Assembly (NCBI GenBank): GCA_903842505.1
Contig: CAIMMI010000087.1
Span: forward strand, 1-53,194
Reading direction: 5' to 3'
DNA length: 53,194 nucleotides
Origin: an uncultured Verrucomicrobiota bacterium
GTDB lineage: Bacteria; Verrucomicrobiota; Verrucomicrobiia; Limisphaerales; UBA9464
In this document: piece after piece, positions 1 to 53,194 of the stretch
How positions within the stretch are numbered: position 1 is the first letter of the stretch
Layout of the letters: each line of letters starts with the position of its first letter
Notes under the pieces: generated by a model
The model's database searches: none
Seen by the model: only the letters and a program-made list of their open reading frames with translations
What the model was told of the DNA's origin: nothing
Translations under genes and position numbers: made by a program

Positions 1-639
1 ACCCGCCCGGCGCATCAACGATACCGCCTCCTCCAGAGTCTCCGTCACGGGCCACGGCAAATCCGAGGAACCCATCCACGGCATCGCGCGGAAATCGATC
101 TGCGGGTCCCCGAACGGATCCGTTTGCGTCGCCACCACCGTTCCCCCGGATACCCTCAACACCACCCGCACCGGCGCATCCTCGGGCAATTCCATCACCA
201 TCGACCCGAACATCCAGGCCGCCTCCAGCAGGATGGCCTCGGGACGATCCACCCGCACTGCACGGATCACCCGATCCACGCGCGCATTGAATCCCGGGGT
301 GTCATAGGCCCGGACCCGGAAGAATCCTGAATCACCCAGCGAACCCAACTCGTGAATCCAGGCCGCGCGGCCCGTCGCATCGGTGTCCACCGACACCACC
401 GTCCACTCCTCCGGCGCCAAGCCAGAGGCGGCTTCCCAGACCAGTCGAACCGTTGTCGGGGGAGCCTCGGCGCGAACAAGCAAACCAGTCCCCGCGGTCA
501 CGACGGACAAGCCCACCTCCTGCGCGCTCAAGGAAACCGACGCCAGCAGCAACCCCAGAACCCAGACGCCACACCGGGCCAAACCTGACCCCGTGCGGGA
601 CGCAAACGATGGGAAAACCACGGGAATGATCGAACTCAT
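1..639 (-). CDS. Secreted protein of unknown function (C-terminus beyond window)
   Basis: The reading frame is open from an ATG at 639 to the left edge, giving 213 residues with no stop, so the C-terminus lies outside the window. The N-terminus has basic residues followed by a hydrophobic stretch (GVWVLGLLLASVSLSA) ending in a plausible signal peptidase site near residue 44. The exported part looks beta-rich and contains a GFFRVRAYD motif, like the FFR-type ends of Ig-like or fibronectin-like modules common in large verrucomicrobial surface proteins. No enzyme motif is visible in the part present. It is divergently oriented from the DUF1592 gene at 863. Function is not recognised; export is the only supported statement. 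Confidence 0.7.
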   Translation of the reverse strand, partial: MSSIIPVVFPSFASRTGSGLARCGVWVLGLLLASVSLSAQEVGLSVVTAGTGLLVRAEAPPTTVRLVWEAASGLAPEEWTVVSVDTDATGRAAWIHELGSLGDSGFFRVRAYDTPGFNARVDRVIRAVRVDRPEAILLEAAWMFGSMVMELPEDAPVRVVLRVSGGTVVATQTDPFGDPQIDFRAMPWMGSSDLPWPVTETLEEAVSLMRRAG

Positions 640-736
640 CGATCCAAGCTCATAGGGCACCCGCCACCCCAACCGCAAGTCATGCCTTGCCAGGTGAGCA
701 CCCTCGCAGGAGGAAGACCGCCATCCCAACCCGGCC

Positions 737-787
737 CATCTGCGAAATCCGTGCAATCGGTGGCTACTCCAACTTCCGCTTTTCAGC
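737..787 (+). repeat. ATCTGCG-family intergenic repeat, copy 1 (half element)
   Basis: The stretch holds a degenerate CATCTGCGAAAT unit followed by CCAACTTCCGCTTTTCAG. The same arrangement occurs at 2958-3006 (CATCTGCGCCAT units, then CCAACTGCCGCTTTCAG). It lies in the leader region of the DUF1592 gene. Only one arm is recognisable here. Confidence 0.5.
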
Positions 788-862
788 TGACTGGATCGGC
801 ATCCATGAAGGGGGCGCTGGAACGGATTCTCGTCATTCCATTCCCTGGAAAGTCGTGGTTGG

Positions 863-2806
863 ATGCCACCCATGCCGCCCGCACGCGTTGTCCGGCTTGC
901 TCCCGCGAAAATCGCGGCTCTGGGCTGTGCCCTGGTCTTGTCGCTGGTCGCGCCGTGCCTGGCGGAGACCAACCCAGCGAGTCCGGAAGAGGCGGCGCTC
1001 CGATCCGACGCCACGAAGACCTTCAAGGAGCACGTGGAACCCTTCGTGAAGAACTACTGCACGAAGTGCCACGGCGGTGGACGCGCCAAGGCGAACATCA
1101 ACCTCGAGGTGGATCTGAAGGATCCCGGCCGAGGCACCGCATTCGTGCATTGGAAGAAGGCCGTTGCGAACGTCAAGGTGCACGACATGCCGCCGGAAGA
1201 CGCGGCCAGGCAACCCACCGAGGAGGAACGCCTCCAGTTCATCGGGTGGATCGGCAAACTGAAACACCTGAGCCCAAGAAATCCCGGCCCGTTCGTGATG
1301 CGGCGGCTGTCCAAGGTCGAGTACGCCAACACACTGCAGGATCTCTACGGAGTGAACCCGTCGATCGCCGACCGCCTTCCGGAGGAAGTCGTCGGAGAGG
1401 GCTACCTCAACTCGATCTCCCCACTGCAATCGGAGCTGTTCCTCGAGATCGCCAACGAGGTGGTCGGCCAAATCGTCGCGCCGGAACGCAAGGCGCCGAC
1501 CACCGTCCAGAAGAGGCTCTTTGGCAGGAAGCCACCCGAGGGCACCGATCTTCGCAACGCAGCACGCCAGGTCGCGCGCTCGTTGGCCCGCGATGCCTAC
1601 CGCCGACCGCCCACCGAAGCGGAGCTGGACGTCCTTGTGGACGTCTTCGACCTCGCCCGGGGGAAGGAGCTGGATTACACGGCGTCGCTCGGCTGGATGC
1701 TCAAGGCAGTCCTGGTTTCTCCGCAGTTCCTCTTCATCGCCCCGGCCGGAGAGGCTGAACCCAACGAAAGGACAGTCCGCCTGGACGACCACCATCTGGC
1801 GGCGCGCCTCTCGTATCTGTTGTGGTCGGCCCCGCCCGACGCCGAACTGTCCGCCCTGGCCGACAAGGGCGAGCTGCACCAACCCAGGACACTGCGGGCG
1901 CAGACGAAGCGGCTTTTGCTCCACCCTCGCGCCCGGGCCCTGTTCGACGGATTCGGCGCCCAGTGGCTGAGGGTGAACGATCTGGAGCACCAGGTTTTTG
2001 ATCCCAAGCTGTTCCCCGGGATGACGCCGGCTTTGCGGGTGGCGATGATGAATGAAGCCCGCTTGTTCTTCGAAAGCCTCGTGCACAAGAACGATCGGGC
2101 CATCCGGTTGGTGGACAGCGACTATACCTTCCTGAATGAACCGCTCGCCGAGTTGTACGGCCTCGGGTCCTCCGTCAAAGGTCCCAGGATGCGCCGGGTC
2201 AGACTCGAGAACCCCAACCGGGGCGGCATCCTCGGCATGCCAGCCACACTGGCCGCAACCTCGTTCCCCACCCGGACCAGCCCCGTTCGTCGAGGCGTGT
2301 GGGTCCTGGAGCAGATCCTCGGTGAACACGTTCCGCCGCCCCTGCCCGACATTCCCCAACTCGACGCGCAGGAACCGAACCATGTGAAGGGATTGACCCT
2401 GCGCCAACGGACCGAACTACATACGAAGAATCCCGTTTGCGCCAACTGCCACCAGACGCTCGACCCGATCGGTTTCGGTCTGGAGAATTTCGATGCCGTC
2501 GGCCGCTGGCGTGACCGGAATGAGGCCGGGATCGCGATCGACTCGGCAGGAAAACTTCCCACCGGAGCCGCCTTCTCCAACCCGGCGGAATTGAAGCGCC
2601 TCCTCGCCGGACGGGAGTCCGACCTGGCCCGGAACCTGACCGAACGGTTCATGGCTTACGCGCTCGGTCGACCGTTGGAAGGCTACGATGAAGTCGTCAT
2701 CGACCAATTGATGACCCGGATTGCCGCAGATCAATACCGGGTGAGGACGATCCTGACCGAAGTCATCGCCAGTTACCTTTTTACCCACCGCAGAATCGAA
2801 AAGTGA
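863..2806 (+). CDS. DUF1592-family c-type cytochrome-like protein (PSCyt/DUF1587/DUF1595/DUF1592/DUF1588/DUF1585)
   Basis: This 647-residue protein begins with a hydrophobic export signal (about residues 15-35) and then a haem-attachment motif CTKCH at residues 66-70, as in planctomycete cytochrome C modules. The line [19 protein letters not shown] near residue 145 is typical of DUF1587, [14 protein letters not shown] near 236 of DUF1595, followed by DUF1592, DUF1588 with a second CxxCH (CANCH, 526-530, then [19 protein letters not shown]) and a C-terminal DUF1585 region. The order and length fit the usual short form of the family. Family knowledge gives no proven reaction; a periplasmic haem protein working with the DUF1552 protein encoded next is the common inference. 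ATG 863 is chosen because it precedes the export signal; an in-frame ATG at 872 is possible. Confidence 0.9.
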
Positions 2807-2845
2807 CCGCAACGCACAACCATCAACCTATAACCGGCAGTTCAT

Positions 2846-3006
2846 TTAACCGCAGATGTCGCCGATTCCGCAGATGGAGCGGCAGAAATGCCAGCACCCG
2901 AGGCTCGTGCACACGTCACCTTGCGGGTGAAGGGCACGCCCAATCCAAGCTCCTGACTATCTGCGCCATCTGCGCCATCTGCAGTTCCAACTGCCGCTTT
3001 CAGCAT
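2846..3006. repeat. ATCTGCG-family inverted repeat element, copy 2
   Basis: The left arm (2846-2877) carries two CCGCAGATG units in one orientation. The right arm (2958-2988) carries three ATCTGC units in the other orientation. The arms are separated by about 80 bases, so the whole could fold on itself. It ends 13 bases before the DUF1552 start codon and shares its right-hand tail with the stretch at 770-787. Confidence 0.55.
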
Positions 3007-3018
3007 CCAAGCACCGCC

Positions 3019-4398
3019 ATGAATCCCCTGAATACCCCTTCCACCGTGGATCGCCGCACCTTCCTGAAAGGTGTGGGGGTCTCCCTCGCGCTGCCGTTCT
3101 TTGATTCCATCGGCTGGGCGGCTGGCCCGCATTCCGCCAAACCACCCGTACGCCTGGCATTCATGTATATGCCGCACGGGGTCATCATGGACCAGTTCTG
3201 GCCCAAGACTCAGGAGGAGTTCCTCCACTCGCCACCGCCCATCCTCCAGTCGCTGAAACCAATCATCAATCAGTGCCTCATGATGAAGGGCATCTCCGGT
3301 GTGCCGACCGCGCCCTTCGGCGGCGCCCCGCATGCCCTGGAGTTGTCGACCTGGCTCACCGCGCGGTTGCCCGACCCCGATTCGCGCGACCGCATCAGCA
3401 TCTCCATCTCCGCCGACCAGATCATGGCCAACTATGTCGGCGCCCAGACCCTGCTCCCGTCGCTTGAGCTGGCCACGATGCCTCAAACCTGGAAGGAGAA
3501 TCAGGAAGGTCTGCACGAGGGATACTACAACCACTGCAGCTTCCGCTCACCCACCCAACCCGTGCCCGCCGAGACCGATCCCCGCAATGTGTTGAACCGG
3601 CTTTTCGGTAAACGCGGCAAGGAGGGCAAGGTCACACAGACCAACCCTCTGGATCGCCAGATGCTCGACCGGGTCCTCGGCGGTGCCCGCGACCTGCGCC
3701 GCACCCTGGGCCGGGGAGATCAGCAGAAGCTCGACGAATACCTCGACAGTGTCCGCTCGGTGGAACGTCGCATCGCCGCCATCGAAACCCGCCAACAGCA
3801 GGCGGCTCTGGAGAAGAACGGTGTCGCCCCCTCCAAACGCCACGCCAACGACTCGGCGCCCATCGAGGTGAAGATTCCCGAAGGCGACAAGCGCAGTGAA
3901 TACATGCAGGTCATGTGCGACCTGACCATCCTCGCCTTCCAGACCGACACAACCCGTGTCAGCACCTATATCAGCTCCCGGCCCAACGGAGCGTCCTACC
4001 CCGAGCTGGGGTTCTCCGATCAGCACCACTCGCAGACGCATTACGGCAGCGATCAGGAGATGATCCGAAAGGTGGCGGCCATCAACAAACTGAACGTCGA
4101 TCAATTCGCCTACATGGTGACGAAGATGAACGGCCTCAAGGAGGGCGACGGCACCCTGCTCGACCACAGCATCATGATGTGGGGTTCGGGCCTGGAAGAC
4201 GGAGACCAGCACCGGCGCGAAAACCTCCCGTTCATCATCGCCGGCAAGGGCGGCGGTTCCCTCAGGACCGGACGGTTCCTGTCCAATGTCCGCGGCAACC
4301 AGGGCGACCTGCTCTCCACGCTGCTGTCCTGCGCCGGCGTCCCGCTGGATCGCCCGATCGGCATCGCCACCCAGCAGATCACCGACATGAAGGCCTGA
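3019..4398 (+). CDS. DUF1552 domain protein, partner of the DUF1592 cytochrome
   Basis: The gene encodes 459 residues from ATG 3019. The N-terminus has a Tat-like signal ([18 protein letters not shown]), so export in folded form is likely. The body matches DUF1552: [11 protein letters not shown] after the signal, repeated aromatic/histidine-rich segments, [15 protein letters not shown] in the middle, a DTTRVSTY segment and [13 protein letters not shown] toward the C-terminus. DUF1552 proteins lie in the alkaline phosphatase/sulfatase-like neighbourhood of DUF1501 and are almost always encoded beside DUF1592 proteins, as here. No substrate is known. An open frame extends upstream to 2803 but would run through the repeat element and lacks an export signal at its start, so ATG 3019 is preferred. 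Confidence 0.9.
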
Positions 4399-4443
4399 GG
4401 GGAGCGGAGCACGCCTGCGCCCCCTCTCCCACGGCAACACCGC

Positions 4444-5199
4444 TTACTGCGGCCGCGCCTCCTCCCGGACACTGCTCCAGGCGATCCTTTGCAGGAAGGT
4501 CGCCTCTTCAGCGCTCACTCCCTCGGGCCTATAAACGGCACCCTCCGGAGTCCGGCCAAACAACACCCCATGGAAAACGCACGCCGCAAGGTACGTCCCA
4601 TGGATCGTCTCGTGTTCCCGATCCCGGCCCAGCATCGCCAACGCCGGGCGCTCCTGTTGCGCCCGGCGAAAGGCCTTTCCCACGGCCGCTATGGGCAACC
4701 GCAACCTCTCGGCCACGTTCCGATGTTCCCGCTCGATCTCTTCCAGACCAATCCATCCCAACCGCTGGTACGGCCACGCCATGAACAAAACCGTTTTTGA
4801 GCCCGCCTCCCGCGCCTCCGCATCAAAGCGCTGCACATACTCACCAAACAGCGTCAGGTCGTGTCCGGAATACTCGGGCAGATCCTCCTGAAGGATCACC
4901 CGATCGAAGTGTCCGTCCCGGATCCGCTCCCGCACTCCCGCCAGATTCCACATCACCTGTAACGTCGCCCCTCCCTGGGTCGCCCGCTCCGCTTCCACAT
5001 GGATCGCCGGTTCCACCGACGCCGCCAGTCGCCGCACATGGTTTTCAAGACCTCCATGGTAGTACGTAAAGCTGTTGCCCACGAAGAGCAGTCTCATCGG
5101 ATGATCCACGCTTCCTCCCTTCTCCAACCGATCCACCGAACGACAGGCCAACAACATCCAGATCGTCGGCAGCCACCACGCCCAAGTTCGGAATCTCAT
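4444..5199 (-). CDS. SGNH/GDSL-like hydrolase lipoprotein (DUF4886-like)
   Basis: The 251-residue product starts with a short hydrophobic segment ending in the lipobox-like LLAC (Cys19), suggesting a lipoprotein. The mature part opens with RLLFVGNSFTYYHGG, the block I serine motif (Ser43) of DUF4886/SGNH-type proteins, followed by an ILQED segment and, near the C-terminus, an HGTYLAACVFHGVLFG segment matching the conserved G-Y-L-A-A-C region after the family's catalytic histidine. These proteins act on ester-linked groups, often of carbohydrates; the substrate here is unknown. The start overlaps the stop of a possible 50-codon frame upstream by an ATGA junction. It is convergent with the DUF1552 gene. 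Confidence 0.75.
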   Translation of the reverse strand: MRFRTWAWWLPTIWMLLACRSVDRLEKGGSVDHPMRLLFVGNSFTYYHGGLENHVRRLAASVEPAIHVEAERATQGGATLQVMWNLAGVRERIRDGHFDRVILQEDLPEYSGHDLTLFGEYVQRFDAEAREAGSKTVLFMAWPYQRLGWIGLEEIEREHRNVAERLRLPIAAVGKAFRRAQQERPALAMLGRDREHETIHGTYLAACVFHGVLFGRTPEGAVYRPEGVSAEEATFLQRIAWSSVREEARPQ

Positions 5200-5348
5200 C
5201 CACCAAACCCTGCCTCATCCGCCAGCACCAAGGCATCCCGAAGTTTTGGCCCCTGAACCAGACCTGCGAGAAGCGCGGCCAACCCCAACCGCAAAGCATC
5301 TCCCTCACCGGTCGCCCGTTTTCCAGGTGAAACCGACCGGGCTTCCAT
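5196..5348 (-). CDS. Possible 50-residue protein overlapping the SGNH lipoprotein start
   Basis: A frame of 50 codons runs from ATG 5348 to a TGA that overlaps the ATG of the lipoprotein gene as ATGA. That arrangement suggests translational coupling, and the region between the divergent lipoprotein and GNAT genes holds nothing else. The peptide (start MEARSVSPGKRATG, then an Ala/Leu-rich segment) has no recognisable domain. High GC makes chance frames of this size common, so the call is weak. Confidence 0.25.
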   Translation of the reverse strand: MEARSVSPGKRATGEGDALRLGLAALLAGLVQGPKLRDALVLADEAGFGG

Positions 5349-5363
5349 CGCATCCTCGCACCC

Positions 5364-5951
5364 ATGACCGAAGTCCGGCGGGTGTCACAGGAATGGGAAC
5401 TGGAGGGCATCGTCGCCCTGCAACGGGCCAACCTCCGTAAAAACCTGTCCGACTCCGAGGCCGCCCAGCAGGGATTCCTCACCGCCGAATACGATCTCCC
5501 CTACCTGCGCGCCATGAACGCCGCAGCCCCTTCCATCATCGCCGTCGACCAGTCCCAGATCGTCGGATACGCCCTGGTGGCCACCCAACCCAGCCGACAC
5601 GGTCACCCGTTCATCGGAGCGCTGTTCCAGGCGATCGACCCCCTCCTCTTCCGCGGCCAGACCTTCGACAAAACGCCCTACGTCGTCGTCGGGCAACTCT
5701 GCGTCGGCCGCCACCATCGCGGGCAGGGCTTGGTACAACGCCTGTACCAACACTTCCGCGAATCCCAGCAATCCGACTACCACTGCGCCGTCACGGACAT
5801 CGCCCGTGAGAACGTCCGCTCCCTTCGGGCCCACGTAAACACCGGCTTCCGGGTCATCCACTCCATCGCCTACGAAGGCCGCGACTGGGATATTGTCGTG
5901 TGGGACTGGAGATCCAACCCGGCTTCCGGGGAGTCGTCGTCTGCCCTTTGA
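5364..5951 (+). CDS. GNAT-family N-acetyltransferase
   Basis: The product has 195 residues. The central segment VVVGQLCVGRHHRGQGLVQRLY is the acetyl-CoA binding motif A of the GNAT fold (R/Q-x-x-G-x-G/A loop as RHHRGQG), preceded by a beta strand with GYALVAT and followed by AVTDIARENVRSLRAH and a GFRVIHSI strand, the typical motif B region. It transfers an acetyl group from acetyl-CoA to an amine; the acceptor cannot be read from sequence. It is monocistronic and divergent from the lipoprotein gene. Confidence 0.85.
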   Translation: MTEVRRVSQEWELEGIVALQRANLRKNLSDSEAAQQGFLTAEYDLPYLRAMNAAAPSIIAVDQSQIVGYALVATQPSRHGHPFIGALFQAIDPLLFRGQTFDKTPYVVVGQLCVGRHHRGQGLVQRLYQHFRESQQSDYHCAVTDIARENVRSLRAHVNTGFRVIHSIAYEGRDWDIVVWDWRSNPASGESSSAL

Positions 5952-6237
5952 TCAGGTTTCAGTCATGGGAGTTCATCTCCCGGACCAGACCGTCGACCCG
6001 CCGCAGGACCTCGGGCGCGTGAACCTGCCCGGTGAGACGGAGTTTCGGAAACCTGAAGAAGAGAACCCTCGAAAACCCGAGGAAACCTGATTGGGGGCGA
6101 GGGCAGGAATCAGCATGTAAACACCTGCTGAAAAGTCATTTATAACAATTGTTGCCAGGAAATAAAGCCCACCACCCCCTACCCTTCCACGCCTCTCCAG
6201 TACCCGGTTGGTGTCCGTTTTTCCGGGCCTCCCGTAA
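5952..6237. other. Gene-free stretch with an AT-rich patch
   Basis: No convincing gene is present. A minus-strand frame ending near 5963 reads LRRVDGLVREMNSHD before a stop and may be the tail of a lost gene, but no start or domain is visible. An AT-rich patch follows 6111 and contains the perfect palindrome AACAATTGTT (6144-6153), unlike the GC-rich surroundings. Confidence 0.4.
6092..6111 (+). other. Candidate att-like copy of the tRNA-Cys 3' end
   Basis: These 20 bases match the 3' end of tRNA-Cys (8028-8047, same strand orientation) at 17 of 20 positions, sharing CGAGGG and GGAATC blocks. The two copies bracket about 1.9 kb of decayed toxin-antitoxin genes. This fits an old integration next to the tRNA, but the match is imperfect and no integrase remains. 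Confidence 0.35.
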
Positions 6238-6403
6238 ATCGACAAGGGCGCATTGGCACGTCATCTCGGCCTATCGCGACACACCATCGACGACTGGCTC
6301 CAACGCAGCATGCCCCACCTCAAGCTCGGTGCCCGCCGCGTCCGCTTCGACACTCCGCGAGATCGAAGCCTGGCTCCCCCGGGAATGGCGCACCGTCCAG
6401 TAA
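6238..6403 (+). pseudogene. Frameshifted helix-turn-helix (excisionase/AlpA-like) remnant
   Basis: Directly after a stop at 6235 the frame reads DKGALARHLGLSRHTIDDW, a MerR/excisionase-type helix-turn-helix, then LKLGARRVRFD. Here the homology moves to the next frame by one base (about 6351) and continues as LREIEAWLPREWRTVQ to a stop at 6403. The two halves together make the usual roughly 60-residue DNA-binding domain, and the N-terminus is missing. It is therefore a broken gene; its original role could have been recombination directionality or regulation. Confidence 0.6.
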
Positions 6404-6432
6404 GGGAAGTCGCGGTGATCTCGCGCACCGCC

Positions 6433-6600
6433 CTACCCCTGATCAGACGTGATGAACAGATCGAACTCACCCTCCGCCAACCGAATCAGATCTCCGTTCT
6501 TCACCCCACCCCACCCTCGCTTCTGGGCGGTGGTGCATTCGTGGCCAGTGAGCAGACGGCGCATCGGCCAAGGAACGCACTCATCCAGAAGGATCCTCAT
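6433..6600 (-). pseudogene. Truncated DUF5615 PIN-like toxin
   Basis: The frame starts with MRILLDECVPWPMRRLL, the characteristic N-terminus of DUF5615 PIN-like nucleases (first acidic residue in LLDE), continues through KNGDLIRLAEG and FDLFITSDQ (second conserved Asp), and stops after 55 residues. Full-length members have roughly 110 residues, so the C-terminal half with the remaining catalytic positions is gone. The ATG overlaps the TGA of the DUF433 gene by four bases, the normal coupling of such pairs. It abuts the broken HTH gene, so a deletion junction probably lies near 6404-6433. Confidence 0.75.
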
Positions 6601-6806
6601 GCGGTCAGGAGGGCGGATTCAGACCGATCCAGGAGCTGGCAGGCCATCTGGCGCGTCACGGACGGGAAGCACTCGAGGAACTCGTCCAACGTGTAGTTCC
6701 CCTCCAGATACTCAAAAAGCGTCTTCACCAGCACGCGGGTGCCCTTGAAGACCGGCGTACCGCCCAGAACATCCGGGTCCACCGTGATCAGGTCGTTCGC
6801 ATTCAC
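6597..6806 (-). CDS. DUF433 family antitoxin
   Basis: The 69-residue protein begins MNANDLITVDPDVLGGTPVFKGTRV by pieces: ITVDPDVLGGTP, FKGTRV and LFEYLEGNYTLDEFLECFP are the signature blocks of DUF433, a small helix-turn-helix-containing antitoxin family paired with DUF5615 toxins. Length is normal for the family. It probably binds its own promoter and neutralises the toxin, but the toxin gene downstream is truncated, so the antitoxin may be an orphan left by decay. Confidence 0.85.
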   Translation of the reverse strand: MNANDLITVDPDVLGGTPVFKGTRVLVKTLFEYLEGNYTLDEFLECFPSVTRQMACQLLDRSESALLTA

Positions 6807-6891
6807 CAGTAAACCCTAACCCTGGGGCCCAACGGCGTAAAGACGCGCCCCTCTCGGTGAAGGGACAGATCCCGACTCACGCCGCGGCCAT

Positions 6892-7212
6892 TCAACGTAA
6901 GCGCCAGGTGGCCATGACCAATGCAGCCTGCTTGAGATTCGTGATCCGCCCCTTGCGACCGTCCCCAACGAGCGAAGCCCGAATTTGCTGGGCACGAGCG
7001 TTCGCGCGGCTCCGTTGGGCGCGCTTCAACCCAGCCAGACGAGCCCCCGACAAGGTTCCCGTAGAACTGGTCGGGATCAGCAGATCCGGGATCCATCCGC
7101 CCACCAGCACCATGTCGTCACGATACTCGCCAAGGATGTGCATCAACTCGATGGGGACGGACTTGGCCGCTTCCACGGCGGCGGCGGTGTAATCTATTCG
7201 TTCCCCTGCCAT
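6892..7212 (-). pseudogene. Truncated AbiEii-type nucleotidyltransferase toxin
   Basis: From ATG 7212 the frame reads MAGERIDYTAAAVEAAK and then DDMVLVGGWIPDLLIP, the N-terminal glycine-rich core of the AbiEii/AbiGii nucleotidyltransferase toxins. The following acidic DxD segment and the rest of the enzyme are missing: after LLIP the remaining 60 residues are basic and show no resemblance to the family. Intact members have about 250-300 residues. The start overlaps the end of the AbiEi-like remnant, which is the usual abiE order. It is judged inactive. Confidence 0.65.
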
Positions 7213-7693
7213 GTGTTCTCGATGACTTGGTGTTTCAGGAATTCCGCCGCTTCGTCGCCACGTCCCTTGATCTGTCGGAGGTGCAGGTAGGTCTGCACGG
7301 GCGAGGTGACCATGACGCCACCCTTCCTCTCTGCCCCGTAAAGCACCCCATCGTCGTACGGCGTCATCAGGATCACGCTCCTTCCTCACGGCAGATGACG
7401 GCGGCCTTCGGCGAAATGTACGGGGCCATGACCACACCGTAGGCATCGGGCCACTGTTCCCGGAAGCGCGCCAACTGGTTCGTTGCCTCGCGCACCACGC
7501 GGGGTTGCCCCACCGATCTGACATCGACGATCAGCGTGGTCTTGCCGGCTTGGGTCTTTACCTGCAGCTGGGAATCCGGGCCGGCCTGAAGGCTCGAGGA
7601 TTCCTTCGCCAAGCGCACCGTCACGAAAGGCACCTCCTTGAGGCACCCGAGAAGCACATCCCTCGCTCGATCAATCATTACTGTGCTTTTCAT
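7194..7693 (-). pseudogene. AbiEi-like antitoxin with internal deletion
   Basis: The first part (ATG 7693, about 107 codons) matches the N-terminal nuclease-fold region of AbiEi-family antitoxins: LIVDVRSVGQPRVVREA, NQLARFREQWPDAYGVV, APYISPKAAVICREEG, then an early stop at 7373. Immediately downstream in another frame comes the family C-terminus: LMTPYDDGVLYGAER, VTSPVQTYLHL, KGRGDEAAEFL. The middle (winged-helix part, roughly 200 residues) is absent and the ends are joined out of frame, the signature of a deletion rather than sequencing noise. It should no longer encode a working antitoxin. Confidence 0.7.
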
Positions 7694-7704
7694 TCGAATC
7701 ACCA

Positions 7705-7724
7705 CTTTCAACAACTGTTGAAAG
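7705..7724. promoter_or_regulatory. Dyad upstream of the AbiEi remnant, possible operator
   Basis: CTTTCAACA and TGTTGAAAG form a perfect 9-bp inverted repeat with a two-base spacer, 11 bases upstream of the AbiEi-like ATG. AbiEi antitoxins are known to autorepress through inverted repeats in their promoter, so this may be the fossil operator. The link is inferred from position only. Confidence 0.4.
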
Positions 7725-8027
7725 CGATGGTTCCAATGAATCACGGACAAGCTCGAATCCACGGCGGACGTCCATGTCGTAGCGTCGGCTCGCCAATCTC
7801 ATCCCGGCATCCCCCAAACACCGACATACAGAGGAGCCTGCCGCCAATACTCCGCGGGCGTACCGTTTTCCCAGTTACCGCCCCGACGCAACAGGCAAGG
7901 GTCGGTTTTCACCTACCGCCGATTCGCACAAGTGGCCCAAAATGGCGGTTTTCAGAGAGGGCCAATTCGCCATGTCATCCGAGCAGTGGACGAGTGGTCG
8001 CCGTGTAACGGCAGAGTTTTGGAAGAC
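7725..8027. other. Gene-free stretch upstream of the AbiE remnant
   Basis: No frame with recognisable protein content, RNA gene or clear repeat was found. The region separates the tRNA-Cys 3' end from the decayed AbiE pair and probably contains its old promoter. Confidence 0.4.
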
Positions 8028-8102
8028 TGGAGGCGAGGGTCGGAATCGAACCGACGGATGGAGCTTTTGCAGAGCTCTGCCTTACCACTTGGCTACCCCG
8101 CC
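8028..8102 (-). tRNA. tRNA-Cys (GCA)
   Basis: The minus strand folds as a cloverleaf: acceptor GGCGGGG pairs with CCTCGCC (one G-U), anticodon stem GAGCT/AGCTC encloses loop CTGCAAA giving anticodon GCA, and the T arm is GTCGG-TTCGATT-CCGAC. CCA is encoded (8028-8030). The 3' end faces the toxin-antitoxin remnants, the side on which elements integrating into a tRNA would sit. Confidence 0.95.
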
Positions 8103-8180
8103 CTTGAAGGCCCGCGAAATAAACGACACACCGAGGGATTGGGCAAGGCGGAATTCCTGCGAAGGGATCCAAAGTGCCAA

Positions 8181-8203
8181 AGTTCCAAGTTTGAAGATTC
8201 CAG
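8181..8203. repeat. CAAGTTT/GAAGATTC core repeat
   Basis: TTCCAAGTTTGAAGATTCC resembles core motifs at 13011-13075, 16651-16673, 34003-34025, 44343-44367, 44411-44449 and 51347-51368, all intergenic. Confidence 0.5.
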
Positions 8204-8347
8204 ATCGAGGCGGCAGCGGCCTTGCAGCCTGGACCTGAAGACTGGCGAGTCGCTCCCCTCACCTTTTGCGGGCTTTCCGTCGACGGTGCATCCGGGCAGA
8301 ACAGGTGGGTGCGATCCGAGTGGGTGCAGCGGCTGAAATCGGGGTGG

Positions 8348-10990
8348 ATGGGATGGCCGGCGGAATCGCGTCGGCAGGCGGTACTCTGGCTGGCGTTCAT
8401 CGGTGGATTGCTGCTGGTGGGCCTTTGGAGTCCGTGGACGGCGGCGGCGATCTGGACGGGATGGAACATGGTCCAGGTGGGACTGGCCCTCGGGCGGACG
8501 CTGGTGCGGCCTCGGGCGATGCTGAGGGCCTGGCCGGTGCTGATGCGCTGGTCGGTGGCGCTCGCGCTCGTGGCGTCGCTGCTGGTCCGGTCGTTGGTGG
8601 AACCCCTGCTGGCGCAATGGATCGAACGGGCCCTTCCCCCGAACCTGCTGTTCCTCGGGGTGCTGATGCTCGTATTCCCGTTGATGGGACTGTTCACGGT
8701 CCTGGTCAGCCTGTGTGGTGGCGCCCTCGGGGGACGGTTGGCAAACGATCCCGCACGCCGGTTGGAATTCACCCAACTGGGGATCCGCGGCGTATGGGTC
8801 ACGCTGGGAGGCCTTCTGCTGGTGACCGCAGTGACGGAAAAACTGGTCGGGCTGAGTGTGCCCGGGTTCCTGTCGATCGTGCTGTCCTTCCCGTGGGTGA
8901 TGGACCGGACGGGCCAAGCCGTGGCGCGGGAATCGGATCGGGCGACCGCGGAGGTATTCGATCGATTCCTGAAGCGGGTTTTGGTTTGGCGATTGCCGGT
9001 TGGATCCGGGCGACGGGTCGTGGACCTGCGAGCGCCGGCGCTGTCGGTGGTCGCGTTCGGGATGGCGGCCAGCATGGAAGCCCTCGGTGGACTGGGCCCG
9101 CTTCAGGCGACGATGCTGGGCGGTCTCGTGCAGGTTCAGAACGCCTTCCATCACCTACCCCCAGCCCTGCTTCAAGGGATCCGTTCGGCACCACGGAATC
9201 CCTCCCGACGGATCGTCATCGTCGATTGGGATTCTGAAAGCATGCGGCAGGTGCACACCGATTCCTCGGAACCGCGGTTGCAGGCGGCGGTGATCCGGAA
9301 GTTGGCCGGGTTGGGGGCACTGCGGGTGGTCCTGCATCCGCCCGTATTGAAGGCGGTGGACCTGCCGGAATCGCGGGTGATGGCCGACGTCGGCGAGGAC
9401 GACGTCAAACGGGCTCGGGCCGATCTTCCGGGGCTTGTCGAGGCCGTGCGGGAATCGCGTCGCGTGGTCCTTCAGGCGCCCGAGGCGCCCGGGCGACTTG
9501 CGATCCAGGAATTCTTCCGACTTGCCGAGTCGGAGCGGAAGAATCCGGGAACCGGATCCGACCGGGAGCCGAAATCCCAGGATTTGACCGACATGGAGTT
9601 GGCGGGACTGCGGAGTGCGGCGAAGGAGCAAGGATCCGGTTGGCTGGACTCGATGCGCATCTCCGCCCTGCCCTGCATCCCGATCTCGGGTCGGACCAAT
9701 GCGGCGGGTTCGGTGCCGTGGATCCTGCACCGGGTTGTGACCGGCGAGACCCACGAACCGGTTTGGGAACCGGGCGGACGTGCCTTCCGGGTCGGGAGCC
9801 ATCGACTGACCACGGTGGATCAGGACCTGATCCTGGTAGACCTGCAAAGGGTGACCCCGGGGCATGACTTCACCCGGTTGACCTATTCTTCCATCCTGCG
9901 GGGTGAACCGGTCTTTACGGGCACAGGCACGGGAACAAACGCCTGGCTGGCGCCGGAAGACTTCTTCCAGGGCAAGGTCGTGTTCCTGAACCCGGTGGTA
10001 CCGACGTTCCGCGCGACGGCGCTGGGTGAGATGTCCCGAACGGAACTGCTGGGCTACGCGACGCAGACCTTGCTGGACGGGCGCCCGTTCGAGCGGGCTT
10101 CGCGGCCGTGGCAGCTGGGGTTGTCGTTGGTGGCGGCCTTGGGCATGGGGTTGGCCTCAGTCCGTTCGACACTGCTGACGGGATCGTGGCGCATCCTGGT
10201 GGGGCTGACGGGCCTGGCAGTGCTGACCCTCTGGCGGGCGCTGAATGACGTCTGGATCGATCCGATTCTCCCGGCAACATCGGCCACACTGGCTTTCCTG
10301 CTCGTGACGCAACTCACGTCGATGCTCGACCGGTTGGCCCGCGATCGGAACCGCGGCATGCTGCAGCGCTTTGTCGCGCCCGAGGTCGTCGCGGAGATGC
10401 TCGATCACCGGGATGGCGACGCGGAACTCGGTGGTCAACGCGAGGAGGTTGCGGTCCTCTTCGCCGACGTGCGTGGCTTCACCCAATTCGCCGAAGCCCA
10501 CGAACCCGAGGAGGTCATGCGCGTCGTGAACGCCTATCTCTCGGCGATGACCGACGCCCTCAACCAGCATGGTGGTCTCCTCGACAAGTACACGGGAGAC
10601 GGATTGATGGCCCTGTTCCGTCTGGGTTCGAGCGGGACGCAAGGTGTGGTTGAGGCGGTCCGGGCAGCGGTGGCCATGCGCGACGCGGTGCTCCAACTTT
10701 CCGAGGACCGGGACGCCGGCGGGGACAAATCCCTGAAGGTTGGAATTTCCCTCCACGTCGGCGAGGCGGTGCTGGGGCTCGTGGGCAATCCAACCCGGCA
10801 GATCAACTACACGGCGCTGGGCCACACCGTTGTGGTCGCGGCCCGACTTCAGGCGGTGGCTGGCGGCGGCGAAGTCGTCATCACCGGCGACGTCGCAGAT
10901 CGGGTAGCGACGCACTTCAGCCTGGAGGAACGCACCCCGGTGAAGGCGAAGGGCATCACCCATCCCCTTCGGGTTTACCGGGTCCGGTAA
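8348..10990 (+). CDS. CHASE2 sensor adenylate/guanylate cyclase-like protein
   Basis: About 880 residues from ATG 8348. The N-terminus has several membrane segments. A CHASE2 extracytoplasmic sensor follows (about 285-585, beginning IVIVDWDSESM), then three closely spaced membrane helices (about 587-660) and a class III cyclase domain (about 680-880). Metal-binding Asp707 (VLFADVRGF) and Asp751 (KYTGDG) are present, as is Arg833. However, the transition-state asparagine in the G-x-x-V-N-x-A-A-R motif is replaced by Val829 (GHTVVVAAR), so activity may be altered. The usual role is membrane signal reception and cyclic nucleotide synthesis. An upstream in-frame extension to 8222 exists; ATG 8348 just before the first helix is preferred, with a GTG near 8309 as an alternative. 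Confidence 0.88.
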   Translation: MGWPAESRRQAVLWLAFIGGLLLVGLWSPWTAAAIWTGWNMVQVGLALGRTLVRPRAMLRAWPVLMRWSVALALVASLLVRSLVEPLLAQWIERALPPNLLFLGVLMLVFPLMGLFTVLVSLCGGALGGRLANDPARRLEFTQLGIRGVWVTLGGLLLVTAVTEKLVGLSVPGFLSIVLSFPWVMDRTGQAVARESDRATAEVFDRFLKRVLVWRLPVGSGRRVVDLRAPALSVVAFGMAASMEALGGLGPLQATMLGGLVQVQNAFHHLPPALLQGIRSAPRNPSRRIVIVDWDSESMRQVHTDSSEPRLQAAVIRKLAGLGALRVVLHPPVLKAVDLPESRVMADVGEDDVKRARADLPGLVEAVRESRRVVLQAPEAPGRLAIQEFFRLAESERKNPGTGSDREPKSQDLTDMELAGLRSAAKEQGSGWLDSMRISALPCIPISGRTNAAGSVPWILHRVVTGETHEPVWEPGGRAFRVGSHRLTTVDQDLILVDLQRVTPGHDFTRLTYSSILRGEPVFTGTGTGTNAWLAPEDFFQGKVVFLNPVVPTFRATALGEMSRTELLGYATQTLLDGRPFERASRPWQLGLSLVAALGMGLASVRSTLLTGSWRILVGLTGLAVLTLWRALNDVWIDPILPATSATLAFLLVTQLTSMLDRLARDRNRGMLQRFVAPEVVAEMLDHRDGDAELGGQREEVAVLFADVRGFTQFAEAHEPEEVMRVVNAYLSAMTDALNQHGGLLDKYTGDGLMALFRLGSSGTQGVVEAVRAAVAMRDAVLQLSEDRDAGGDKSLKVGISLHVGEAVLGLVGNPTRQINYTALGHTVVVAARLQAVAGGGEVVITGDVADRVATHFSLEERTPVKAKGITHPLRVYRVR

Positions 10991-11002
10991 GTCCTCGCCG
11001 GG

Positions 11003-11611
11003 TCAGCGCTTCGCTTTCCCCACGAACTGCTCGACGTACTTGCCCAGCATGTCCGCTTCCAGGTTCACCCGGTCGCCCACCTTGCGCTCATGCAGTGCCG
11101 TGACCGCGAACGTGTGCGGAATGATCCAGATCCGGAATCCCTTCGGCGTCACCCCGGCCACGGTCAGCGAGATTCCATCGACCGCAATGGAACCCTTGAA
11201 GACCACATAACGACGGACCTCCTTCGGCGCAGCGATGTCGAGGACGTGGTCCTGACCATTGCGTTCCCATCGGGAGATCGTGCCGGTGCCATCGATGTGG
11301 CCGGTGACGAAATGCCCACCCAACCGGGCGCCAACCGCGAGTGCCCGCTCGAGGTTGACGCAGGAACCCACGGGGGAGTCAGAAAGGTTCGTGCGGTTCC
11401 ACGTTTCCTGGAGCAGGTCAAACTCCAGCGTCCGCAACTTCCCGCGCCCACGGACACCCACGACCGTCAGGCAGCATCCGTTGACGGCGATGCTTTCGCC
11501 GAGGGCGACCCCCTTGGCGGTGACGGAGGCCTCGACTGAGAGGCGGATGGAGTCGGTGCGGGGTTCGATGCCGCAGATGCGGCCGGTTTCTTCGACGATG
11601 CCGGTGAACAT
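11003..11611 (-). CDS. ribE: Riboflavin synthase alpha subunit
   Basis: The 202-residue product shows two tandem lumazine-binding domains: the first starts MFTGIVEETGRI and contains VNGCCLTVV, the second contains GGHFVTGHIDGTG and VDGISLTVAGV. Length and both repeats match riboflavin synthase, which converts two 6,7-dimethyl-8-ribityllumazine molecules into riboflavin plus a pyrimidinedione. ATG 11611 is fixed by the invariant MFTGI start; upstream codons to 11728 are non-conserved. No other rib gene is nearby and no FMN riboswitch is visible upstream. It is convergent with the cyclase gene. Confidence 0.96.
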   Translation of the reverse strand: MFTGIVEETGRICGIEPRTDSIRLSVEASVTAKGVALGESIAVNGCCLTVVGVRGRGKLRTLEFDLLQETWNRTNLSDSPVGSCVNLERALAVGARLGGHFVTGHIDGTGTISRWERNGQDHVLDIAAPKEVRRYVVFKGSIAVDGISLTVAGVTPKGFRIWIIPHTFAVTALHERKVGDRVNLEADMLGKYVEQFVGKAKR

Positions 11612-11664
11612 GGGAAAGGAAGTCAGCGAGGGATGCGTAGGGAACGGAGGGAGCCCACCCGGTC

Positions 11665-12918
11665 TCAGGGGACCGCGGGGGTAGGCTCCGACGGAGCGGC
11701 GGGTTCGGAACGGAACGTTCCCTCCCATCGGGCCATGACAGCCGTGGCGAGGCAGTTGCCGGTGAGGTTCACGGTGGTGCGGGCCATGTCCATGAGTTCG
11801 TCGACACCGATGATCAATGCGACGCCCTCGAGCGGCAGGCCGAAGGTGACGAGGGTGCCAGCAAGGATCACCTGCGACGCGCGGGGAATTCCGGCCATGC
11901 CCTTCGAGGTCAGCATCAGGGTCAGGAGCATGAGCAACTGCTTGCTGAAGCTCAGTTCCACCTTCGCCGCCTGCGCCACAAAAACCGCGGCGACCGCGAG
12001 GTACAGCGTCGATCCATCCAGGTTGAACGAGTAACCCAGCGGCATGACGAACGAGACGATCTTCTTCGGCACGCCGAACTGCATCATGCGCTTCATGGCG
12101 TCCGGGAGGGCGGCATCGGACGACGTCGTGGTAAAGGCGAGGATTGCGGGATCCTTGATGGCCTTGAGGAACTGGAGAACCGGAATGCGGGCCCAGAGCG
12201 CGATCGGAAGCAGGACCACGAGGCAGAAGATCAGCAGGCCGGCGTAGAGGGTCAGGATGAGCTTGGACAGGTTCCAGAGCACCCCCAGCCCGCTATGACC
12301 CACCGTGTAGGCCATGGCCGCCCCGATTCCGAGCGGCGCGAACTTCATGACCAGTCCCGTGAACTTGAACATCACCTCCGTCAGCGACTCACAGAAGCGC
12401 AACATGGGCGTGCGGTGATCCGAGGGCACCTGCGCGAGGGCGATGGCGAACATCACGGCGAAGAAGACGATCTGGAGGACGTCGTTCTGCGAAGCTGCCT
12501 CGAAGAAGCTCTTCGGGACCACATGCTCGATGATGCCAGCCAGCGTGACCTGAGTGGGAGCCGCCAGACTGGACTTGGCCTCGGGCGGCGGGAGCGTCAA
12601 CCCATCGCCGGGCCGGGTGAAGTTGACCACGCCGAGTCCGATGAAGAGGGCGATCGTGGTCACCACCTCGAAGTAAATCAGCGAACGGAGCGCGAGCCGA
12701 CCGACCGCCTTGAGGTCATCGCTATGCCCGGCAATGCCCACGACCAGCGTCCCGAAGACCAAGGGCACCAGGATGCACTTGATCATCTTCAGGAACAGAT
12801 TCGATACCACCTTCAGGTGCTGGGACTCCGCCGGCCAGGCCCAGCCGATCAGGACGCCGAGCACCATGGCGATGAGGATCCAGTGGGTGAGGCTGATGCG
12901 TTTCAGGAGACCGCCCAT
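11665..12918 (-). CDS. Dicarboxylate/amino acid:cation symporter (DAACS)
   Basis: The 417-residue protein is hydrophobic throughout, with about eight membrane helices and two hairpins. It carries the family's serine-rich hairpin (FTTTSSDAALPDAM), the NLDGSTLY motif equivalent to the sodium/substrate-binding NMDGT, and a GIPRASQV segment. These place it with GltP/DctA/GltT transporters that take up glutamate, aspartate or C4-dicarboxylates with protons or sodium. Exact substrate is open. ATG 12918 starts MGGLLKRISLTHWILIAM, right before the first helix; upstream frame runs through repeat DNA. Its stop is 53 bases from the ribE start on the same strand. Confidence 0.93.
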   Translation of the reverse strand: MGGLLKRISLTHWILIAMVLGVLIGWAWPAESQHLKVVSNLFLKMIKCILVPLVFGTLVVGIAGHSDDLKAVGRLALRSLIYFEVVTTIALFIGLGVVNFTRPGDGLTLPPPEAKSSLAAPTQVTLAGIIEHVVPKSFFEAASQNDVLQIVFFAVMFAIALAQVPSDHRTPMLRFCESLTEVMFKFTGLVMKFAPLGIGAAMAYTVGHSGLGVLWNLSKLILTLYAGLLIFCLVVLLPIALWARIPVLQFLKAIKDPAILAFTTTSSDAALPDAMKRMMQFGVPKKIVSFVMPLGYSFNLDGSTLYLAVAAVFVAQAAKVELSFSKQLLMLLTLMLTSKGMAGIPRASQVILAGTLVTFGLPLEGVALIIGVDELMDMARTTVNLTGNCLATAVMARWEGTFRSEPAAPSEPTPAVP

Positions 12919-12979
12919 ATGGGCGGAGACGCTACCCGTGCCGAAGGTCCTGCTCGAACGAATTCCTCTACCCGAAACT

Positions 12980-13109
12980 GGTGGGGCGAGACTCGAGCCG
13001 ACGCGGAGTTTGAAGTCTTCAGTCCCAAGTTTGAAGCGGGAGCCGGGCTTGAATCTTGAATCTTGAAACTTGGAACTCGCTACCGGCTCGTGAGGACACT
13101 CGCCCCACC
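12980..13109. repeat. Inverted-terminal-repeat element, copy A
   Basis: The ends are a perfect 11-bp inverted repeat, GGTGGGGCGAG (12980-12990) and CTCGCCCCACC (13099-13109). Just inside, GAGCCG on the left faces CGGCTC on the right. The middle carries the GAATCTTGAAACTTGG core repeat. Length is 130 bp, with no reading frame. Related copies are at 16612-16726 and 52322-52415. Confidence 0.75.
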
Positions 13110-13126
13110 TCTCGGCGCGGGCCTGG

Positions 13127-14797
13127 TCAGGCTGCGCCGGAACCGGGGTGGGCTGCTGCATTCGTCCGACTGGTCAACGCATTCCGAAACTCGCGCCGCA
13201 CCCAACCCGCCTGACGCCGCCCCCACCACGTGCACCAACCCGCCAGCAAAAGCATCGGAGGGAGGAAGGCCAGTTGGAGTCCGTCGGACCAGGTCAGCCG
13301 ATTGTCGAGGACGAGGACCGTGGCCGCTCCGCCGAAGACTCCGTAGGCGGCGATGCCCGGGAGCAGGTAGACCGAGTTCATCGCCAGACCGACCGCCAGG
13401 TTGATGGCTCGTCCACCCAGGATGGCCCGCGTCGAGGCCCACCGGACCGCTCCCCAATAGAACGGCGTCAGGACCAGGCAGGTCAGGTGCAGCCACCATC
13501 CCAGGACGACGTTGTTCCAGGATTCGGGTCCAGTTGGCAGGTAGCCCACCACGATGAGGTCGTAAGCCATGAGGAGCATCACCGGGACGAGCAGGATCTT
13601 CCGCAGCACCCGGCCCTGCCCCGCGAGGATCTCGTCCGCCCCGAGTCCGGTCGTGAAGAGCAGCTCGAAGGCTCCGGCGATCCGCTGTTCCGACAGGGTG
13701 ATCGACGCCTCACCCGCGACCCACAGCGTGAAGAGCAGATGGAAGATCGCGGACATGACGCCGCTCCCCACGCCGAATGTGCCCCGGACGCCGACCGAGG
13801 CGAAGGAGACGAATTGAAGGAGGAGGAAGGCGGACACCAGCACCCAGGGCAGGCACGGCTTCCAGACGTCGCGAAGCGACAGCCAGTCCCAGGCGCCCTC
13901 TGCCAGCCACCGTTGCCGCGAGAGCTTCCGGCGTTCCGCTCCGCCGTAGCGGAACCAGGCGGCGAAACGTTCCCATCGTTGCCGCCATCCCGGTCCCCCG
14001 CCCTCCTGCCAGACCACCCGAACCCAGTCCGCCGTGATCCACATCAGCACCAGCGAGACGATGCCCTGCAAAGCCACCGCGGCGAGGCATGCCAGGCGGA
14101 TTTCGGGAAAAGGGAGCGAGGCGGCCGCAACCGCCCCAAGGAACGGAACGGACGGACTCGCCAACAACACCCAGCCAGCCTCCTGGGGAGAGAAGGGATT
14201 GTCCCGGGTGGTCAGGAACGCAAAGACGCCCCAGGGAATGAACACCAGCGCGAGGATCCAGGCGGCGGCCAAACCGGTGGCCTGGCGGGGATCCCGCGAC
14301 AGCAGCGAAGCCAGGAGGCCAGAGACGAGCGAGAGGAACAGCGCATTGCCGAGGGCCAGGAACAGCATGACCAACTGGCCCAGGCTGACGCCGCCCAGCA
14401 GCACCGGCACCACCAGCACGGGAATGAGGGCCACGATCTGGAACACGGTATCCACCCCGGCCGCGAAGAGCTTCCCGGCAGTCACCGACCACCCGTTCAG
14501 GTCGGTCAGGAAGAGCAGCCCCAGCGTTCCTTCCCGCCGTTCCCGTCCCAGGCTGTCCGCCGTGCGTTGGCACCCCAGGAACAGGGCCCACAGTCCCGCC
14601 AACAGCGTCACCGCGTGGAAAGCTGCCGATCCAACCTGGCCGCTGCTGGCACGAATACCGGAGCGACCGAAAAACCACACCATCACCAGCAGGAAGACCA
14701 TGCCCGCACCCGCCACGGCCAGACGCAGCTTCCACGTCTGCGGGCGTCGCGACGCCACGCGCAACTCGCGTTCCAGGACTGGCCACAGGGTTCGCAT
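13127..14797 (-). CDS. ABC-2 type transporter permease, paralogue 2
   Basis: About 556 residues from ATG 14797, with about twelve hydrophobic helices. The cytoplasmic opening RTLWPVLERELRVASRRPQTW and the ERREGTLGLLFLTDLNGW motif after the second helix are typical of ABC-2 permeases of the Nos/gliding type. It aligns along its length with the gene immediately upstream (same VASRR opening, same REGTLGLLFLTDL motif, same LLGGVSLG helix), so the two arose by duplication. No ATPase gene is adjacent. A GTG at 14830 overlaps the upstream stop as GTGA and could be used, adding eleven residues; alignment with the paralogue favours ATG 14797. Confidence 0.8.
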   Translation of the reverse strand: MRTLWPVLERELRVASRRPQTWKLRLAVAGAGMVFLLVMVWFFGRSGIRASSGQVGSAAFHAVTLLAGLWALFLGCQRTADSLGRERREGTLGLLFLTDLNGWSVTAGKLFAAGVDTVFQIVALIPVLVVPVLLGGVSLGQLVMLFLALGNALFLSLVSGLLASLLSRDPRQATGLAAAWILALVFIPWGVFAFLTTRDNPFSPQEAGWVLLASPSVPFLGAVAAASLPFPEIRLACLAAVALQGIVSLVLMWITADWVRVVWQEGGGPGWRQRWERFAAWFRYGGAERRKLSRQRWLAEGAWDWLSLRDVWKPCLPWVLVSAFLLLQFVSFASVGVRGTFGVGSGVMSAIFHLLFTLWVAGEASITLSEQRIAGAFELLFTTGLGADEILAGQGRVLRKILLVPVMLLMAYDLIVVGYLPTGPESWNNVVLGWWLHLTCLVLTPFYWGAVRWASTRAILGGRAINLAVGLAMNSVYLLPGIAAYGVFGGAATVLVLDNRLTWSDGLQLAFLPPMLLLAGWCTWWGRRQAGWVRREFRNALTSRTNAAAHPGSGAA

Positions 14798-14826
14798 GTC
14801 GATTGGAGGGAAGCCGGCGTCCAACC

Positions 14827-16485
14827 TCACGCGCTGGGACTCAGCTTCTTCTCGCCCGGTCGCGCGATTCCCAGGTCACGAAAGGATTCAGTCAACTGCC
14901 GTTGGGCCGAGGTCAGCCAATACACGTTGTTGGCCACGCAAAGCAGCACCCAACACACAATCGCCCCAACGAACCCAAACGAAGTGAAGAAGGTGCTCCC
15001 GCCTGCACTCAGCAATCCCACAAACGTCATGACTACCGCGACGATCAACCAGGGCAGCACGAGGATCCGCAACAGCACGTGCCCGGTCGTCCGGTTGCCG
15101 CTCACCTTCATGCCAATCCACATCCCCGACCACGCCATCGCGTACGCATCCGCCACCAACAACAGCATCCGGCTCACCCAGAACGCCGTCCATTCGTCCC
15201 GACTGTTGTCCAAGCCCCAACGGATCCCTGTGAACAAAAAAACGGCATCGACGGCGAGGACCAGCAGGAGCGGATACTCAAACTGCCTCCGGATCGCGCG
15301 CAACCGGCCCTCGACCAGGTCCGACACGGACATCGGCGTCGAAAGCAGCAACTCCATGCCGCCGCTCCGCCGGTCCTCGTGGAATTGCCGTGGCGACTCC
15401 GCCGCGATCCACATCTTCAGCCCCAGGTGGATCAGGATCGACGTGGTGATGAAGGTCGGTTGCTCGAACCAATCCTTCCCGATCTCCAGCCCGAAGATCC
15501 CGAAGATCACCGCCGCAACGCCAAGGAAGATCCAGACGCTGGCACTGCGCATCCAGTACCGACCGCTCAGCCAGACCAACGGGCTCTCGAGGAGCAGGCG
15601 CGCCCGCCAGGCCGCCCGCGAGGCCGCGGTGGGCCATCGCCGATTCTCGATCCATCCCTTCAGGCCTCGGCGTTCGGTTGATCCCGTCTTCTCCTGCCAG
15701 ATACGCGGGAGCCGGAATGCACCCAGCGCCAGCGCCAGCAGGCTCACCACTGCCATGTAGGCCATGCTTCCGAGGTAGAGCCGCGGTTGACTCGAATACT
15801 CCGAATCAAAGGCCCCGAAGAAGCCTGTCACCGGCGTCTCCCACAGGAAAAGCGTGGACACGAAGACCTCCCGCTCCGTCGACGAGCCGATGTCGAACTT
15901 CCAACCAAGCCAATACGTGATGCCTCCCAACGCCGGCATCAGGCCCGCCAAGCCCAGCAGGAACGCCAGCGTGATCGCCGCAGCCCGTTTCGAGTCCGCC
16001 GTCATCGTCGACGCCAGGATCCCCAACGAAAGCGAACAGCCCAGCAGGTTGACCAGGAACGCCACCATCCGCCCGTACTCCCCGAACGTCACCCCGCCCA
16101 GCAGGATCGCGACCGCCATCACCGGCAGGCTCGCCACCAGATGGAAAGTGCAGCTGAGGGAACTCGCCGCCAACTTGCCCAGCAGAACGTCGTAACCCTT
16201 CAGATCCGTCAGGAACAACAAACCCAACGTCCCTTCCCGCCGCTCCACCGACAACGAATCCGCGCTGTAGACCGCCCCGCACAGGTACGCGAACAAGCCC
16301 GCGAAGAACGTCGTCACGCCGAACAACTGCTTCCCCAACTGGTTCAGCGAAAGGCTCCGCTCCAGGATGAGGAACCACGCCACCACCAGCAGCGCCAACG
16401 CCGCCGCTACGCTGCGCCCCAGATAGCTCCACCGGCGGCGCGACGCGACGCGCAGTTCTCGGTCAACAACAGGGAGCAGGGTCAT
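14827..16485 (-). CDS. ABC-2 type transporter permease, paralogue 1
   Basis: The 552-residue protein has about twelve membrane segments, opens with MTLLPVVDRELRVASRR and carries SVERREGTLGLLFLTDLKG. This is the ABC-2 membrane subunit layout. A middle cytoplasmic part (EDRRSGGMELLLSTPMSVSD) repeats the same E-R-x-G-x-x-E-L-L-L theme, suggesting an internal duplication into two six-helix halves. It overlaps or nearly touches the second permease, so the two are probably translated together and may form a heterodimer. The partner ATPase must be elsewhere. Substrate unknown. Confidence 0.8.
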   Translation of the reverse strand: MTLLPVVDRELRVASRRRWSYLGRSVAAALALLVVAWFLILERSLSLNQLGKQLFGVTTFFAGLFAYLCGAVYSADSLSVERREGTLGLLFLTDLKGYDVLLGKLAASSLSCTFHLVASLPVMAVAILLGGVTFGEYGRMVAFLVNLLGCSLSLGILASTMTADSKRAAAITLAFLLGLAGLMPALGGITYWLGWKFDIGSSTEREVFVSTLFLWETPVTGFFGAFDSEYSSQPRLYLGSMAYMAVVSLLALALGAFRLPRIWQEKTGSTERRGLKGWIENRRWPTAASRAAWRARLLLESPLVWLSGRYWMRSASVWIFLGVAAVIFGIFGLEIGKDWFEQPTFITTSILIHLGLKMWIAAESPRQFHEDRRSGGMELLLSTPMSVSDLVEGRLRAIRRQFEYPLLLVLAVDAVFLFTGIRWGLDNSRDEWTAFWVSRMLLLVADAYAMAWSGMWIGMKVSGNRTTGHVLLRILVLPWLIVAVVMTFVGLLSAGGSTFFTSFGFVGAIVCWVLLCVANNVYWLTSAQRQLTESFRDLGIARPGEKKLSPSA

Positions 16486-16576
16486 GTCGCGCTGATTTCA
16501 GGCTGGATCCAGCCTCGAAGGAAAGCGCGGTTTCATCCGACCTGAAGATTCGGCCACCGAAACGCGGGTGGGGTAG

Positions 16577-16610
16577 AGAGTTCCCAGTTCCCAGTCTCCA
16601 GATCCCAGAT
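16577..16610. repeat. CCAGT repeat fragment
   Basis: Repeated TTCCCAGTTCCCAGTCTCCAG units match one arm of the hairpins at 47056-47133 and 47474-47552. It directly adjoins copy B of the inverted-terminal-repeat element. Confidence 0.5.
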
Positions 16611-16611
16611 G

Positions 16612-16726
16612 GGTGGGGCGAGACTCCGTCGAGCCGTTGCGGAAGTCGCCAGTTTGAAGATTCAAGTTTCAAGCGCTCTTTAAACTGCGGGCTCCCCATC
16701 CGGCTCGTGAGGACACTCGATCCACC
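16612..16726. repeat. Inverted-terminal-repeat element, copy B
   Basis: It starts with GGTGGGGCGAGACTC, has GAGCCG inside, the TTTGAAGATTCAAGTTTCAAG-type core (shown at 16651-16673), then CGGCTCGTGAGGACACTCG and an imperfect end (CTCGATCCACC, two mismatches to the perfect terminus). Length is 115 bp. Together with the CCAGT fragment it fills the 311-base gap before rpoN. Confidence 0.7.
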
Positions 16727-16796
16727 CATCAAGCAATCACAATGCCAACTCGCGCCTTGTCGCCGACAGGCTCGGCATTACAGTGACGCGCAGCCG

Positions 16797-18293
16797 ATGT
16801 CTCAAGGACTCCATCTCTCGCAGCGCATGTCGCAGCAGATGGTGCTGTCGCCACAACTCCAGCAGTCGCTGGCGTTGTTGCAGGCACCGGTGCTCGAACT
16901 GAAGGCGCTGGTGGAGCAGGAACTCCAGCAGAACCCGGTCCTTGAGGAATCCGTCATCGGCGAGGAAACCACCGAGGAACGAGAGATCCGCGGCGAGGAA
17001 GCCTCCGCTCAGGCCGACCCCGCAGAACCCCCGGCGGACACCCAGTACGATCCCGCCACCGAGAAGGCCAGCGACAACCCGGCCGATCCCTTCGATCAGG
17101 AACTGAAGAACCTCCTGCAACTCGATCAGGACTGGCGCGACCAGTACTCCGCCGGCTCCAACTCCAGTCGGCAGTCTCCCGAGGACGAGGAACGCCGGCA
17201 GTTCATGTTCGACTCGATCGTGGCGCAGACTTCGCTTCAGGAGGAATTGCTGGAACAGGTCCGACTCGCCGATTTCTCCCCCGCCGACCGACAGATCGCC
17301 GAGATGATCGTGGGCAACATCGACGACCACGGATACCTCCAGTCCGGCACCAACGAATTGTCCTTCGCCACCGGCGTCGCTGCCAACCAGATCGAGTCCG
17401 TGCTGAAGGTGATCCAATCGTTCAATCCCCCCGGGGTTGGTGCGCGCGACCTTCGCGAATGTCTCCTGCTGCAGTTGGAGCGGTTGGACCGTCAGGACTC
17501 CCTCGAGTACCGGATCCTGCGCGATCATTTCGAGGCACTCGGCAAACGCCGATTCCCCGACATCGCCCGGCATCTGGGAATCTCGGCCGGCGAAGCCCAG
17601 AAGGCGGCCGAACACATCGCCCTGCTGAATCCAAGACCGGGTCGTGACACGGCCCCGGACGACAATTCCTTCGTCGTTCCCGAAGTCACCGTGACCCGGG
17701 ACGGGGACGAGTTCGTCATCACGACGAACTCGGACTACATCCCCCACCTCCGGATCAGCAACACCTACAAGGATCTCTTGGGACAGGCGGAAACGTCGGG
17801 CGAAGTCCGGGAGTACATCCGGGAAAAGATCCGGGCCGGAAAATTCCTGATCAAGAGCATCCACCAGCGCCAGGACACCATCACCCGCATCGCGCAGGAG
17901 ATCGTGAAGCGCCAGCGCGAGTTCATGGAGAGTGGGGTCGCCCACCTGAAACCCATGACGATGGTGCAGGTTGCCGAGGTCGTCGGGGTGCACGAGACCA
18001 CCGTCAGTCGCGCCGTCTCGGGCAAGTACATCCTCACACCGCAGGGCGTCTTCGAGATGAAGTACTTCTTCACCTCCGGTGTTCAGACTTCGTCCGGCGA
18101 CACGATGTCGAACACGTCCGTGAAGACCATCCTCAGCGAACTCATCTCGGCCGAAGATCGGTCCAAACCGCTCTCGGACGAGGAACTCGTCGAGCAACTG
18201 ATCAGCCGCGGCATCAAGATCGCCCGCCGTACGGTCGCCAAGTACCGGGCAGAGCTCAACGTCCTGCCCAGCCATCTCCGGAAGTCCTACTGA
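16797..18293 (+). CDS. rpoN: RNA polymerase sigma-54 factor
   Basis: The 498-residue product begins with the glutamine-rich region I (LSQRMSQQMVLSPQLQQSL), which interacts with enhancer-binding ATPases. An acidic region II follows (about 50-115), then the core-binding region, a helix-turn-helix (VAEVVGVHETTVSRAVSGKY) and the C-terminal RpoN box ARRTVAKYR that contacts the -24 element. Length matches the family. ATG 16797 (MSQGLHLSQ) precedes region I directly. It directs transcription from -24/-12 promoters and needs an activator ATPase, none of which is encoded in this window. It is flanked by a repeat element upstream and a convergent DUF1552 gene downstream. Confidence 0.96.
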   Translation: MSQGLHLSQRMSQQMVLSPQLQQSLALLQAPVLELKALVEQELQQNPVLEESVIGEETTEEREIRGEEASAQADPAEPPADTQYDPATEKASDNPADPFDQELKNLLQLDQDWRDQYSAGSNSSRQSPEDEERRQFMFDSIVAQTSLQEELLEQVRLADFSPADRQIAEMIVGNIDDHGYLQSGTNELSFATGVAANQIESVLKVIQSFNPPGVGARDLRECLLLQLERLDRQDSLEYRILRDHFEALGKRRFPDIARHLGISAGEAQKAAEHIALLNPRPGRDTAPDDNSFVVPEVTVTRDGDEFVITTNSDYIPHLRISNTYKDLLGQAETSGEVREYIREKIRAGKFLIKSIHQRQDTITRIAQEIVKRQREFMESGVAHLKPMTMVQVAEVVGVHETTVSRAVSGKYILTPQGVFEMKYFFTSGVQTSSGDTMSNTSVKTILSELISAEDRSKPLSDEELVEQLISRGIKIARRTVAKYRAELNVLPSHLRKSY

Positions 18294-18400
18294 CCGCGCT
18301 GGCGCCGCAATGGCGGTCGCTTCAAACTCCGCGGCGGCTCGACGGAGTCTAGCCTCACCCCTCAGCACAGGGACATCTGTGGAGGACTGCCCTTCGCCCC

Positions 18401-19705
18401 TCAGACCTCTTCCAACGGCTTGCTGGCGTCGCCGAACTTCGGCAGGTGCACGTCCATCTTGTCCATCATCGACAGGAACAGCCGGCACATCTGGCGCTCG
18501 GGTTTCTCGAGGTAGTCGAGGACGCGACCGCCCTGGATGCGGCCACCGCCGCCGCCGACCAACAGCACCGGCAGCTGACGCGCCTCGTGGTTGCCGTTCA
18601 GCATCGACGACGCGTACATCAGCATCGTGTTGTCCAGCGCCGTCCGGGAACCCTCCTGGATCGCATCCAGCTTTCGCGCGATGTAGGCCAACTGCTGGAT
18701 GAAGAATTGGTTCACCTTGAGCCAGTCCGCCGTGTCCGAGTGCGACAGCAGGTGATGGATCATGTAGTCGACCCCGAGGTTCGGGAACCGGAGGGACGAG
18801 TGGTCGTTGTTGAGCTTCAGCGTGCAGATCCGCGTCGTGTCCGTCTGGAAACCCAGCACCAGGATGTCGCACATCAACCGCATGTGTTCGCCGATGTCCT
18901 GAGGAATGCCATCGGCCGGACGCGGAATGTTGGGTGCGGAGAGCGTGGGTCTCCAGCCCTGCAGTTCGCCGCGCTTGCCGGCGTTCTCGATGCGGACTTC
19001 GACCTCGCGGACCGACTCCAGGTACTCGTCGAGTTTCCGCTGGTCATTGCGGCTGATGCGGCGCCGCAGGTCGGTGGCGTCGGTGAGGACCGCATCCAGA
19101 ACACTCTTGTCGCCGCGCTGGACCTCGTCCTTGAAAAGTCGGTCGAACGCCAGGGCCGGATAGATCTCCAGCGGGGTCGGCGTCGTCGGCGAGCTCCACG
19201 AGATGTGCGAGCTGTAGAGCATCGAGTAGTTCTTGTGCACCGACGGGTTCGATTTCTCACACCCGAGCACGAGGCTGGGAACCTTGGTCGATGCGCCGCG
19301 CTTCTGCGCCAGCAACTGGTCGATCGACGTGCCCGAGCGGATCTCACCGCCGGACGCGAGCGGCGCGCCGGAAAGCAGGTTGCCGGTCTGGGAGCTGTGG
19401 ATGTTCCCCTTCAGGGCTTCCTCATTGTAGAGGCCGCGGATGAAGAGGGACTTCTGCTTGAAGTCCTCGAGCGGCTTCAAGACCTGGCCAAACTCCATGC
19501 CCTTGCCATCGCCCTTGGCCCACCACTCCTTCGAGTGGAATCCATTCCCGGAAAACAGAACGCCCAAGCGCACGGGGGCCTCGCTGGAGTTGGGCGTCTT
19601 CGCGGGCTCATCGCCCCAGACCCGGACGGACTCCATCCAGGGCAAGGCCATCGAGACTCCCAGGCCACGGAGAAAGGTCCGGCGATGGAACAGGTGCTTT
19701 TTCAT
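18401..19705 (-). CDS. DUF1552 domain protein, second cassette
   Basis: 434 residues from ATG 19705. The N-terminus FHRRTFLRGLGVSMALPWM is a Tat-type signal. The body follows DUF1552 throughout: RLGVLFSGNGFH, DEYLESVREVEVRI, FQTDTTRICTLKLNNDH and a DNTMLMYASSMLNGNHEA region, ending with GGGRIQGGRVL. It is the second DUF1552 gene in the window and differs clearly from the first. It lies 40 bases after the large DUF1592 gene on the same strand, so the two are probably co-transcribed and act together outside the cytoplasm. Biochemical function is not known. Confidence 0.9.
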   Translation of the reverse strand: MKKHLFHRRTFLRGLGVSMALPWMESVRVWGDEPAKTPNSSEAPVRLGVLFSGNGFHSKEWWAKGDGKGMEFGQVLKPLEDFKQKSLFIRGLYNEEALKGNIHSSQTGNLLSGAPLASGGEIRSGTSIDQLLAQKRGASTKVPSLVLGCEKSNPSVHKNYSMLYSSHISWSSPTTPTPLEIYPALAFDRLFKDEVQRGDKSVLDAVLTDATDLRRRISRNDQRKLDEYLESVREVEVRIENAGKRGELQGWRPTLSAPNIPRPADGIPQDIGEHMRLMCDILVLGFQTDTTRICTLKLNNDHSSLRFPNLGVDYMIHHLLSHSDTADWLKVNQFFIQQLAYIARKLDAIQEGSRTALDNTMLMYASSMLNGNHEARQLPVLLVGGGGGRIQGGRVLDYLEKPERQMCRLFLSMMDKMDVHLPKFGDASKPLEEV

Positions 19706-19745
19706 GTGGGCAGTGGCTGATTCAACGGCATGGAGGTGGAACGGT

Positions 19746-22700
19746 TCAATCCTCCGCAGCGTCCCGGCCGCGGATGTTGAGGAATTGGGGACTGCGGACC
19801 AGGGTCTCGATTGCGGCACTGACGCGGTATTCGTTCGCCTTGAGCGATGCGTGCATCTCGTTGAGGAGCGGGCCATCCGAAAGCTGCACCGAACGGCCGA
19901 GCGCGTAGCCCAGGAGTTTCCGGCAGAATTGCCGCACGAACACGTCGCGCCGCTTCCCGACGAGGTACGCCCGCAGGCCAGCCATGTCCTCGAATTCCGT
20001 GTGGTCCGGAGCCGTGACCCGCGTCATCACCGGACGATCGCCCAGGTCGCGTTCCCGCCGACGTCCGATCGCGTCATAGGCTTCGAGGGCGAAGCCGTAG
20101 GGATCCATGCGCCGATGGCACCCGGAGCAGCGCGTGTCGCTGCTGTGCTTCTCGACCAACTGGCGCACGGTCAAACCATCGGTGCCGGCCTCGTCCTCGG
20201 GCAGACGCGGCACTTCCTTCGGAGGCTTGGGCAGCTTCTCTCCCAGCAGCACTTCGCAGAGCCAGTTGCCACGGAGGATCGGACTGGTCCGGGACGCGCC
20301 CGACTGCTTGGCCAGCACCGCGGCCTGACCCAGGATACCCCCGCGGCCATGCTGCCGAATGCCGGAGACCATCCTCCATTCGGGTCCCTGCACCCCTGGG
20401 ATTCCATAGTGTTTCGCCAAGGCCTCATTGAGGAAGGTCCGGTCCGAATCCAGCAGGTCGATCACCGGACGGTCGTTCTGGAAGAAGTCCGTGAAGAACT
20501 GGATCGACTCCTCGTACATCGCCCCCCGCAACCCGACGAAGGTCGGGAAATGCCGCTCGCTCTTCTCGTCCAGCGTGTCGAACCCATGGATGTGCAACCA
20601 CGCGCAACCGAACTCGATTGCCAACCGCCGGACCTTCTCGTCCTTCAGCATCCGACGGGCCTCCCTGGCAATGGCATCCCCACCCCGGAGTCGACCTGCA
20701 GCCGCGTTCTGCCGCAGCGCGCCATCCGGCAGCGATGACCACAGGAAGTAGCTCAATCGCGACGCCATCTCCCACTCGTTGACGGGCGACGCATCCTTGC
20801 CGGGTCCCGGCGACTCCGCCCGGTAAAGGAACGCCGGAGCAACCAACGCCCGCGCGATCACAAACCGGATGCTCTCGTCGTGCGCCAACCCTTCCGTCCT
20901 CAACTGCTGGTACAGACCGCGCAATCCCTGCCGCTCCTCCTCGGTCAGCGGACGGCGATAAACCCGACGCGCGAACTCGATCGCCGCCTGCAGGTGCAGG
21001 GGTTCAGCCTTGGCCTGTTCCTCGCGGAAGCGGGCAGCCCGTTCCTTGATCGGTTCGCGGAGCGGTTCAAAGACCTTCGGGTCGGCATCCTGCGTTGCGT
21101 ACTGCCACAACTGCTCGAAGGCATCGACCAACGTGAGGGCGTCCTGGCTGACGAACCCCAACTCGGCCCACAACTGATCCAACTCTTCGGCCTCGCGATC
21201 ACTGAGCATCAGTCGGCGCAGGGCATCGTCCTCGCGATGATGCAGCGTCAGGGTAACCACTTCGTCGACCGGCACGATCTTCGTGTAGCAGAGCGCCGCC
21301 GGGAAAAGCGCCCGGAAGTCGTCGAACCCGGCTTCGATCCGGGCCTTGGCCGGACCGGTATCTGCAACGACCACCGGCAGTCCGGCGATTCCGCCGCTCA
21401 TGGAACGACGGTTGGTCGAGATCGTGAACTGGACCGAGCCTGCCGCACCGGACCGAGGCTCCAGTTCACCGGTGACCACGAATTCACGCCCGGCCACCAA
21501 CTCGCGCGGAAGCCGGATCTCCAGAACCGAAGGCACCTGCACGCACAGGTCCATCGGCCCCACCTCGGCCGCGCCCACGGACGCCGGAGCCTTGCCAAAA
21601 ACGCCGGGGTCCAGACCCCACCCCTGCCCTGCGTCGTTCACGCTGGCCTCACCCGAAACCGCGAGCCGAGCACCGCCCAGCAAGGGTCCCGACAACGACA
21701 ACAACTGGCGCCGAAGATTGGCATCCGGGCCCTGGGCGGTAGACGCGCCATCAGTCGAAACCAACCGCCGCAACTCCGCCACCAACGGAACCCGAGCCGC
21801 CGCGTCCCCCGTTTCCATCCAGCGGGCCAGCAGTGATCCCGCCGGGACCACCGCCGCATAATCCCCCGCTCCCGTGACCGCCTCCGTGTAAAAATGCCAC
21901 ACGCCCGCATGCCCCTGCCGATCGGCATGCGGGTTCGCCGCGGTGATGTCCGGCGAGACATCCGCCGCCAGATTCCAACGCTGGGCGGCATCCGCAGGCG
22001 TGAGGGTGATGTCGACCCGCGTCAGGTCGCAGGAATGGTTGCCATCCCTTGGCCCGATGAGCACCGAGACCAAGTCGCCCACCTGGACCTGCATCGATGG
22101 CAACGGCCCGAAAGGAACTTCCTTCGGGCCCTGAGAAATTCCCTGCGCAAGCCGGCGACGGGTCGAACCCCGCCGCAGTTCCACCGACCACGTCACGCCA
22201 TTCCCGCATTCCGGATGGGCATGTTGCACGACGCCCTGGATGGTGACCGCCCCGTCCATCGGACTGAGCCACCCGGCCGCCACCTGCAAAGTCGGCGACG
22301 GATGCATGGCCACCGAATGCGCCCGCAGATCGCCGGGAATGCGGACCGACTGATCGGAGGAATTCGCGACGATGCTCGGGAGGTCCGGGTTGCCCCAACC
22401 ATTGACGAACGCATGCCCGGCCAACGACCGCTGGGCCGTGGCCATGTGACCCGTCACCTTCAATGGCCCCGCTGGCCCCAACCCAAGGTAATCAAGCCAC
22501 AGGACCAGATCGTCGCGCCGGATGCCGTGCTTGGACGCAATGGCGTCGAGGTCACCGGACGTGGCCGATGCCGACTCCGCGGCCGCCGTGAGGTACTTGC
22601 CGATGCCGGCAGCGAAGCGATCACGCCGGGCTTCCAGTCCCCCGACCAGACTGCGAAGTCCGGCGAGCGGGATCTCGGGCTTGCCCGCGATGGAGAGGCG

Positions 22701-23909
22701 GGGCTGGACCCAGCGGACCACATCACCCGTCGCTCCATCGCCGGCGTTGCCGGCGGCGAGATACACGGTCCAGTCACCGGTCGTGGGTTCCGCCGGCACC
22801 TTCATCCGAAGTTCCTGACGCGCCAGCACCGGGGTCACCGGTTCCATCCAGGCCTTCGGTCCACCGAGTTTCCCGATGTGACCCACCGGACTGAACTTCC
22901 AGACCGCGGCCTGCCACGCTGTGATGTCCGCCACCAACGCCGGAACCTCCGCCACCGTCGCCTTGCGCCAGCGCTCACGGATGGGATCAAGAAGGAAGGA
23001 CGCCCGTTCGTCGCGGAGCGCCGAGTACAGCTTCCCCAGATAGACCGGGCTCAACCCGCGCGCCTTCGCCACGCGCTCGATCTCTGCTGCTCCCATGGCC
23101 AGCGCCGCACGGTCCTCGATGGTTGCCGTCAGGTATCTCGCCACCGGAACCCGTCCACCTTCATTGGTGTCGAAGATGATTCCTTGGAGGTTCACGCGGT
23201 CGGCCCCGCTCGCGTCGCTGTACTTTCGATACAGGGTCCGGATGCGCCCCATCAGATCCTCGGTCTGGTCGCGTCGAGTGGTGTGAGGCGAAAAGGCGAT
23301 ACGATCCGGCAGCAGGACGGCATGGGTGGCGACGCCCTTAGCGGCATCCAGATATTTGGTCAGCAGGGACGGAGAGATGACCAACGACTGTCCCGTGTTG
23401 ACGAAGCCTTCGCCTGCCGCGCCATCCACTGGAAACTCCTGCGCCGGGTCCAGCGAGGGCACGCCGGTCAGGTCCCGAATGGTATGCGTGTACTCCGCGT
23501 TGGAAAGCCGCCGAAGAAGTACGGGCCCCGGATCTCCGGCCTTCTCCAGCGCGAGTTGGTCCAATGTGGCTCGGGTCCAATCCAGCATCGCCTCCCGTCG
23601 AACCGCCGTCGGTTGCGGCTTGTCCTTCGGCGGCATCTCGCCCAGTTCCATCTGCTCGACCACCGCCTGCCAGACCTTCGGCTGCTTGCGGATGTCCTCC
23701 AGCGTGCGGAACTGCTCCAGGTCCAGATCTCCCTTGTGCTTCTCCGCCGAGTGGCAAGTCAGGCAGAACTCCTTGAAGTCCGACTTCACGGACGACCAAC
23801 CTGCCGGATCCGCCGCGGTCACCACCGCCGTGGACACACCGATTCCGGCAACCATCGCGATGGATTGACGGAAACTCCGAAAACAAGGGCTCAACGCAGG
23901 CGTACGCAC
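19746..23909 (-). CDS. Giant DUF1592-family cytochrome-like protein with large central insertion
   Basis: At 1387 residues this is about twice the length of the DUF1592 protein at 863. After an export signal comes a haem motif CLTCH (49-53), a DUF1587 part (LLRRLSNAEYTHTIRDLTGV, about 130-150), and then a long insertion of nearly 800 residues before DUF1595 (ARRVYRRPLTEEE, about 980). DUF1592, DUF1588 with CSGCH (1261-1265) and DUF1585 close the protein. The insertion contains beta-rich segments (WTVYLAAGNAGDG, TWSVELRRGSTRRRL) that look like carbohydrate- or ligand-binding sandwich modules, and helical parts. The role is likely periplasmic and haem-dependent, with the insertion adding substrate binding; this is inference. 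It forms a cassette with the DUF1552 gene downstream. Confidence 0.88.
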   Translation of the reverse strand: MRTPALSPCFRSFRQSIAMVAGIGVSTAVVTAADPAGWSSVKSDFKEFCLTCHSAEKHKGDLDLEQFRTLEDIRKQPKVWQAVVEQMELGEMPPKDKPQPTAVRREAMLDWTRATLDQLALEKAGDPGPVLLRRLSNAEYTHTIRDLTGVPSLDPAQEFPVDGAAGEGFVNTGQSLVISPSLLTKYLDAAKGVATHAVLLPDRIAFSPHTTRRDQTEDLMGRIRTLYRKYSDASGADRVNLQGIIFDTNEGGRVPVARYLTATIEDRAALAMGAAEIERVAKARGLSPVYLGKLYSALRDERASFLLDPIRERWRKATVAEVPALVADITAWQAAVWKFSPVGHIGKLGGPKAWMEPVTPVLARQELRMKVPAEPTTGDWTVYLAAGNAGDGATGDVVRWVQPRLSIAGKPEIPLAGLRSLVGGLEARRDRFAAGIGKYLTAAAESASATSGDLDAIASKHGIRRDDLVLWLDYLGLGPAGPLKVTGHMATAQRSLAGHAFVNGWGNPDLPSIVANSSDQSVRIPGDLRAHSVAMHPSPTLQVAAGWLSPMDGAVTIQGVVQHAHPECGNGVTWSVELRRGSTRRRLAQGISQGPKEVPFGPLPSMQVQVGDLVSVLIGPRDGNHSCDLTRVDITLTPADAAQRWNLAADVSPDITAANPHADRQGHAGVWHFYTEAVTGAGDYAAVVPAGSLLARWMETGDAAARVPLVAELRRLVSTDGASTAQGPDANLRRQLLSLSGPLLGGARLAVSGEASVNDAGQGWGLDPGVFGKAPASVGAAEVGPMDLCVQVPSVLEIRLPRELVAGREFVVTGELEPRSGAAGSVQFTISTNRRSMSGGIAGLPVVVADTGPAKARIEAGFDDFRALFPAALCYTKIVPVDEVVTLTLHHREDDALRRLMLSDREAEELDQLWAELGFVSQDALTLVDAFEQLWQYATQDADPKVFEPLREPIKERAARFREEQAKAEPLHLQAAIEFARRVYRRPLTEEERQGLRGLYQQLRTEGLAHDESIRFVIARALVAPAFLYRAESPGPGKDASPVNEWEMASRLSYFLWSSLPDGALRQNAAAGRLRGGDAIAREARRMLKDEKVRRLAIEFGCAWLHIHGFDTLDEKSERHFPTFVGLRGAMYEESIQFFTDFFQNDRPVIDLLDSDRTFLNEALAKHYGIPGVQGPEWRMVSGIRQHGRGGILGQAAVLAKQSGASRTSPILRGNWLCEVLLGEKLPKPPKEVPRLPEDEAGTDGLTVRQLVEKHSSDTRCSGCHRRMDPYGFALEAYDAIGRRRERDLGDRPVMTRVTAPDHTEFEDMAGLRAYLVGKRRDVFVRQFCRKLLGYALGRSVQLSDGPLLNEMHASLKANEYRVSAAIETLVRSPQFLNIRGRDAAED

Positions 23910-24044
23910 AGGATCAAGGGGCTCCCACCCTGCCTATCGATTCGCAGCGGTCCGGTCGAGTCCCTTGTTCAGGTCATTCCATCCACGGGCGAATCTCGCG
24001 ACTGCCGAGAATGAAACGCGCATCCGAGGTCACTGGCGCCGTTC

Positions 24045-24062
24045 AAAAGCCGTTCTAACGGC
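24045..24062 (-). terminator. Weak intrinsic terminator after the 68-residue gene
   Basis: On the minus strand GCCGTT and AACGGC form a 6-bp stem with a two-base loop, followed by TTTT. It lies 17 bases after the stop of the gene at 24079. The short loop and short T-run make it uncertain. Confidence 0.3.
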
Positions 24063-24078
24063 AATCCGTGAGTGGGGA

Positions 24079-24285
24079 TCAGATAAACTCCCACATCCCG
24101 TTTTCGTGATGCCAGATGTCGTTGGCATTCCGACGAACGAACTCCTCCGCCGGTAGGCCTTCAACCATCGGTGGGCGTCTTACCCGCTTTGCCTTCCCGT
24201 TGACGAAGGTCGTCATGAACTCTTCGCGACGCCTCTTGCGGGCACGCTTTTCGGCAGCTGTGAGTTTGCGCTTCCCGTTTGCCAT
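24079..24285 (-). CDS. Small basic conserved protein of unknown function
   Basis: The 68-residue protein opens with a lysine/arginine-rich helix (KRKLTAAEKRARKRRREEF), then VNGKAKRVRRPP, and ends with EEFVRRNANDIWHHENGMWEFI. A basic head and the ending with FIRRNAD-x-IW-x-H-x-x-MWE are remembered from small uncharacterised proteins in several phyla, so it is likely a real gene. The basic head could bind nucleic acid, but no function is known. It ends just before a weak terminator and follows the radical SAM gene at a gap of six bases, so they may share a transcript. Confidence 0.65.
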   Translation of the reverse strand: MANGKRKLTAAEKRARKRRREEFMTTFVNGKAKRVRRPPMVEGLPAEEFVRRNANDIWHHENGMWEFI

Positions 24286-24291
24286 GGTGTT

Positions 24292-25224
24292 TCACGCTCT
24301 ATCGAAGCCACTGGAAATGGCCGGGGTAAGACCATCCCCCTGAATCGTATTCATCCGTTCCAACGCCGCGCGCCGGGACGCGAGATCCGGATGCGGTCCC
24401 ATCAGTTGCTCCACATCCCACAGGTCCACGAACACCCGACCGCGCTTGAGGCCGAGACCGAAGTACATTCCGTGTTCCAAAAGATCGAGCGAGGGAGCCG
24501 AGTGAAGACCCATGCTGGCCAACCGCTCCATGGCTCCGTTCCCCAGCCGGGTGGGAATGAGAACCACCGGGTCGGCGCCACAGTCGAACGCAAACTCGAT
24601 GGATCGCTCCAGCCAAGCCTCTACCTCAGCCACAGGAACAAACGGCGGACGGACAAGCAGGAACACCCGGAGCTCGCACCCATTCTCGCGGATGAACCGG
24701 GCCGCCCGACGGAATCCTTCGAGGTCGAATCGCTTGTTCAGTTGCTCCAATGCCTTCGGGTGCGCGGTCTCCAGACCCATCGCAACTTCCAGTTGCGTGC
24801 CAGGTCCGAGAAGATCGCGGAAACGGAGCAGAGGCGCGCCCACCAACGATGGATGGCATTCAACGATGACCCGCGAGAAACCGCGACAGCGTTCGGCAAT
24901 TGCGGGATAATCCTCGGCTGGGATCGCGCCCAGGTCGAAGAAGGAGCCCGCGTTGTAGAGCTTCACCCAATGCAACTCGCAGGCGCCTGACTCCCGGAGG
25001 GCGACATCCATCTGACGCGGGATGGACTCGGGTGGAGCCTTCGCCGGCAGCGTATACCGCCAGAGATCACACATCGCACACCGCCAGGGGCACTCCCGAT
25101 TCACGAGGAACACCGTCAAACCCGACGTCAATCGACCGTCGGCCTGCCTTTCTTGCTCCCTTAGCCAAGCGTATGGCCGATCGGCGGAAACGGGCACCCG
25201 AGCCACGCCACGACGGGATTCCAT
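24292..25224 (-). CDS. Radical SAM protein, resembling the RaSEA/TIGR01210 group
   Basis: 310 residues from ATG 25224. The motif NRECPWRCAMCDLW gives the CxxxCxxC cluster ligands (Cys45, Cys49, Cys52) that bind a 4Fe-4S cluster and S-adenosylmethionine. Downstream segments KLYNAGSFFD, RVIVECHPSLVG and VAMGLETAHPKALEQLNK match the oxygen-independent Elp3/RaSEA-like branch (the last is the E-T-x-x-x-x-x-L-x-x-x-N radical SAM strand). In archaea such enzymes complete archaeosine in tRNA; whether this bacterial relative modifies tRNA is unknown. It lies after the terminator that closes the ribosomal cluster, so it is probably a separate unit. Confidence 0.8.
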   Translation of the reverse strand: MESRRGVARVPVSADRPYAWLREQERQADGRLTSGLTVFLVNRECPWRCAMCDLWRYTLPAKAPPESIPRQMDVALRESGACELHWVKLYNAGSFFDLGAIPAEDYPAIAERCRGFSRVIVECHPSLVGAPLLRFRDLLGPGTQLEVAMGLETAHPKALEQLNKRFDLEGFRRAARFIRENGCELRVFLLVRPPFVPVAEVEAWLERSIEFAFDCGADPVVLIPTRLGNGAMERLASMGLHSAPSLDLLEHGMYFGLGLKRGRVFVDLWDVEQLMGPHPDLASRRAALERMNTIQGDGLTPAISSGFDRA

Positions 25225-25304
25225 GATCCAACGCGACCGTCCGGATGGCGTGGCAGGATAGGAATCCACGAGGGTTGGATGGCGAAACAGGGTGGCTTCA
25301 AACG

Positions 25305-25339
25305 AAAAAGGCGGCACCGAGCCGAAGCCGGGTGCCGCC
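25305..25339 (-). terminator. Intrinsic terminator after rplW
   Basis: Minus strand: GGCGGCACC pairs with GGTGCCGCC (9 bp, GC-rich) around a 12-base loop and is followed by TTTTT. It starts 22 bases after the rplW stop and marks the end of the ribosomal protein transcript. Confidence 0.85.
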
Positions 25340-25360
25340 TCCCTTGCAGACCTGCCTGCG

Positions 25361-25642
25361 TTACTGCAGGTCGATCTTCTCACCCTCCTTGAGGGTGATG
25401 ATGGCCTTCTTCCAGTCGCTGGTGCGGCCGGCGGCCTTGGTGGACTGGCGGCGGGCCTTACCCGGAACATTCTGCGTGTTCACGCGGAGGACCTTGACCT
25501 TGAACAGCTCTTCCACCGCCCGCTTGATGGCCGGCGCGGACGCACGGCGATCAGCCACGATGGTGTACTGGTTGTACTTCTCGGATTGAAGGGTTCCCTT
25601 CTCCGTGATCCGGATGGTCTTGACGATGTCGAAAGATGTCAT
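25361..25642 (-). CDS. rplW: 50S ribosomal protein L23
   Basis: 93 residues; ITEKGTLQSEKYNQYTIVAD and AIKRAVEELFKVKVLRVNT are typical L23 blocks. It binds 23S rRNA at the peptide exit and docks trigger factor and SRP. It is the last gene of this cluster, 20 bases after rplD. In most bacteria rplB follows, but here a terminator does. Confidence 0.97.
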   Translation of the reverse strand: MTSFDIVKTIRITEKGTLQSEKYNQYTIVADRRASAPAIKRAVEELFKVKVLRVNTQNVPGKARRQSTKAAGRTSDWKKAIITLKEGEKIDLQ

Positions 25643-25662
25643 GATGCGGATGGCTGAGGATT

Positions 25663-26289
25663 TCAGTCAACGAGCCGGGCATCCACCTGGGCGAAAGCCT
25701 CCTTGGTGAACACCAACTTGTCGTAGCGAAGCAACTCGTACGTATTGACCGAGGTGCCCGTTGCCAACCCCACGCCGAGGACGTTGCGGGAGGCGCGTTC
25801 AACGCTGTCATCCGCACCACTCACGACAACGAGGGTCGTACCCCCATCGACGCCGAGTCCGCGAAGGACACCCACGAATTCCTTGGTCTTGGGCGCAGCC
25901 AACTTGAGGTCATCAACGACCAGCACGTCGCCAGCCTTGAGCCGCTCGCTCAACGCTTTCCGCAAGGAGAGCTTCGAGACCTTCTTGTTGACCTTCTTCG
26001 AGAAGTCCCGGGGCTTCGGCCCATGGACCACACCACCACCCCGCCAAAGCGGGCTGGCGAAGGAACCGGCGCGAGCGCGTCCGGTGCCTTTCTGACGCCA
26101 CGGCTTCTTACCAGTGCCGTTGACTTCACCCATCGTCTTTGCCGAGGCGGTGCCGCTACGGCGACCTGCCATGAAGGCAACGACGGTGTCATGGACGGCC
26201 TGCGTACCGCGGCCGGTTTCGATGACCTCGAATTTGACGTCGAGTTCACCAGCGGGATTACCCTTGAGATCCTTGATCGCGAGTTTCAT
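25663..26289 (-). CDS. rplD: 50S ribosomal protein L4
   Basis: 208 residues with the L4 loop signature TGKKPWRQKGTGRARAG and FASPLWRGGG, followed by LSLRKALSERLKAGDV. L4 lines the exit tunnel and, in some bacteria, autoregulates the S10 operon. AAGGAG lies about nine bases before the ATG, overlapping the rplC stop region, which supports translational coupling. Confidence 0.98.
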   Translation of the reverse strand: MKLAIKDLKGNPAGELDVKFEVIETGRGTQAVHDTVVAFMAGRRSGTASAKTMGEVNGTGKKPWRQKGTGRARAGSFASPLWRGGGVVHGPKPRDFSKKVNKKVSKLSLRKALSERLKAGDVLVVDDLKLAAPKTKEFVGVLRGLGVDGGTTLVVVSGADDSVERASRNVLGVGLATGTSVNTYELLRYDKLVFTKEAFAQVDARLVD

Positions 26290-26303
26290 CGCTCAGTGCT
26301 CCT

Positions 26304-27047
26304 TTATTTCTTCTTTGCTGCGGCCGCGGCCTTCTTCTCGTCCTTCTTGCCGGAGGCAAGTTCCTTGGCCTTCTTGCGGGCCTCGTGGATGGCCTTGTGC
26401 CGGCGCGAATCGATGGAAATCTTCTTCGCCTCGCGGACGATGCAGTAATCTCCCTCGCTGCCAGGGAAATTACCACGCACCAGGAGAACATTGTCCTCCG
26501 GACGCACCTGGATGATTTCGAGGTTCTGGGAGGTCCGTTGAACGGCACCCATGTGACCCGGCATCTTTAGTCCGCGGCGAACGGTACCGGGGAACAGACG
26601 CTGACCGATGGCGCCCGACCGGCGATGCCAACCCTTGGCACCGTGAGTCATGTCACCACCGCGGAACGCCCAGCGTCCCACGACACCTTCGAAGCCTCGA
26701 CCCTTGGTGACGCCGATGCAATCGACGAACTGGCCGATGGCGAACAGGTCGGCACCGAGGACGTCTCCCGGATTCACTTCCTTGGAGAAGTCCCGGAATT
26801 CCTTGATGCGCTTCACTGCTGCGCCCTTGTGCTTCTTGATGTGACCGTTGACCGCCTTGCTCAGGCGATGCTCCTTCTGGTCGTCGAAGCCCAACTGCAC
26901 GGCGTCGTAGCCGTCGCGGTCGGTCTTCTTCTTCACCTGAAGAACGCGGTTGGGTCCGACGAGGACCACAGTCACCGGCGTCAACACGCCATTCGCGTCA
27001 TAAACGCGGGTATGGCCCAATTTCTTGCCCAAAAGTCCGAGTGGCAT
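26304..27047 (-). CDS. rplC: 50S ribosomal protein L3
   Basis: 247 residues from ATG 27047, starting MPLGLLGKKLGHTRVYD and containing KGRGFEGVVGRW and the MTHGAKGWHR-RSGAIGQ loop that reaches the peptidyl transferase centre. The C-terminus has an Ala/Lys-rich tail (EKKAAAAAKKK) beyond the usual L3 end. A strong GGAGG motif lies 5-6 bases before the ATG; an upstream in-frame extension to 27116 is rejected for that reason. Confidence 0.98.
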   Translation of the reverse strand: MPLGLLGKKLGHTRVYDANGVLTPVTVVLVGPNRVLQVKKKTDRDGYDAVQLGFDDQKEHRLSKAVNGHIKKHKGAAVKRIKEFRDFSKEVNPGDVLGADLFAIGQFVDCIGVTKGRGFEGVVGRWAFRGGDMTHGAKGWHRRSGAIGQRLFPGTVRRGLKMPGHMGAVQRTSQNLEIIQVRPEDNVLLVRGNFPGSEGDYCIVREAKKISIDSRRHKAIHEARKKAKELASGKKDEKKAAAAAKKK

Positions 27048-27057
27048 GTCTCCTCCG

Positions 27058-27366
27058 TTAGATCTTGATGGTGATGTCGACGCCCGCGGGGAGGTTGAGC
27101 TTCTTGAGCTCGTCAACCGTCTTGGCCGTCGGATCGAGGATGTCGATCAACCGCTTGTGAGTCCTCTGCTCAAACGTCTCCTGCGACTTCTTGTCCGCAT
27201 GAGGTGAGCGAAGAACGGTGATCCGCTCCACCGTAGTGGGAAGCGGGATGGGACCAGCCACACGAGCCCCGGAGCGCTTGACCGTGTCGACGATTTCACT
27301 CGCCGATGCGTCAATCACCCGATGGTCGTAGGCCTTGAGACGGATACGGATGCGTTGTCCAGCCAT
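27058..27366 (-). CDS. rpsJ: 30S ribosomal protein S10
   Basis: 102 residues beginning [19 protein letters not shown] and including [19 protein letters not shown], which are invariant S10 segments. S10 sits in the 30S head and also partners NusB in antitermination. No Shine-Dalgarno is visible; the 12 bases ending with the start codon are identical to those of rpsG. tuf, which normally lies between fusA and rpsJ, is missing. Confidence 0.98.
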
Positions 27367-27398
27367 ACAAAGAACAGGTTAAGTGATGTTACGAAAGA

Positions 27399-29585
27399 TC
27401 AGCTACGGGCCGCCGGCTTTTTCTTGGCGGCATCGAGCACGGTGGTCAGCACGCTGTTGGGCACCTGCTGGAAGTTGTTCGGCTCCATCGAATACGATGC
27501 GCGACCCTTGGACAGGGAGCGGATCGCCGTCGCGTATCCGAACATTTCCGCGAGGGGCACCTGAGCGGTCACGATCGTTTGACCCGCCTTGGCGTCGACG
27601 CCCTGGATCAGACCGCGGCGGCGGTTGATGTCACCGAGAAGATCGCCCTGATACTCATCCGGCGTGGTGACCTCGACCTTCATGATCGGCTCCAGAAGGA
27701 TCGGGCCTGCATCATTGAAGGCGTCCTTCAGCGCGAAGATGCCCGCCATCTTGAACGCCAACTCGTTCGAGTCGACTTCATGGAACGAGCCGTCGGTGAT
27801 GCTCACCTTGATGTCGATGACCTGGAAGCCAGCATAGACACCGGACTTGATCGCCTCGCGGATACCGTCTTCGACCGCGGGAACGTATTCCCGGGGGATC
27901 GTTCCACCCACGATCTCGTTCAGCACCTCGACGCCCTTGCCCTTTTCATTGGGCTCAACCTTGACGCAGGCGTGACCGTACTGACCGCGACCACCGGACT
28001 GACGGATGAACTTGCCTTCACCGTCCGCCGCCTTGGTGATCGTTTCACGGTAGGCGATTTGCGGAGCGCCGGCGTCGGCCTCAACCTTGAACTCGCGCTT
28101 GAGGCGGTCCCGGATGATTTCGAGGTGGAGCTCACCCATGCCCGCGATGATCAACTGCCCCGTCTCCTCGTTGGTGAAAACACGGAACGTCGGATCTTCT
28201 TCCGCCAAGCGCTGCAGACCTTCCGACATCTTGTCGCGGTCCGCCTTCGTCTTGGGCTCGATGGCCATGGAGATGACCGGCTCGGGGAAGGTAGGAGGCT
28301 CAAGCGTGATATCGAAGCTCTCGTCGCAGAGGGTATCACCCGTCGTGATGTTGCGGAGACCCACGAGGGCGGCGATATCGCCAGAATACACAGACTCCAC
28401 ATCCTTCCGCTCGCTGCCCTGAATGACCATGAGGCGGCTGACGCGCTCACGCTTCCGGGTGCGGGGATTGTAGATCGTGTCGCCCTTCTTCAGCTGACCG
28501 GAGTAGACGCGGAAGAAAACCAGCTTGCCCGCGTAAGGGTCGGTCCACAGCTTGAACGCCAGCGAGCAGAACTTGCCGGAATCGTTCGGCTGGACCTCGA
28601 CCTTTTCGTCGGTCACCGGGTTCATGCCGACCGCCGGAGGAATGTCGATAGGAGCCGGCAGGTAGTCGATGACGGCATCGACGAGGACCTGGACACCCTT
28701 CTTCTTGAACGCAGACCCGCAGAGGACGGGGATGAGTTCGATCTTGCAGGTCAACCGGCGGATGGCCGCCTTGAGTTCGACCGCGGTGATGGGGCGATCC
28801 TCAAGCACCGCCTCAGCGATGGAGTCGTCCTTGTTGGAGACTGCATCGATGAGCTCGGCCAAGGCCGCCTGAGCGCGCTCGACGTGCTCAGCAGGAACAT
28901 CCTTGATCTCGTAACGCAGACCCTCGTTCTGGATGTCACCGGGACCCCAGAGGATCGCCTTCTGGTTGACGACGTCGATGACGCCTTCAAACCGATCTTC
29001 GGCCCCCACGGGGATCATGATCGGGAACGCATACGCATTGAGCTTCTTGCGCATGTCGTTGAGGGCGTTCTCGAAGTTGGCACCCGTACGGTCCATCTTG
29101 TTGACGAACGCGATACGCGGGACGTGGTACTTGGTCGCCTGGCGCCAGACCGTCTCCGATTGCGGCTGCACACCGGCCACACCGCAGAACACGGCGACCG
29201 CACCGTCCAGAACACGCATCGAACGTTCCACCTCGGCCGTGAAGTCCACGTGACCCGGGGTGTCGATGATGTTGATCCGGTGAGGGATTGCCTCGCAGGC
29301 CTTGTAGAGACCTTCTTCCTTCTTCTGGGTCCAGAAGCAGGTCACAGCGGCAGAAGTGATCGTGATGCCGCGCTCCTTCTCCTGCTCCATCCAGTCCGTG
29401 ACGGTGTTGCCGTCATCGACGTCACCGATCTTATGAATGAGCCCGGTGTAGAACAGGATTCGCTCGGTGGTCGTCGTCTTGCCGGCGTCGATGTGTGCCG
29501 CAATACCGATATTGCGGGTCCGCTCGAGCGGGTACTGGCGGTTCGGCGAATTCAGAGCCGTATTGATGGCATTGGCGTCACTCAT
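27399..29585 (-). CDS. fusA: Translation elongation factor G
   Basis: 728 residues from ATG 29585. GTPase motifs are complete: [15 protein letters not shown] (P-loop), [15 protein letters not shown] and the RGITI switch region. Domains II-V follow, ending with [19 protein letters not shown] typical of EF-G. It drives ribosomal translocation by GTP hydrolysis. No Shine-Dalgarno is obvious, and a terminator-like hairpin lies 30 bases upstream, so its expression depends on read-through or its own promoter. An in-frame extension to 29714 runs through that hairpin and is not used. Confidence 0.98.
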
Positions 29586-29614
29586 GGCGTGGAGAGAAGA
29601 AGGTTTGGAAGATG

Positions 29615-29642
29615 AAAAACGCCCCGATCCCAGATCGGGGCG
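29615..29642 (-). terminator. Strong hairpin with T-run between rpsG and fusA
   Basis: Minus strand: CGCCCCGATC pairs perfectly with GATCGGGGCG (10 bp) around a three-base loop and is followed by TTTTT. It begins 17 bases after the rpsG stop and ends 30 bases before fusA. The form is that of an intrinsic terminator, inside an operon that is normally continuous. Confidence 0.8.
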
Positions 29643-29658
29643 CGTCAGGAGTCCTCGA

Positions 29659-30132
29659 TTACCAGCGGAAGTGGGCGAACGCCTTGTTGGCCTGAGCCAT
29701 CTTGTGCACGTCATCCCGCTTGCGGATGGCGTTGCCCTGACCCAGATAAGCCTCCATCACTTCGGCTGCGAGAGCCTCGGTCATGGGGATACCCTTGCGG
29801 GCATCGGCGAAGGTCACGATCCAGCGCATGGCCAGGGAGTTCTGGCGATCCACGGGAACTTCCATCGGAACCTGGTAGGTGGCGCCGCCGACGCGACGGG
29901 CCTTGGTCTCGATGCGGGGCTTGGCGTTGTCGATGGCGCGCTGGAGCACCTCGAGCGGGCTGGCGCCCGGATTCTTCTCGGCGATGACCTCGAGGGCACC
30001 GTAGACGATGCGCTGGGCGAGGTTCTTCTTGCCGCCGTCCATGACGGTGTTCACGAGGCGGGCAACAAGAGCGCTGTTATACTTGGCGTCCGAAACAACG
30101 GGACGCCGATCGGCACGACGACGACGGGACAT
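29659..30132 (-). CDS. rpsG: 30S ribosomal protein S7
   Basis: 157 residues; [33 protein letters not shown] and [17 protein letters not shown] are S7 hallmarks. S7 nucleates assembly of the 30S head and autoregulates the str operon in enterobacteria. The first codons are RRRRADRRP rather than the common PRRRRVPKR but the protein is full length. Confidence 0.98.
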
Positions 30133-30233
30133 ACAAAGAACGAGTAGGACTTTCCAGGGTTTGGAACCGGTGACCGGGCCATCTCGGTCCGGGGCGGTTC
30201 GTCAGTTTGAAAGGATGGAAGCTCGAGAGACTC

Positions 30234-30635
30234 TTACTTCTTCTTGGCAGCGGTGGCGGCACCCGGCTTCGGGCGCTTGACACCGTACTTGGAGCGGCTG
30301 ACCCGGCGCTTTTCAACGCCAGCGGCGTCCAGAGTACCACGAACAATGTGGTAGCGGACACCAGGAAGATCCTTCACACGACCACCACGGACCAGAACGA
30401 TCGAGTGTTCCTGAAGGTTGTGACCTTCGTCCGGGATGTAGGCGATGATCTCATTGCCATTGGTCAAACGCACCTTGGCCACCTTCCGCATGGCGGAGTT
30501 CGGCTTTTTGGGGGTGCGGGTCATCACCTGGAGACAAACGCCGCGGCGAAACGGGTTGCCATCCAAGGCAGGAGCCTTGCTCTTGTAGACCAACTTATTT
30601 CGGCCCTTCCGGACCAGCTGATTAATCGTGGGCAT
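30234..30635 (-). CDS. rpsL: 30S ribosomal protein S12
   Basis: 133 residues from ATG 30635 ([12 protein letters not shown]). The streptomycin-related [17 protein letters not shown] loop and the [15 protein letters not shown] segment with the conserved methylthiolated Asp are intact and of sensitive type. The C-terminus carries an Ala/Lys-rich tail. The gene opens the str cluster; a candidate promoter ends 16 bases upstream of the start. Confidence 0.98.
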
Positions 30636-30651
30636 CGCAGCCTGAAATCGA

Positions 30652-30680
30652 ATTGTACCGTCCCAATGTTGTCCGTCCAA
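30652..30680 (-). promoter_or_regulatory. Candidate sigma-70 type promoter of rpsL
   Basis: Minus strand: TTGGAC (30680-30675), 17-base spacer, TACAAT (30657-30652). The -10 box matches 5 of 6 consensus bases, the -35 box is weak. The predicted transcript would start about ten bases before the rpsL ATG. Confidence 0.4.
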
Positions 30681-30916
30681 GGACGGCGAAACGGAGCGCA
30701 GAAAGTACCAACGTCCTCCCCCGCTGCAATAGGTTTTTCCGAAATTTTCTGTTTAGTGCCCCTCTTCGCCGTGCGGAGCCGTCGCCCCTGGAACCCGTCG
30801 AACCAATGCGTCGGAACCCTCAGCGCCCGAATTCCATCAAGAAAAGGCATGGATTCGAGTCGGGAGGGCCCAACTTCCACCTTGCACTTGCACGTCGTCC
30901 GGTGCGAAAGCCGGGA

Positions 30917-31816
30917 ATGCCCCTGCCCCGATCGATCCGCGCCTTCCGGTTGCGCCCCGGCAGTCCGGTGGCGCTTCGGCTCCAACATTGGCTTGGGCAC
31001 CTCTCCGCCTATAGCGCCTCGCTGGATCCGATCCGCGACCCGGTGGAGGGGATTCATCAACTCAGACTCGTGGCCAAGTCGCTTCGAGCCGTCATCCGGC
31101 TTGCGGATGGGGGGCGCCCAGCCAAAGACCTGATCCTTCGCGATCGAGCCATCGGTCGGTTGGCGGCTCGGGTAGGCGTTTCCCGGGACTCACAGGTGCA
31201 TTCGGAACTGCTCCTGAAGCTGGCCCGGAAGGAAGGCGCCCCAGTCCTGGCGGCCGTCGGACTCCTGATCCGACGCCACGCGGTCCGCAATTCCTCGTCG
31301 GGGGCGGCCAGCAAGGTGATCGGAGGCCTCACGGGCGAAGCGGACGCGCTGCAACGACTGCTGCCCGCCCGGGTCGATCCAGGCAGCATCGGCAAGGCAG
31401 TCTGGCGTTCCTACCGCAAGACGCTGGGGTGGCGCGAACGGGCGGTTGAGGAATCGGTTCCAACGGATTTTCACGCTTGGCGGCGATGGCAGAAACGATT
31501 GGAGGCCCAACTCAGGCTGGTTGGCGTCGATGACGCCAACGATCCGGGCAGGCTTTGGTCGGACCTTCACGAGCTGCAGGAGGATCTTGGAACGCTCCAC
31601 GATGTGGACGAACTGGCGGACCGACTCGGCGCCGAAGCCCAGTGGAAGGGCATCCACCCACGGATCCGACGGCGGTTGCTCAAGCTTCTCGATCAACGCC
31701 AGCGCGAACTGCGGCGGCGTCTCGTGAGGGGCTCGAGGAAGGTTCTGGGAACCCGGCTTCGACGATGTTGCCGGGCCACGGCGAAGGCCTGGGAGAAGGC
31801 TGCCCAAACGCCTTGA
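30917..31816 (+). CDS. CHAD domain protein
   Basis: 299 residues from ATG 30917. The sequence is helical and rich in Arg/His, with the CHAD features DPVEGIHQLRLVAKSLRAVIRL (first histidine-containing helix), a VSRDSQVHSELL block and DFHAWRRWQKRLEAQLRLV plus LGTLHDVDELADRL (second half). CHAD domains bind polyphosphate granules through their basic histidine-rich surface. Known members often sit next to exopolyphosphatase or CYTH domains; neither is here. An open frame extends back to 30653 but overlaps the rpsL leader; MPLPRSIRAFRL is preferred. It is divergent from rpsL and nearly touches the convergent isomerase gene. Confidence 0.8.
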   Translation: MPLPRSIRAFRLRPGSPVALRLQHWLGHLSAYSASLDPIRDPVEGIHQLRLVAKSLRAVIRLADGGRPAKDLILRDRAIGRLAARVGVSRDSQVHSELLLKLARKEGAPVLAAVGLLIRRHAVRNSSSGAASKVIGGLTGEADALQRLLPARVDPGSIGKAVWRSYRKTLGWRERAVEESVPTDFHAWRRWQKRLEAQLRLVGVDDANDPGRLWSDLHELQEDLGTLHDVDELADRLGAEAQWKGIHPRIRRRLLKLLDQRQRELRRRLVRGSRKVLGTRLRRCCRATAKAWEKAAQTP

Positions 31817-31833
31817 GCATCCCCCGGGCGGCG

Positions 31834-32649
31834 CTACTTGCCGAAGACGCTCCGGAGATACTCGCGACTCCGGGTCGCGATGGCTTCCGGCCCTTCCTCG
31901 AATCGGAACACCTCGACCGAGACCGTCCCGTCGTACCCAACATCGCCGAGGGCCGAGACAATCGGCCGGAAGTCCACGTCCCCGAAGCCGGGCCCCTTGA
32001 GGTTGCTGTCGTTGGCGTGGAAGTAGCCGAAGCGCCCCTTCGAGGCTCGGATCACGTCGGGCACGGAGGTGGGTTCAGAAGACATCGCCTTGACGTCGAG
32101 AATGATGCTCATCGCTGGCGACGCGAACAGGTCCGCGAACCGACGGGCCTCGGACGCGGTGTTGATGAAGTTGGTCTCGGCTGGAGCGAGAGGCTCGAAA
32201 CAGAGGGTGAAGCCTCGTTCCGCCGCACGCCGGACCGCAGGACCGAAGACCTCGGCAGCCCACTCCCAACCTTGGGAAGGAGAGACGCCGGGCAGGAGAT
32301 TCCGTTGCTTGGGCGAACCCACAACCATCGAAGGCGCGCCGATGTCGGATCCGAAGTCGACCAGATCGACGAAATACCGGGCCGTTCGGTTCCGGACGAG
32401 TGGATCCGGACTGGTAACATGGAGGCCTTCCGTCTGGACCAGCACCCAATGGATGGCCGAGATGCTCATCCCGGCTTCCTCTGCCATGGCGCGGATCTCA
32501 GCGCGACGGCTGGCGGGGATGTCCGTCACGGAGCGTGCCAGGGTAAAGGGCGCGATCTCGACCGCGTCATACCCCGCCTTGCGGGCGAAGGCGAACGTGT
32601 CGGGCAGGGTCCAACCCTGGAAGATCTCGTTGCAGATGGCGAACTTCAC
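31834..32649 (-). CDS. Sugar phosphate isomerase/epimerase (AP endonuclease 2 fold)
   Basis: 271 residues from GTG 32649 (KFAICNEIFQGW). The TIM-barrel pattern is clear: GYDAVEIAPF, SAIHWVLV, CFEPLAPAETNF with the metal-ligand Glu, ILDVKAM with Asp, FGYFHANDSN with His, and VSVEVFRFE with the last Glu. The family isomerises or epimerises keto sugars and inositols with a divalent metal. Substrate is unknown. GTG is chosen because all longer frames run through unrelated sequence and the conserved first strand begins right there. It may be co-transcribed with pyrD upstream (70-base gap). Confidence 0.85.
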   Translation of the reverse strand: MKFAICNEIFQGWTLPDTFAFARKAGYDAVEIAPFTLARSVTDIPASRRAEIRAMAEEAGMSISAIHWVLVQTEGLHVTSPDPLVRNRTARYFVDLVDFGSDIGAPSMVVGSPKQRNLLPGVSPSQGWEWAAEVFGPAVRRAAERGFTLCFEPLAPAETNFINTASEARRFADLFASPAMSIILDVKAMSSEPTSVPDVIRASKGRFGYFHANDSNLKGPGFGDVDFRPIVSALGDVGYDGTVSVEVFRFEEGPEAIATRSREYLRSVFGK

Positions 32650-32719
32650 GCAGCGGAGGTTATGCCTTCCGGCGGCGCTGAAAAAGCCCGGATCGGGCGA
32701 CTGCTTCACGCGCCCCGAG

Positions 32720-33832
32720 TTACCGCCCCTGCCCCACCACCTGCTCCCACCGAGCCCCAGCCAGACGTTCCCGAAGGCCGGACACGAGCACCGACGGAAG
32801 CGACGGTCCCTCGTACACCAGCGCCGAGTACACCTGCAGCAGGCTCGCCCCGGCCAGGACCTTTTCCCACGCATCCTCCACCCGGCTGATCCCGCCCACC
32901 CCGATGATCGGAACCCGCCCCGTCGTTTGCCGGTACAGGTGCCGGATGACCTCCGTGCTGCGTTCCCGTACCGGCCGACCGCTGAGCCCTCCGGTCTCGT
33001 TGTAAACGATCCGGGCAACGGGATCGGAAGTCCCCGGGCGCGCGATCGTGGTGTTCGTCGCCACCAACCCATCCAGCGCCCGCGGTCCCACGAGCGAGAC
33101 CACATCATCCAGCGCATCGAAGGAGAGGTCGGGGGCCACCTTCACGAGGATGGGCTTCAACCGCCCCGCTGGACCGGCTTCCCGACGGCGCGCCGCGTTC
33201 ACCTCCTGCAAAGCCGCCAGGATCTCGTCGAGGGCGGACTTGTCCTGCAGTTGGCGCAGGTTCGGTGTGTTCGGCGAACTCACGTTCACCACAAAGAAGT
33301 CCGCCAACCCCCACAACTTCCCGAAAGAGTAGGCATAGTCCGATGCCGCATCCGCCAGCGACGTGACCTTGGACTTCCCGAGGTTGATCCCCACCGGATG
33401 CGCGGGCCATCGACCTGCCGCGTGCCACTTCTCCAATCGCCCCGCCAACGCGTCGGCTCCCGGATTGTTGAACCCCATCCGATTCAGCAACGCCTCCTCG
33501 CCCGGCGCCCGGAACATCCTCGGCTCCGGATTGCCCGGCTGGCCATGACGGGTCACGCCGCCCAGTTCGCTGAACCCGAAACCCATCGCCTCCCACGCCG
33601 GCACCGCCACCGCGCCCTTGTCCATCCCGGCGGCCAACCCCACCGGGTTGGGAAACCGCAGTCCAAACGCCTCGACCGGCAACCCGGGAACGTCGAACCA
33701 ACCGGCCATCGCCCGGCACAGCATCGGACTGGCACTCAGCAACGCCAACCCCTGCAGCGTGCGATTGTGGATGCGCTCCGAATCCTGGAGGAACAACAGC
33801 GGACGAACCCAATTGTGATAGTACCAGCTCAC
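32720..33832 (-). CDS. pyrD: Dihydroorotate dehydrogenase (quinone), class 2
   Basis: 370 residues. The N-terminal helix (WVRPLLFLQDSERIHNRTL) is the membrane-docking extension of class 2 enzymes. FMN-site motifs follow: NPVGLAAGMDKGA, GGVTRHGQPGN, catalytic-serine segment NVSSPNTPNLRQLQ, KVAPDL, VATNTT, GGLSGRPV and IIGVGGI. It oxidises dihydroorotate to orotate in pyrimidine synthesis, passing electrons to quinone. It is monocistronic or leads into the isomerase gene; tRNA-Arg lies just upstream. Confidence 0.96.
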   Translation of the reverse strand: MSWYYHNWVRPLLFLQDSERIHNRTLQGLALLSASPMLCRAMAGWFDVPGLPVEAFGLRFPNPVGLAAGMDKGAVAVPAWEAMGFGFSELGGVTRHGQPGNPEPRMFRAPGEEALLNRMGFNNPGADALAGRLEKWHAAGRWPAHPVGINLGKSKVTSLADAASDYAYSFGKLWGLADFFVVNVSSPNTPNLRQLQDKSALDEILAALQEVNAARRREAGPAGRLKPILVKVAPDLSFDALDDVVSLVGPRALDGLVATNTTIARPGTSDPVARIVYNETGGLSGRPVRERSTEVIRHLYRQTTGRVPIIGVGGISRVEDAWEKVLAGASLLQVYSALVYEGPSLPSVLVSGLRERLAGARWEQVVGQGR

Positions 33833-33905
33833 CGGGCACGGAGGGTCTCGGTTTCGCCCCCCGGCGCAAGCCCGGCGTCAGGGTGAATCGCGGAAAATGA
33901 GGAAG

Positions 33906-33982
33906 TGGTGCGCCCGATTGGATTCGAACCAATGACCGTCCGCTTAGAAGGCGGATGCTCTATCCAACTGAGCTACGGGCGC
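33906..33982 (-). tRNA. tRNA-Arg (UCU)
   Basis: Minus strand: acceptor GCGCCCG pairs with CGGGCGC, anticodon stem TCCGC/GCGGA encloses loop CTTCTAA giving anticodon TCT, T arm TTGG-TTCGAAT-CCAA, encoded CCA at 33906-33908. All arms pair well. Confidence 0.96.
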
Positions 33983-34002
33983 CCCGTCGGCCCGCAGGGT
34001 CG

Positions 34003-34025
34003 AGTTTCAAGTTTGAAGTTTCAAG
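34003..34025. repeat. CAAGTTT core repeat near tRNA-Arg
   Basis: GAGTTTCAAGTTTGAAGTTTC followed by AAG is a dyad-like member of the core repeat family, 20 bases upstream of the tRNA 5' end. Confidence 0.5.
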
Positions 34026-34086
34026 GCCCAAGAACCTTCCGGGTTTGGGCTGGAGGCATCGCAGGAGCGCCATTAGCCTTGCCCGA

Positions 34087-34752
34087 GTGTCCTCCCGTCT
34101 CCGCCCACTCTGGTACTCGCTGGCAGGTCTGGTCCTCGCCTGGATCCTGGCCATGGCCGGGTTTGCCATCGTCCGGCACAACAAGGCGACCCCGGAGAAG
34201 ATCTGGGCGCTTCTCCAATCCACCGATCTCTCCAAGCTCAGCCCGGAGGACCGAAAGCGCGCCCTCGCGCGATTGGCCGATCTGCTTAACCGACTCACGC
34301 CCGAAGACCGTCGGAAGGCGCGGATCTCCGGCGAATGGGGCCGCTGGATGAAGCAGATGACGACCGGCGAAAAGGCCGAACTCATCGAGAAGACCCTGCC
34401 CAGTGGCATCAACCAGATGCTGTCGGCCTTCGAACAGATGCCGGATGCCCAGCGACGAAAGGTGATCGGCGAATCCATCCAGCAGATGCGCCAAGCCCGC
34501 GCGGAGGCGGAGGCTGAAGGAACCGAGGGAAGCCCCGGTCCTGGAGCCGGCGAGGGAGGCGGCGACCCCTTCGCCGACCTGCCGCAGGACACCCGGGAGA
34601 AGATCGTGGCAGGCGGTTTGAAGTCCTTCATGGATCAGGGTTCGGCCGATACCAAGGCCCAACTCCAACCACTGATCGAAGAACTCCAGCGCTCCATGGA
34701 GAACGGCGGTCGCATGGGCCGCAGGCGTCCACTCCGTCCTTCCCAGCCTTGA
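34087..34752 (+). CDS. Membrane-anchored helical protein of unknown function
   Basis: 221 residues from GTG 34087. One N-terminal membrane helix (LWYSLAGLVLAWILAMAGFAIV) is followed by a charged helical region with two LTPEDRR/LSPEDRKRALARLADLL-like units, a glycine-rich linker (GPGAGEGGG) and a last helical part (FADLPQDTREKIVAGG). It resembles nothing nameable. The gene overlaps or touches the pseudopilin gene and is the first of four tightly packed genes, so it may be an accessory factor of that operon. GTG is chosen as the first start directly before the helix. Confidence 0.65.
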   Translation: MSSRLRPLWYSLAGLVLAWILAMAGFAIVRHNKATPEKIWALLQSTDLSKLSPEDRKRALARLADLLNRLTPEDRRKARISGEWGRWMKQMTTGEKAELIEKTLPSGINQMLSAFEQMPDAQRRKVIGESIQQMRQARAEAEAEGTEGSPGPGAGEGGGDPFADLPQDTREKIVAGGLKSFMDQGSADTKAQLQPLIEELQRSMENGGRMGRRRPLRPSQP

Positions 34753-34808
34753 ACGCCCACGCGGAACCCGAGGCCATCGATCGCCCATTTCCCCGACCAG
34801 GCCGGGAA

Positions 34809-35351
34809 ATGGAAAGGGCCTTCACGCTCATCGAACTGCTCGTCGTGATCGCCATCATTGGAATCCTTGCGGGAATTGCCCTCCCCTCCATCGGCAAGGC
34901 TGCCGAGAAGGCCCGGGCCACCGCCTGCCTCTCCAACCTCCGCCAGATTGGGATCTCCCTTCGGCTCTATCTCGACGACCACGGAAACCGCTTCCCCACG
35001 ATGGCGAACCGTTCCTCCGACACCAACCTCGTGGTCACGAATGCAGTCGAGAACGTGCTCGGGCCCACCCTCGGCAGCACCCACGTCCTCCGGTGCCCCT
35101 CTGACCGGCAACGGATCTTCGAACAGACCGGTTCCAGCTACTTCTGGAACTTCCTCCTCAATGGCCAGGCCGCCGACCACCCGCGATTGCTGGGACTGGC
35201 CCTGCGCGCGGACGGAGTCGCGCTGTTCAGTGACAAGGCCGAGTTCCACGCAGCCCGCGGCGCAGGCCGTGGCAAGAACCACCTCTACGCCGATGGGGCG
35301 GTGAAGACGTTCTTCACGCTCGAGACCGAAACCCGCCCCAGCCAGCCATGA
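34809..35351 (+). CDS. Type II secretion/pilin-like protein (prepilin N-terminal methylation motif)
   Basis: 180 residues from ATG 34809. It begins MERAFTLIELLVVIAII: the prepilin peptidase site before Phe, Glu5 and a hydrophobic helix are present, but the residue before the cleavage site is Ala rather than Gly. The rest contains CLSNLRQIGISLRLYLDDHGNRFP and a LRCPSD segment, then YADGAVKTF near the end, the layout of the short pseudopilin-like proteins that Verrucomicrobia and Planctomycetes carry in large numbers. A TTG at 34749 overlapping the previous stop could add 20 residues. The stop overlaps the ABC ATPase start as ATGA, so coupling is likely. Confidence 0.85.
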   Translation: MERAFTLIELLVVIAIIGILAGIALPSIGKAAEKARATACLSNLRQIGISLRLYLDDHGNRFPTMANRSSDTNLVVTNAVENVLGPTLGSTHVLRCPSDRQRIFEQTGSSYFWNFLLNGQAADHPRLLGLALRADGVALFSDKAEFHAARGAGRGKNHLYADGAVKTFFTLETETRPSQP

Positions 35352-36298
35352 TCACCCTCCAGAAGCTCACCAAGATCTTCGGCGGCCGGACCGCCGTGGA
35401 TTCCCTCGACCTCTCCGTTCCCAAGGGCGCGATCTTCGGATTGCTTGGGCACAACGGCGCCGGAAAAAGCACCACCATCGGCATGCTCCTGGGACAGGTC
35501 TGGCCCACATCGGGCTCGGTCGTCGTCTGCGGCCACGACGTCACCCGCGATCGCCATTCAGCCCTTCAAAGGGTTGGAGCCATCTTCGAGACGCCGATCT
35601 TCTACGAGTACCTCAGTGGACGCCGGAACCTCGAGATCCTCGCCACCTATACCGCGCCCACCTCCGCCGCCCGCATCGCCGAGGTCGCGGAGTGGGTCGG
35701 GCTCGCCGGACGAGAGGATTCCAAGGTCCGGACCTACTCCCACGGCATGCGCGCGCGCCTCGCCCTCGCCCAGGCCCTCCTGCCCGGTCCGGAACTCCTG
35801 ATCCTCGACGAACCCACCAACGGCCTCGATCCCGAGGGCATCCACGAGATGCGCGAAACGATCCGGCGCCTGCACCGCGAGTTGGGCCTGACGATCCTCC
35901 TCTCCTCCCACCTGCTCTCCGAGGTCGAGCAACTCTGTTCCCGGATCGCCGTGATCCATGGCGGACGGAAGGTCTTCGACGGGCCCTTGTCGGAGACCCG
36001 CGCCAACCCATCCCGCGTCCGCCTCCGCGTGGACCGCTTCGACCTGGCCACCTCGACGCTCCTCGCAGAAGGCTGGATCACGGCCGCGGAACCGCCCGAT
36101 ACGGTCTTTCTCGCATCTGGCCGCACGGTAGGCAGGGTCGTCCGGCGCCTGGTCGAACTCGGCATCGAAGTCGAGGGCATCACCCGGGAGGAAGCCACGC
36201 TGGAATCCTTCTATCTTGAACTGGTGAAGACAGCGCGCCTTCAGCAACCCGCCGCCGGCGGTCGTCCTCCAGCCCTGCCTCCCGTCCAGAAACCCTGA
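35348..36298 (+). CDS. ABC transporter ATP-binding protein
   Basis: 316 residues. Walker A GHNGAGKST (about residue 33), signature region YSHGMRARLALAQALL in place of the classic LSGGQ, Walker B LLILDEPTNGLDP and the switch SSHLLSEVEQL are all present. The YSxGM signature and C-terminal extension are those of the BcrA/NatA/Nos-type exporters paired with ABC-2 permeases. It overlaps the preceding gene by four bases and is followed after 20 bases by its permease. Substrate is unknown. Confidence 0.93.
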   Translation: MITLQKLTKIFGGRTAVDSLDLSVPKGAIFGLLGHNGAGKSTTIGMLLGQVWPTSGSVVVCGHDVTRDRHSALQRVGAIFETPIFYEYLSGRRNLEILATYTAPTSAARIAEVAEWVGLAGREDSKVRTYSHGMRARLALAQALLPGPELLILDEPTNGLDPEGIHEMRETIRRLHRELGLTILLSSHLLSEVEQLCSRIAVIHGGRKVFDGPLSETRANPSRVRLRVDRFDLATSTLLAEGWITAAEPPDTVFLASGRTVGRVVRRLVELGIEVEGITREEATLESFYLELVKTARLQQPAAGGRPPALPPVQKP

Positions 36299-36318
36299 AC
36301 TCCGCGATCCTGCACCCG

Positions 36319-37155
36319 ATGATCCTGCTCCAACTGCGGAACGAACTCTGGAAGCTGTTCGGCAAGAAACGGACCTACCTCGGCTTCGTCATGTTCCTGC
36401 TTGCCCAGGCCGTGATCCTGCTCGTGTTCCGCTTCTCGCCCGCGTCGCGCCAGATGGGCCGACTCCTCGAAAACAACGGCTACGACATGACCCAGTTCCT
36501 GTCGCCGCTGACTGCTGCAACCTTCACCAACTTCTGGCTCGCCGTCATCCTGCTCCCCCTGTTCGGCGCCCTGGTCGGCGGCGACCTCGTCGCGAAGGAA
36601 GCCGAGGACGGAACCCTGCGACTGATCCTCGCCCGGCCGATCTCACGACTGCGCCTGCTGGCGTTGAAGTGGGTCGCCGGCGCGATCTTCTCGATGCTCC
36701 TCTGCCTCGCCCTCGGCGTCACAGGACTGCTGTTCGGCCAGACCTGCTTTCCGTGGGGCGGCCTCTTTTACTTCTTTCCCGGCGAGGCTTTCGCCGTGTT
36801 CGAACCACGCGAGGGCCTGATCCGGTTCGCGGGCGCGCACGTCTTCATGTCCATCGCTGCGACCTCGGTCATGGGCCTGTCGTTTCTCTTCGGTTGCTTC
36901 AACGTGAAGCCGGCGGCGGCAACGATCCTCGCCCTGTCGCTCGTCTTCCTCAGCTTCATCATGATGAACATTCCCTGGTTCAATGACCTGAAGCCTTGGT
37001 TCCTGACCTACCACCTCAACCTCTGGCAGCAACTCTATGGCGAACCCATCCAGTGGGGACGCATCGGCGAATCCCTCTTCATCCTGATCGGGATCAACGC
37101 CACCTTCTTCGCCGGCGGGGTCGCGGTCTTCAGCGTCCGCGACATCAAGTCCTGA
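36319..37155 (+). CDS. ABC-2 type transporter permease
   Basis: 278 residues with about six membrane helices. The start MILLQLRNELWKLFGKKRTYLGF and the cytoplasmic loop GDLVAKEAEDGTLRLILARPISR are the classical ABC-2 membrane subunit features (E-x-x-x-G-T-L-x-x-x-L-x-x-P). It completes the transporter with the ATPase directly upstream. It is convergent with the gene at 37159, with a gap of only three bases. Confidence 0.9.
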   Translation: MILLQLRNELWKLFGKKRTYLGFVMFLLAQAVILLVFRFSPASRQMGRLLENNGYDMTQFLSPLTAATFTNFWLAVILLPLFGALVGGDLVAKEAEDGTLRLILARPISRLRLLALKWVAGAIFSMLLCLALGVTGLLFGQTCFPWGGLFYFFPGEAFAVFEPREGLIRFAGAHVFMSIAATSVMGLSFLFGCFNVKPAAATILALSLVFLSFIMMNIPWFNDLKPWFLTYHLNLWQQLYGEPIQWGRIGESLFILIGINATFFAGGVAVFSVRDIKS

Positions 37156-37158
37156 GGA

Positions 37159-37887
37159 TCATTCGTCCGACTCAACCCCCTCCTGTTGCAGCAGGAGTTC
37201 GGTGGCCGTCGCCAGATCGATACCCCAGCGGCGCGCCAGCAGCGGCACCCGCTCCGAGTTCGTCGATTCAAAGGGGATCTGACCGTACATCGCCGGTTCG
37301 GCTTCCTCGCCGTATTCCATCGTGCGGAGCCCGAGCAACCGTTCGTCCAGGGTGACCCGCCCCTCGTTCCAGAGGACATCCCCGCCCCACGCATACCCGC
37401 GGAGCACCCGACCGTCCCGCAACCGCGCCCAGCCATGGAACCCCAGCACGCGATCCAGCGAGAAGAACTGCACTTCGCCCGTCTCCCGGCTCAACTCCAC
37501 CAGAAACCGGTACAAAGCATCGACGTCCGATGTCGGGTCCGGCAATGCCCCGCCCACCAGCAGCGTCCAACCCTCCACCGGTTGCGACAGGAACAAGGTC
37601 CGCTCCCGAGCCCGCGACATGGCCTCCGCCCACGAAACAATGGGACCCCGCAGGGACAGCGCCGCACGGAGGTGGGTGGTGTTGGACGACTTGACCGCCA
37701 GCCACCGGGTGGGAAGCGGAAAAGGAATGACCCGCCTGCGGACCGAGGTGATCTGGCTCAACTGATCGACCAACCGGTTTTGACGGCGCCACTGCCGCAA
37801 TTGACGCCGGTGCATCAGGATCATCGCAACGGCCCCGGCCAGCACGAGGCCGAACGAAGCCAGAAGGACGAGAATGACCCGGGTCAC
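37159..37887 (-). CDS. Single-pass membrane protein of unknown function
   Basis: 242 residues from GTG 37887. An N-terminal membrane helix (VILVLLASFGLVLAGAVAMIL) is followed by a basic stretch, then a globular part with GWTLLVGGALPDP, FFSLDRVLGFHGWARL and GYAWGGDVLWNEG. The C-terminus has RRWGIDLATATELL, resembling a short helical motif. No known domain is recognised. An open frame extends to 37971 but shows no start signal and begins in polar sequence, so GTG before the helix is preferred. Confidence 0.65.
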   Translation of the reverse strand: MTRVILVLLASFGLVLAGAVAMILMHRRQLRQWRRQNRLVDQLSQITSVRRRVIPFPLPTRWLAVKSSNTTHLRAALSLRGPIVSWAEAMSRARERTLFLSQPVEGWTLLVGGALPDPTSDVDALYRFLVELSRETGEVQFFSLDRVLGFHGWARLRDGRVLRGYAWGGDVLWNEGRVTLDERLLGLRTMEYGEEAEPAMYGQIPFESTNSERVPLLARRWGIDLATATELLLQQEGVESDE

Positions 37888-38006
37888 CCTCAAATCCCTA
37901 CTGTTGGATCCCCAGTCAGGCAACCTCGATTTCGGGCTCCCTGCGCAATCCGAAAACTCCCCACTGGCCAAGCATCCCAGTCCACCTACTATCGACGGCC
38001 AAAGCC

Positions 38007-39365
38007 ATGAGACCCCTGATCCGCAATTGCGCCGGAATCCCGAGGCGGGACTTCCTCCAGCTAGGCATCGGAGGAATGTTGGGATTGGGGTTCGCCGATG
38101 CGTTGCGTCTCCAAGCCGGGGCGGCCGCGGGCAAGTCGATGAAGGTGGTCCACACGCCCACCCACCCGACCAAGCCGGTCAATTGCATCATGGTCTGGCT
38201 CGATGGCGGTCCGTCGCATTACGAGACCTTCGATCCCAAGCCGGACGCGCCCTCGGGCATCCGCGGTGACTTCAAGCCCATCTCCACCGCCGTACCCGGC
38301 ATGCAGTTCAGCGAAGCCGTCCCGGAACTCGCCAAGGTCGCCGACAAGCTCACCATCCTGCGCTCGCTCTGCCACAAGGACCCCAACCACGGCGGCGGCA
38401 ACCATTACCTCATGACCGGCATGCCCACGCCGCAACCGGTCGCATGCGGGGCCTTTGTCACGTTCCATCCCTCGTTCGGATCCGTCGTCTCCCATCAGCG
38501 TGGCCAACGCGAAGGCCTGCCACCGTACGTCACCATGCCGCAGGTCTCGCGTAGCGGCGGACCCAACTTCCTGGGCGGCCAGCATGCCCCGTTCGTGATC
38601 GACGGTTCGCCCAACTCCGCGGGCTTCCAGGTACGCGACGTCGTGCTGCCGCCGGAAATCAGCGAAGGCCGGGCCACCTCCCGCCGCGAACTCCGCACCG
38701 CCCTCGATCGCATGGAACGGCACGCGGACAAGCTCGCCGACGATCCCGCCGTCACCTTCGACCAGTACCTGGCACAAGGCGTCGGCCTCGTCCTTTCGCC
38801 CAGAGCGCAGACCGCCTTCGACCTCAAGAAGGAGGACGAGAAGGTCCGCGAACGTTACGGCCGGAACGACTTCGCCCAGCGTCTCCTGCTCGCCCGCCGA
38901 CTGGTCGAGGTCGGGGTCTCCTGGGTGACCGTCTACTCCGGCGGATGGGACCATCACACCAAGCTTTTCGAGGCCTACAAGGGGGACACCGTCCGCAACC
39001 TCGACCGCGGCGTCGCCGCGCTCATCGCTGACCTCCATGACCGCGGCCTGCTGGATTCCACTCTCGTGGTTGTGCTCGGCGAATTCGGCCGCACGCCCAA
39101 GGTGAACAAGGACGCCGGGCGCGACCACTGGCCGCACGCGATGTCCGTCCTGTTCGCCGGCGGTGGCGTTCCGCGCGGTCACATTATCGGTGCCACCGAT
39201 GCCAAGGGCTACCACGCCGCCGAGAAGGTCTGCCGCCCGGAGGACTTCGCCGCGACGATCTACACCAAGCTCGGCATCGATCATCAGCAGATCCTCCACA
39301 CCCCGACCGGACGACCGGTCCAACTCGTGAACAACGGCCGCGCCATCCGCGAACTGTTCACCTGA
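38007..39365 (+). CDS. DUF1501 domain protein
   Basis: 452 residues. The N-terminus GIPRRDFLQLGIGGMLGLG is a Tat signal. The body matches DUF1501: CIMVWLDGGPSHYETFDPKPDAP by pieces, FSEAVPELAKVADKL, RSLCHKDPNHGGGNHYLMTG, WDHHTKLFEAYK and VVVLGEFGRTPKVN-GRDHWPHAMSV. The alkaline-phosphatase-like fold suggests a periplasmic hydrolase, perhaps of sulfated or phosphorylated material, but no substrate is proven. Usually a DUF1549/DUF1553 cytochrome gene is next to it; here the neighbour is a PPC-domain protein eight bases downstream. Confidence 0.93.
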   Translation: MRPLIRNCAGIPRRDFLQLGIGGMLGLGFADALRLQAGAAAGKSMKVVHTPTHPTKPVNCIMVWLDGGPSHYETFDPKPDAPSGIRGDFKPISTAVPGMQFSEAVPELAKVADKLTILRSLCHKDPNHGGGNHYLMTGMPTPQPVACGAFVTFHPSFGSVVSHQRGQREGLPPYVTMPQVSRSGGPNFLGGQHAPFVIDGSPNSAGFQVRDVVLPPEISEGRATSRRELRTALDRMERHADKLADDPAVTFDQYLAQGVGLVLSPRAQTAFDLKKEDEKVRERYGRNDFAQRLLLARRLVEVGVSWVTVYSGGWDHHTKLFEAYKGDTVRNLDRGVAALIADLHDRGLLDSTLVVVLGEFGRTPKVNKDAGRDHWPHAMSVLFAGGGVPRGHIIGATDAKGYHAAEKVCRPEDFAATIYTKLGIDHQQILHTPTGRPVQLVNNGRAIRELFT

Positions 39366-39373
39366 ACCCCGTC

Positions 39374-41059
39374 ATGTCCGTCGTGTTCCGGTCCCTGTTG
39401 ACCACGGGCCTCATGGCCGCCGTTGTCCTTCCCGTCCTCGCCGCGCCGCCCGCCCTGGAGCACCTGTTTCCGCCCAGTGCCCGACCCGGCTCCACCAACG
39501 AACTCACCGGCGTCGGAACCCTCACTCCCTGGCCCGCGCCGCTCGTCTTCAATCACCCCGGCATTCGGGCAACCCCAACCACCAATTCGCCCCGGTACAC
39601 GCTGACCGTCGACGCTTCGGTCCCTCCCGGCACCTACCTCGCCCGCGCCCTCAACGACGAGGGCGCCAGCGCCCCACGCTTCCTCATCGTCGACCCACGC
39701 CCCACGCTCGCCGAATCCGAACCCAACGACGCCGCGGACAAGGCCCAGCCCATTCCCCGGCTCCCCGCCCTCGTCGAGGGCCGACTCGAGAAGCGCGATG
39801 ACGTCGACACCTTCGAGATCTCCCTCCGCAGGGGACGCACTCTGGTCGCCCGCATCGAGGCCTTCATCCTCGGTTCCCCGCTCGACGCCGTCCTCCGACT
39901 CCGGGACCACCGAGGCTCCCTAGTCACCTGGAACCACGACGACGGCTTTACCTTCGACCCCTTCCTCCACTTCACGGCGCCCGCCGACGGCAAGTACCGA
40001 CTCGAAGTCTTCGGCTTCCCGCACCCGGCCGATTCAGACATCCGCTTCACCGGAAACGCCCGTTGCATCTACCGCCTGCACCTCGATGACGGTCCCTACG
40101 CCTTCGGCACCGAACCGGCCGGACTCAGCCGATCGAATCCGGCGCCCGTGCGACTGCTGGGCTGGAACCTCGGCTCTCGGACCAACCCCATCCCGCTCGG
40201 GTTGCCCGGTCAACCGGGCCCCGGCATCCGCTGGACCACCGTCGAGATCCCGGACGTTGCCGGACCGCCCCGACTCCCGGTCGGCGACGGACCCGAGATC
40301 CTCGAATCGCCCACCGCCAACGACTCCGCCACCAACCACACCGCGCTTCCAGTTCCCGGCGCTGCCACCGGAACCCTCCGCAAGCCCCGCGAGCGCGACC
40401 GATACGCCTTTCAGGCCCGCAAGGGAGTGACCTACCGCGCCGACGTTCAGGCCTCCGCGCTGGGTTCTCCCCTCGACGCCTCGCTCGCCCTCCTCGACAC
40501 CGCCGGCAAGGAACTCGCCCAGAACGACGACGCCTCCATGGGCGATCCTGCCCTGACGTGGAAGGCCCCGTCTGACGGAACCTTCATCGCCTCGGTGGGC
40601 AGCCCGCTTTCCAAGGCCGGCCCCGATCACCGCTACCGCCTGGAGATCCAGCCCATCGCACCGGGCATCCGGGCCGTGGCCGCCGCATCCTCGGTGACCG
40701 TCGAAGCCGGCCGCACCAACGAATTCAAGGTGACGCTCGAGCGCCTCGGTGGCCTCGAAGGAACCATCCGTGTCGAGACCGGTCCAGTCCCCGAAGGCGT
40801 CACCGTCGCCCCGGCCGAAGCCGCGGCTGGGGCAAACGAGGTCACCCTCCAATTCATCGCGGGAACCAACGCCCCGGTCGCCCAGGTCCCGCTCCAACTC
40901 TTCGCCCGCAGCGTCACGAACACCCTCTCGGCGCCCGTTCTCCACGCCATCGCCACCACCGGCGAAAACAACGGCGTCCCGCAGGGATTCCATCAACTTC
41001 TCGTCAACGACACGGACTGGCTCTGGCTCACCCTCCGCCGGCCCACCGCCAAACCCTGA
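39374..41059 (+). CDS. Secreted protein with two PPC (prepeptidase C-terminal) domains
   Basis: 561 residues with a signal peptide (LLTTGLMAAVVLPVLAAP). The first PPC-like beta sandwich begins LAESEPNDAADKAQPI and contains VDTFEISLRRGRTLVARI and HFTAPADGKYRLEVF (about 115-230). A second begins after TGTLRKPRERDRYAF and contains LAQNDDASMGDPALTW and SDGTFIASVGSPLSKAGPDHRYRLEI (about 335-435). A terminal Ig-like segment with FKVTLERLGGLEG follows. PPC domains bind carbohydrate or help export of secreted enzymes. No catalytic domain is present. Its placement eight bases after the DUF1501 gene suggests a shared exported system. Confidence 0.85.
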   Translation: MSVVFRSLLTTGLMAAVVLPVLAAPPALEHLFPPSARPGSTNELTGVGTLTPWPAPLVFNHPGIRATPTTNSPRYTLTVDASVPPGTYLARALNDEGASAPRFLIVDPRPTLAESEPNDAADKAQPIPRLPALVEGRLEKRDDVDTFEISLRRGRTLVARIEAFILGSPLDAVLRLRDHRGSLVTWNHDDGFTFDPFLHFTAPADGKYRLEVFGFPHPADSDIRFTGNARCIYRLHLDDGPYAFGTEPAGLSRSNPAPVRLLGWNLGSRTNPIPLGLPGQPGPGIRWTTVEIPDVAGPPRLPVGDGPEILESPTANDSATNHTALPVPGAATGTLRKPRERDRYAFQARKGVTYRADVQASALGSPLDASLALLDTAGKELAQNDDASMGDPALTWKAPSDGTFIASVGSPLSKAGPDHRYRLEIQPIAPGIRAVAAASSVTVEAGRTNEFKVTLERLGGLEGTIRVETGPVPEGVTVAPAEAAAGANEVTLQFIAGTNAPVAQVPLQLFARSVTNTLSAPVLHAIATTGENNGVPQGFHQLLVNDTDWLWLTLRRPTAKP

Positions 41060-41079
41060 GCCAGAACCATTCCCGCCGC

Positions 41080-41652
41080 ATGCCCCGATCCCTCCGCTTT
41101 TTCCTGCTGATGGCGATCGGGATCAGCCTTGGCTTTGGCCTCCTGATCTGGGGCATCGAAACCGGCATCGGACACGTCCCCTACGACCGCACCGACAGCC
41201 AGGGGCATCCCATGGGATTCAATGACCGGCTGTACCCGGAGCACCTCGGGATCATCCTCCGGGCGATCGACCCCCTTGACTACCTTCCCGCGGTTCGCGG
41301 GCTGAACTCCGCCTACTTCTGGCTCTATCTGCTCGCCCATGGCCTCGCCTTCCACCGCATTGCGACCATCGATCTCACCCGCCCCCGGGCCAACCTGATC
41401 TTCTTCGCCTCCCAGGTGCTCCTCTTCCCGATGGGTGTCCCGGGACTCTGGGTCCTGGTCGCATGCCCCGTCGAATGGTTCCAGGGGAAGCTCGACCGCG
41501 AAGGCATCATCGACATCCCCTTCTTCTGGGCCATGGCCCACTCCGCGTGGCTCGTCGTCAGCGTCACGACGATCGCCGTCCTCTTCCTCGCCCAACGCCA
41601 ACTCGCCTGGCGCACGCTCCGCCAAGCCACCGCGAAATCCGGGCCCCACTAA
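41080..41652 (+). CDS. Multi-pass membrane protein of unknown function
   Basis: 190 residues with about four hydrophobic helices (FFLLMAIGISLGFGLLIWG, YFWLYLLAHGLAF, ANLIFFASQVLLFPMGVPGL, AHSAWLVVSVTTIAVLFLA). No domain is recognised. It lies 20 bases after the PPC gene on the same strand and may be the last gene of that operon. Confidence 0.65.
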   Translation: MPRSLRFFLLMAIGISLGFGLLIWGIETGIGHVPYDRTDSQGHPMGFNDRLYPEHLGIILRAIDPLDYLPAVRGLNSAYFWLYLLAHGLAFHRIATIDLTRPRANLIFFASQVLLFPMGVPGLWVLVACPVEWFQGKLDREGIIDIPFFWAMAHSAWLVVSVTTIAVLFLAQRQLAWRTLRQATAKSGPH

Positions 41653-41823
41653 CCCACAGCACGCCCTCCATCGCCCCCAGGAGCCAGCTCGACGAAAGGC
41701 ACCGCACCGGAATCAGGGGCAACGCCCGAACTTCCCCCCACGCAGAAATCGCTTCTCGCCCGCCGAACCTGCGCCACACTCCGGACCATCGGTCCGGTCC
41801 ATCCCCGGCCCACCCCTGTCTCC

Positions 41824-44322
41824 ATGTCCACCAAAGTCTGGCTCCCGATCCTCCTCGTGGGCGCCGTCACCGGTGCCACCGGCTACCAACTGGGCCGCCG
41901 CCAAGCCCCGGCACCAGCCCCCGTGGATTCGCGCCGGGTCGAGACGACGGGCGCCCCACGCAGCTTCCCGGCCGTTCCCTCGACCACACCGCCGCCCCGC
42001 ACCAACGCGCCGTCAGCTCAGTTCGGCACCCTCGAATCCAGGCTCCGGGCCGTCCTCCGCGAACATCCCAACCGCCGCTGGATGCGCCTGTCCGACATCG
42101 CCCGCACCATCAAGCCCGGCGAGGCCATCGACGCGATCCAACTCGGCAATTCGATCCTGCCGCCGGGCTTCCGGGACAACTTCCGGCAGCAGGTCCTCGA
42201 ACACTGGGCCGAGGTCGAACCGCTGGCTGTCCTGCAATACGGACAGGATCTCAAGGACCGCAACGAACGCATCCAGGCCCTCCGCCCCGCAGTGACCGAG
42301 TGGGCCCGACGTGATGCCAGCACCGCCCTGGCCTGGATCCAGAAATTGCCCACCGGCGTGGAACGACGCGTACTGCTCAACGCCGCCATCCACGGACTCG
42401 CCGAGGTGGACCCATCCGCGGCTTCCGCACAGATTGAAGCCCTGCCGGCCCAAGAGCGCCACGAAGCCCGCCGCGCCGTCATCGCCAGCATCGCGGAGTC
42501 CGATCCCTTGCGCGCCGCGCAAATGGCGATGGAGATGCAATCCAAGGGACTCGGCCAACGTGGCGGGGCCAACCTCCTGACCATGGTCGTCCAGACCTGG
42601 TCCCAGAAGGAACCGGAGGCCGCCATCGCCTGGTGCCGGAAGCTGCCCGCCAACTCCCAGACCCAGCGGATCCTCGTCGAGGCCAGCCAGAGTATCGCCT
42701 GGCAGGACCCGAAGACCGCCCTCGCGTTGGCCAGCCTCATCTCCTCCGGAAAGCAGCGGGAACAGGCCGTCGGCAACGCCCTGACCACCATGTCCCAGCG
42801 GAACCCGGAGGCCGCCCGCGAATACCTCGCAGGTCTCGCCGAAGGCCCTGAGCGGACCACCGCGATCCTCGCCATCGCCCAGGGGATGAACCAGGACCCG
42901 GTCGCCGCCGCCGAACTCCTCAAGGGCGTGAAGAACATCGGCGACCGCGGCTGGGCCTTCCACAATGTCGCCAGCGAACTGGCCCAGCAGGATCCCTCCG
43001 CCGCACTGACCTGGGCGCGCGCCCTGCCTACCGGCCCCGGTCGCGAACAGGCGCTGGCTGGCGTCTTCGCGGGCTGGGCGCAGAATGATCCCGCCGCCGC
43101 CGCCAAGGCTTCCCTCGAACTCCCGCCGGGCACCGCACGCACCCAGGCCATGGGTCAACTCCTCCAGGCGTGGGCCTCCCAGGACACCTCAGCCGCCCTC
43201 GACTGGCTGAAACAGGTTCCCTCAGAAAGCCACCGGCGCGAGATCACCCAGCACCTGATCTGGTCGATGGACGGATCCGACCCCAAGCCTCTGGCCGATT
43301 TCTTCTCCGGCCTGCCCGCCGGTGATTCCCAGCGCCAGATGATCGGTGACCTCGCCGGCCGATGGGCGGACACCGACCTCGACGGGGCGCTCGAATGGGC
43401 GAAGACGCTCCCGGAAGGTCGGGCCCGCGCCGCCGCCATGACCCGGCTTTCCCACCAGTGGGCCGAACAGAACCCTGCCGACGCCGCGGGCTTCGCGAAG
43501 GAACTTCCCCCGGGCGAACTCCGGAGCCAGATGCTCGCCACCGTGGCCGAACGTTGGGGCCAGTCCGAACCCGAGCAGGCCGCCAAGTACCTCCTCGAAC
43601 TTCCCGCCGACAGCGCCCGCCGTGGCGCCCTCCAGAACCTGCTCTCCAACTGGGCCGGCAACGATCCCAAGGCCGCCGCCGCCTTCCTGGACGACCTTCC
43701 CGCCAACATCCCCCGGGACAGCCTCGCCGAAGGTCTCGCCAACCGCTGGGCCAGCCAGGATCCCGCCGCCGCCCTCGAATGGGCCAAGGGACTCACCGAT
43801 CCCGAGGCCCGCAAGGCCGCCATGACTTCCGCCCTCGGCAGTTGGGCCCACTCGTCCCCAGCTGAGGCTGCCACCTTCGCCGCCCAGATCCCCGCCGGCC
43901 CCGAACAGGAACGGGCCGTCACCGCCGTCCTCAACGACTTTGTCCGCATCGATCCCACCCGCGCCGCCGAGTGGATCACCCGCTTCCCCGAAGGCGAACT
44001 CAGGTCCCAGGCCAACAACATCCTCCTGAACCAGTGGACCCGCGAGAACCCGGCCGCCGCCGCCGAATGGCTCAACCAGATGCCGGAATCCCCATCCCGC
44101 CAGCAAGCCATCCAGACCTTCGTCTCCCAGGCCTCCAACCAGGAACCCGAGGCCGCCTGGAACTGGGCCGGCGCCGTCACCGAGGACTCCACCCGCGCCT
44201 CCCTCCTCGAGTCCGCTGCCGCCCAGTGGATGCGCCTCGACCCCGCCAAGGCAGCCGTCGCCATCCAGGCCTCCAAACTCCCACCGGAAGTCATCGAACG
44301 CCTCCTCAAGTCCCCGGAGTGA
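41824..44322 (+). CDS. Membrane-anchored protein of about 21 tandem 32-residue helical repeats
   Basis: 832 residues. The N-terminus (WLPILLVGAVTGATGYQLG) is a signal anchor, followed by a Pro/Ala-rich linker and a helical region. From about residue 159 to 815 the protein consists of about 21 repeats of 31-33 residues with the pattern xxDPxxAAxWxxxLPxGxxRxxAxxxLxxxWA; examples are QQDPSAALTWARALP and SQDPAAALEWAKGL. The pattern predicts a solenoid of paired helices like HEAT or TPR, good for binding other proteins in the periplasm. No enzyme motif is seen. It is a free-standing gene with repeat DNA on its downstream side. Confidence 0.8.
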   Translation: MSTKVWLPILLVGAVTGATGYQLGRRQAPAPAPVDSRRVETTGAPRSFPAVPSTTPPPRTNAPSAQFGTLESRLRAVLREHPNRRWMRLSDIARTIKPGEAIDAIQLGNSILPPGFRDNFRQQVLEHWAEVEPLAVLQYGQDLKDRNERIQALRPAVTEWARRDASTALAWIQKLPTGVERRVLLNAAIHGLAEVDPSAASAQIEALPAQERHEARRAVIASIAESDPLRAAQMAMEMQSKGLGQRGGANLLTMVVQTWSQKEPEAAIAWCRKLPANSQTQRILVEASQSIAWQDPKTALALASLISSGKQREQAVGNALTTMSQRNPEAAREYLAGLAEGPERTTAILAIAQGMNQDPVAAAELLKGVKNIGDRGWAFHNVASELAQQDPSAALTWARALPTGPGREQALAGVFAGWAQNDPAAAAKASLELPPGTARTQAMGQLLQAWASQDTSAALDWLKQVPSESHRREITQHLIWSMDGSDPKPLADFFSGLPAGDSQRQMIGDLAGRWADTDLDGALEWAKTLPEGRARAAAMTRLSHQWAEQNPADAAGFAKELPPGELRSQMLATVAERWGQSEPEQAAKYLLELPADSARRGALQNLLSNWAGNDPKAAAAFLDDLPANIPRDSLAEGLANRWASQDPAAALEWAKGLTDPEARKAAMTSALGSWAHSSPAEAATFAAQIPAGPEQERAVTAVLNDFVRIDPTRAAEWITRFPEGELRSQANNILLNQWTRENPAAAAEWLNQMPESPSRQQAIQTFVSQASNQEPEAAWNWAGAVTEDSTRASLLESAAAQWMRLDPAKAAVAIQASKLPPEVIERLLKSPE

Positions 44323-44342
44323 CCGCTCCTGCCGAGGAGTCC

Positions 44343-44449
44343 CAAGTTTCAAGATTCAAGTTTCAAGCCAACGGTGGGGCGAGTCCCCACGAGCCGCCGA
44401 GCAGTCCCAGTTTTCAAGCCATTCAAACTTGAAACTGAAATCTTGAAAC
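44343..44449. repeat. Core repeats around a single GGTGGGGCGAG arm
   Basis: CAAGTTTCAAGATTCAAG lies at 44343-44360, an arm GGTGGGGCGAG with GAGCCG at 44373-44396, then TTCAAACTTGAAACTGAAATC at 44423-44443 by pieces. It is a rearranged or partial copy of the inverted-terminal-repeat element; no right-hand terminus was found. It occupies the gap before the EF-hand gene. Confidence 0.6.
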
Positions 44450-44548
44450 TCCCCAGCTTGCGCCCGTTTCTGTCCTTGCTGGATTCCCGCGTTGCCGTTT
44501 ACTGCCCGTCCGTGTGCGCGAATTCAGGTTCCTGAACCCACTGCACAG

Positions 44549-44572
44549 AACGGCCCGTCAGACGGCCGTTTT
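44549..44572 (+). terminator. Possible intrinsic terminator
   Basis: AACGGCC pairs with GGCCGTT around an eight-base loop and is followed by TTTT overlapping the stem end. It lies 227 bases after the repeat protein gene, in the otherwise featureless part of the gap. Confidence 0.35.
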
Positions 44573-44661
44573 CAACCGTCTCACTCCCAGCGGGCGATCC
44601 CTCTCCAAGGGAACCCTCCTAGCGCGGACAACATAGAACTCAGGCAAACACACTACCCACC

Positions 44662-46911
44662 ATGGCCAGCCATCAATGGAAATTCTTCCGCGCGGGCGGA
44701 TTTGATCAGGTCAAACTCGAGAGCGGCGCTGACCTCCTCAACCTCGATCAACTCGATCAGAAACTCTGGGTCGCCCTCGCCTGCCCCACCAATGGCCTCG
44801 AGTTCGATCCCAAGACCGCTGCCCTCATCGACACCGACAAGGACGGCCGCATCCGCGCCAACGAACTCATCACCGCCATCAAGTGGGCCGGCGGCCTCCT
44901 CAAGAACGCCGACGACCTGATCAAGGGCTCCGCAACCCTCCCCCTCGCGTCCATCAACGACGCTACCCCCGACGGCAAGGCGGTCCTCGCCTCCGCCCGT
45001 CAGATCCTCGGCAACCTCGGCAAGAAGGACGCCACCACCATCGGCCTCGACGAAGTCGCCGACACCGCAAAGATCTTCGCCCAGACCCTCTTCAACGGCG
45101 ACGGCATCGTCCCCGCCGATTCCGCCTCGGATGACGCCACCAAGGCCGCCATCAGCGACGTCATCGCCTGCGTCGGCTCAGTGACCGACCGCTCCGGCAA
45201 ACCCGGGGTGAACGTGGCCCTGGTCGAGAAATTCTTCGCCGAGGCCGCCGCTTTCGACACCTGGATCACGAGGTCCGAAACCGAAGCCGCCACCCTCCTG
45301 CCGCTCGGAGCCGCCACGGCCGACGCCGTCGCTGCCGTGAAGGCCGTGAAGACCAAGGTCGATGACTACTTCGGCCGTTGCCGCCTCGCCGCCTTCGATC
45401 CCCGCGCGCTCGGCGCGTTGAACCGCGAGGAGAAGGAATACCTCGCCATCGCCGCCAAGGATCTCCAGATCACCGCCGCCGAAGTCGCCGGATTCCCCCT
45501 GGCGCAGGTCGCCGCCGGCAAACCCCTGCCCCTCGGCACCGGCATCAATCCTGCCTGGGCCGCCGCCATCGGCACGCTCATTGCCGCTGCCGTGAAGCCC
45601 GTCCTCGGCGTCCGCGACAGCCTCACCGAAGCCGACTGGGCCGCCCTCCTCGGCAAGCTCGGTCCCTTCGAGTGCTGGAGCGCCGGGAAGGCTGGAACCA
45701 CCGTCGAGAAGCTCGGCAAGGATCGTGTCCGCGCCCTGCTCACCTCCGGTTCCAAGGCCGCGATCCTCGCACTCATCGCCCAGGACAAGGCCCTCGAAAC
45801 CGAAGCCAATGCCATCTCGACCGTCGAGAAACTCATCCGCCTGAACCGGGACCTGTACCGGCTCGCAACGAATTTCGTGAACTTCAAGGACCTCTACGAT
45901 GCCGGCGAAGCCGCCATCTTCCAGGTCGGCACCCTGTTCCTCGACCAACGCTCCTGCACCCTCTGCATCACCGTCGAGGACGCCGGCAGACACGGCACCA
46001 TGGCCGGACTCGCTGGCGCCTACCTCGCCTACGTCGACTGCGTCCGCAAGGGCTCCGGCGAGAAGCTCTCCATCGTCGCCATCTTCTCCCAGGGCGATGA
46101 CGACAACCTGATGGTCGGCCGCAACGGTCTGTTCTACGACCGCAAGGGCAAGGACTACGACGCCACCATCACCAAGATCATCGCCAACCCGATCTCCCTC
46201 CGGCAGGCCTTCTGGTCCCCGTACAAGAAGTTCGTCCGCCTCATCGAGGAACAGGTCGCCAAACGCGCTGCTGCCGCCGATGCCGACGCCAACGCCAAGC
46301 TCGCCGCCGCCGCCGCCGCGACCGCCAATGCCGACAAGGCCGCTCCGGCACCCGCCGCGGCCGAACCCAAGAAGATCGACGTCGGCATGGTCGCTGCCCT
46401 GTCCGTCGCCTTCGGCAGCATCGGCACCGCCTTCGCCTACGTCCTCGGACTGTTCAAGGGCGTCACGCCGCCCCAACTGCTCCTCGGCTTCATCGGCGTC
46501 ATCGCCCTGATCTCCGGGCCGTCGATGATCCTCGCCTACATCAAGCTCCGGAAGCGCAACCTCGGCCCCATCCTCGATGCCAACGGCTGGGCCGTGAACG
46601 CCGCCGCCAAGATCAACGTGCCTTTCGGCACCTCGCTCACCGGCATCGCCCAGCTCCCGCCGGGATCCTCCGTCGACTACAACGACTCCTACGCCGAGAA
46701 GAGCTTCCCCTGGAAGATGTGGCTCGCCGTCATCCTCTTCGCCTACCTCGGGTTCAATTACTATCAAGCCAAGTACGATGACTCCCTGCCCAACGCCGTG
46801 AAGAGCACCGAACTGCTCGGCAAGCTCTCGCCCAAGTACGTGGATCCCGCCAAGGCCACCAAGACCGACTCCACCAACGGCCCGGTCAAGGCTCCCGAGC
46901 CCGCCAAGTAA
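44662..46911 (+). CDS. Large EF-hand membrane protein of unknown function
   Basis: 749 residues. An early EF-hand calcium loop DTDKDGRIRANE (57-68) has all ligand positions. The long middle part is alanine-rich and mostly helical with LNREEKEYLAIAAKDLQIT; a CTLC pair (Cys432, Cys435) sits in FLDQRSCTLCITVEDAG. An Ala-rich linker (about 530-570) leads to three membrane helices near 575-600, 605-628 and 684-702, and the C-terminus is polar. Proteins of this build are known only as EF-hand domain proteins. A calcium-responsive envelope role is plausible but unproven. A strong terminator follows 35 bases after the stop. Confidence 0.8.
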   Translation: MASHQWKFFRAGGFDQVKLESGADLLNLDQLDQKLWVALACPTNGLEFDPKTAALIDTDKDGRIRANELITAIKWAGGLLKNADDLIKGSATLPLASINDATPDGKAVLASARQILGNLGKKDATTIGLDEVADTAKIFAQTLFNGDGIVPADSASDDATKAAISDVIACVGSVTDRSGKPGVNVALVEKFFAEAAAFDTWITRSETEAATLLPLGAATADAVAAVKAVKTKVDDYFGRCRLAAFDPRALGALNREEKEYLAIAAKDLQITAAEVAGFPLAQVAAGKPLPLGTGINPAWAAAIGTLIAAAVKPVLGVRDSLTEADWAALLGKLGPFECWSAGKAGTTVEKLGKDRVRALLTSGSKAAILALIAQDKALETEANAISTVEKLIRLNRDLYRLATNFVNFKDLYDAGEAAIFQVGTLFLDQRSCTLCITVEDAGRHGTMAGLAGAYLAYVDCVRKGSGEKLSIVAIFSQGDDDNLMVGRNGLFYDRKGKDYDATITKIIANPISLRQAFWSPYKKFVRLIEEQVAKRAAAADADANAKLAAAAAATANADKAAPAPAAAEPKKIDVGMVAALSVAFGSIGTAFAYVLGLFKGVTPPQLLLGFIGVIALISGPSMILAYIKLRKRNLGPILDANGWAVNAAAKINVPFGTSLTGIAQLPPGSSVDYNDSYAEKSFPWKMWLAVILFAYLGFNYYQAKYDDSLPNAVKSTELLGKLSPKYVDPAKATKTDSTNGPVKAPEPAK

Positions 46912-46946
46912 GCCAATCCACGACGCCCACGTCGTCGGCACACAAC

Positions 46947-46982
46947 AAGGCCCGGATCGCCCCCCGCGATCCGGGCCTTTTT
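46947..46982 (+). terminator. Intrinsic terminator after the EF-hand gene
   Basis: AAGGCCCGGATCG and CGATCCGGGCCTT form a perfect 13-bp stem with a seven-base loop, followed by a run of five T. Confidence 0.9.
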
Positions 46983-46987
46983 CTTAC

Positions 46988-47059
46988 ATCGTAGCCGCCG
47001 ACGTCCGGAGGCGGTCCCCATCCGCATCGTAGCCGACGACGTCAGGAGGCGGTCCCCGG
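46988..47059. repeat. 38-bp tandem repeat, two units
   Basis: Two near-identical units start ATCGTAGCCG at 46988 and 47026, each continuing to GGAGGCGGTCCCC. They differ at a few bases. The region 46912-47553 contains no gene; it is filled by four repeat families. Confidence 0.6.
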
Positions 47060-47133
47060 GGGAGTTCCCAGTCCCCAGTTCCCAGATCCCAGTTCTGGCA
47101 ACTGGCGACTGGCATCTGGGAACTCTCTCCGGG
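47056..47133. repeat. CCAGT hairpin element, copy 1
   Basis: It begins CCCGGGGGAGTTCCCAGTCCC and ends CATCTGGGAACTCTCTCCGGG. AGTTCCCAGAT and ATCTGGGAACT pair perfectly, and GGCAACTGG/GGCGACTGG units lie between. A copy with A instead of C at two places is at 47474. Confidence 0.65.
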
Positions 47134-47139
47134 TCCACA

Positions 47140-47393
47140 ACGCCGGAGGCGTTGCAGCCGGTAGCCCGGGGTGCGAAGCGACCCCGGGTCCAAGGCCCCA
47201 TTTCGACATCAACCCCGGAGGGGTTGCAGACGGCGTGCTCTTCCTTGATTCGCGGCTGGGTAAACGATTCCGGGCTCCCCTGCGATCCGACCCCTTCTTA
47301 CCCCTGCCGGGGAACAGATGGATTTTCGCGCGCGTTCCCCGGGTAGGCGCTGACGCGCCAACCCGGGGCTATCGGCTGTAACGCCTCCGGCGT
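47140..47393. repeat. 254-bp inverted repeat element
   Basis: The left end (ACGCCGGAGGCGTTGCAGCC at 47140) and the right end (GGCTGTAACGCCTCCGGCGT at 47374) are inverted copies with one mismatch in 20, and the similarity extends inward through GGTAGCCCGGGG / CCCGGGGCTATC. The interior holds a shorter AACCCCGGAGGGGTTGCAG hairpin. There is no convincing coding frame. Confidence 0.65.
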
Positions 47394-47473
47394 ACCCGAC
47401 GAACCCGTGAATGGAAACGACGCCCTGCCGAATGGCCCACCCGCAGCTTCCAACCAACGTCAGAAGGCGGGCG

Positions 47474-47552
47474 CCGGGGGAGTTACCAGTCCCCAGTTAC
47501 CAGGGCTCCAGTACTGGCATCTGGGGACTGGCAACTGGCAACTCGCCCCACC
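47474..47552. repeat. CCAGT hairpin element, copy 2, ending in CTCGCCCCACC
   Basis: It begins CGGGGGAGTTACCAGTCCCC. CCAGTCCCCAG pairs with CTGGGGACTGG. The right end is a perfect CTCGCCCCACC (47542-47552), the terminus of the other inverted-repeat family, placed one base before the end of the pyruvate carboxylase gene. Confidence 0.65.
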
Positions 47553-47553
47553 C

Positions 47554-50500
47554 CTACGCCCGGAGCTTCACCAGCAGGTCCTTGCTCTCCACCGTTTCAC
47601 CCAGCGTGACGTGCACGGCATCGACCACGCCATCGACCGGCGACGTCACCGTGGTCTGCATCTTCATCGCCTCCATCATGAGGATCTTGTCCCCCTTCGC
47701 GATCTTCTGGCCGACGGTCACCGAGATCGTGGCCACGAGGCCCGGAATCGGTGCGCCCACCTGGGTCGGATCCGCGATGTCCGCCTTGGGCCGGGTCTTG
47801 GACTGTGGCGCCACCTTGCGGTCGTTGACGTAGGCTTCGCGGGAAATGCCATTCAACTCGAATGTCACCGTGCGGCGGCCGTCCTTGTCCGGCTCGCTCA
47901 CGTTGATGAGTTTGATGATGAGCGTCTTTCCCTCCTGGATCGCAACGCTGATCTCTTCCCCGCGGCGCAGGCCGTAAAAGAATGCCGTCGTCGGCAGCAC
48001 CGACACGTCGCTGTACTCACGAAGGTGCTTCGAGAAATCCACGAACACCTGCGGATACATGAGGTGCGAGAACAGGTCGTCCTCCGCCACCGGCCGCTTG
48101 AGCTTCGTCGCCAACTCCTCGCGCAACTTGTCAAAGTTCGCCGGCTCCGCCACCGCCCCGGGGACCACTCCCCGTTGGAAGTTCTTTCGGGCTTCAGCGT
48201 GCCGCTTCTCGCCCAGCACCACCCGGGACAGCCCTTCCGGCCAACCGCCCTCGGGCCAGCCCAGGCCACCCGACAGCATGTCCACCACCGACTCCGGGAA
48301 CGGCGTCGCGCCCGGTTCCAGGTTGAGCACGTCCACCGGCTTGATGCCACGGCTGAAGAGGAAGAGCGCCATGTCGCCGACAACCTTCGACGACGGCGTG
48401 ACCTTCACGATGTCGCCGAACAGTTGGTTCACCTCCGCGTACATCCGCGCGATCTCGGGCCACCGATGCGACACGCCCATGCTCGCCGCCTGCTCCTTGA
48501 GATTCGTGTACTGCCCGCCCGGCATCTCGTGCAGGTAAACCTCCGCTGAGCCCGTCTTCGGCGCGGTGTCGAAGGGCGCGTAGGTCTCGCGAACCTTCTC
48601 CCAGTAGTCCGAGAACTCGTTCAGCGTCTCGACGTCGAGCTTCGTGTCGCGCGGCGCATTCTGCAGGGCCGCCGCCACCGAGTTGAGGTTCGGCTGGGAC
48701 GTGCTGCCCGACATCGACGCCATCGCGAGGTCGACGATGTCCACGCCGGCGTCCGACGCCTGCAGGATCGACGACGCCTGCACGCCCGCCGTGTCGTGCG
48801 TGTGGAAATGCACTGGGATCCCGATCTCATCCTTGAGCGCCTTCACCAGCTTGCGCGCGGCGAACGGACGGCACAGACCCGCCATGTCCTTGATCGCGAT
48901 CATGTGCGCTCCCATGCGCTCCAGTTCCTTCGCCAACCGCACGTAATACTGCAGCGGATACTTGTCGCGCTTCGGATCGAGGATGTCGCCCGTGTAGCAC
49001 ACCGCCGCCTCGCAGATCGCGTGCGTCCCCTGCACGGACTCCATCGCGACCTTCAGGTTCGGCAGGTAGTTCAACGAATCGAAGATCCGGAAGATGTCCA
49101 TCCCGGACGCCGCCGCGTGCTTCACGAATCCGGCCACGACGTTGTCGGGGTAGTTCGAATAACCCACTGCATTCGATCCGCGGAACAGCATCTGGAAGCA
49201 GATGTTCGGGATCTTCGCCCGCAACTGGCGCAACCGTTCCCACGGATCCTCGCTCAGGAACCGCATCGAGGTGTCGAAGGTCGCCCCACCCCACATCTCC
49301 AGCGAGAAGAGACCCGTCTTCGCATCCCCCAACCGCCGCGCCAGCGCGTCGGCGCAGGCCAGCATGTCGTAGGAACGCACCCGGGTCGCCATCAGCGACT
49401 GATGCGCGTCCCGGAACGTGGTGTCCGTCACCAGCAACCGCTTCTGCTTCCCAACCCATTCCGCAAAGCCCCGCGGCCCGAGTTCCAGCAGCAGGTCGCG
49501 CGTTCCCTTCGGAATCGGCGTGAGCAAATCAAACCTGGGCACCACCGGCGCATCGAACGGCTTCGTCGGCCGATAGCCCTTCGAATGCGGATTGCCGTTC
49601 ACGAGGACGTTGCCCAGGAAGTTGAGCAGCTTGGTCGCCCGATCCTTCCGCGGCTTGAACGCGAACAACTCAGGCGTCGTATCGATCAGCGTCGTCGTCG
49701 CCTGCCCCTCCCGGAACACGCCGTACGTGATGACGTTTTCCAGAAACGGAATGTTGGTCTTCACCCCGCGGATGCGGAATTCCGACAGCGCCCGATGCAT
49801 GCGGTCGCACGCCAGGTGGTACGTCTGTCCGCTGGCAATCACCTTCACCAACATGGAGTCGTAGAACGGCGTGATCACCGCGCCCGAGTAGCCCATGCCG
49901 CCGTCCAACCGGATCCCGAACCCGCCCGGCGACCGGTAGGCCAGCAGACGGCCATAGTCCGGCATGAACTTGTTCTCCGGATCCTCCGTCGTCACCCGGC
50001 ACTGGATCGCATAGCCGTTGCACGGAACCTTGTCCTGCGTCGGCATCCCAACCTCCGGCGAATGCAGCGAATGCCCCTGCGCGATCAGGATCTGCGCCCG
50101 CACCAGGTCCAACCCCGTCACCACCTCGGTCACCGTGTGCTCGACCTGGATCCGCGGGTTCATCTCGATGAAGAACCACTCGTGCCGGTCGAGATCGTAC
50201 AGGAACTCGATCGTCCCCGCGTTGTCGTAGCGGACCTCCTTGGCCATCCGCGCCGCCGCCGCGCACAACTCCTGAATCACGCCCGGCGGCAACCCGTAGC
50301 TCGGGGCCACCTCAACGACCTTCTGATGCCGCCGCTGCACCGAGCAGTCGCGCTCGTACAGGTGGATGACGTTCCCGTGCTGGTCGCCCAGGATCTGCAC
50401 CTCGATGTGCTTCGCCCGGGGAATGTACTTCTCCAGGAAGACCGCCGGATTGCCGAACGCCCGCTCCGCCTCGGACTGCGCCTCGTCCAGCAGGTTCGCC

Positions 50501-51081
50501 AGTTCCGACGACTTCTGCACGACCCGCATGCCGCGCCCACCCCCGCCAAAGGCTGCCTTGATGATCAGCGGGAACCCGATCGACTTCGCGATCTTCATCG
50601 CCTCGTCGCGATCCTCGATCGGTTCCTCCGTTCCCGGCAGCACCGGAACGTTGATCCGCTTCGCCAACGCCCGCGCCGCCGTCTTGTCGCCCATCATCTC
50701 GAGCAACTCCGGCCGCGGCCCCACGAAGGCGATCCCCGCCTCCGCACAGGCCCGCGCGAAATGCGCGTTCTCCGAAAGGAAGCCGTAGCCCGGGTGGATC
50801 GCATCCACCCCGCGCGCCTTCGCCAGCGCCACGATGCTCTCGATGTCGAGATACGCCGCCACCGGTCCCTTGCCCTGCCCGATCAGGTACGCCTCGTCCG
50901 CCTTGAACCGGTGCATGCAGAAGCGGTCCTCCTGCGCGAAGACGGCCACGGTCGGAATCCCCATTTCATTCGCCGCCCGGAAGATCCGGATGGCGATCTC
51001 GGAACGATTCGCGGCCATGAGCTTGCGGAACCCACGGCGACCGACGACGGGACTGGGAGACGATACAGTGCGTTGCGGCAT
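47554..51081 (-). CDS. pyc: Pyruvate carboxylase
   Basis: 1175 residues, the full single-chain form. The biotin carboxylase part comes first (FRKLMAANRSEIAIRIFRA, HPGYGFLSEN, ATP loop AAFGGGGRGMRVV, FIEMNPRIQVEHTVTE). The carboxyltransferase part follows (DTTFRDAHQSLMATRVR, MWGGATFDTSMRFL, metal-site HFHTHDTAG), then the conserved PYC C-terminal region, and the biotinyl domain with MEAMKM (Lys1140) at the end. It carboxylates pyruvate to oxaloacetate using ATP and bicarbonate to refill the TCA cycle. Both sides are repeat DNA, so it is probably transcribed alone. Confidence 0.97.
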   Translation of the reverse strand: MPQRTVSSPSPVVGRRGFRKLMAANRSEIAIRIFRAANEMGIPTVAVFAQEDRFCMHRFKADEAYLIGQGKGPVAAYLDIESIVALAKARGVDAIHPGYGFLSENAHFARACAEAGIAFVGPRPELLEMMGDKTAARALAKRINVPVLPGTEEPIEDRDEAMKIAKSIGFPLIIKAAFGGGGRGMRVVQKSSELANLLDEAQSEAERAFGNPAVFLEKYIPRAKHIEVQILGDQHGNVIHLYERDCSVQRRHQKVVEVAPSYGLPPGVIQELCAAAARMAKEVRYDNAGTIEFLYDLDRHEWFFIEMNPRIQVEHTVTEVVTGLDLVRAQILIAQGHSLHSPEVGMPTQDKVPCNGYAIQCRVTTEDPENKFMPDYGRLLAYRSPGGFGIRLDGGMGYSGAVITPFYDSMLVKVIASGQTYHLACDRMHRALSEFRIRGVKTNIPFLENVITYGVFREGQATTTLIDTTPELFAFKPRKDRATKLLNFLGNVLVNGNPHSKGYRPTKPFDAPVVPRFDLLTPIPKGTRDLLLELGPRGFAEWVGKQKRLLVTDTTFRDAHQSLMATRVRSYDMLACADALARRLGDAKTGLFSLEMWGGATFDTSMRFLSEDPWERLRQLRAKIPNICFQMLFRGSNAVGYSNYPDNVVAGFVKHAAASGMDIFRIFDSLNYLPNLKVAMESVQGTHAICEAAVCYTGDILDPKRDKYPLQYYVRLAKELERMGAHMIAIKDMAGLCRPFAARKLVKALKDEIGIPVHFHTHDTAGVQASSILQASDAGVDIVDLAMASMSGSTSQPNLNSVAAALQNAPRDTKLDVETLNEFSDYWEKVRETYAPFDTAPKTGSAEVYLHEMPGGQYTNLKEQAASMGVSHRWPEIARMYAEVNQLFGDIVKVTPSSKVVGDMALFLFSRGIKPVDVLNLEPGATPFPESVVDMLSGGLGWPEGGWPEGLSRVVLGEKRHAEARKNFQRGVVPGAVAEPANFDKLREELATKLKRPVAEDDLFSHLMYPQVFVDFSKHLREYSDVSVLPTTAFFYGLRRGEEISVAIQEGKTLIIKLINVSEPDKDGRRTVTFELNGISREAYVNDRKVAPQSKTRPKADIADPTQVGAPIPGLVATISVTVGQKIAKGDKILMMEAMKMQTTVTSPVDGVVDAVHVTLGETVESKDLLVKLRA

Positions 51082-51154
51082 AATCAGCGAAGCCCCGTTA
51101 TACGCCCGCCCTCACCCGACAGGCAAAGAAAGAACCGGAAGCCAGGTGACCCAC

Positions 51155-51325
51155 CGCGTGGGGGCACGCGGCCAACAAAACGTGTTGCACTCCTCCCGCG
51201 TAGGCCGGGTGCCCTCACCCGGCGACGTTCGTAACCCCGCCGCGTGGGGGCACGCGGCCTACAAAGCGTGTTGCACTCCCCCCGTGTAGGCTGGGTGCCC
51301 TCACCCGGCGACGTTCGTAACCCGC
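51155..51325. repeat. 86-bp tandem hairpin repeat, two units
   Basis: Units start CGCGTGGGGGCACGCGGCC at 51155 and 51241; a third start (CGCGT) appears at 51326. Each unit holds two self-complementary parts, CGCGTG-GGGG-CACGCG and a G(C/T)(C/T)GGGTG-CCCT-CACCCGGC-type hairpin. With flanks it fills the 310-base gap upstream of both divergent genes (pyc and the SMP-30 gene). A core repeat TTGAAACTTGAAACTGAA follows at 51349. Confidence 0.75.
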
Positions 51326-51391
51326 CGCGTCGCCGTTGGAACGGCCCTTGAAACTTGAAACTGAATCCTTCCAACTTCCCCCACACTCACC

Positions 51392-52294
51392 ATGCACGCG
51401 CTCCGCTCCGCCCTTCTCGCATCCTTTGCCGCCGCCGGCCTCGCCATCACGACCCTCGCCGCCGACAACCCGCTCCTCGCACCCGACGCGAAGATCGAGA
51501 AGCTCGCCTCCGGGTACCAGTTCACCGAAGGCCCCGCCGCCGACAAGGCCGGCAACATCTACTTCACCGACCAACCCAATGACCGGATCGTCCGCTGGGA
51601 CGCCACCACCCGGACGTTCGCCGACTGGATGAAGCCCGCCGGGCGCGCCAACGGGATGTTCTTCGACCACCAGGGCAACCTCATCGCCTGCGCCGACGGC
51701 AAGAACGAGCTGTGGTCGATCACGCCCGACAAGAAGGTCACCGTCCTGCTGAAGGATTATCAGGGGAAGCTGTTCAACGGCCCCAATGACGTCTGGATCC
51801 GTCCCGACAACGGCCTGTACTTCACCGACCCGTTCTACAAGCGCCCCTACTGGAACCGCGGTGCCTCCGAGCAGGACGGCCAGCACGTGTATTACCTGCC
51901 GGCTGACCGCTCCGCCGTCCGCCGCGTCACGACCGACCTCAAGCAGCCCAACGGCATCGTCGGCACCCCCGACGGCAAGCAGCTTTACGTCGCCGACATC
52001 GGAGCCGGGAAGACGTACCGATACGACATCCTCCCCAACGGCGATCTCGGCGGAAAGAAGCTGTTCTGCGAAATGGGATCCGACGGCATGACCCTCGACG
52101 CCGACGGCAACCTCTACCTCACCGGCCGGGGCGTCACCGCCTTCAACCGAGCCGGCGAGAAGATCGCCCAGTTCCCCATCCCCGAGGGCTGGACCGCCAA
52201 CGTCCGCTTCGGCGGCTCGAACCGCGACTACCTCTTCATCACCGCCGGAACCTCGATCTACGGCGTCCAATTGAAGGTCAAGGGAGCGCAGTAA
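51392..52294 (+). CDS. SMP-30/gluconolactonase-like secreted protein
   Basis: 300 residues with a signal peptide (LLASFAAAGLAITTLAAD). The six-bladed beta-propeller pattern is clear: FTEGPAADKAGNIYFTD, NGMFFDHQGNLIACADG, LFNGPNDVWIRPDNGLYFTDP, QPNGIVGTPDGKQLYVADI and GSDGMTLDADGNLYLTG. Likely metal ligands are Glu46, Asn132 and Asp231. The family hydrolyses sugar lactones such as gluconolactone. Export to the periplasm fits a role in extracellular sugar use. It stands alone, with inverted-repeat copy D downstream. Confidence 0.92.
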   Translation: MHALRSALLASFAAAGLAITTLAADNPLLAPDAKIEKLASGYQFTEGPAADKAGNIYFTDQPNDRIVRWDATTRTFADWMKPAGRANGMFFDHQGNLIACADGKNELWSITPDKKVTVLLKDYQGKLFNGPNDVWIRPDNGLYFTDPFYKRPYWNRGASEQDGQHVYYLPADRSAVRRVTTDLKQPNGIVGTPDGKQLYVADIGAGKTYRYDILPNGDLGGKKLFCEMGSDGMTLDADGNLYLTGRGVTAFNRAGEKIAQFPIPEGWTANVRFGGSNRDYLFITAGTSIYGVQLKVKGAQ

Positions 52295-52321
52295 GCCCTT
52301 CATGGGCGGCCTCCATCGAGA

Positions 52322-52415
52322 GGTGGGGCGAGTGTCCTCACGAGCCGATTCCGGCATTTCTCTGGCCTGAAGCTCACAATTCCCATCTTCAGAGCGGCCC
52401 GAGTCTCGCCCAACC
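52322..52415. repeat. Inverted-terminal-repeat element, copy D
   Basis: The left end GGTGGGGCGAGTGTCCTCAC with GAGCCG inside faces CGGCCCGAGTCTCGCCCAACC on the right (outer 11 bp with one mismatch). Length is 94 bp. The interior lacks the CAAGTTT core, unlike copies A and B. Confidence 0.65.
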
Positions 52416-52514
52416 CGTTTTGGGGGCTGTGTCCAGCTGCGCCCCCCGTCCATTTTCCCAAAACTGCGCACTCCCCGAACCGCCCGGCCCCCTGTACGTT
52501 CCGGGTCGACAGCG

Positions 52515-53194
52515 ATGACCGCCACCCGTTCGCACCTCAAGGATCTGGACTACTCCGTCGTGCAGCAGTGCATGCACTGCGGGCTTTGCCTGCCCACCTG
52601 CCCGACGTACGACGCCACCAAGCTCGAGCGCAACAGCCCCCGCGGGCGCATCGCCCTCATGCGGGCCATCGCCGACGACCGGATGGAGGTAACGCCCTCG
52701 TTCGGCGAGGAGATGTACTTCTGCCTCGGCTGCCTCGCTTGCATGACTGCGTGTCCCGCCGGCGTGAACTACGCCGAGCTTTTCGAGCACGCCCGCGCCG
52801 AGGTCGAATCCAAGGGTGTCCTCAACAACCCGCAGCGCGGCGTCATCCGCAAGGCCACGCTCTCGTGGCTGTTCATGGACCACGGCCGGCTCCAGATGGT
52901 CGGCAAGGCCATGCAACTCTGGCAGGACACCGGCCTCCAGGGCCTGCTGCGCAAGTCCGGCGTCACGAAGCTGCTCCCCAAGCGCCTCCGCGAACTCGAG
53001 GCCATGACGCCCACCGTCCAGCCGAAGTTCTCGGACGAACTCATCGACACCGTCACCCCAGCCACCGGGACGAAGCGCTTCCGCGTCGCCCTCCTCACCG
53101 GCTGCGCCCAGGACCTGCTCTTCTCCGACGTCAACCGCGACACCGCCGAGGTCCTCGCCCGCAACGGATGCGAGGTCTATACGCCCTCGAACCA
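52515..53194 (+). CDS. glcF: Glycolate oxidase iron-sulfur subunit (3' end beyond window)
   Basis: 226 complete codons from ATG 52515 to the right edge with no stop. Two ferredoxin-type cluster motifs are intact: CMHCGLCLPTCP (Cys19, 22, 25, 29) and CLGCLACMTACP (Cys70, 73, 76, 80). The start of the first cysteine-rich CCG domain follows (LLTGCAQDLLFSDVNRDT). The order fits GlcF, which takes electrons from the flavin subunit oxidising glycolate to glyoxylate; related lactate or glycerol-3-phosphate dehydrogenase subunits share this layout, so the substrate is not certain. The flavin subunits are not in the window. Confidence 0.85.
   Translation, partial: MTATRSHLKDLDYSVVQQCMHCGLCLPTCPTYDATKLERNSPRGRIALMRAIADDRMEVTPSFGEEMYFCLGCLACMTACPAGVNYAELFEHARAEVESKGVLNNPQRGVIRKATLSWLFMDHGRLQMVGKAMQLWQDTGLQGLLRKSGVTKLLPKRLRELEAMTPTVQPKFSDELIDTVTPATGTKRFRVALLTGCAQDLLFSDVNRDTAEVLARNGCEVYTPSN

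Follow-up and report, generated by a model that had tools for sequence, protein, structure and literature searches.

What does a long repeat protein of an uncultured verrucomicrobial bacterium do, and on which side of the membrane? The stretch of DNA analysed here (53,194 nucleotides; the window) carries a gene whose product the sequence-only reading had described as a signal-anchored solenoid of about 21 near-regular repeats of 32 residues. The open reading frame is real and had been described accurately: orthologues of the same length, 66% identical to the window protein in L034 and 46–49% identical in four further genomes of the genus, confirm a product of 832 amino acids, and its start methionine aligns with theirs. 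The gene and its parts are as follows.

41824..44322, plus strand: solenoid gene, 832 amino acids (open reading frame; same-length orthologues; conserved start)
41836..41895, plus strand: hydrophobic, signal-anchor-like N-terminal segment, residues 5–24 (hydrophobicity; anchor-like segment in most full-length orthologues)
41896..42024, plus strand: linker rich in Pro, Ala, Ser and Thr, residues 25–67 (sequence; pLDDT below 50 for residues 1–66)
42031..42216, plus strand: four predicted helices preceding the regular repeats, residues 70–131 (secondary structure of the model)
42217..44238, plus strand: 21 two-helix repeats, residues 132–805, 18 of them exactly 32 residues long (autocorrelation, hand parse, models)
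44239..44319, plus strand: partial 22nd repeat and C-terminal end, residues 806–832 (hand parse; comparison with relatives)

The 32-residue periodicity is far beyond chance. Autocorrelation of residues 116–832 with a substitution matrix, against a background of 200 shuffles, gave z scores of 19.5, 17.2, 16.5 and 12.6 at lags of 32, 64, 128 and 96, and a parse by hand yielded 21 full repeats, the three that deviate from 32 residues being 31, 36 and 31 long, followed by a C-terminal remnant of 27 residues. The repeat number, the period and the span read from the letters (about 650 residues; 674 measured) all hold, as does the motif DPxxAAxW...LPxGxxRxxA, which agrees with the strongest consensus positions of the parse (D1, P2, A5, W8, L12, P13, G15, R18, A21, L25, W29 and A30). 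Across six genomes of the genus, repeats of the same index are 53% identical (n = 270), against a mean of 24% for repeats of different index within one protein (n = 918), and the array is therefore old and mostly fixed in order. Among nine orthologues, a repeat was matched best by the one of the same index in 926 of 1,296 cases. Units have also been gained or lost, since several paralogues are short by about two repeats and L047 by one. Recent tandem amplification is ruled out by the low identity between different repeats and by Tandem Repeats Finder, which found no DNA-level repeat within the solenoid gene. Just past its stop codon, at window positions 44343–44367, a 7-bp unit, CAAGTTT, is present in 3.6 copies.

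The regular solenoid that had been proposed is borne out by AlphaFold models that contain helices only. The full-length model, built from two sequences (the window protein and L034), had no strands (pLDDT 77.8, pTM 0.42), its low pTM meaning that it does not fix the overall superhelix of the full rod, and it showed no helix in the low-confidence residues 1–66. A four-repeat unit (repeats 13–16), modelled with an alignment to the other units in the window protein and L034, reached a pLDDT of 88.4 and a pTM of 0.76. In the models, shorter helices (about 10 residues) alternate with longer ones (about 17). Compared with known structures, the models read as an alpha-solenoid and nothing more specific. 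With the full model, Foldseek returned importins, SF3B1, mTOR and PPR10, at TM-scores of at most 0.32 among the best 50 matches, and VIA-align placed PPR10 first (rmsd 27.1 over 472 residues) at Z 13.0, a level common for repeats. With the four-repeat unit, Foldseek found no match at E 0.001, and VIA-align ranked the C-terminal helices of aminopeptidase N first (Z 9.6, rmsd 3.0, 125 residues; next 9.4), with a designed helical repeat at Z 8.7 after the aminopeptidase N matches. Matches in a viral structure library were generic repeats. Many of the generic alpha-solenoid matches of the models are scaffolds for binding, PPR and importin/HEAT proteins among them.

Profile searches with relatives went beyond what had been seen in the window protein alone, revealing a phylum-wide family with a sigma-fused form. 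A match was present in 43 of 58 related genomes (own genome included), and near full-length orthologues were found in five of the eight other genomes of the genus; the three with no full-length match are 96, 66 and 91% complete. A profile of 18 relatives found matches in 79 of 288 phylum genomes, the window's own among them, and in 70 out of 120 from the family of G317. The window protein has the profile match, the N-terminal segment and the repeats that characterize the family, the match arising by construction because it is one of the 18. Its own genome also encodes a paralogue (G000:C350; 31–36% identity in three pieces), which in L035 is 790 amino acids long. There was no match among 72,556 plasmid records.

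The best clue to the function of the family is its fusion to sigma factors. Such fusions are rare: of 105 called repeat proteins, 104 of them distinct, three are fused. They come from three genomes in two genera (g48 and g195) that belong to a single family, and in each a single open frame encodes sigma-70 regions 2 and 4, both above the Pfam cut-off, then a hydrophobic segment, then the solenoid: L116:3370-5925 (149 bits to the family profile), L155:2614-5082 on the reverse strand (133 bits) and L156:3562-5964 (192 bits). At 133–192 bits the fused solenoids are distant from the family; they reach the C-terminus. The hydrophobic segment lies between about residues 225 and 271 and is preceded by lysine, and L116 and L155 show a further, less hydrophobic window around residue 181 (1.56 and 1.51). 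A single membrane crossing is likely but not certain. It would place the solenoid outside; if both windows cross in L116 and L155, the solenoid there would be cytoplasmic. The other eight sigma hits in called neighbours come from five loci chosen for a sigma match (L157, L158 and L161–L163) and from L120, L197 and L219, the only loci not so chosen that have a sigma gene nearby. In the five chosen loci, ECF factors from the same bacterial family as the fusions contain a similar hydrophobic part but end in different C-termini. In L117 (G142:C32), similarity to the post-sigma region of the fusion (L117:4249-4378) begins ahead of the point at which an unfused solenoid gene was called to start, and the match holds two stop codons, as if a fused gene had split.

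ECF sigma factors extended by TPR units make up group ECF42. TPR-rich, WD40-like (ECF57) and transmembrane (ECF48/52/53) C-terminal extensions of ECF factors have been described (PMC8999054), and the three fused relatives resemble these in having an ECF sigma factor and a hydrophobic segment ahead of the solenoid, which is itself absent from the extension types in the accessible part of that source. The window protein differs in having no sigma domain, sigma-70 regions 2 and 4 being absent from its Pfam hits. The fusions thus suggest a signalling role for part of the family and prove nothing for the window protein. Among titles and abstract openings, a scope outside which subscription papers mostly fall, we recognised no description of this repeat or of sigma–solenoid fusions.

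The signal anchor proposed for the window protein holds in one respect: there is a single hydrophobic stretch, at about residues 5–24, with a best 19-residue Kyte–Doolittle mean of 1.37 against 0.84 past residue 40. Its hydrophobicity is only moderate, however, and the model forms no helix there, which leaves anchoring by this segment likely but short of certain. Among 64 distinct relatives, 44 have a clearly hydrophobic segment at the N-terminus. Basic residues, counted with the amino group, are more numerous on its N-terminal side in 22 of these 44, equal in 19 and fewer in 3; the 20 proteins omitted from the count include the window protein, at 1.37 just under the threshold of 1.4, as well as genes that were truncated or called from a wrong start, and the three sigma fusions. 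Around the segment of the window protein itself, charge is ambiguous (K4 before, RR after), and L034 likewise has two arginines right behind the segment, with at most one basic residue ahead of it. The extended periplasmic scaffold of the sequence-only reading is plausible, with indirect support from the N-in bias of the relatives and from the sigma fusions, although no conserved neighbour supports it and the protein's own charges are ambiguous. On these two lines of sequence evidence, we infer that the solenoid lies on the outer side.

The opposite arrangement, a membrane-tethered scaffold with its N-terminus out that faces the cytoplasm and holds cytoplasmic proteins at the membrane, strikes us as unlikely. 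It would suit the paired arginines of the window protein and L034, the second weak hydrophobic window in two of the fusions and the housekeeping genes that adjoin several relatives, for example the accC-like gene (named by eye) beside a paralogue in L035 and L048. Against it stands the charge bias of the relatives, 22 to 3 in favour of N-in, together with the weaker point of a low cysteine content, 0.17% in the family compared with 0.95% in the called neighbours. As proof of export, cysteine depletion carries little weight: single cytoplasmic proteins of the window, RpoN and ribosomal L4 (named by eye), are equally poor in cysteine, and some called neighbours are spurious.

We give about an even chance to the reading that we favour, in which the window protein is a membrane-tethered, probably extracytoplasmic, protein-binding alpha-solenoid that acts as a receptor or scaffold and belongs to a family widespread in Verrucomicrobiota. 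The N-terminal segment would hold the protein in the inner membrane, most likely with the N-terminus inside, and the flexible Pro/Ala-rich linker would carry the rod, 21 helix pairs long, at the periplasmic face. Since no catalytic domain can be recognised in it, binding is the most likely mode of action of the rod; judged by its fold class, it would most likely bind proteins or peptides along its surface, as the ectodomain of a receptor or scaffold. In the three fused relatives, the solenoid makes up the C-terminal end of an ECF sigma factor that would be tethered to the membrane, and the solenoid's state would presumably be passed to transcription; the window protein, which has no output domain of this kind, would serve as a stand-alone binding platform. 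A bolder version, which we regard as quite improbable, would make these proteins lineage-specific periplasmic receptor solenoids, the fused forms being one-piece transducers (from ligand through solenoid and membrane to sigma factor) and the stand-alone, sometimes tandem forms co-receptors or decoys. If true, Verrucomicrobiota would have a sensory module of their own, made from a class of repeat outside the libraries searched. The family is spread through a little-studied phylum, and the sigma fusions offer a concrete, testable handle on otherwise hypothetical proteins.

The surroundings of the gene bear on whether it has a dedicated partner. Upstream in the window lie a DUF1501 gene, a PPC-domain gene and a 190-aa gene, in that order. 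Gaps of 171 and 339 bases flank the solenoid gene and suggest that it stands on its own; a scan for consensus promoters and terminators found none. On its downstream side, a 749-aa protein with an EF-hand match below the cut-off is encoded at window positions 44662-46911, and a gene of this kind adjoins the solenoid gene both here and in L037; beyond it, on the other strand, is what we take by eye to be a pyruvate carboxylase gene. Among 110 loci (95 with a called solenoid gene), surveyed by protein clustering in 22 and by reading the gene lists of the others by eye, no family of neighbouring genes was seen to recur outside close relatives. Of the 15 loci with no called solenoid gene, five (L157, L158, L161, L162 and L163) had been chosen for their sigma match, and in the other ten the gene caller, which is home-made and codon-based and produces some spurious neighbours, had missed it. 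Genes common near relatives (named by eye) are pyruvate kinase in L038–L040, accC in L035 and L048 and the EF-hand-like gene in the window and L037. An operon partner common to more than close relatives was not seen, and the survey of homologues' neighbours, which had been proposed as a check, gave no conserved neighbour in support of a dedicated scaffolded complex.

This pattern leaves some room for a repeat protein that is dispensable, binds no specific ligand and serves the envelope only as structural bulk. Its presence is patchy, conserved neighbours were not seen, and conservation is concentrated at the structural consensus positions with no strong surface patch, so that a single conserved ligand is harder to argue for. 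We nonetheless rate dispensability as rather improbable, given that orthologues at 34–66% identity keep long open frames with the order of the array intact and that the family is widely spread in the phylum.

The favoured reading of a binding solenoid also has to be set against catalogued repeat families. The window protein gave four Pfam hits (E 0.19–2.4) and a single NCBIfam hit (E 0.14), all far below cut-off and none left in searches at E 0.1 and 0.01, in keeping with the earlier view that it holds no catalytic domain. Its best match in the PDB by sequence had E 1.3, and the best of 16 matches in a PDB profile search, at E 0.037, was not meaningful. The caution that the repeats could not be assigned to TPR, HEAT or Sel1 with certainty was well founded: TPR, Sel1, PPR and HEAT models were absent from the window protein's Pfam hits at E 5, were above cut-off in none of the 18 relatives (TPR_16 alone appeared, in one, at E 0.03) and did not match two consensus arrays. 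The family shares stacked, antiparallel helix pairs with these alpha-solenoids, and they are its generic matches in fold searches; it differs in its 32-residue unit, with a short first and a long second helix, and in its own consensus, DPxAAxxW..LPxG..R..A...L...WA. TPR, PPR and Sel1 repeats have periods of 34–36 residues, and TPR helices are not known to follow the short-first, long-second pattern. That the array is a divergent subgroup of a catalogued repeat such as TPR or Sel1, as its two-helix units of similar length, the TPR_16 match and the first rank of PPR10 in one list might suggest, is thus very unlikely in the face of these profile results, helix lengths and period. The window protein is of a known kind, an alpha-solenoid, whose repeat family is not placeable in the libraries searched. 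With up to 21 units per protein and no entry in Pfam or NCBIfam, this family would enrich catalogues of repeat proteins and might serve as a design scaffold.

Two catalogued families did emerge among the relatives. DUF4214 (PF13946) was matched at E 0.1 by 2 of 18; one consensus array scored 30.7 bits and L019, among ten members viewed singly, barely passed its low cut-off (24.2 against 23.2 bits). These matches are within noise, because the reverse of the other consensus array hits unrelated families comparably strongly, and the window protein has no match. Nucleoporin ELYS (PF13934) was matched at E 0.1 or better by 10 of 18 relatives, and one of the ten members viewed singly, L047 (L047:6470-8863), passed the cut-off as a whole protein (48.8 against 28.8 bits). 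The reversed L047 sequence had no match at E 0.1, and the resemblance therefore depends on sequence order, not on composition alone. The ELYS scores are, however, sums over repeats: scored place by place, 29 related genomes reached 20.9 bits at best, short of the cut-off, and the 15 genomes from which the 18 relatives come, that of L047 included, gave no signal anywhere. As the window protein has no ELYS match either, membership was ruled out and ELYS remains a lead. PVC membrane-coat-like proteins offer a related likeness, stacked helix pairs in PVC bacteria, along with the weak ELYS resemblance; as defined in the accessible part of the source, they require an N-terminal beta-propeller followed by the helix pairs (PMC2799638), whereas the window protein has an N-terminal hydrophobic segment instead, with no strand in a model whose residues 1–66 are of low confidence. 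Distant kinship with ELYS or these coat proteins, and with it a role in membrane shaping, is accordingly highly improbable.

Beside the unassigned family, some arrangements recur at individual loci. Ten loci hold two adjacent solenoid genes on the same strand (L116, L117, L155, L159, L189, L190, L191, L192, L195 and L205). In two genomes of the genus, a second paralogue directly follows the accC-like gene (L035:5453-7825 and L048:5191-7491). In L217, L218 and L222, from three genomes, genes resembling a response regulator and a histidine kinase (by eye) adjoin the solenoid gene in a conserved order.
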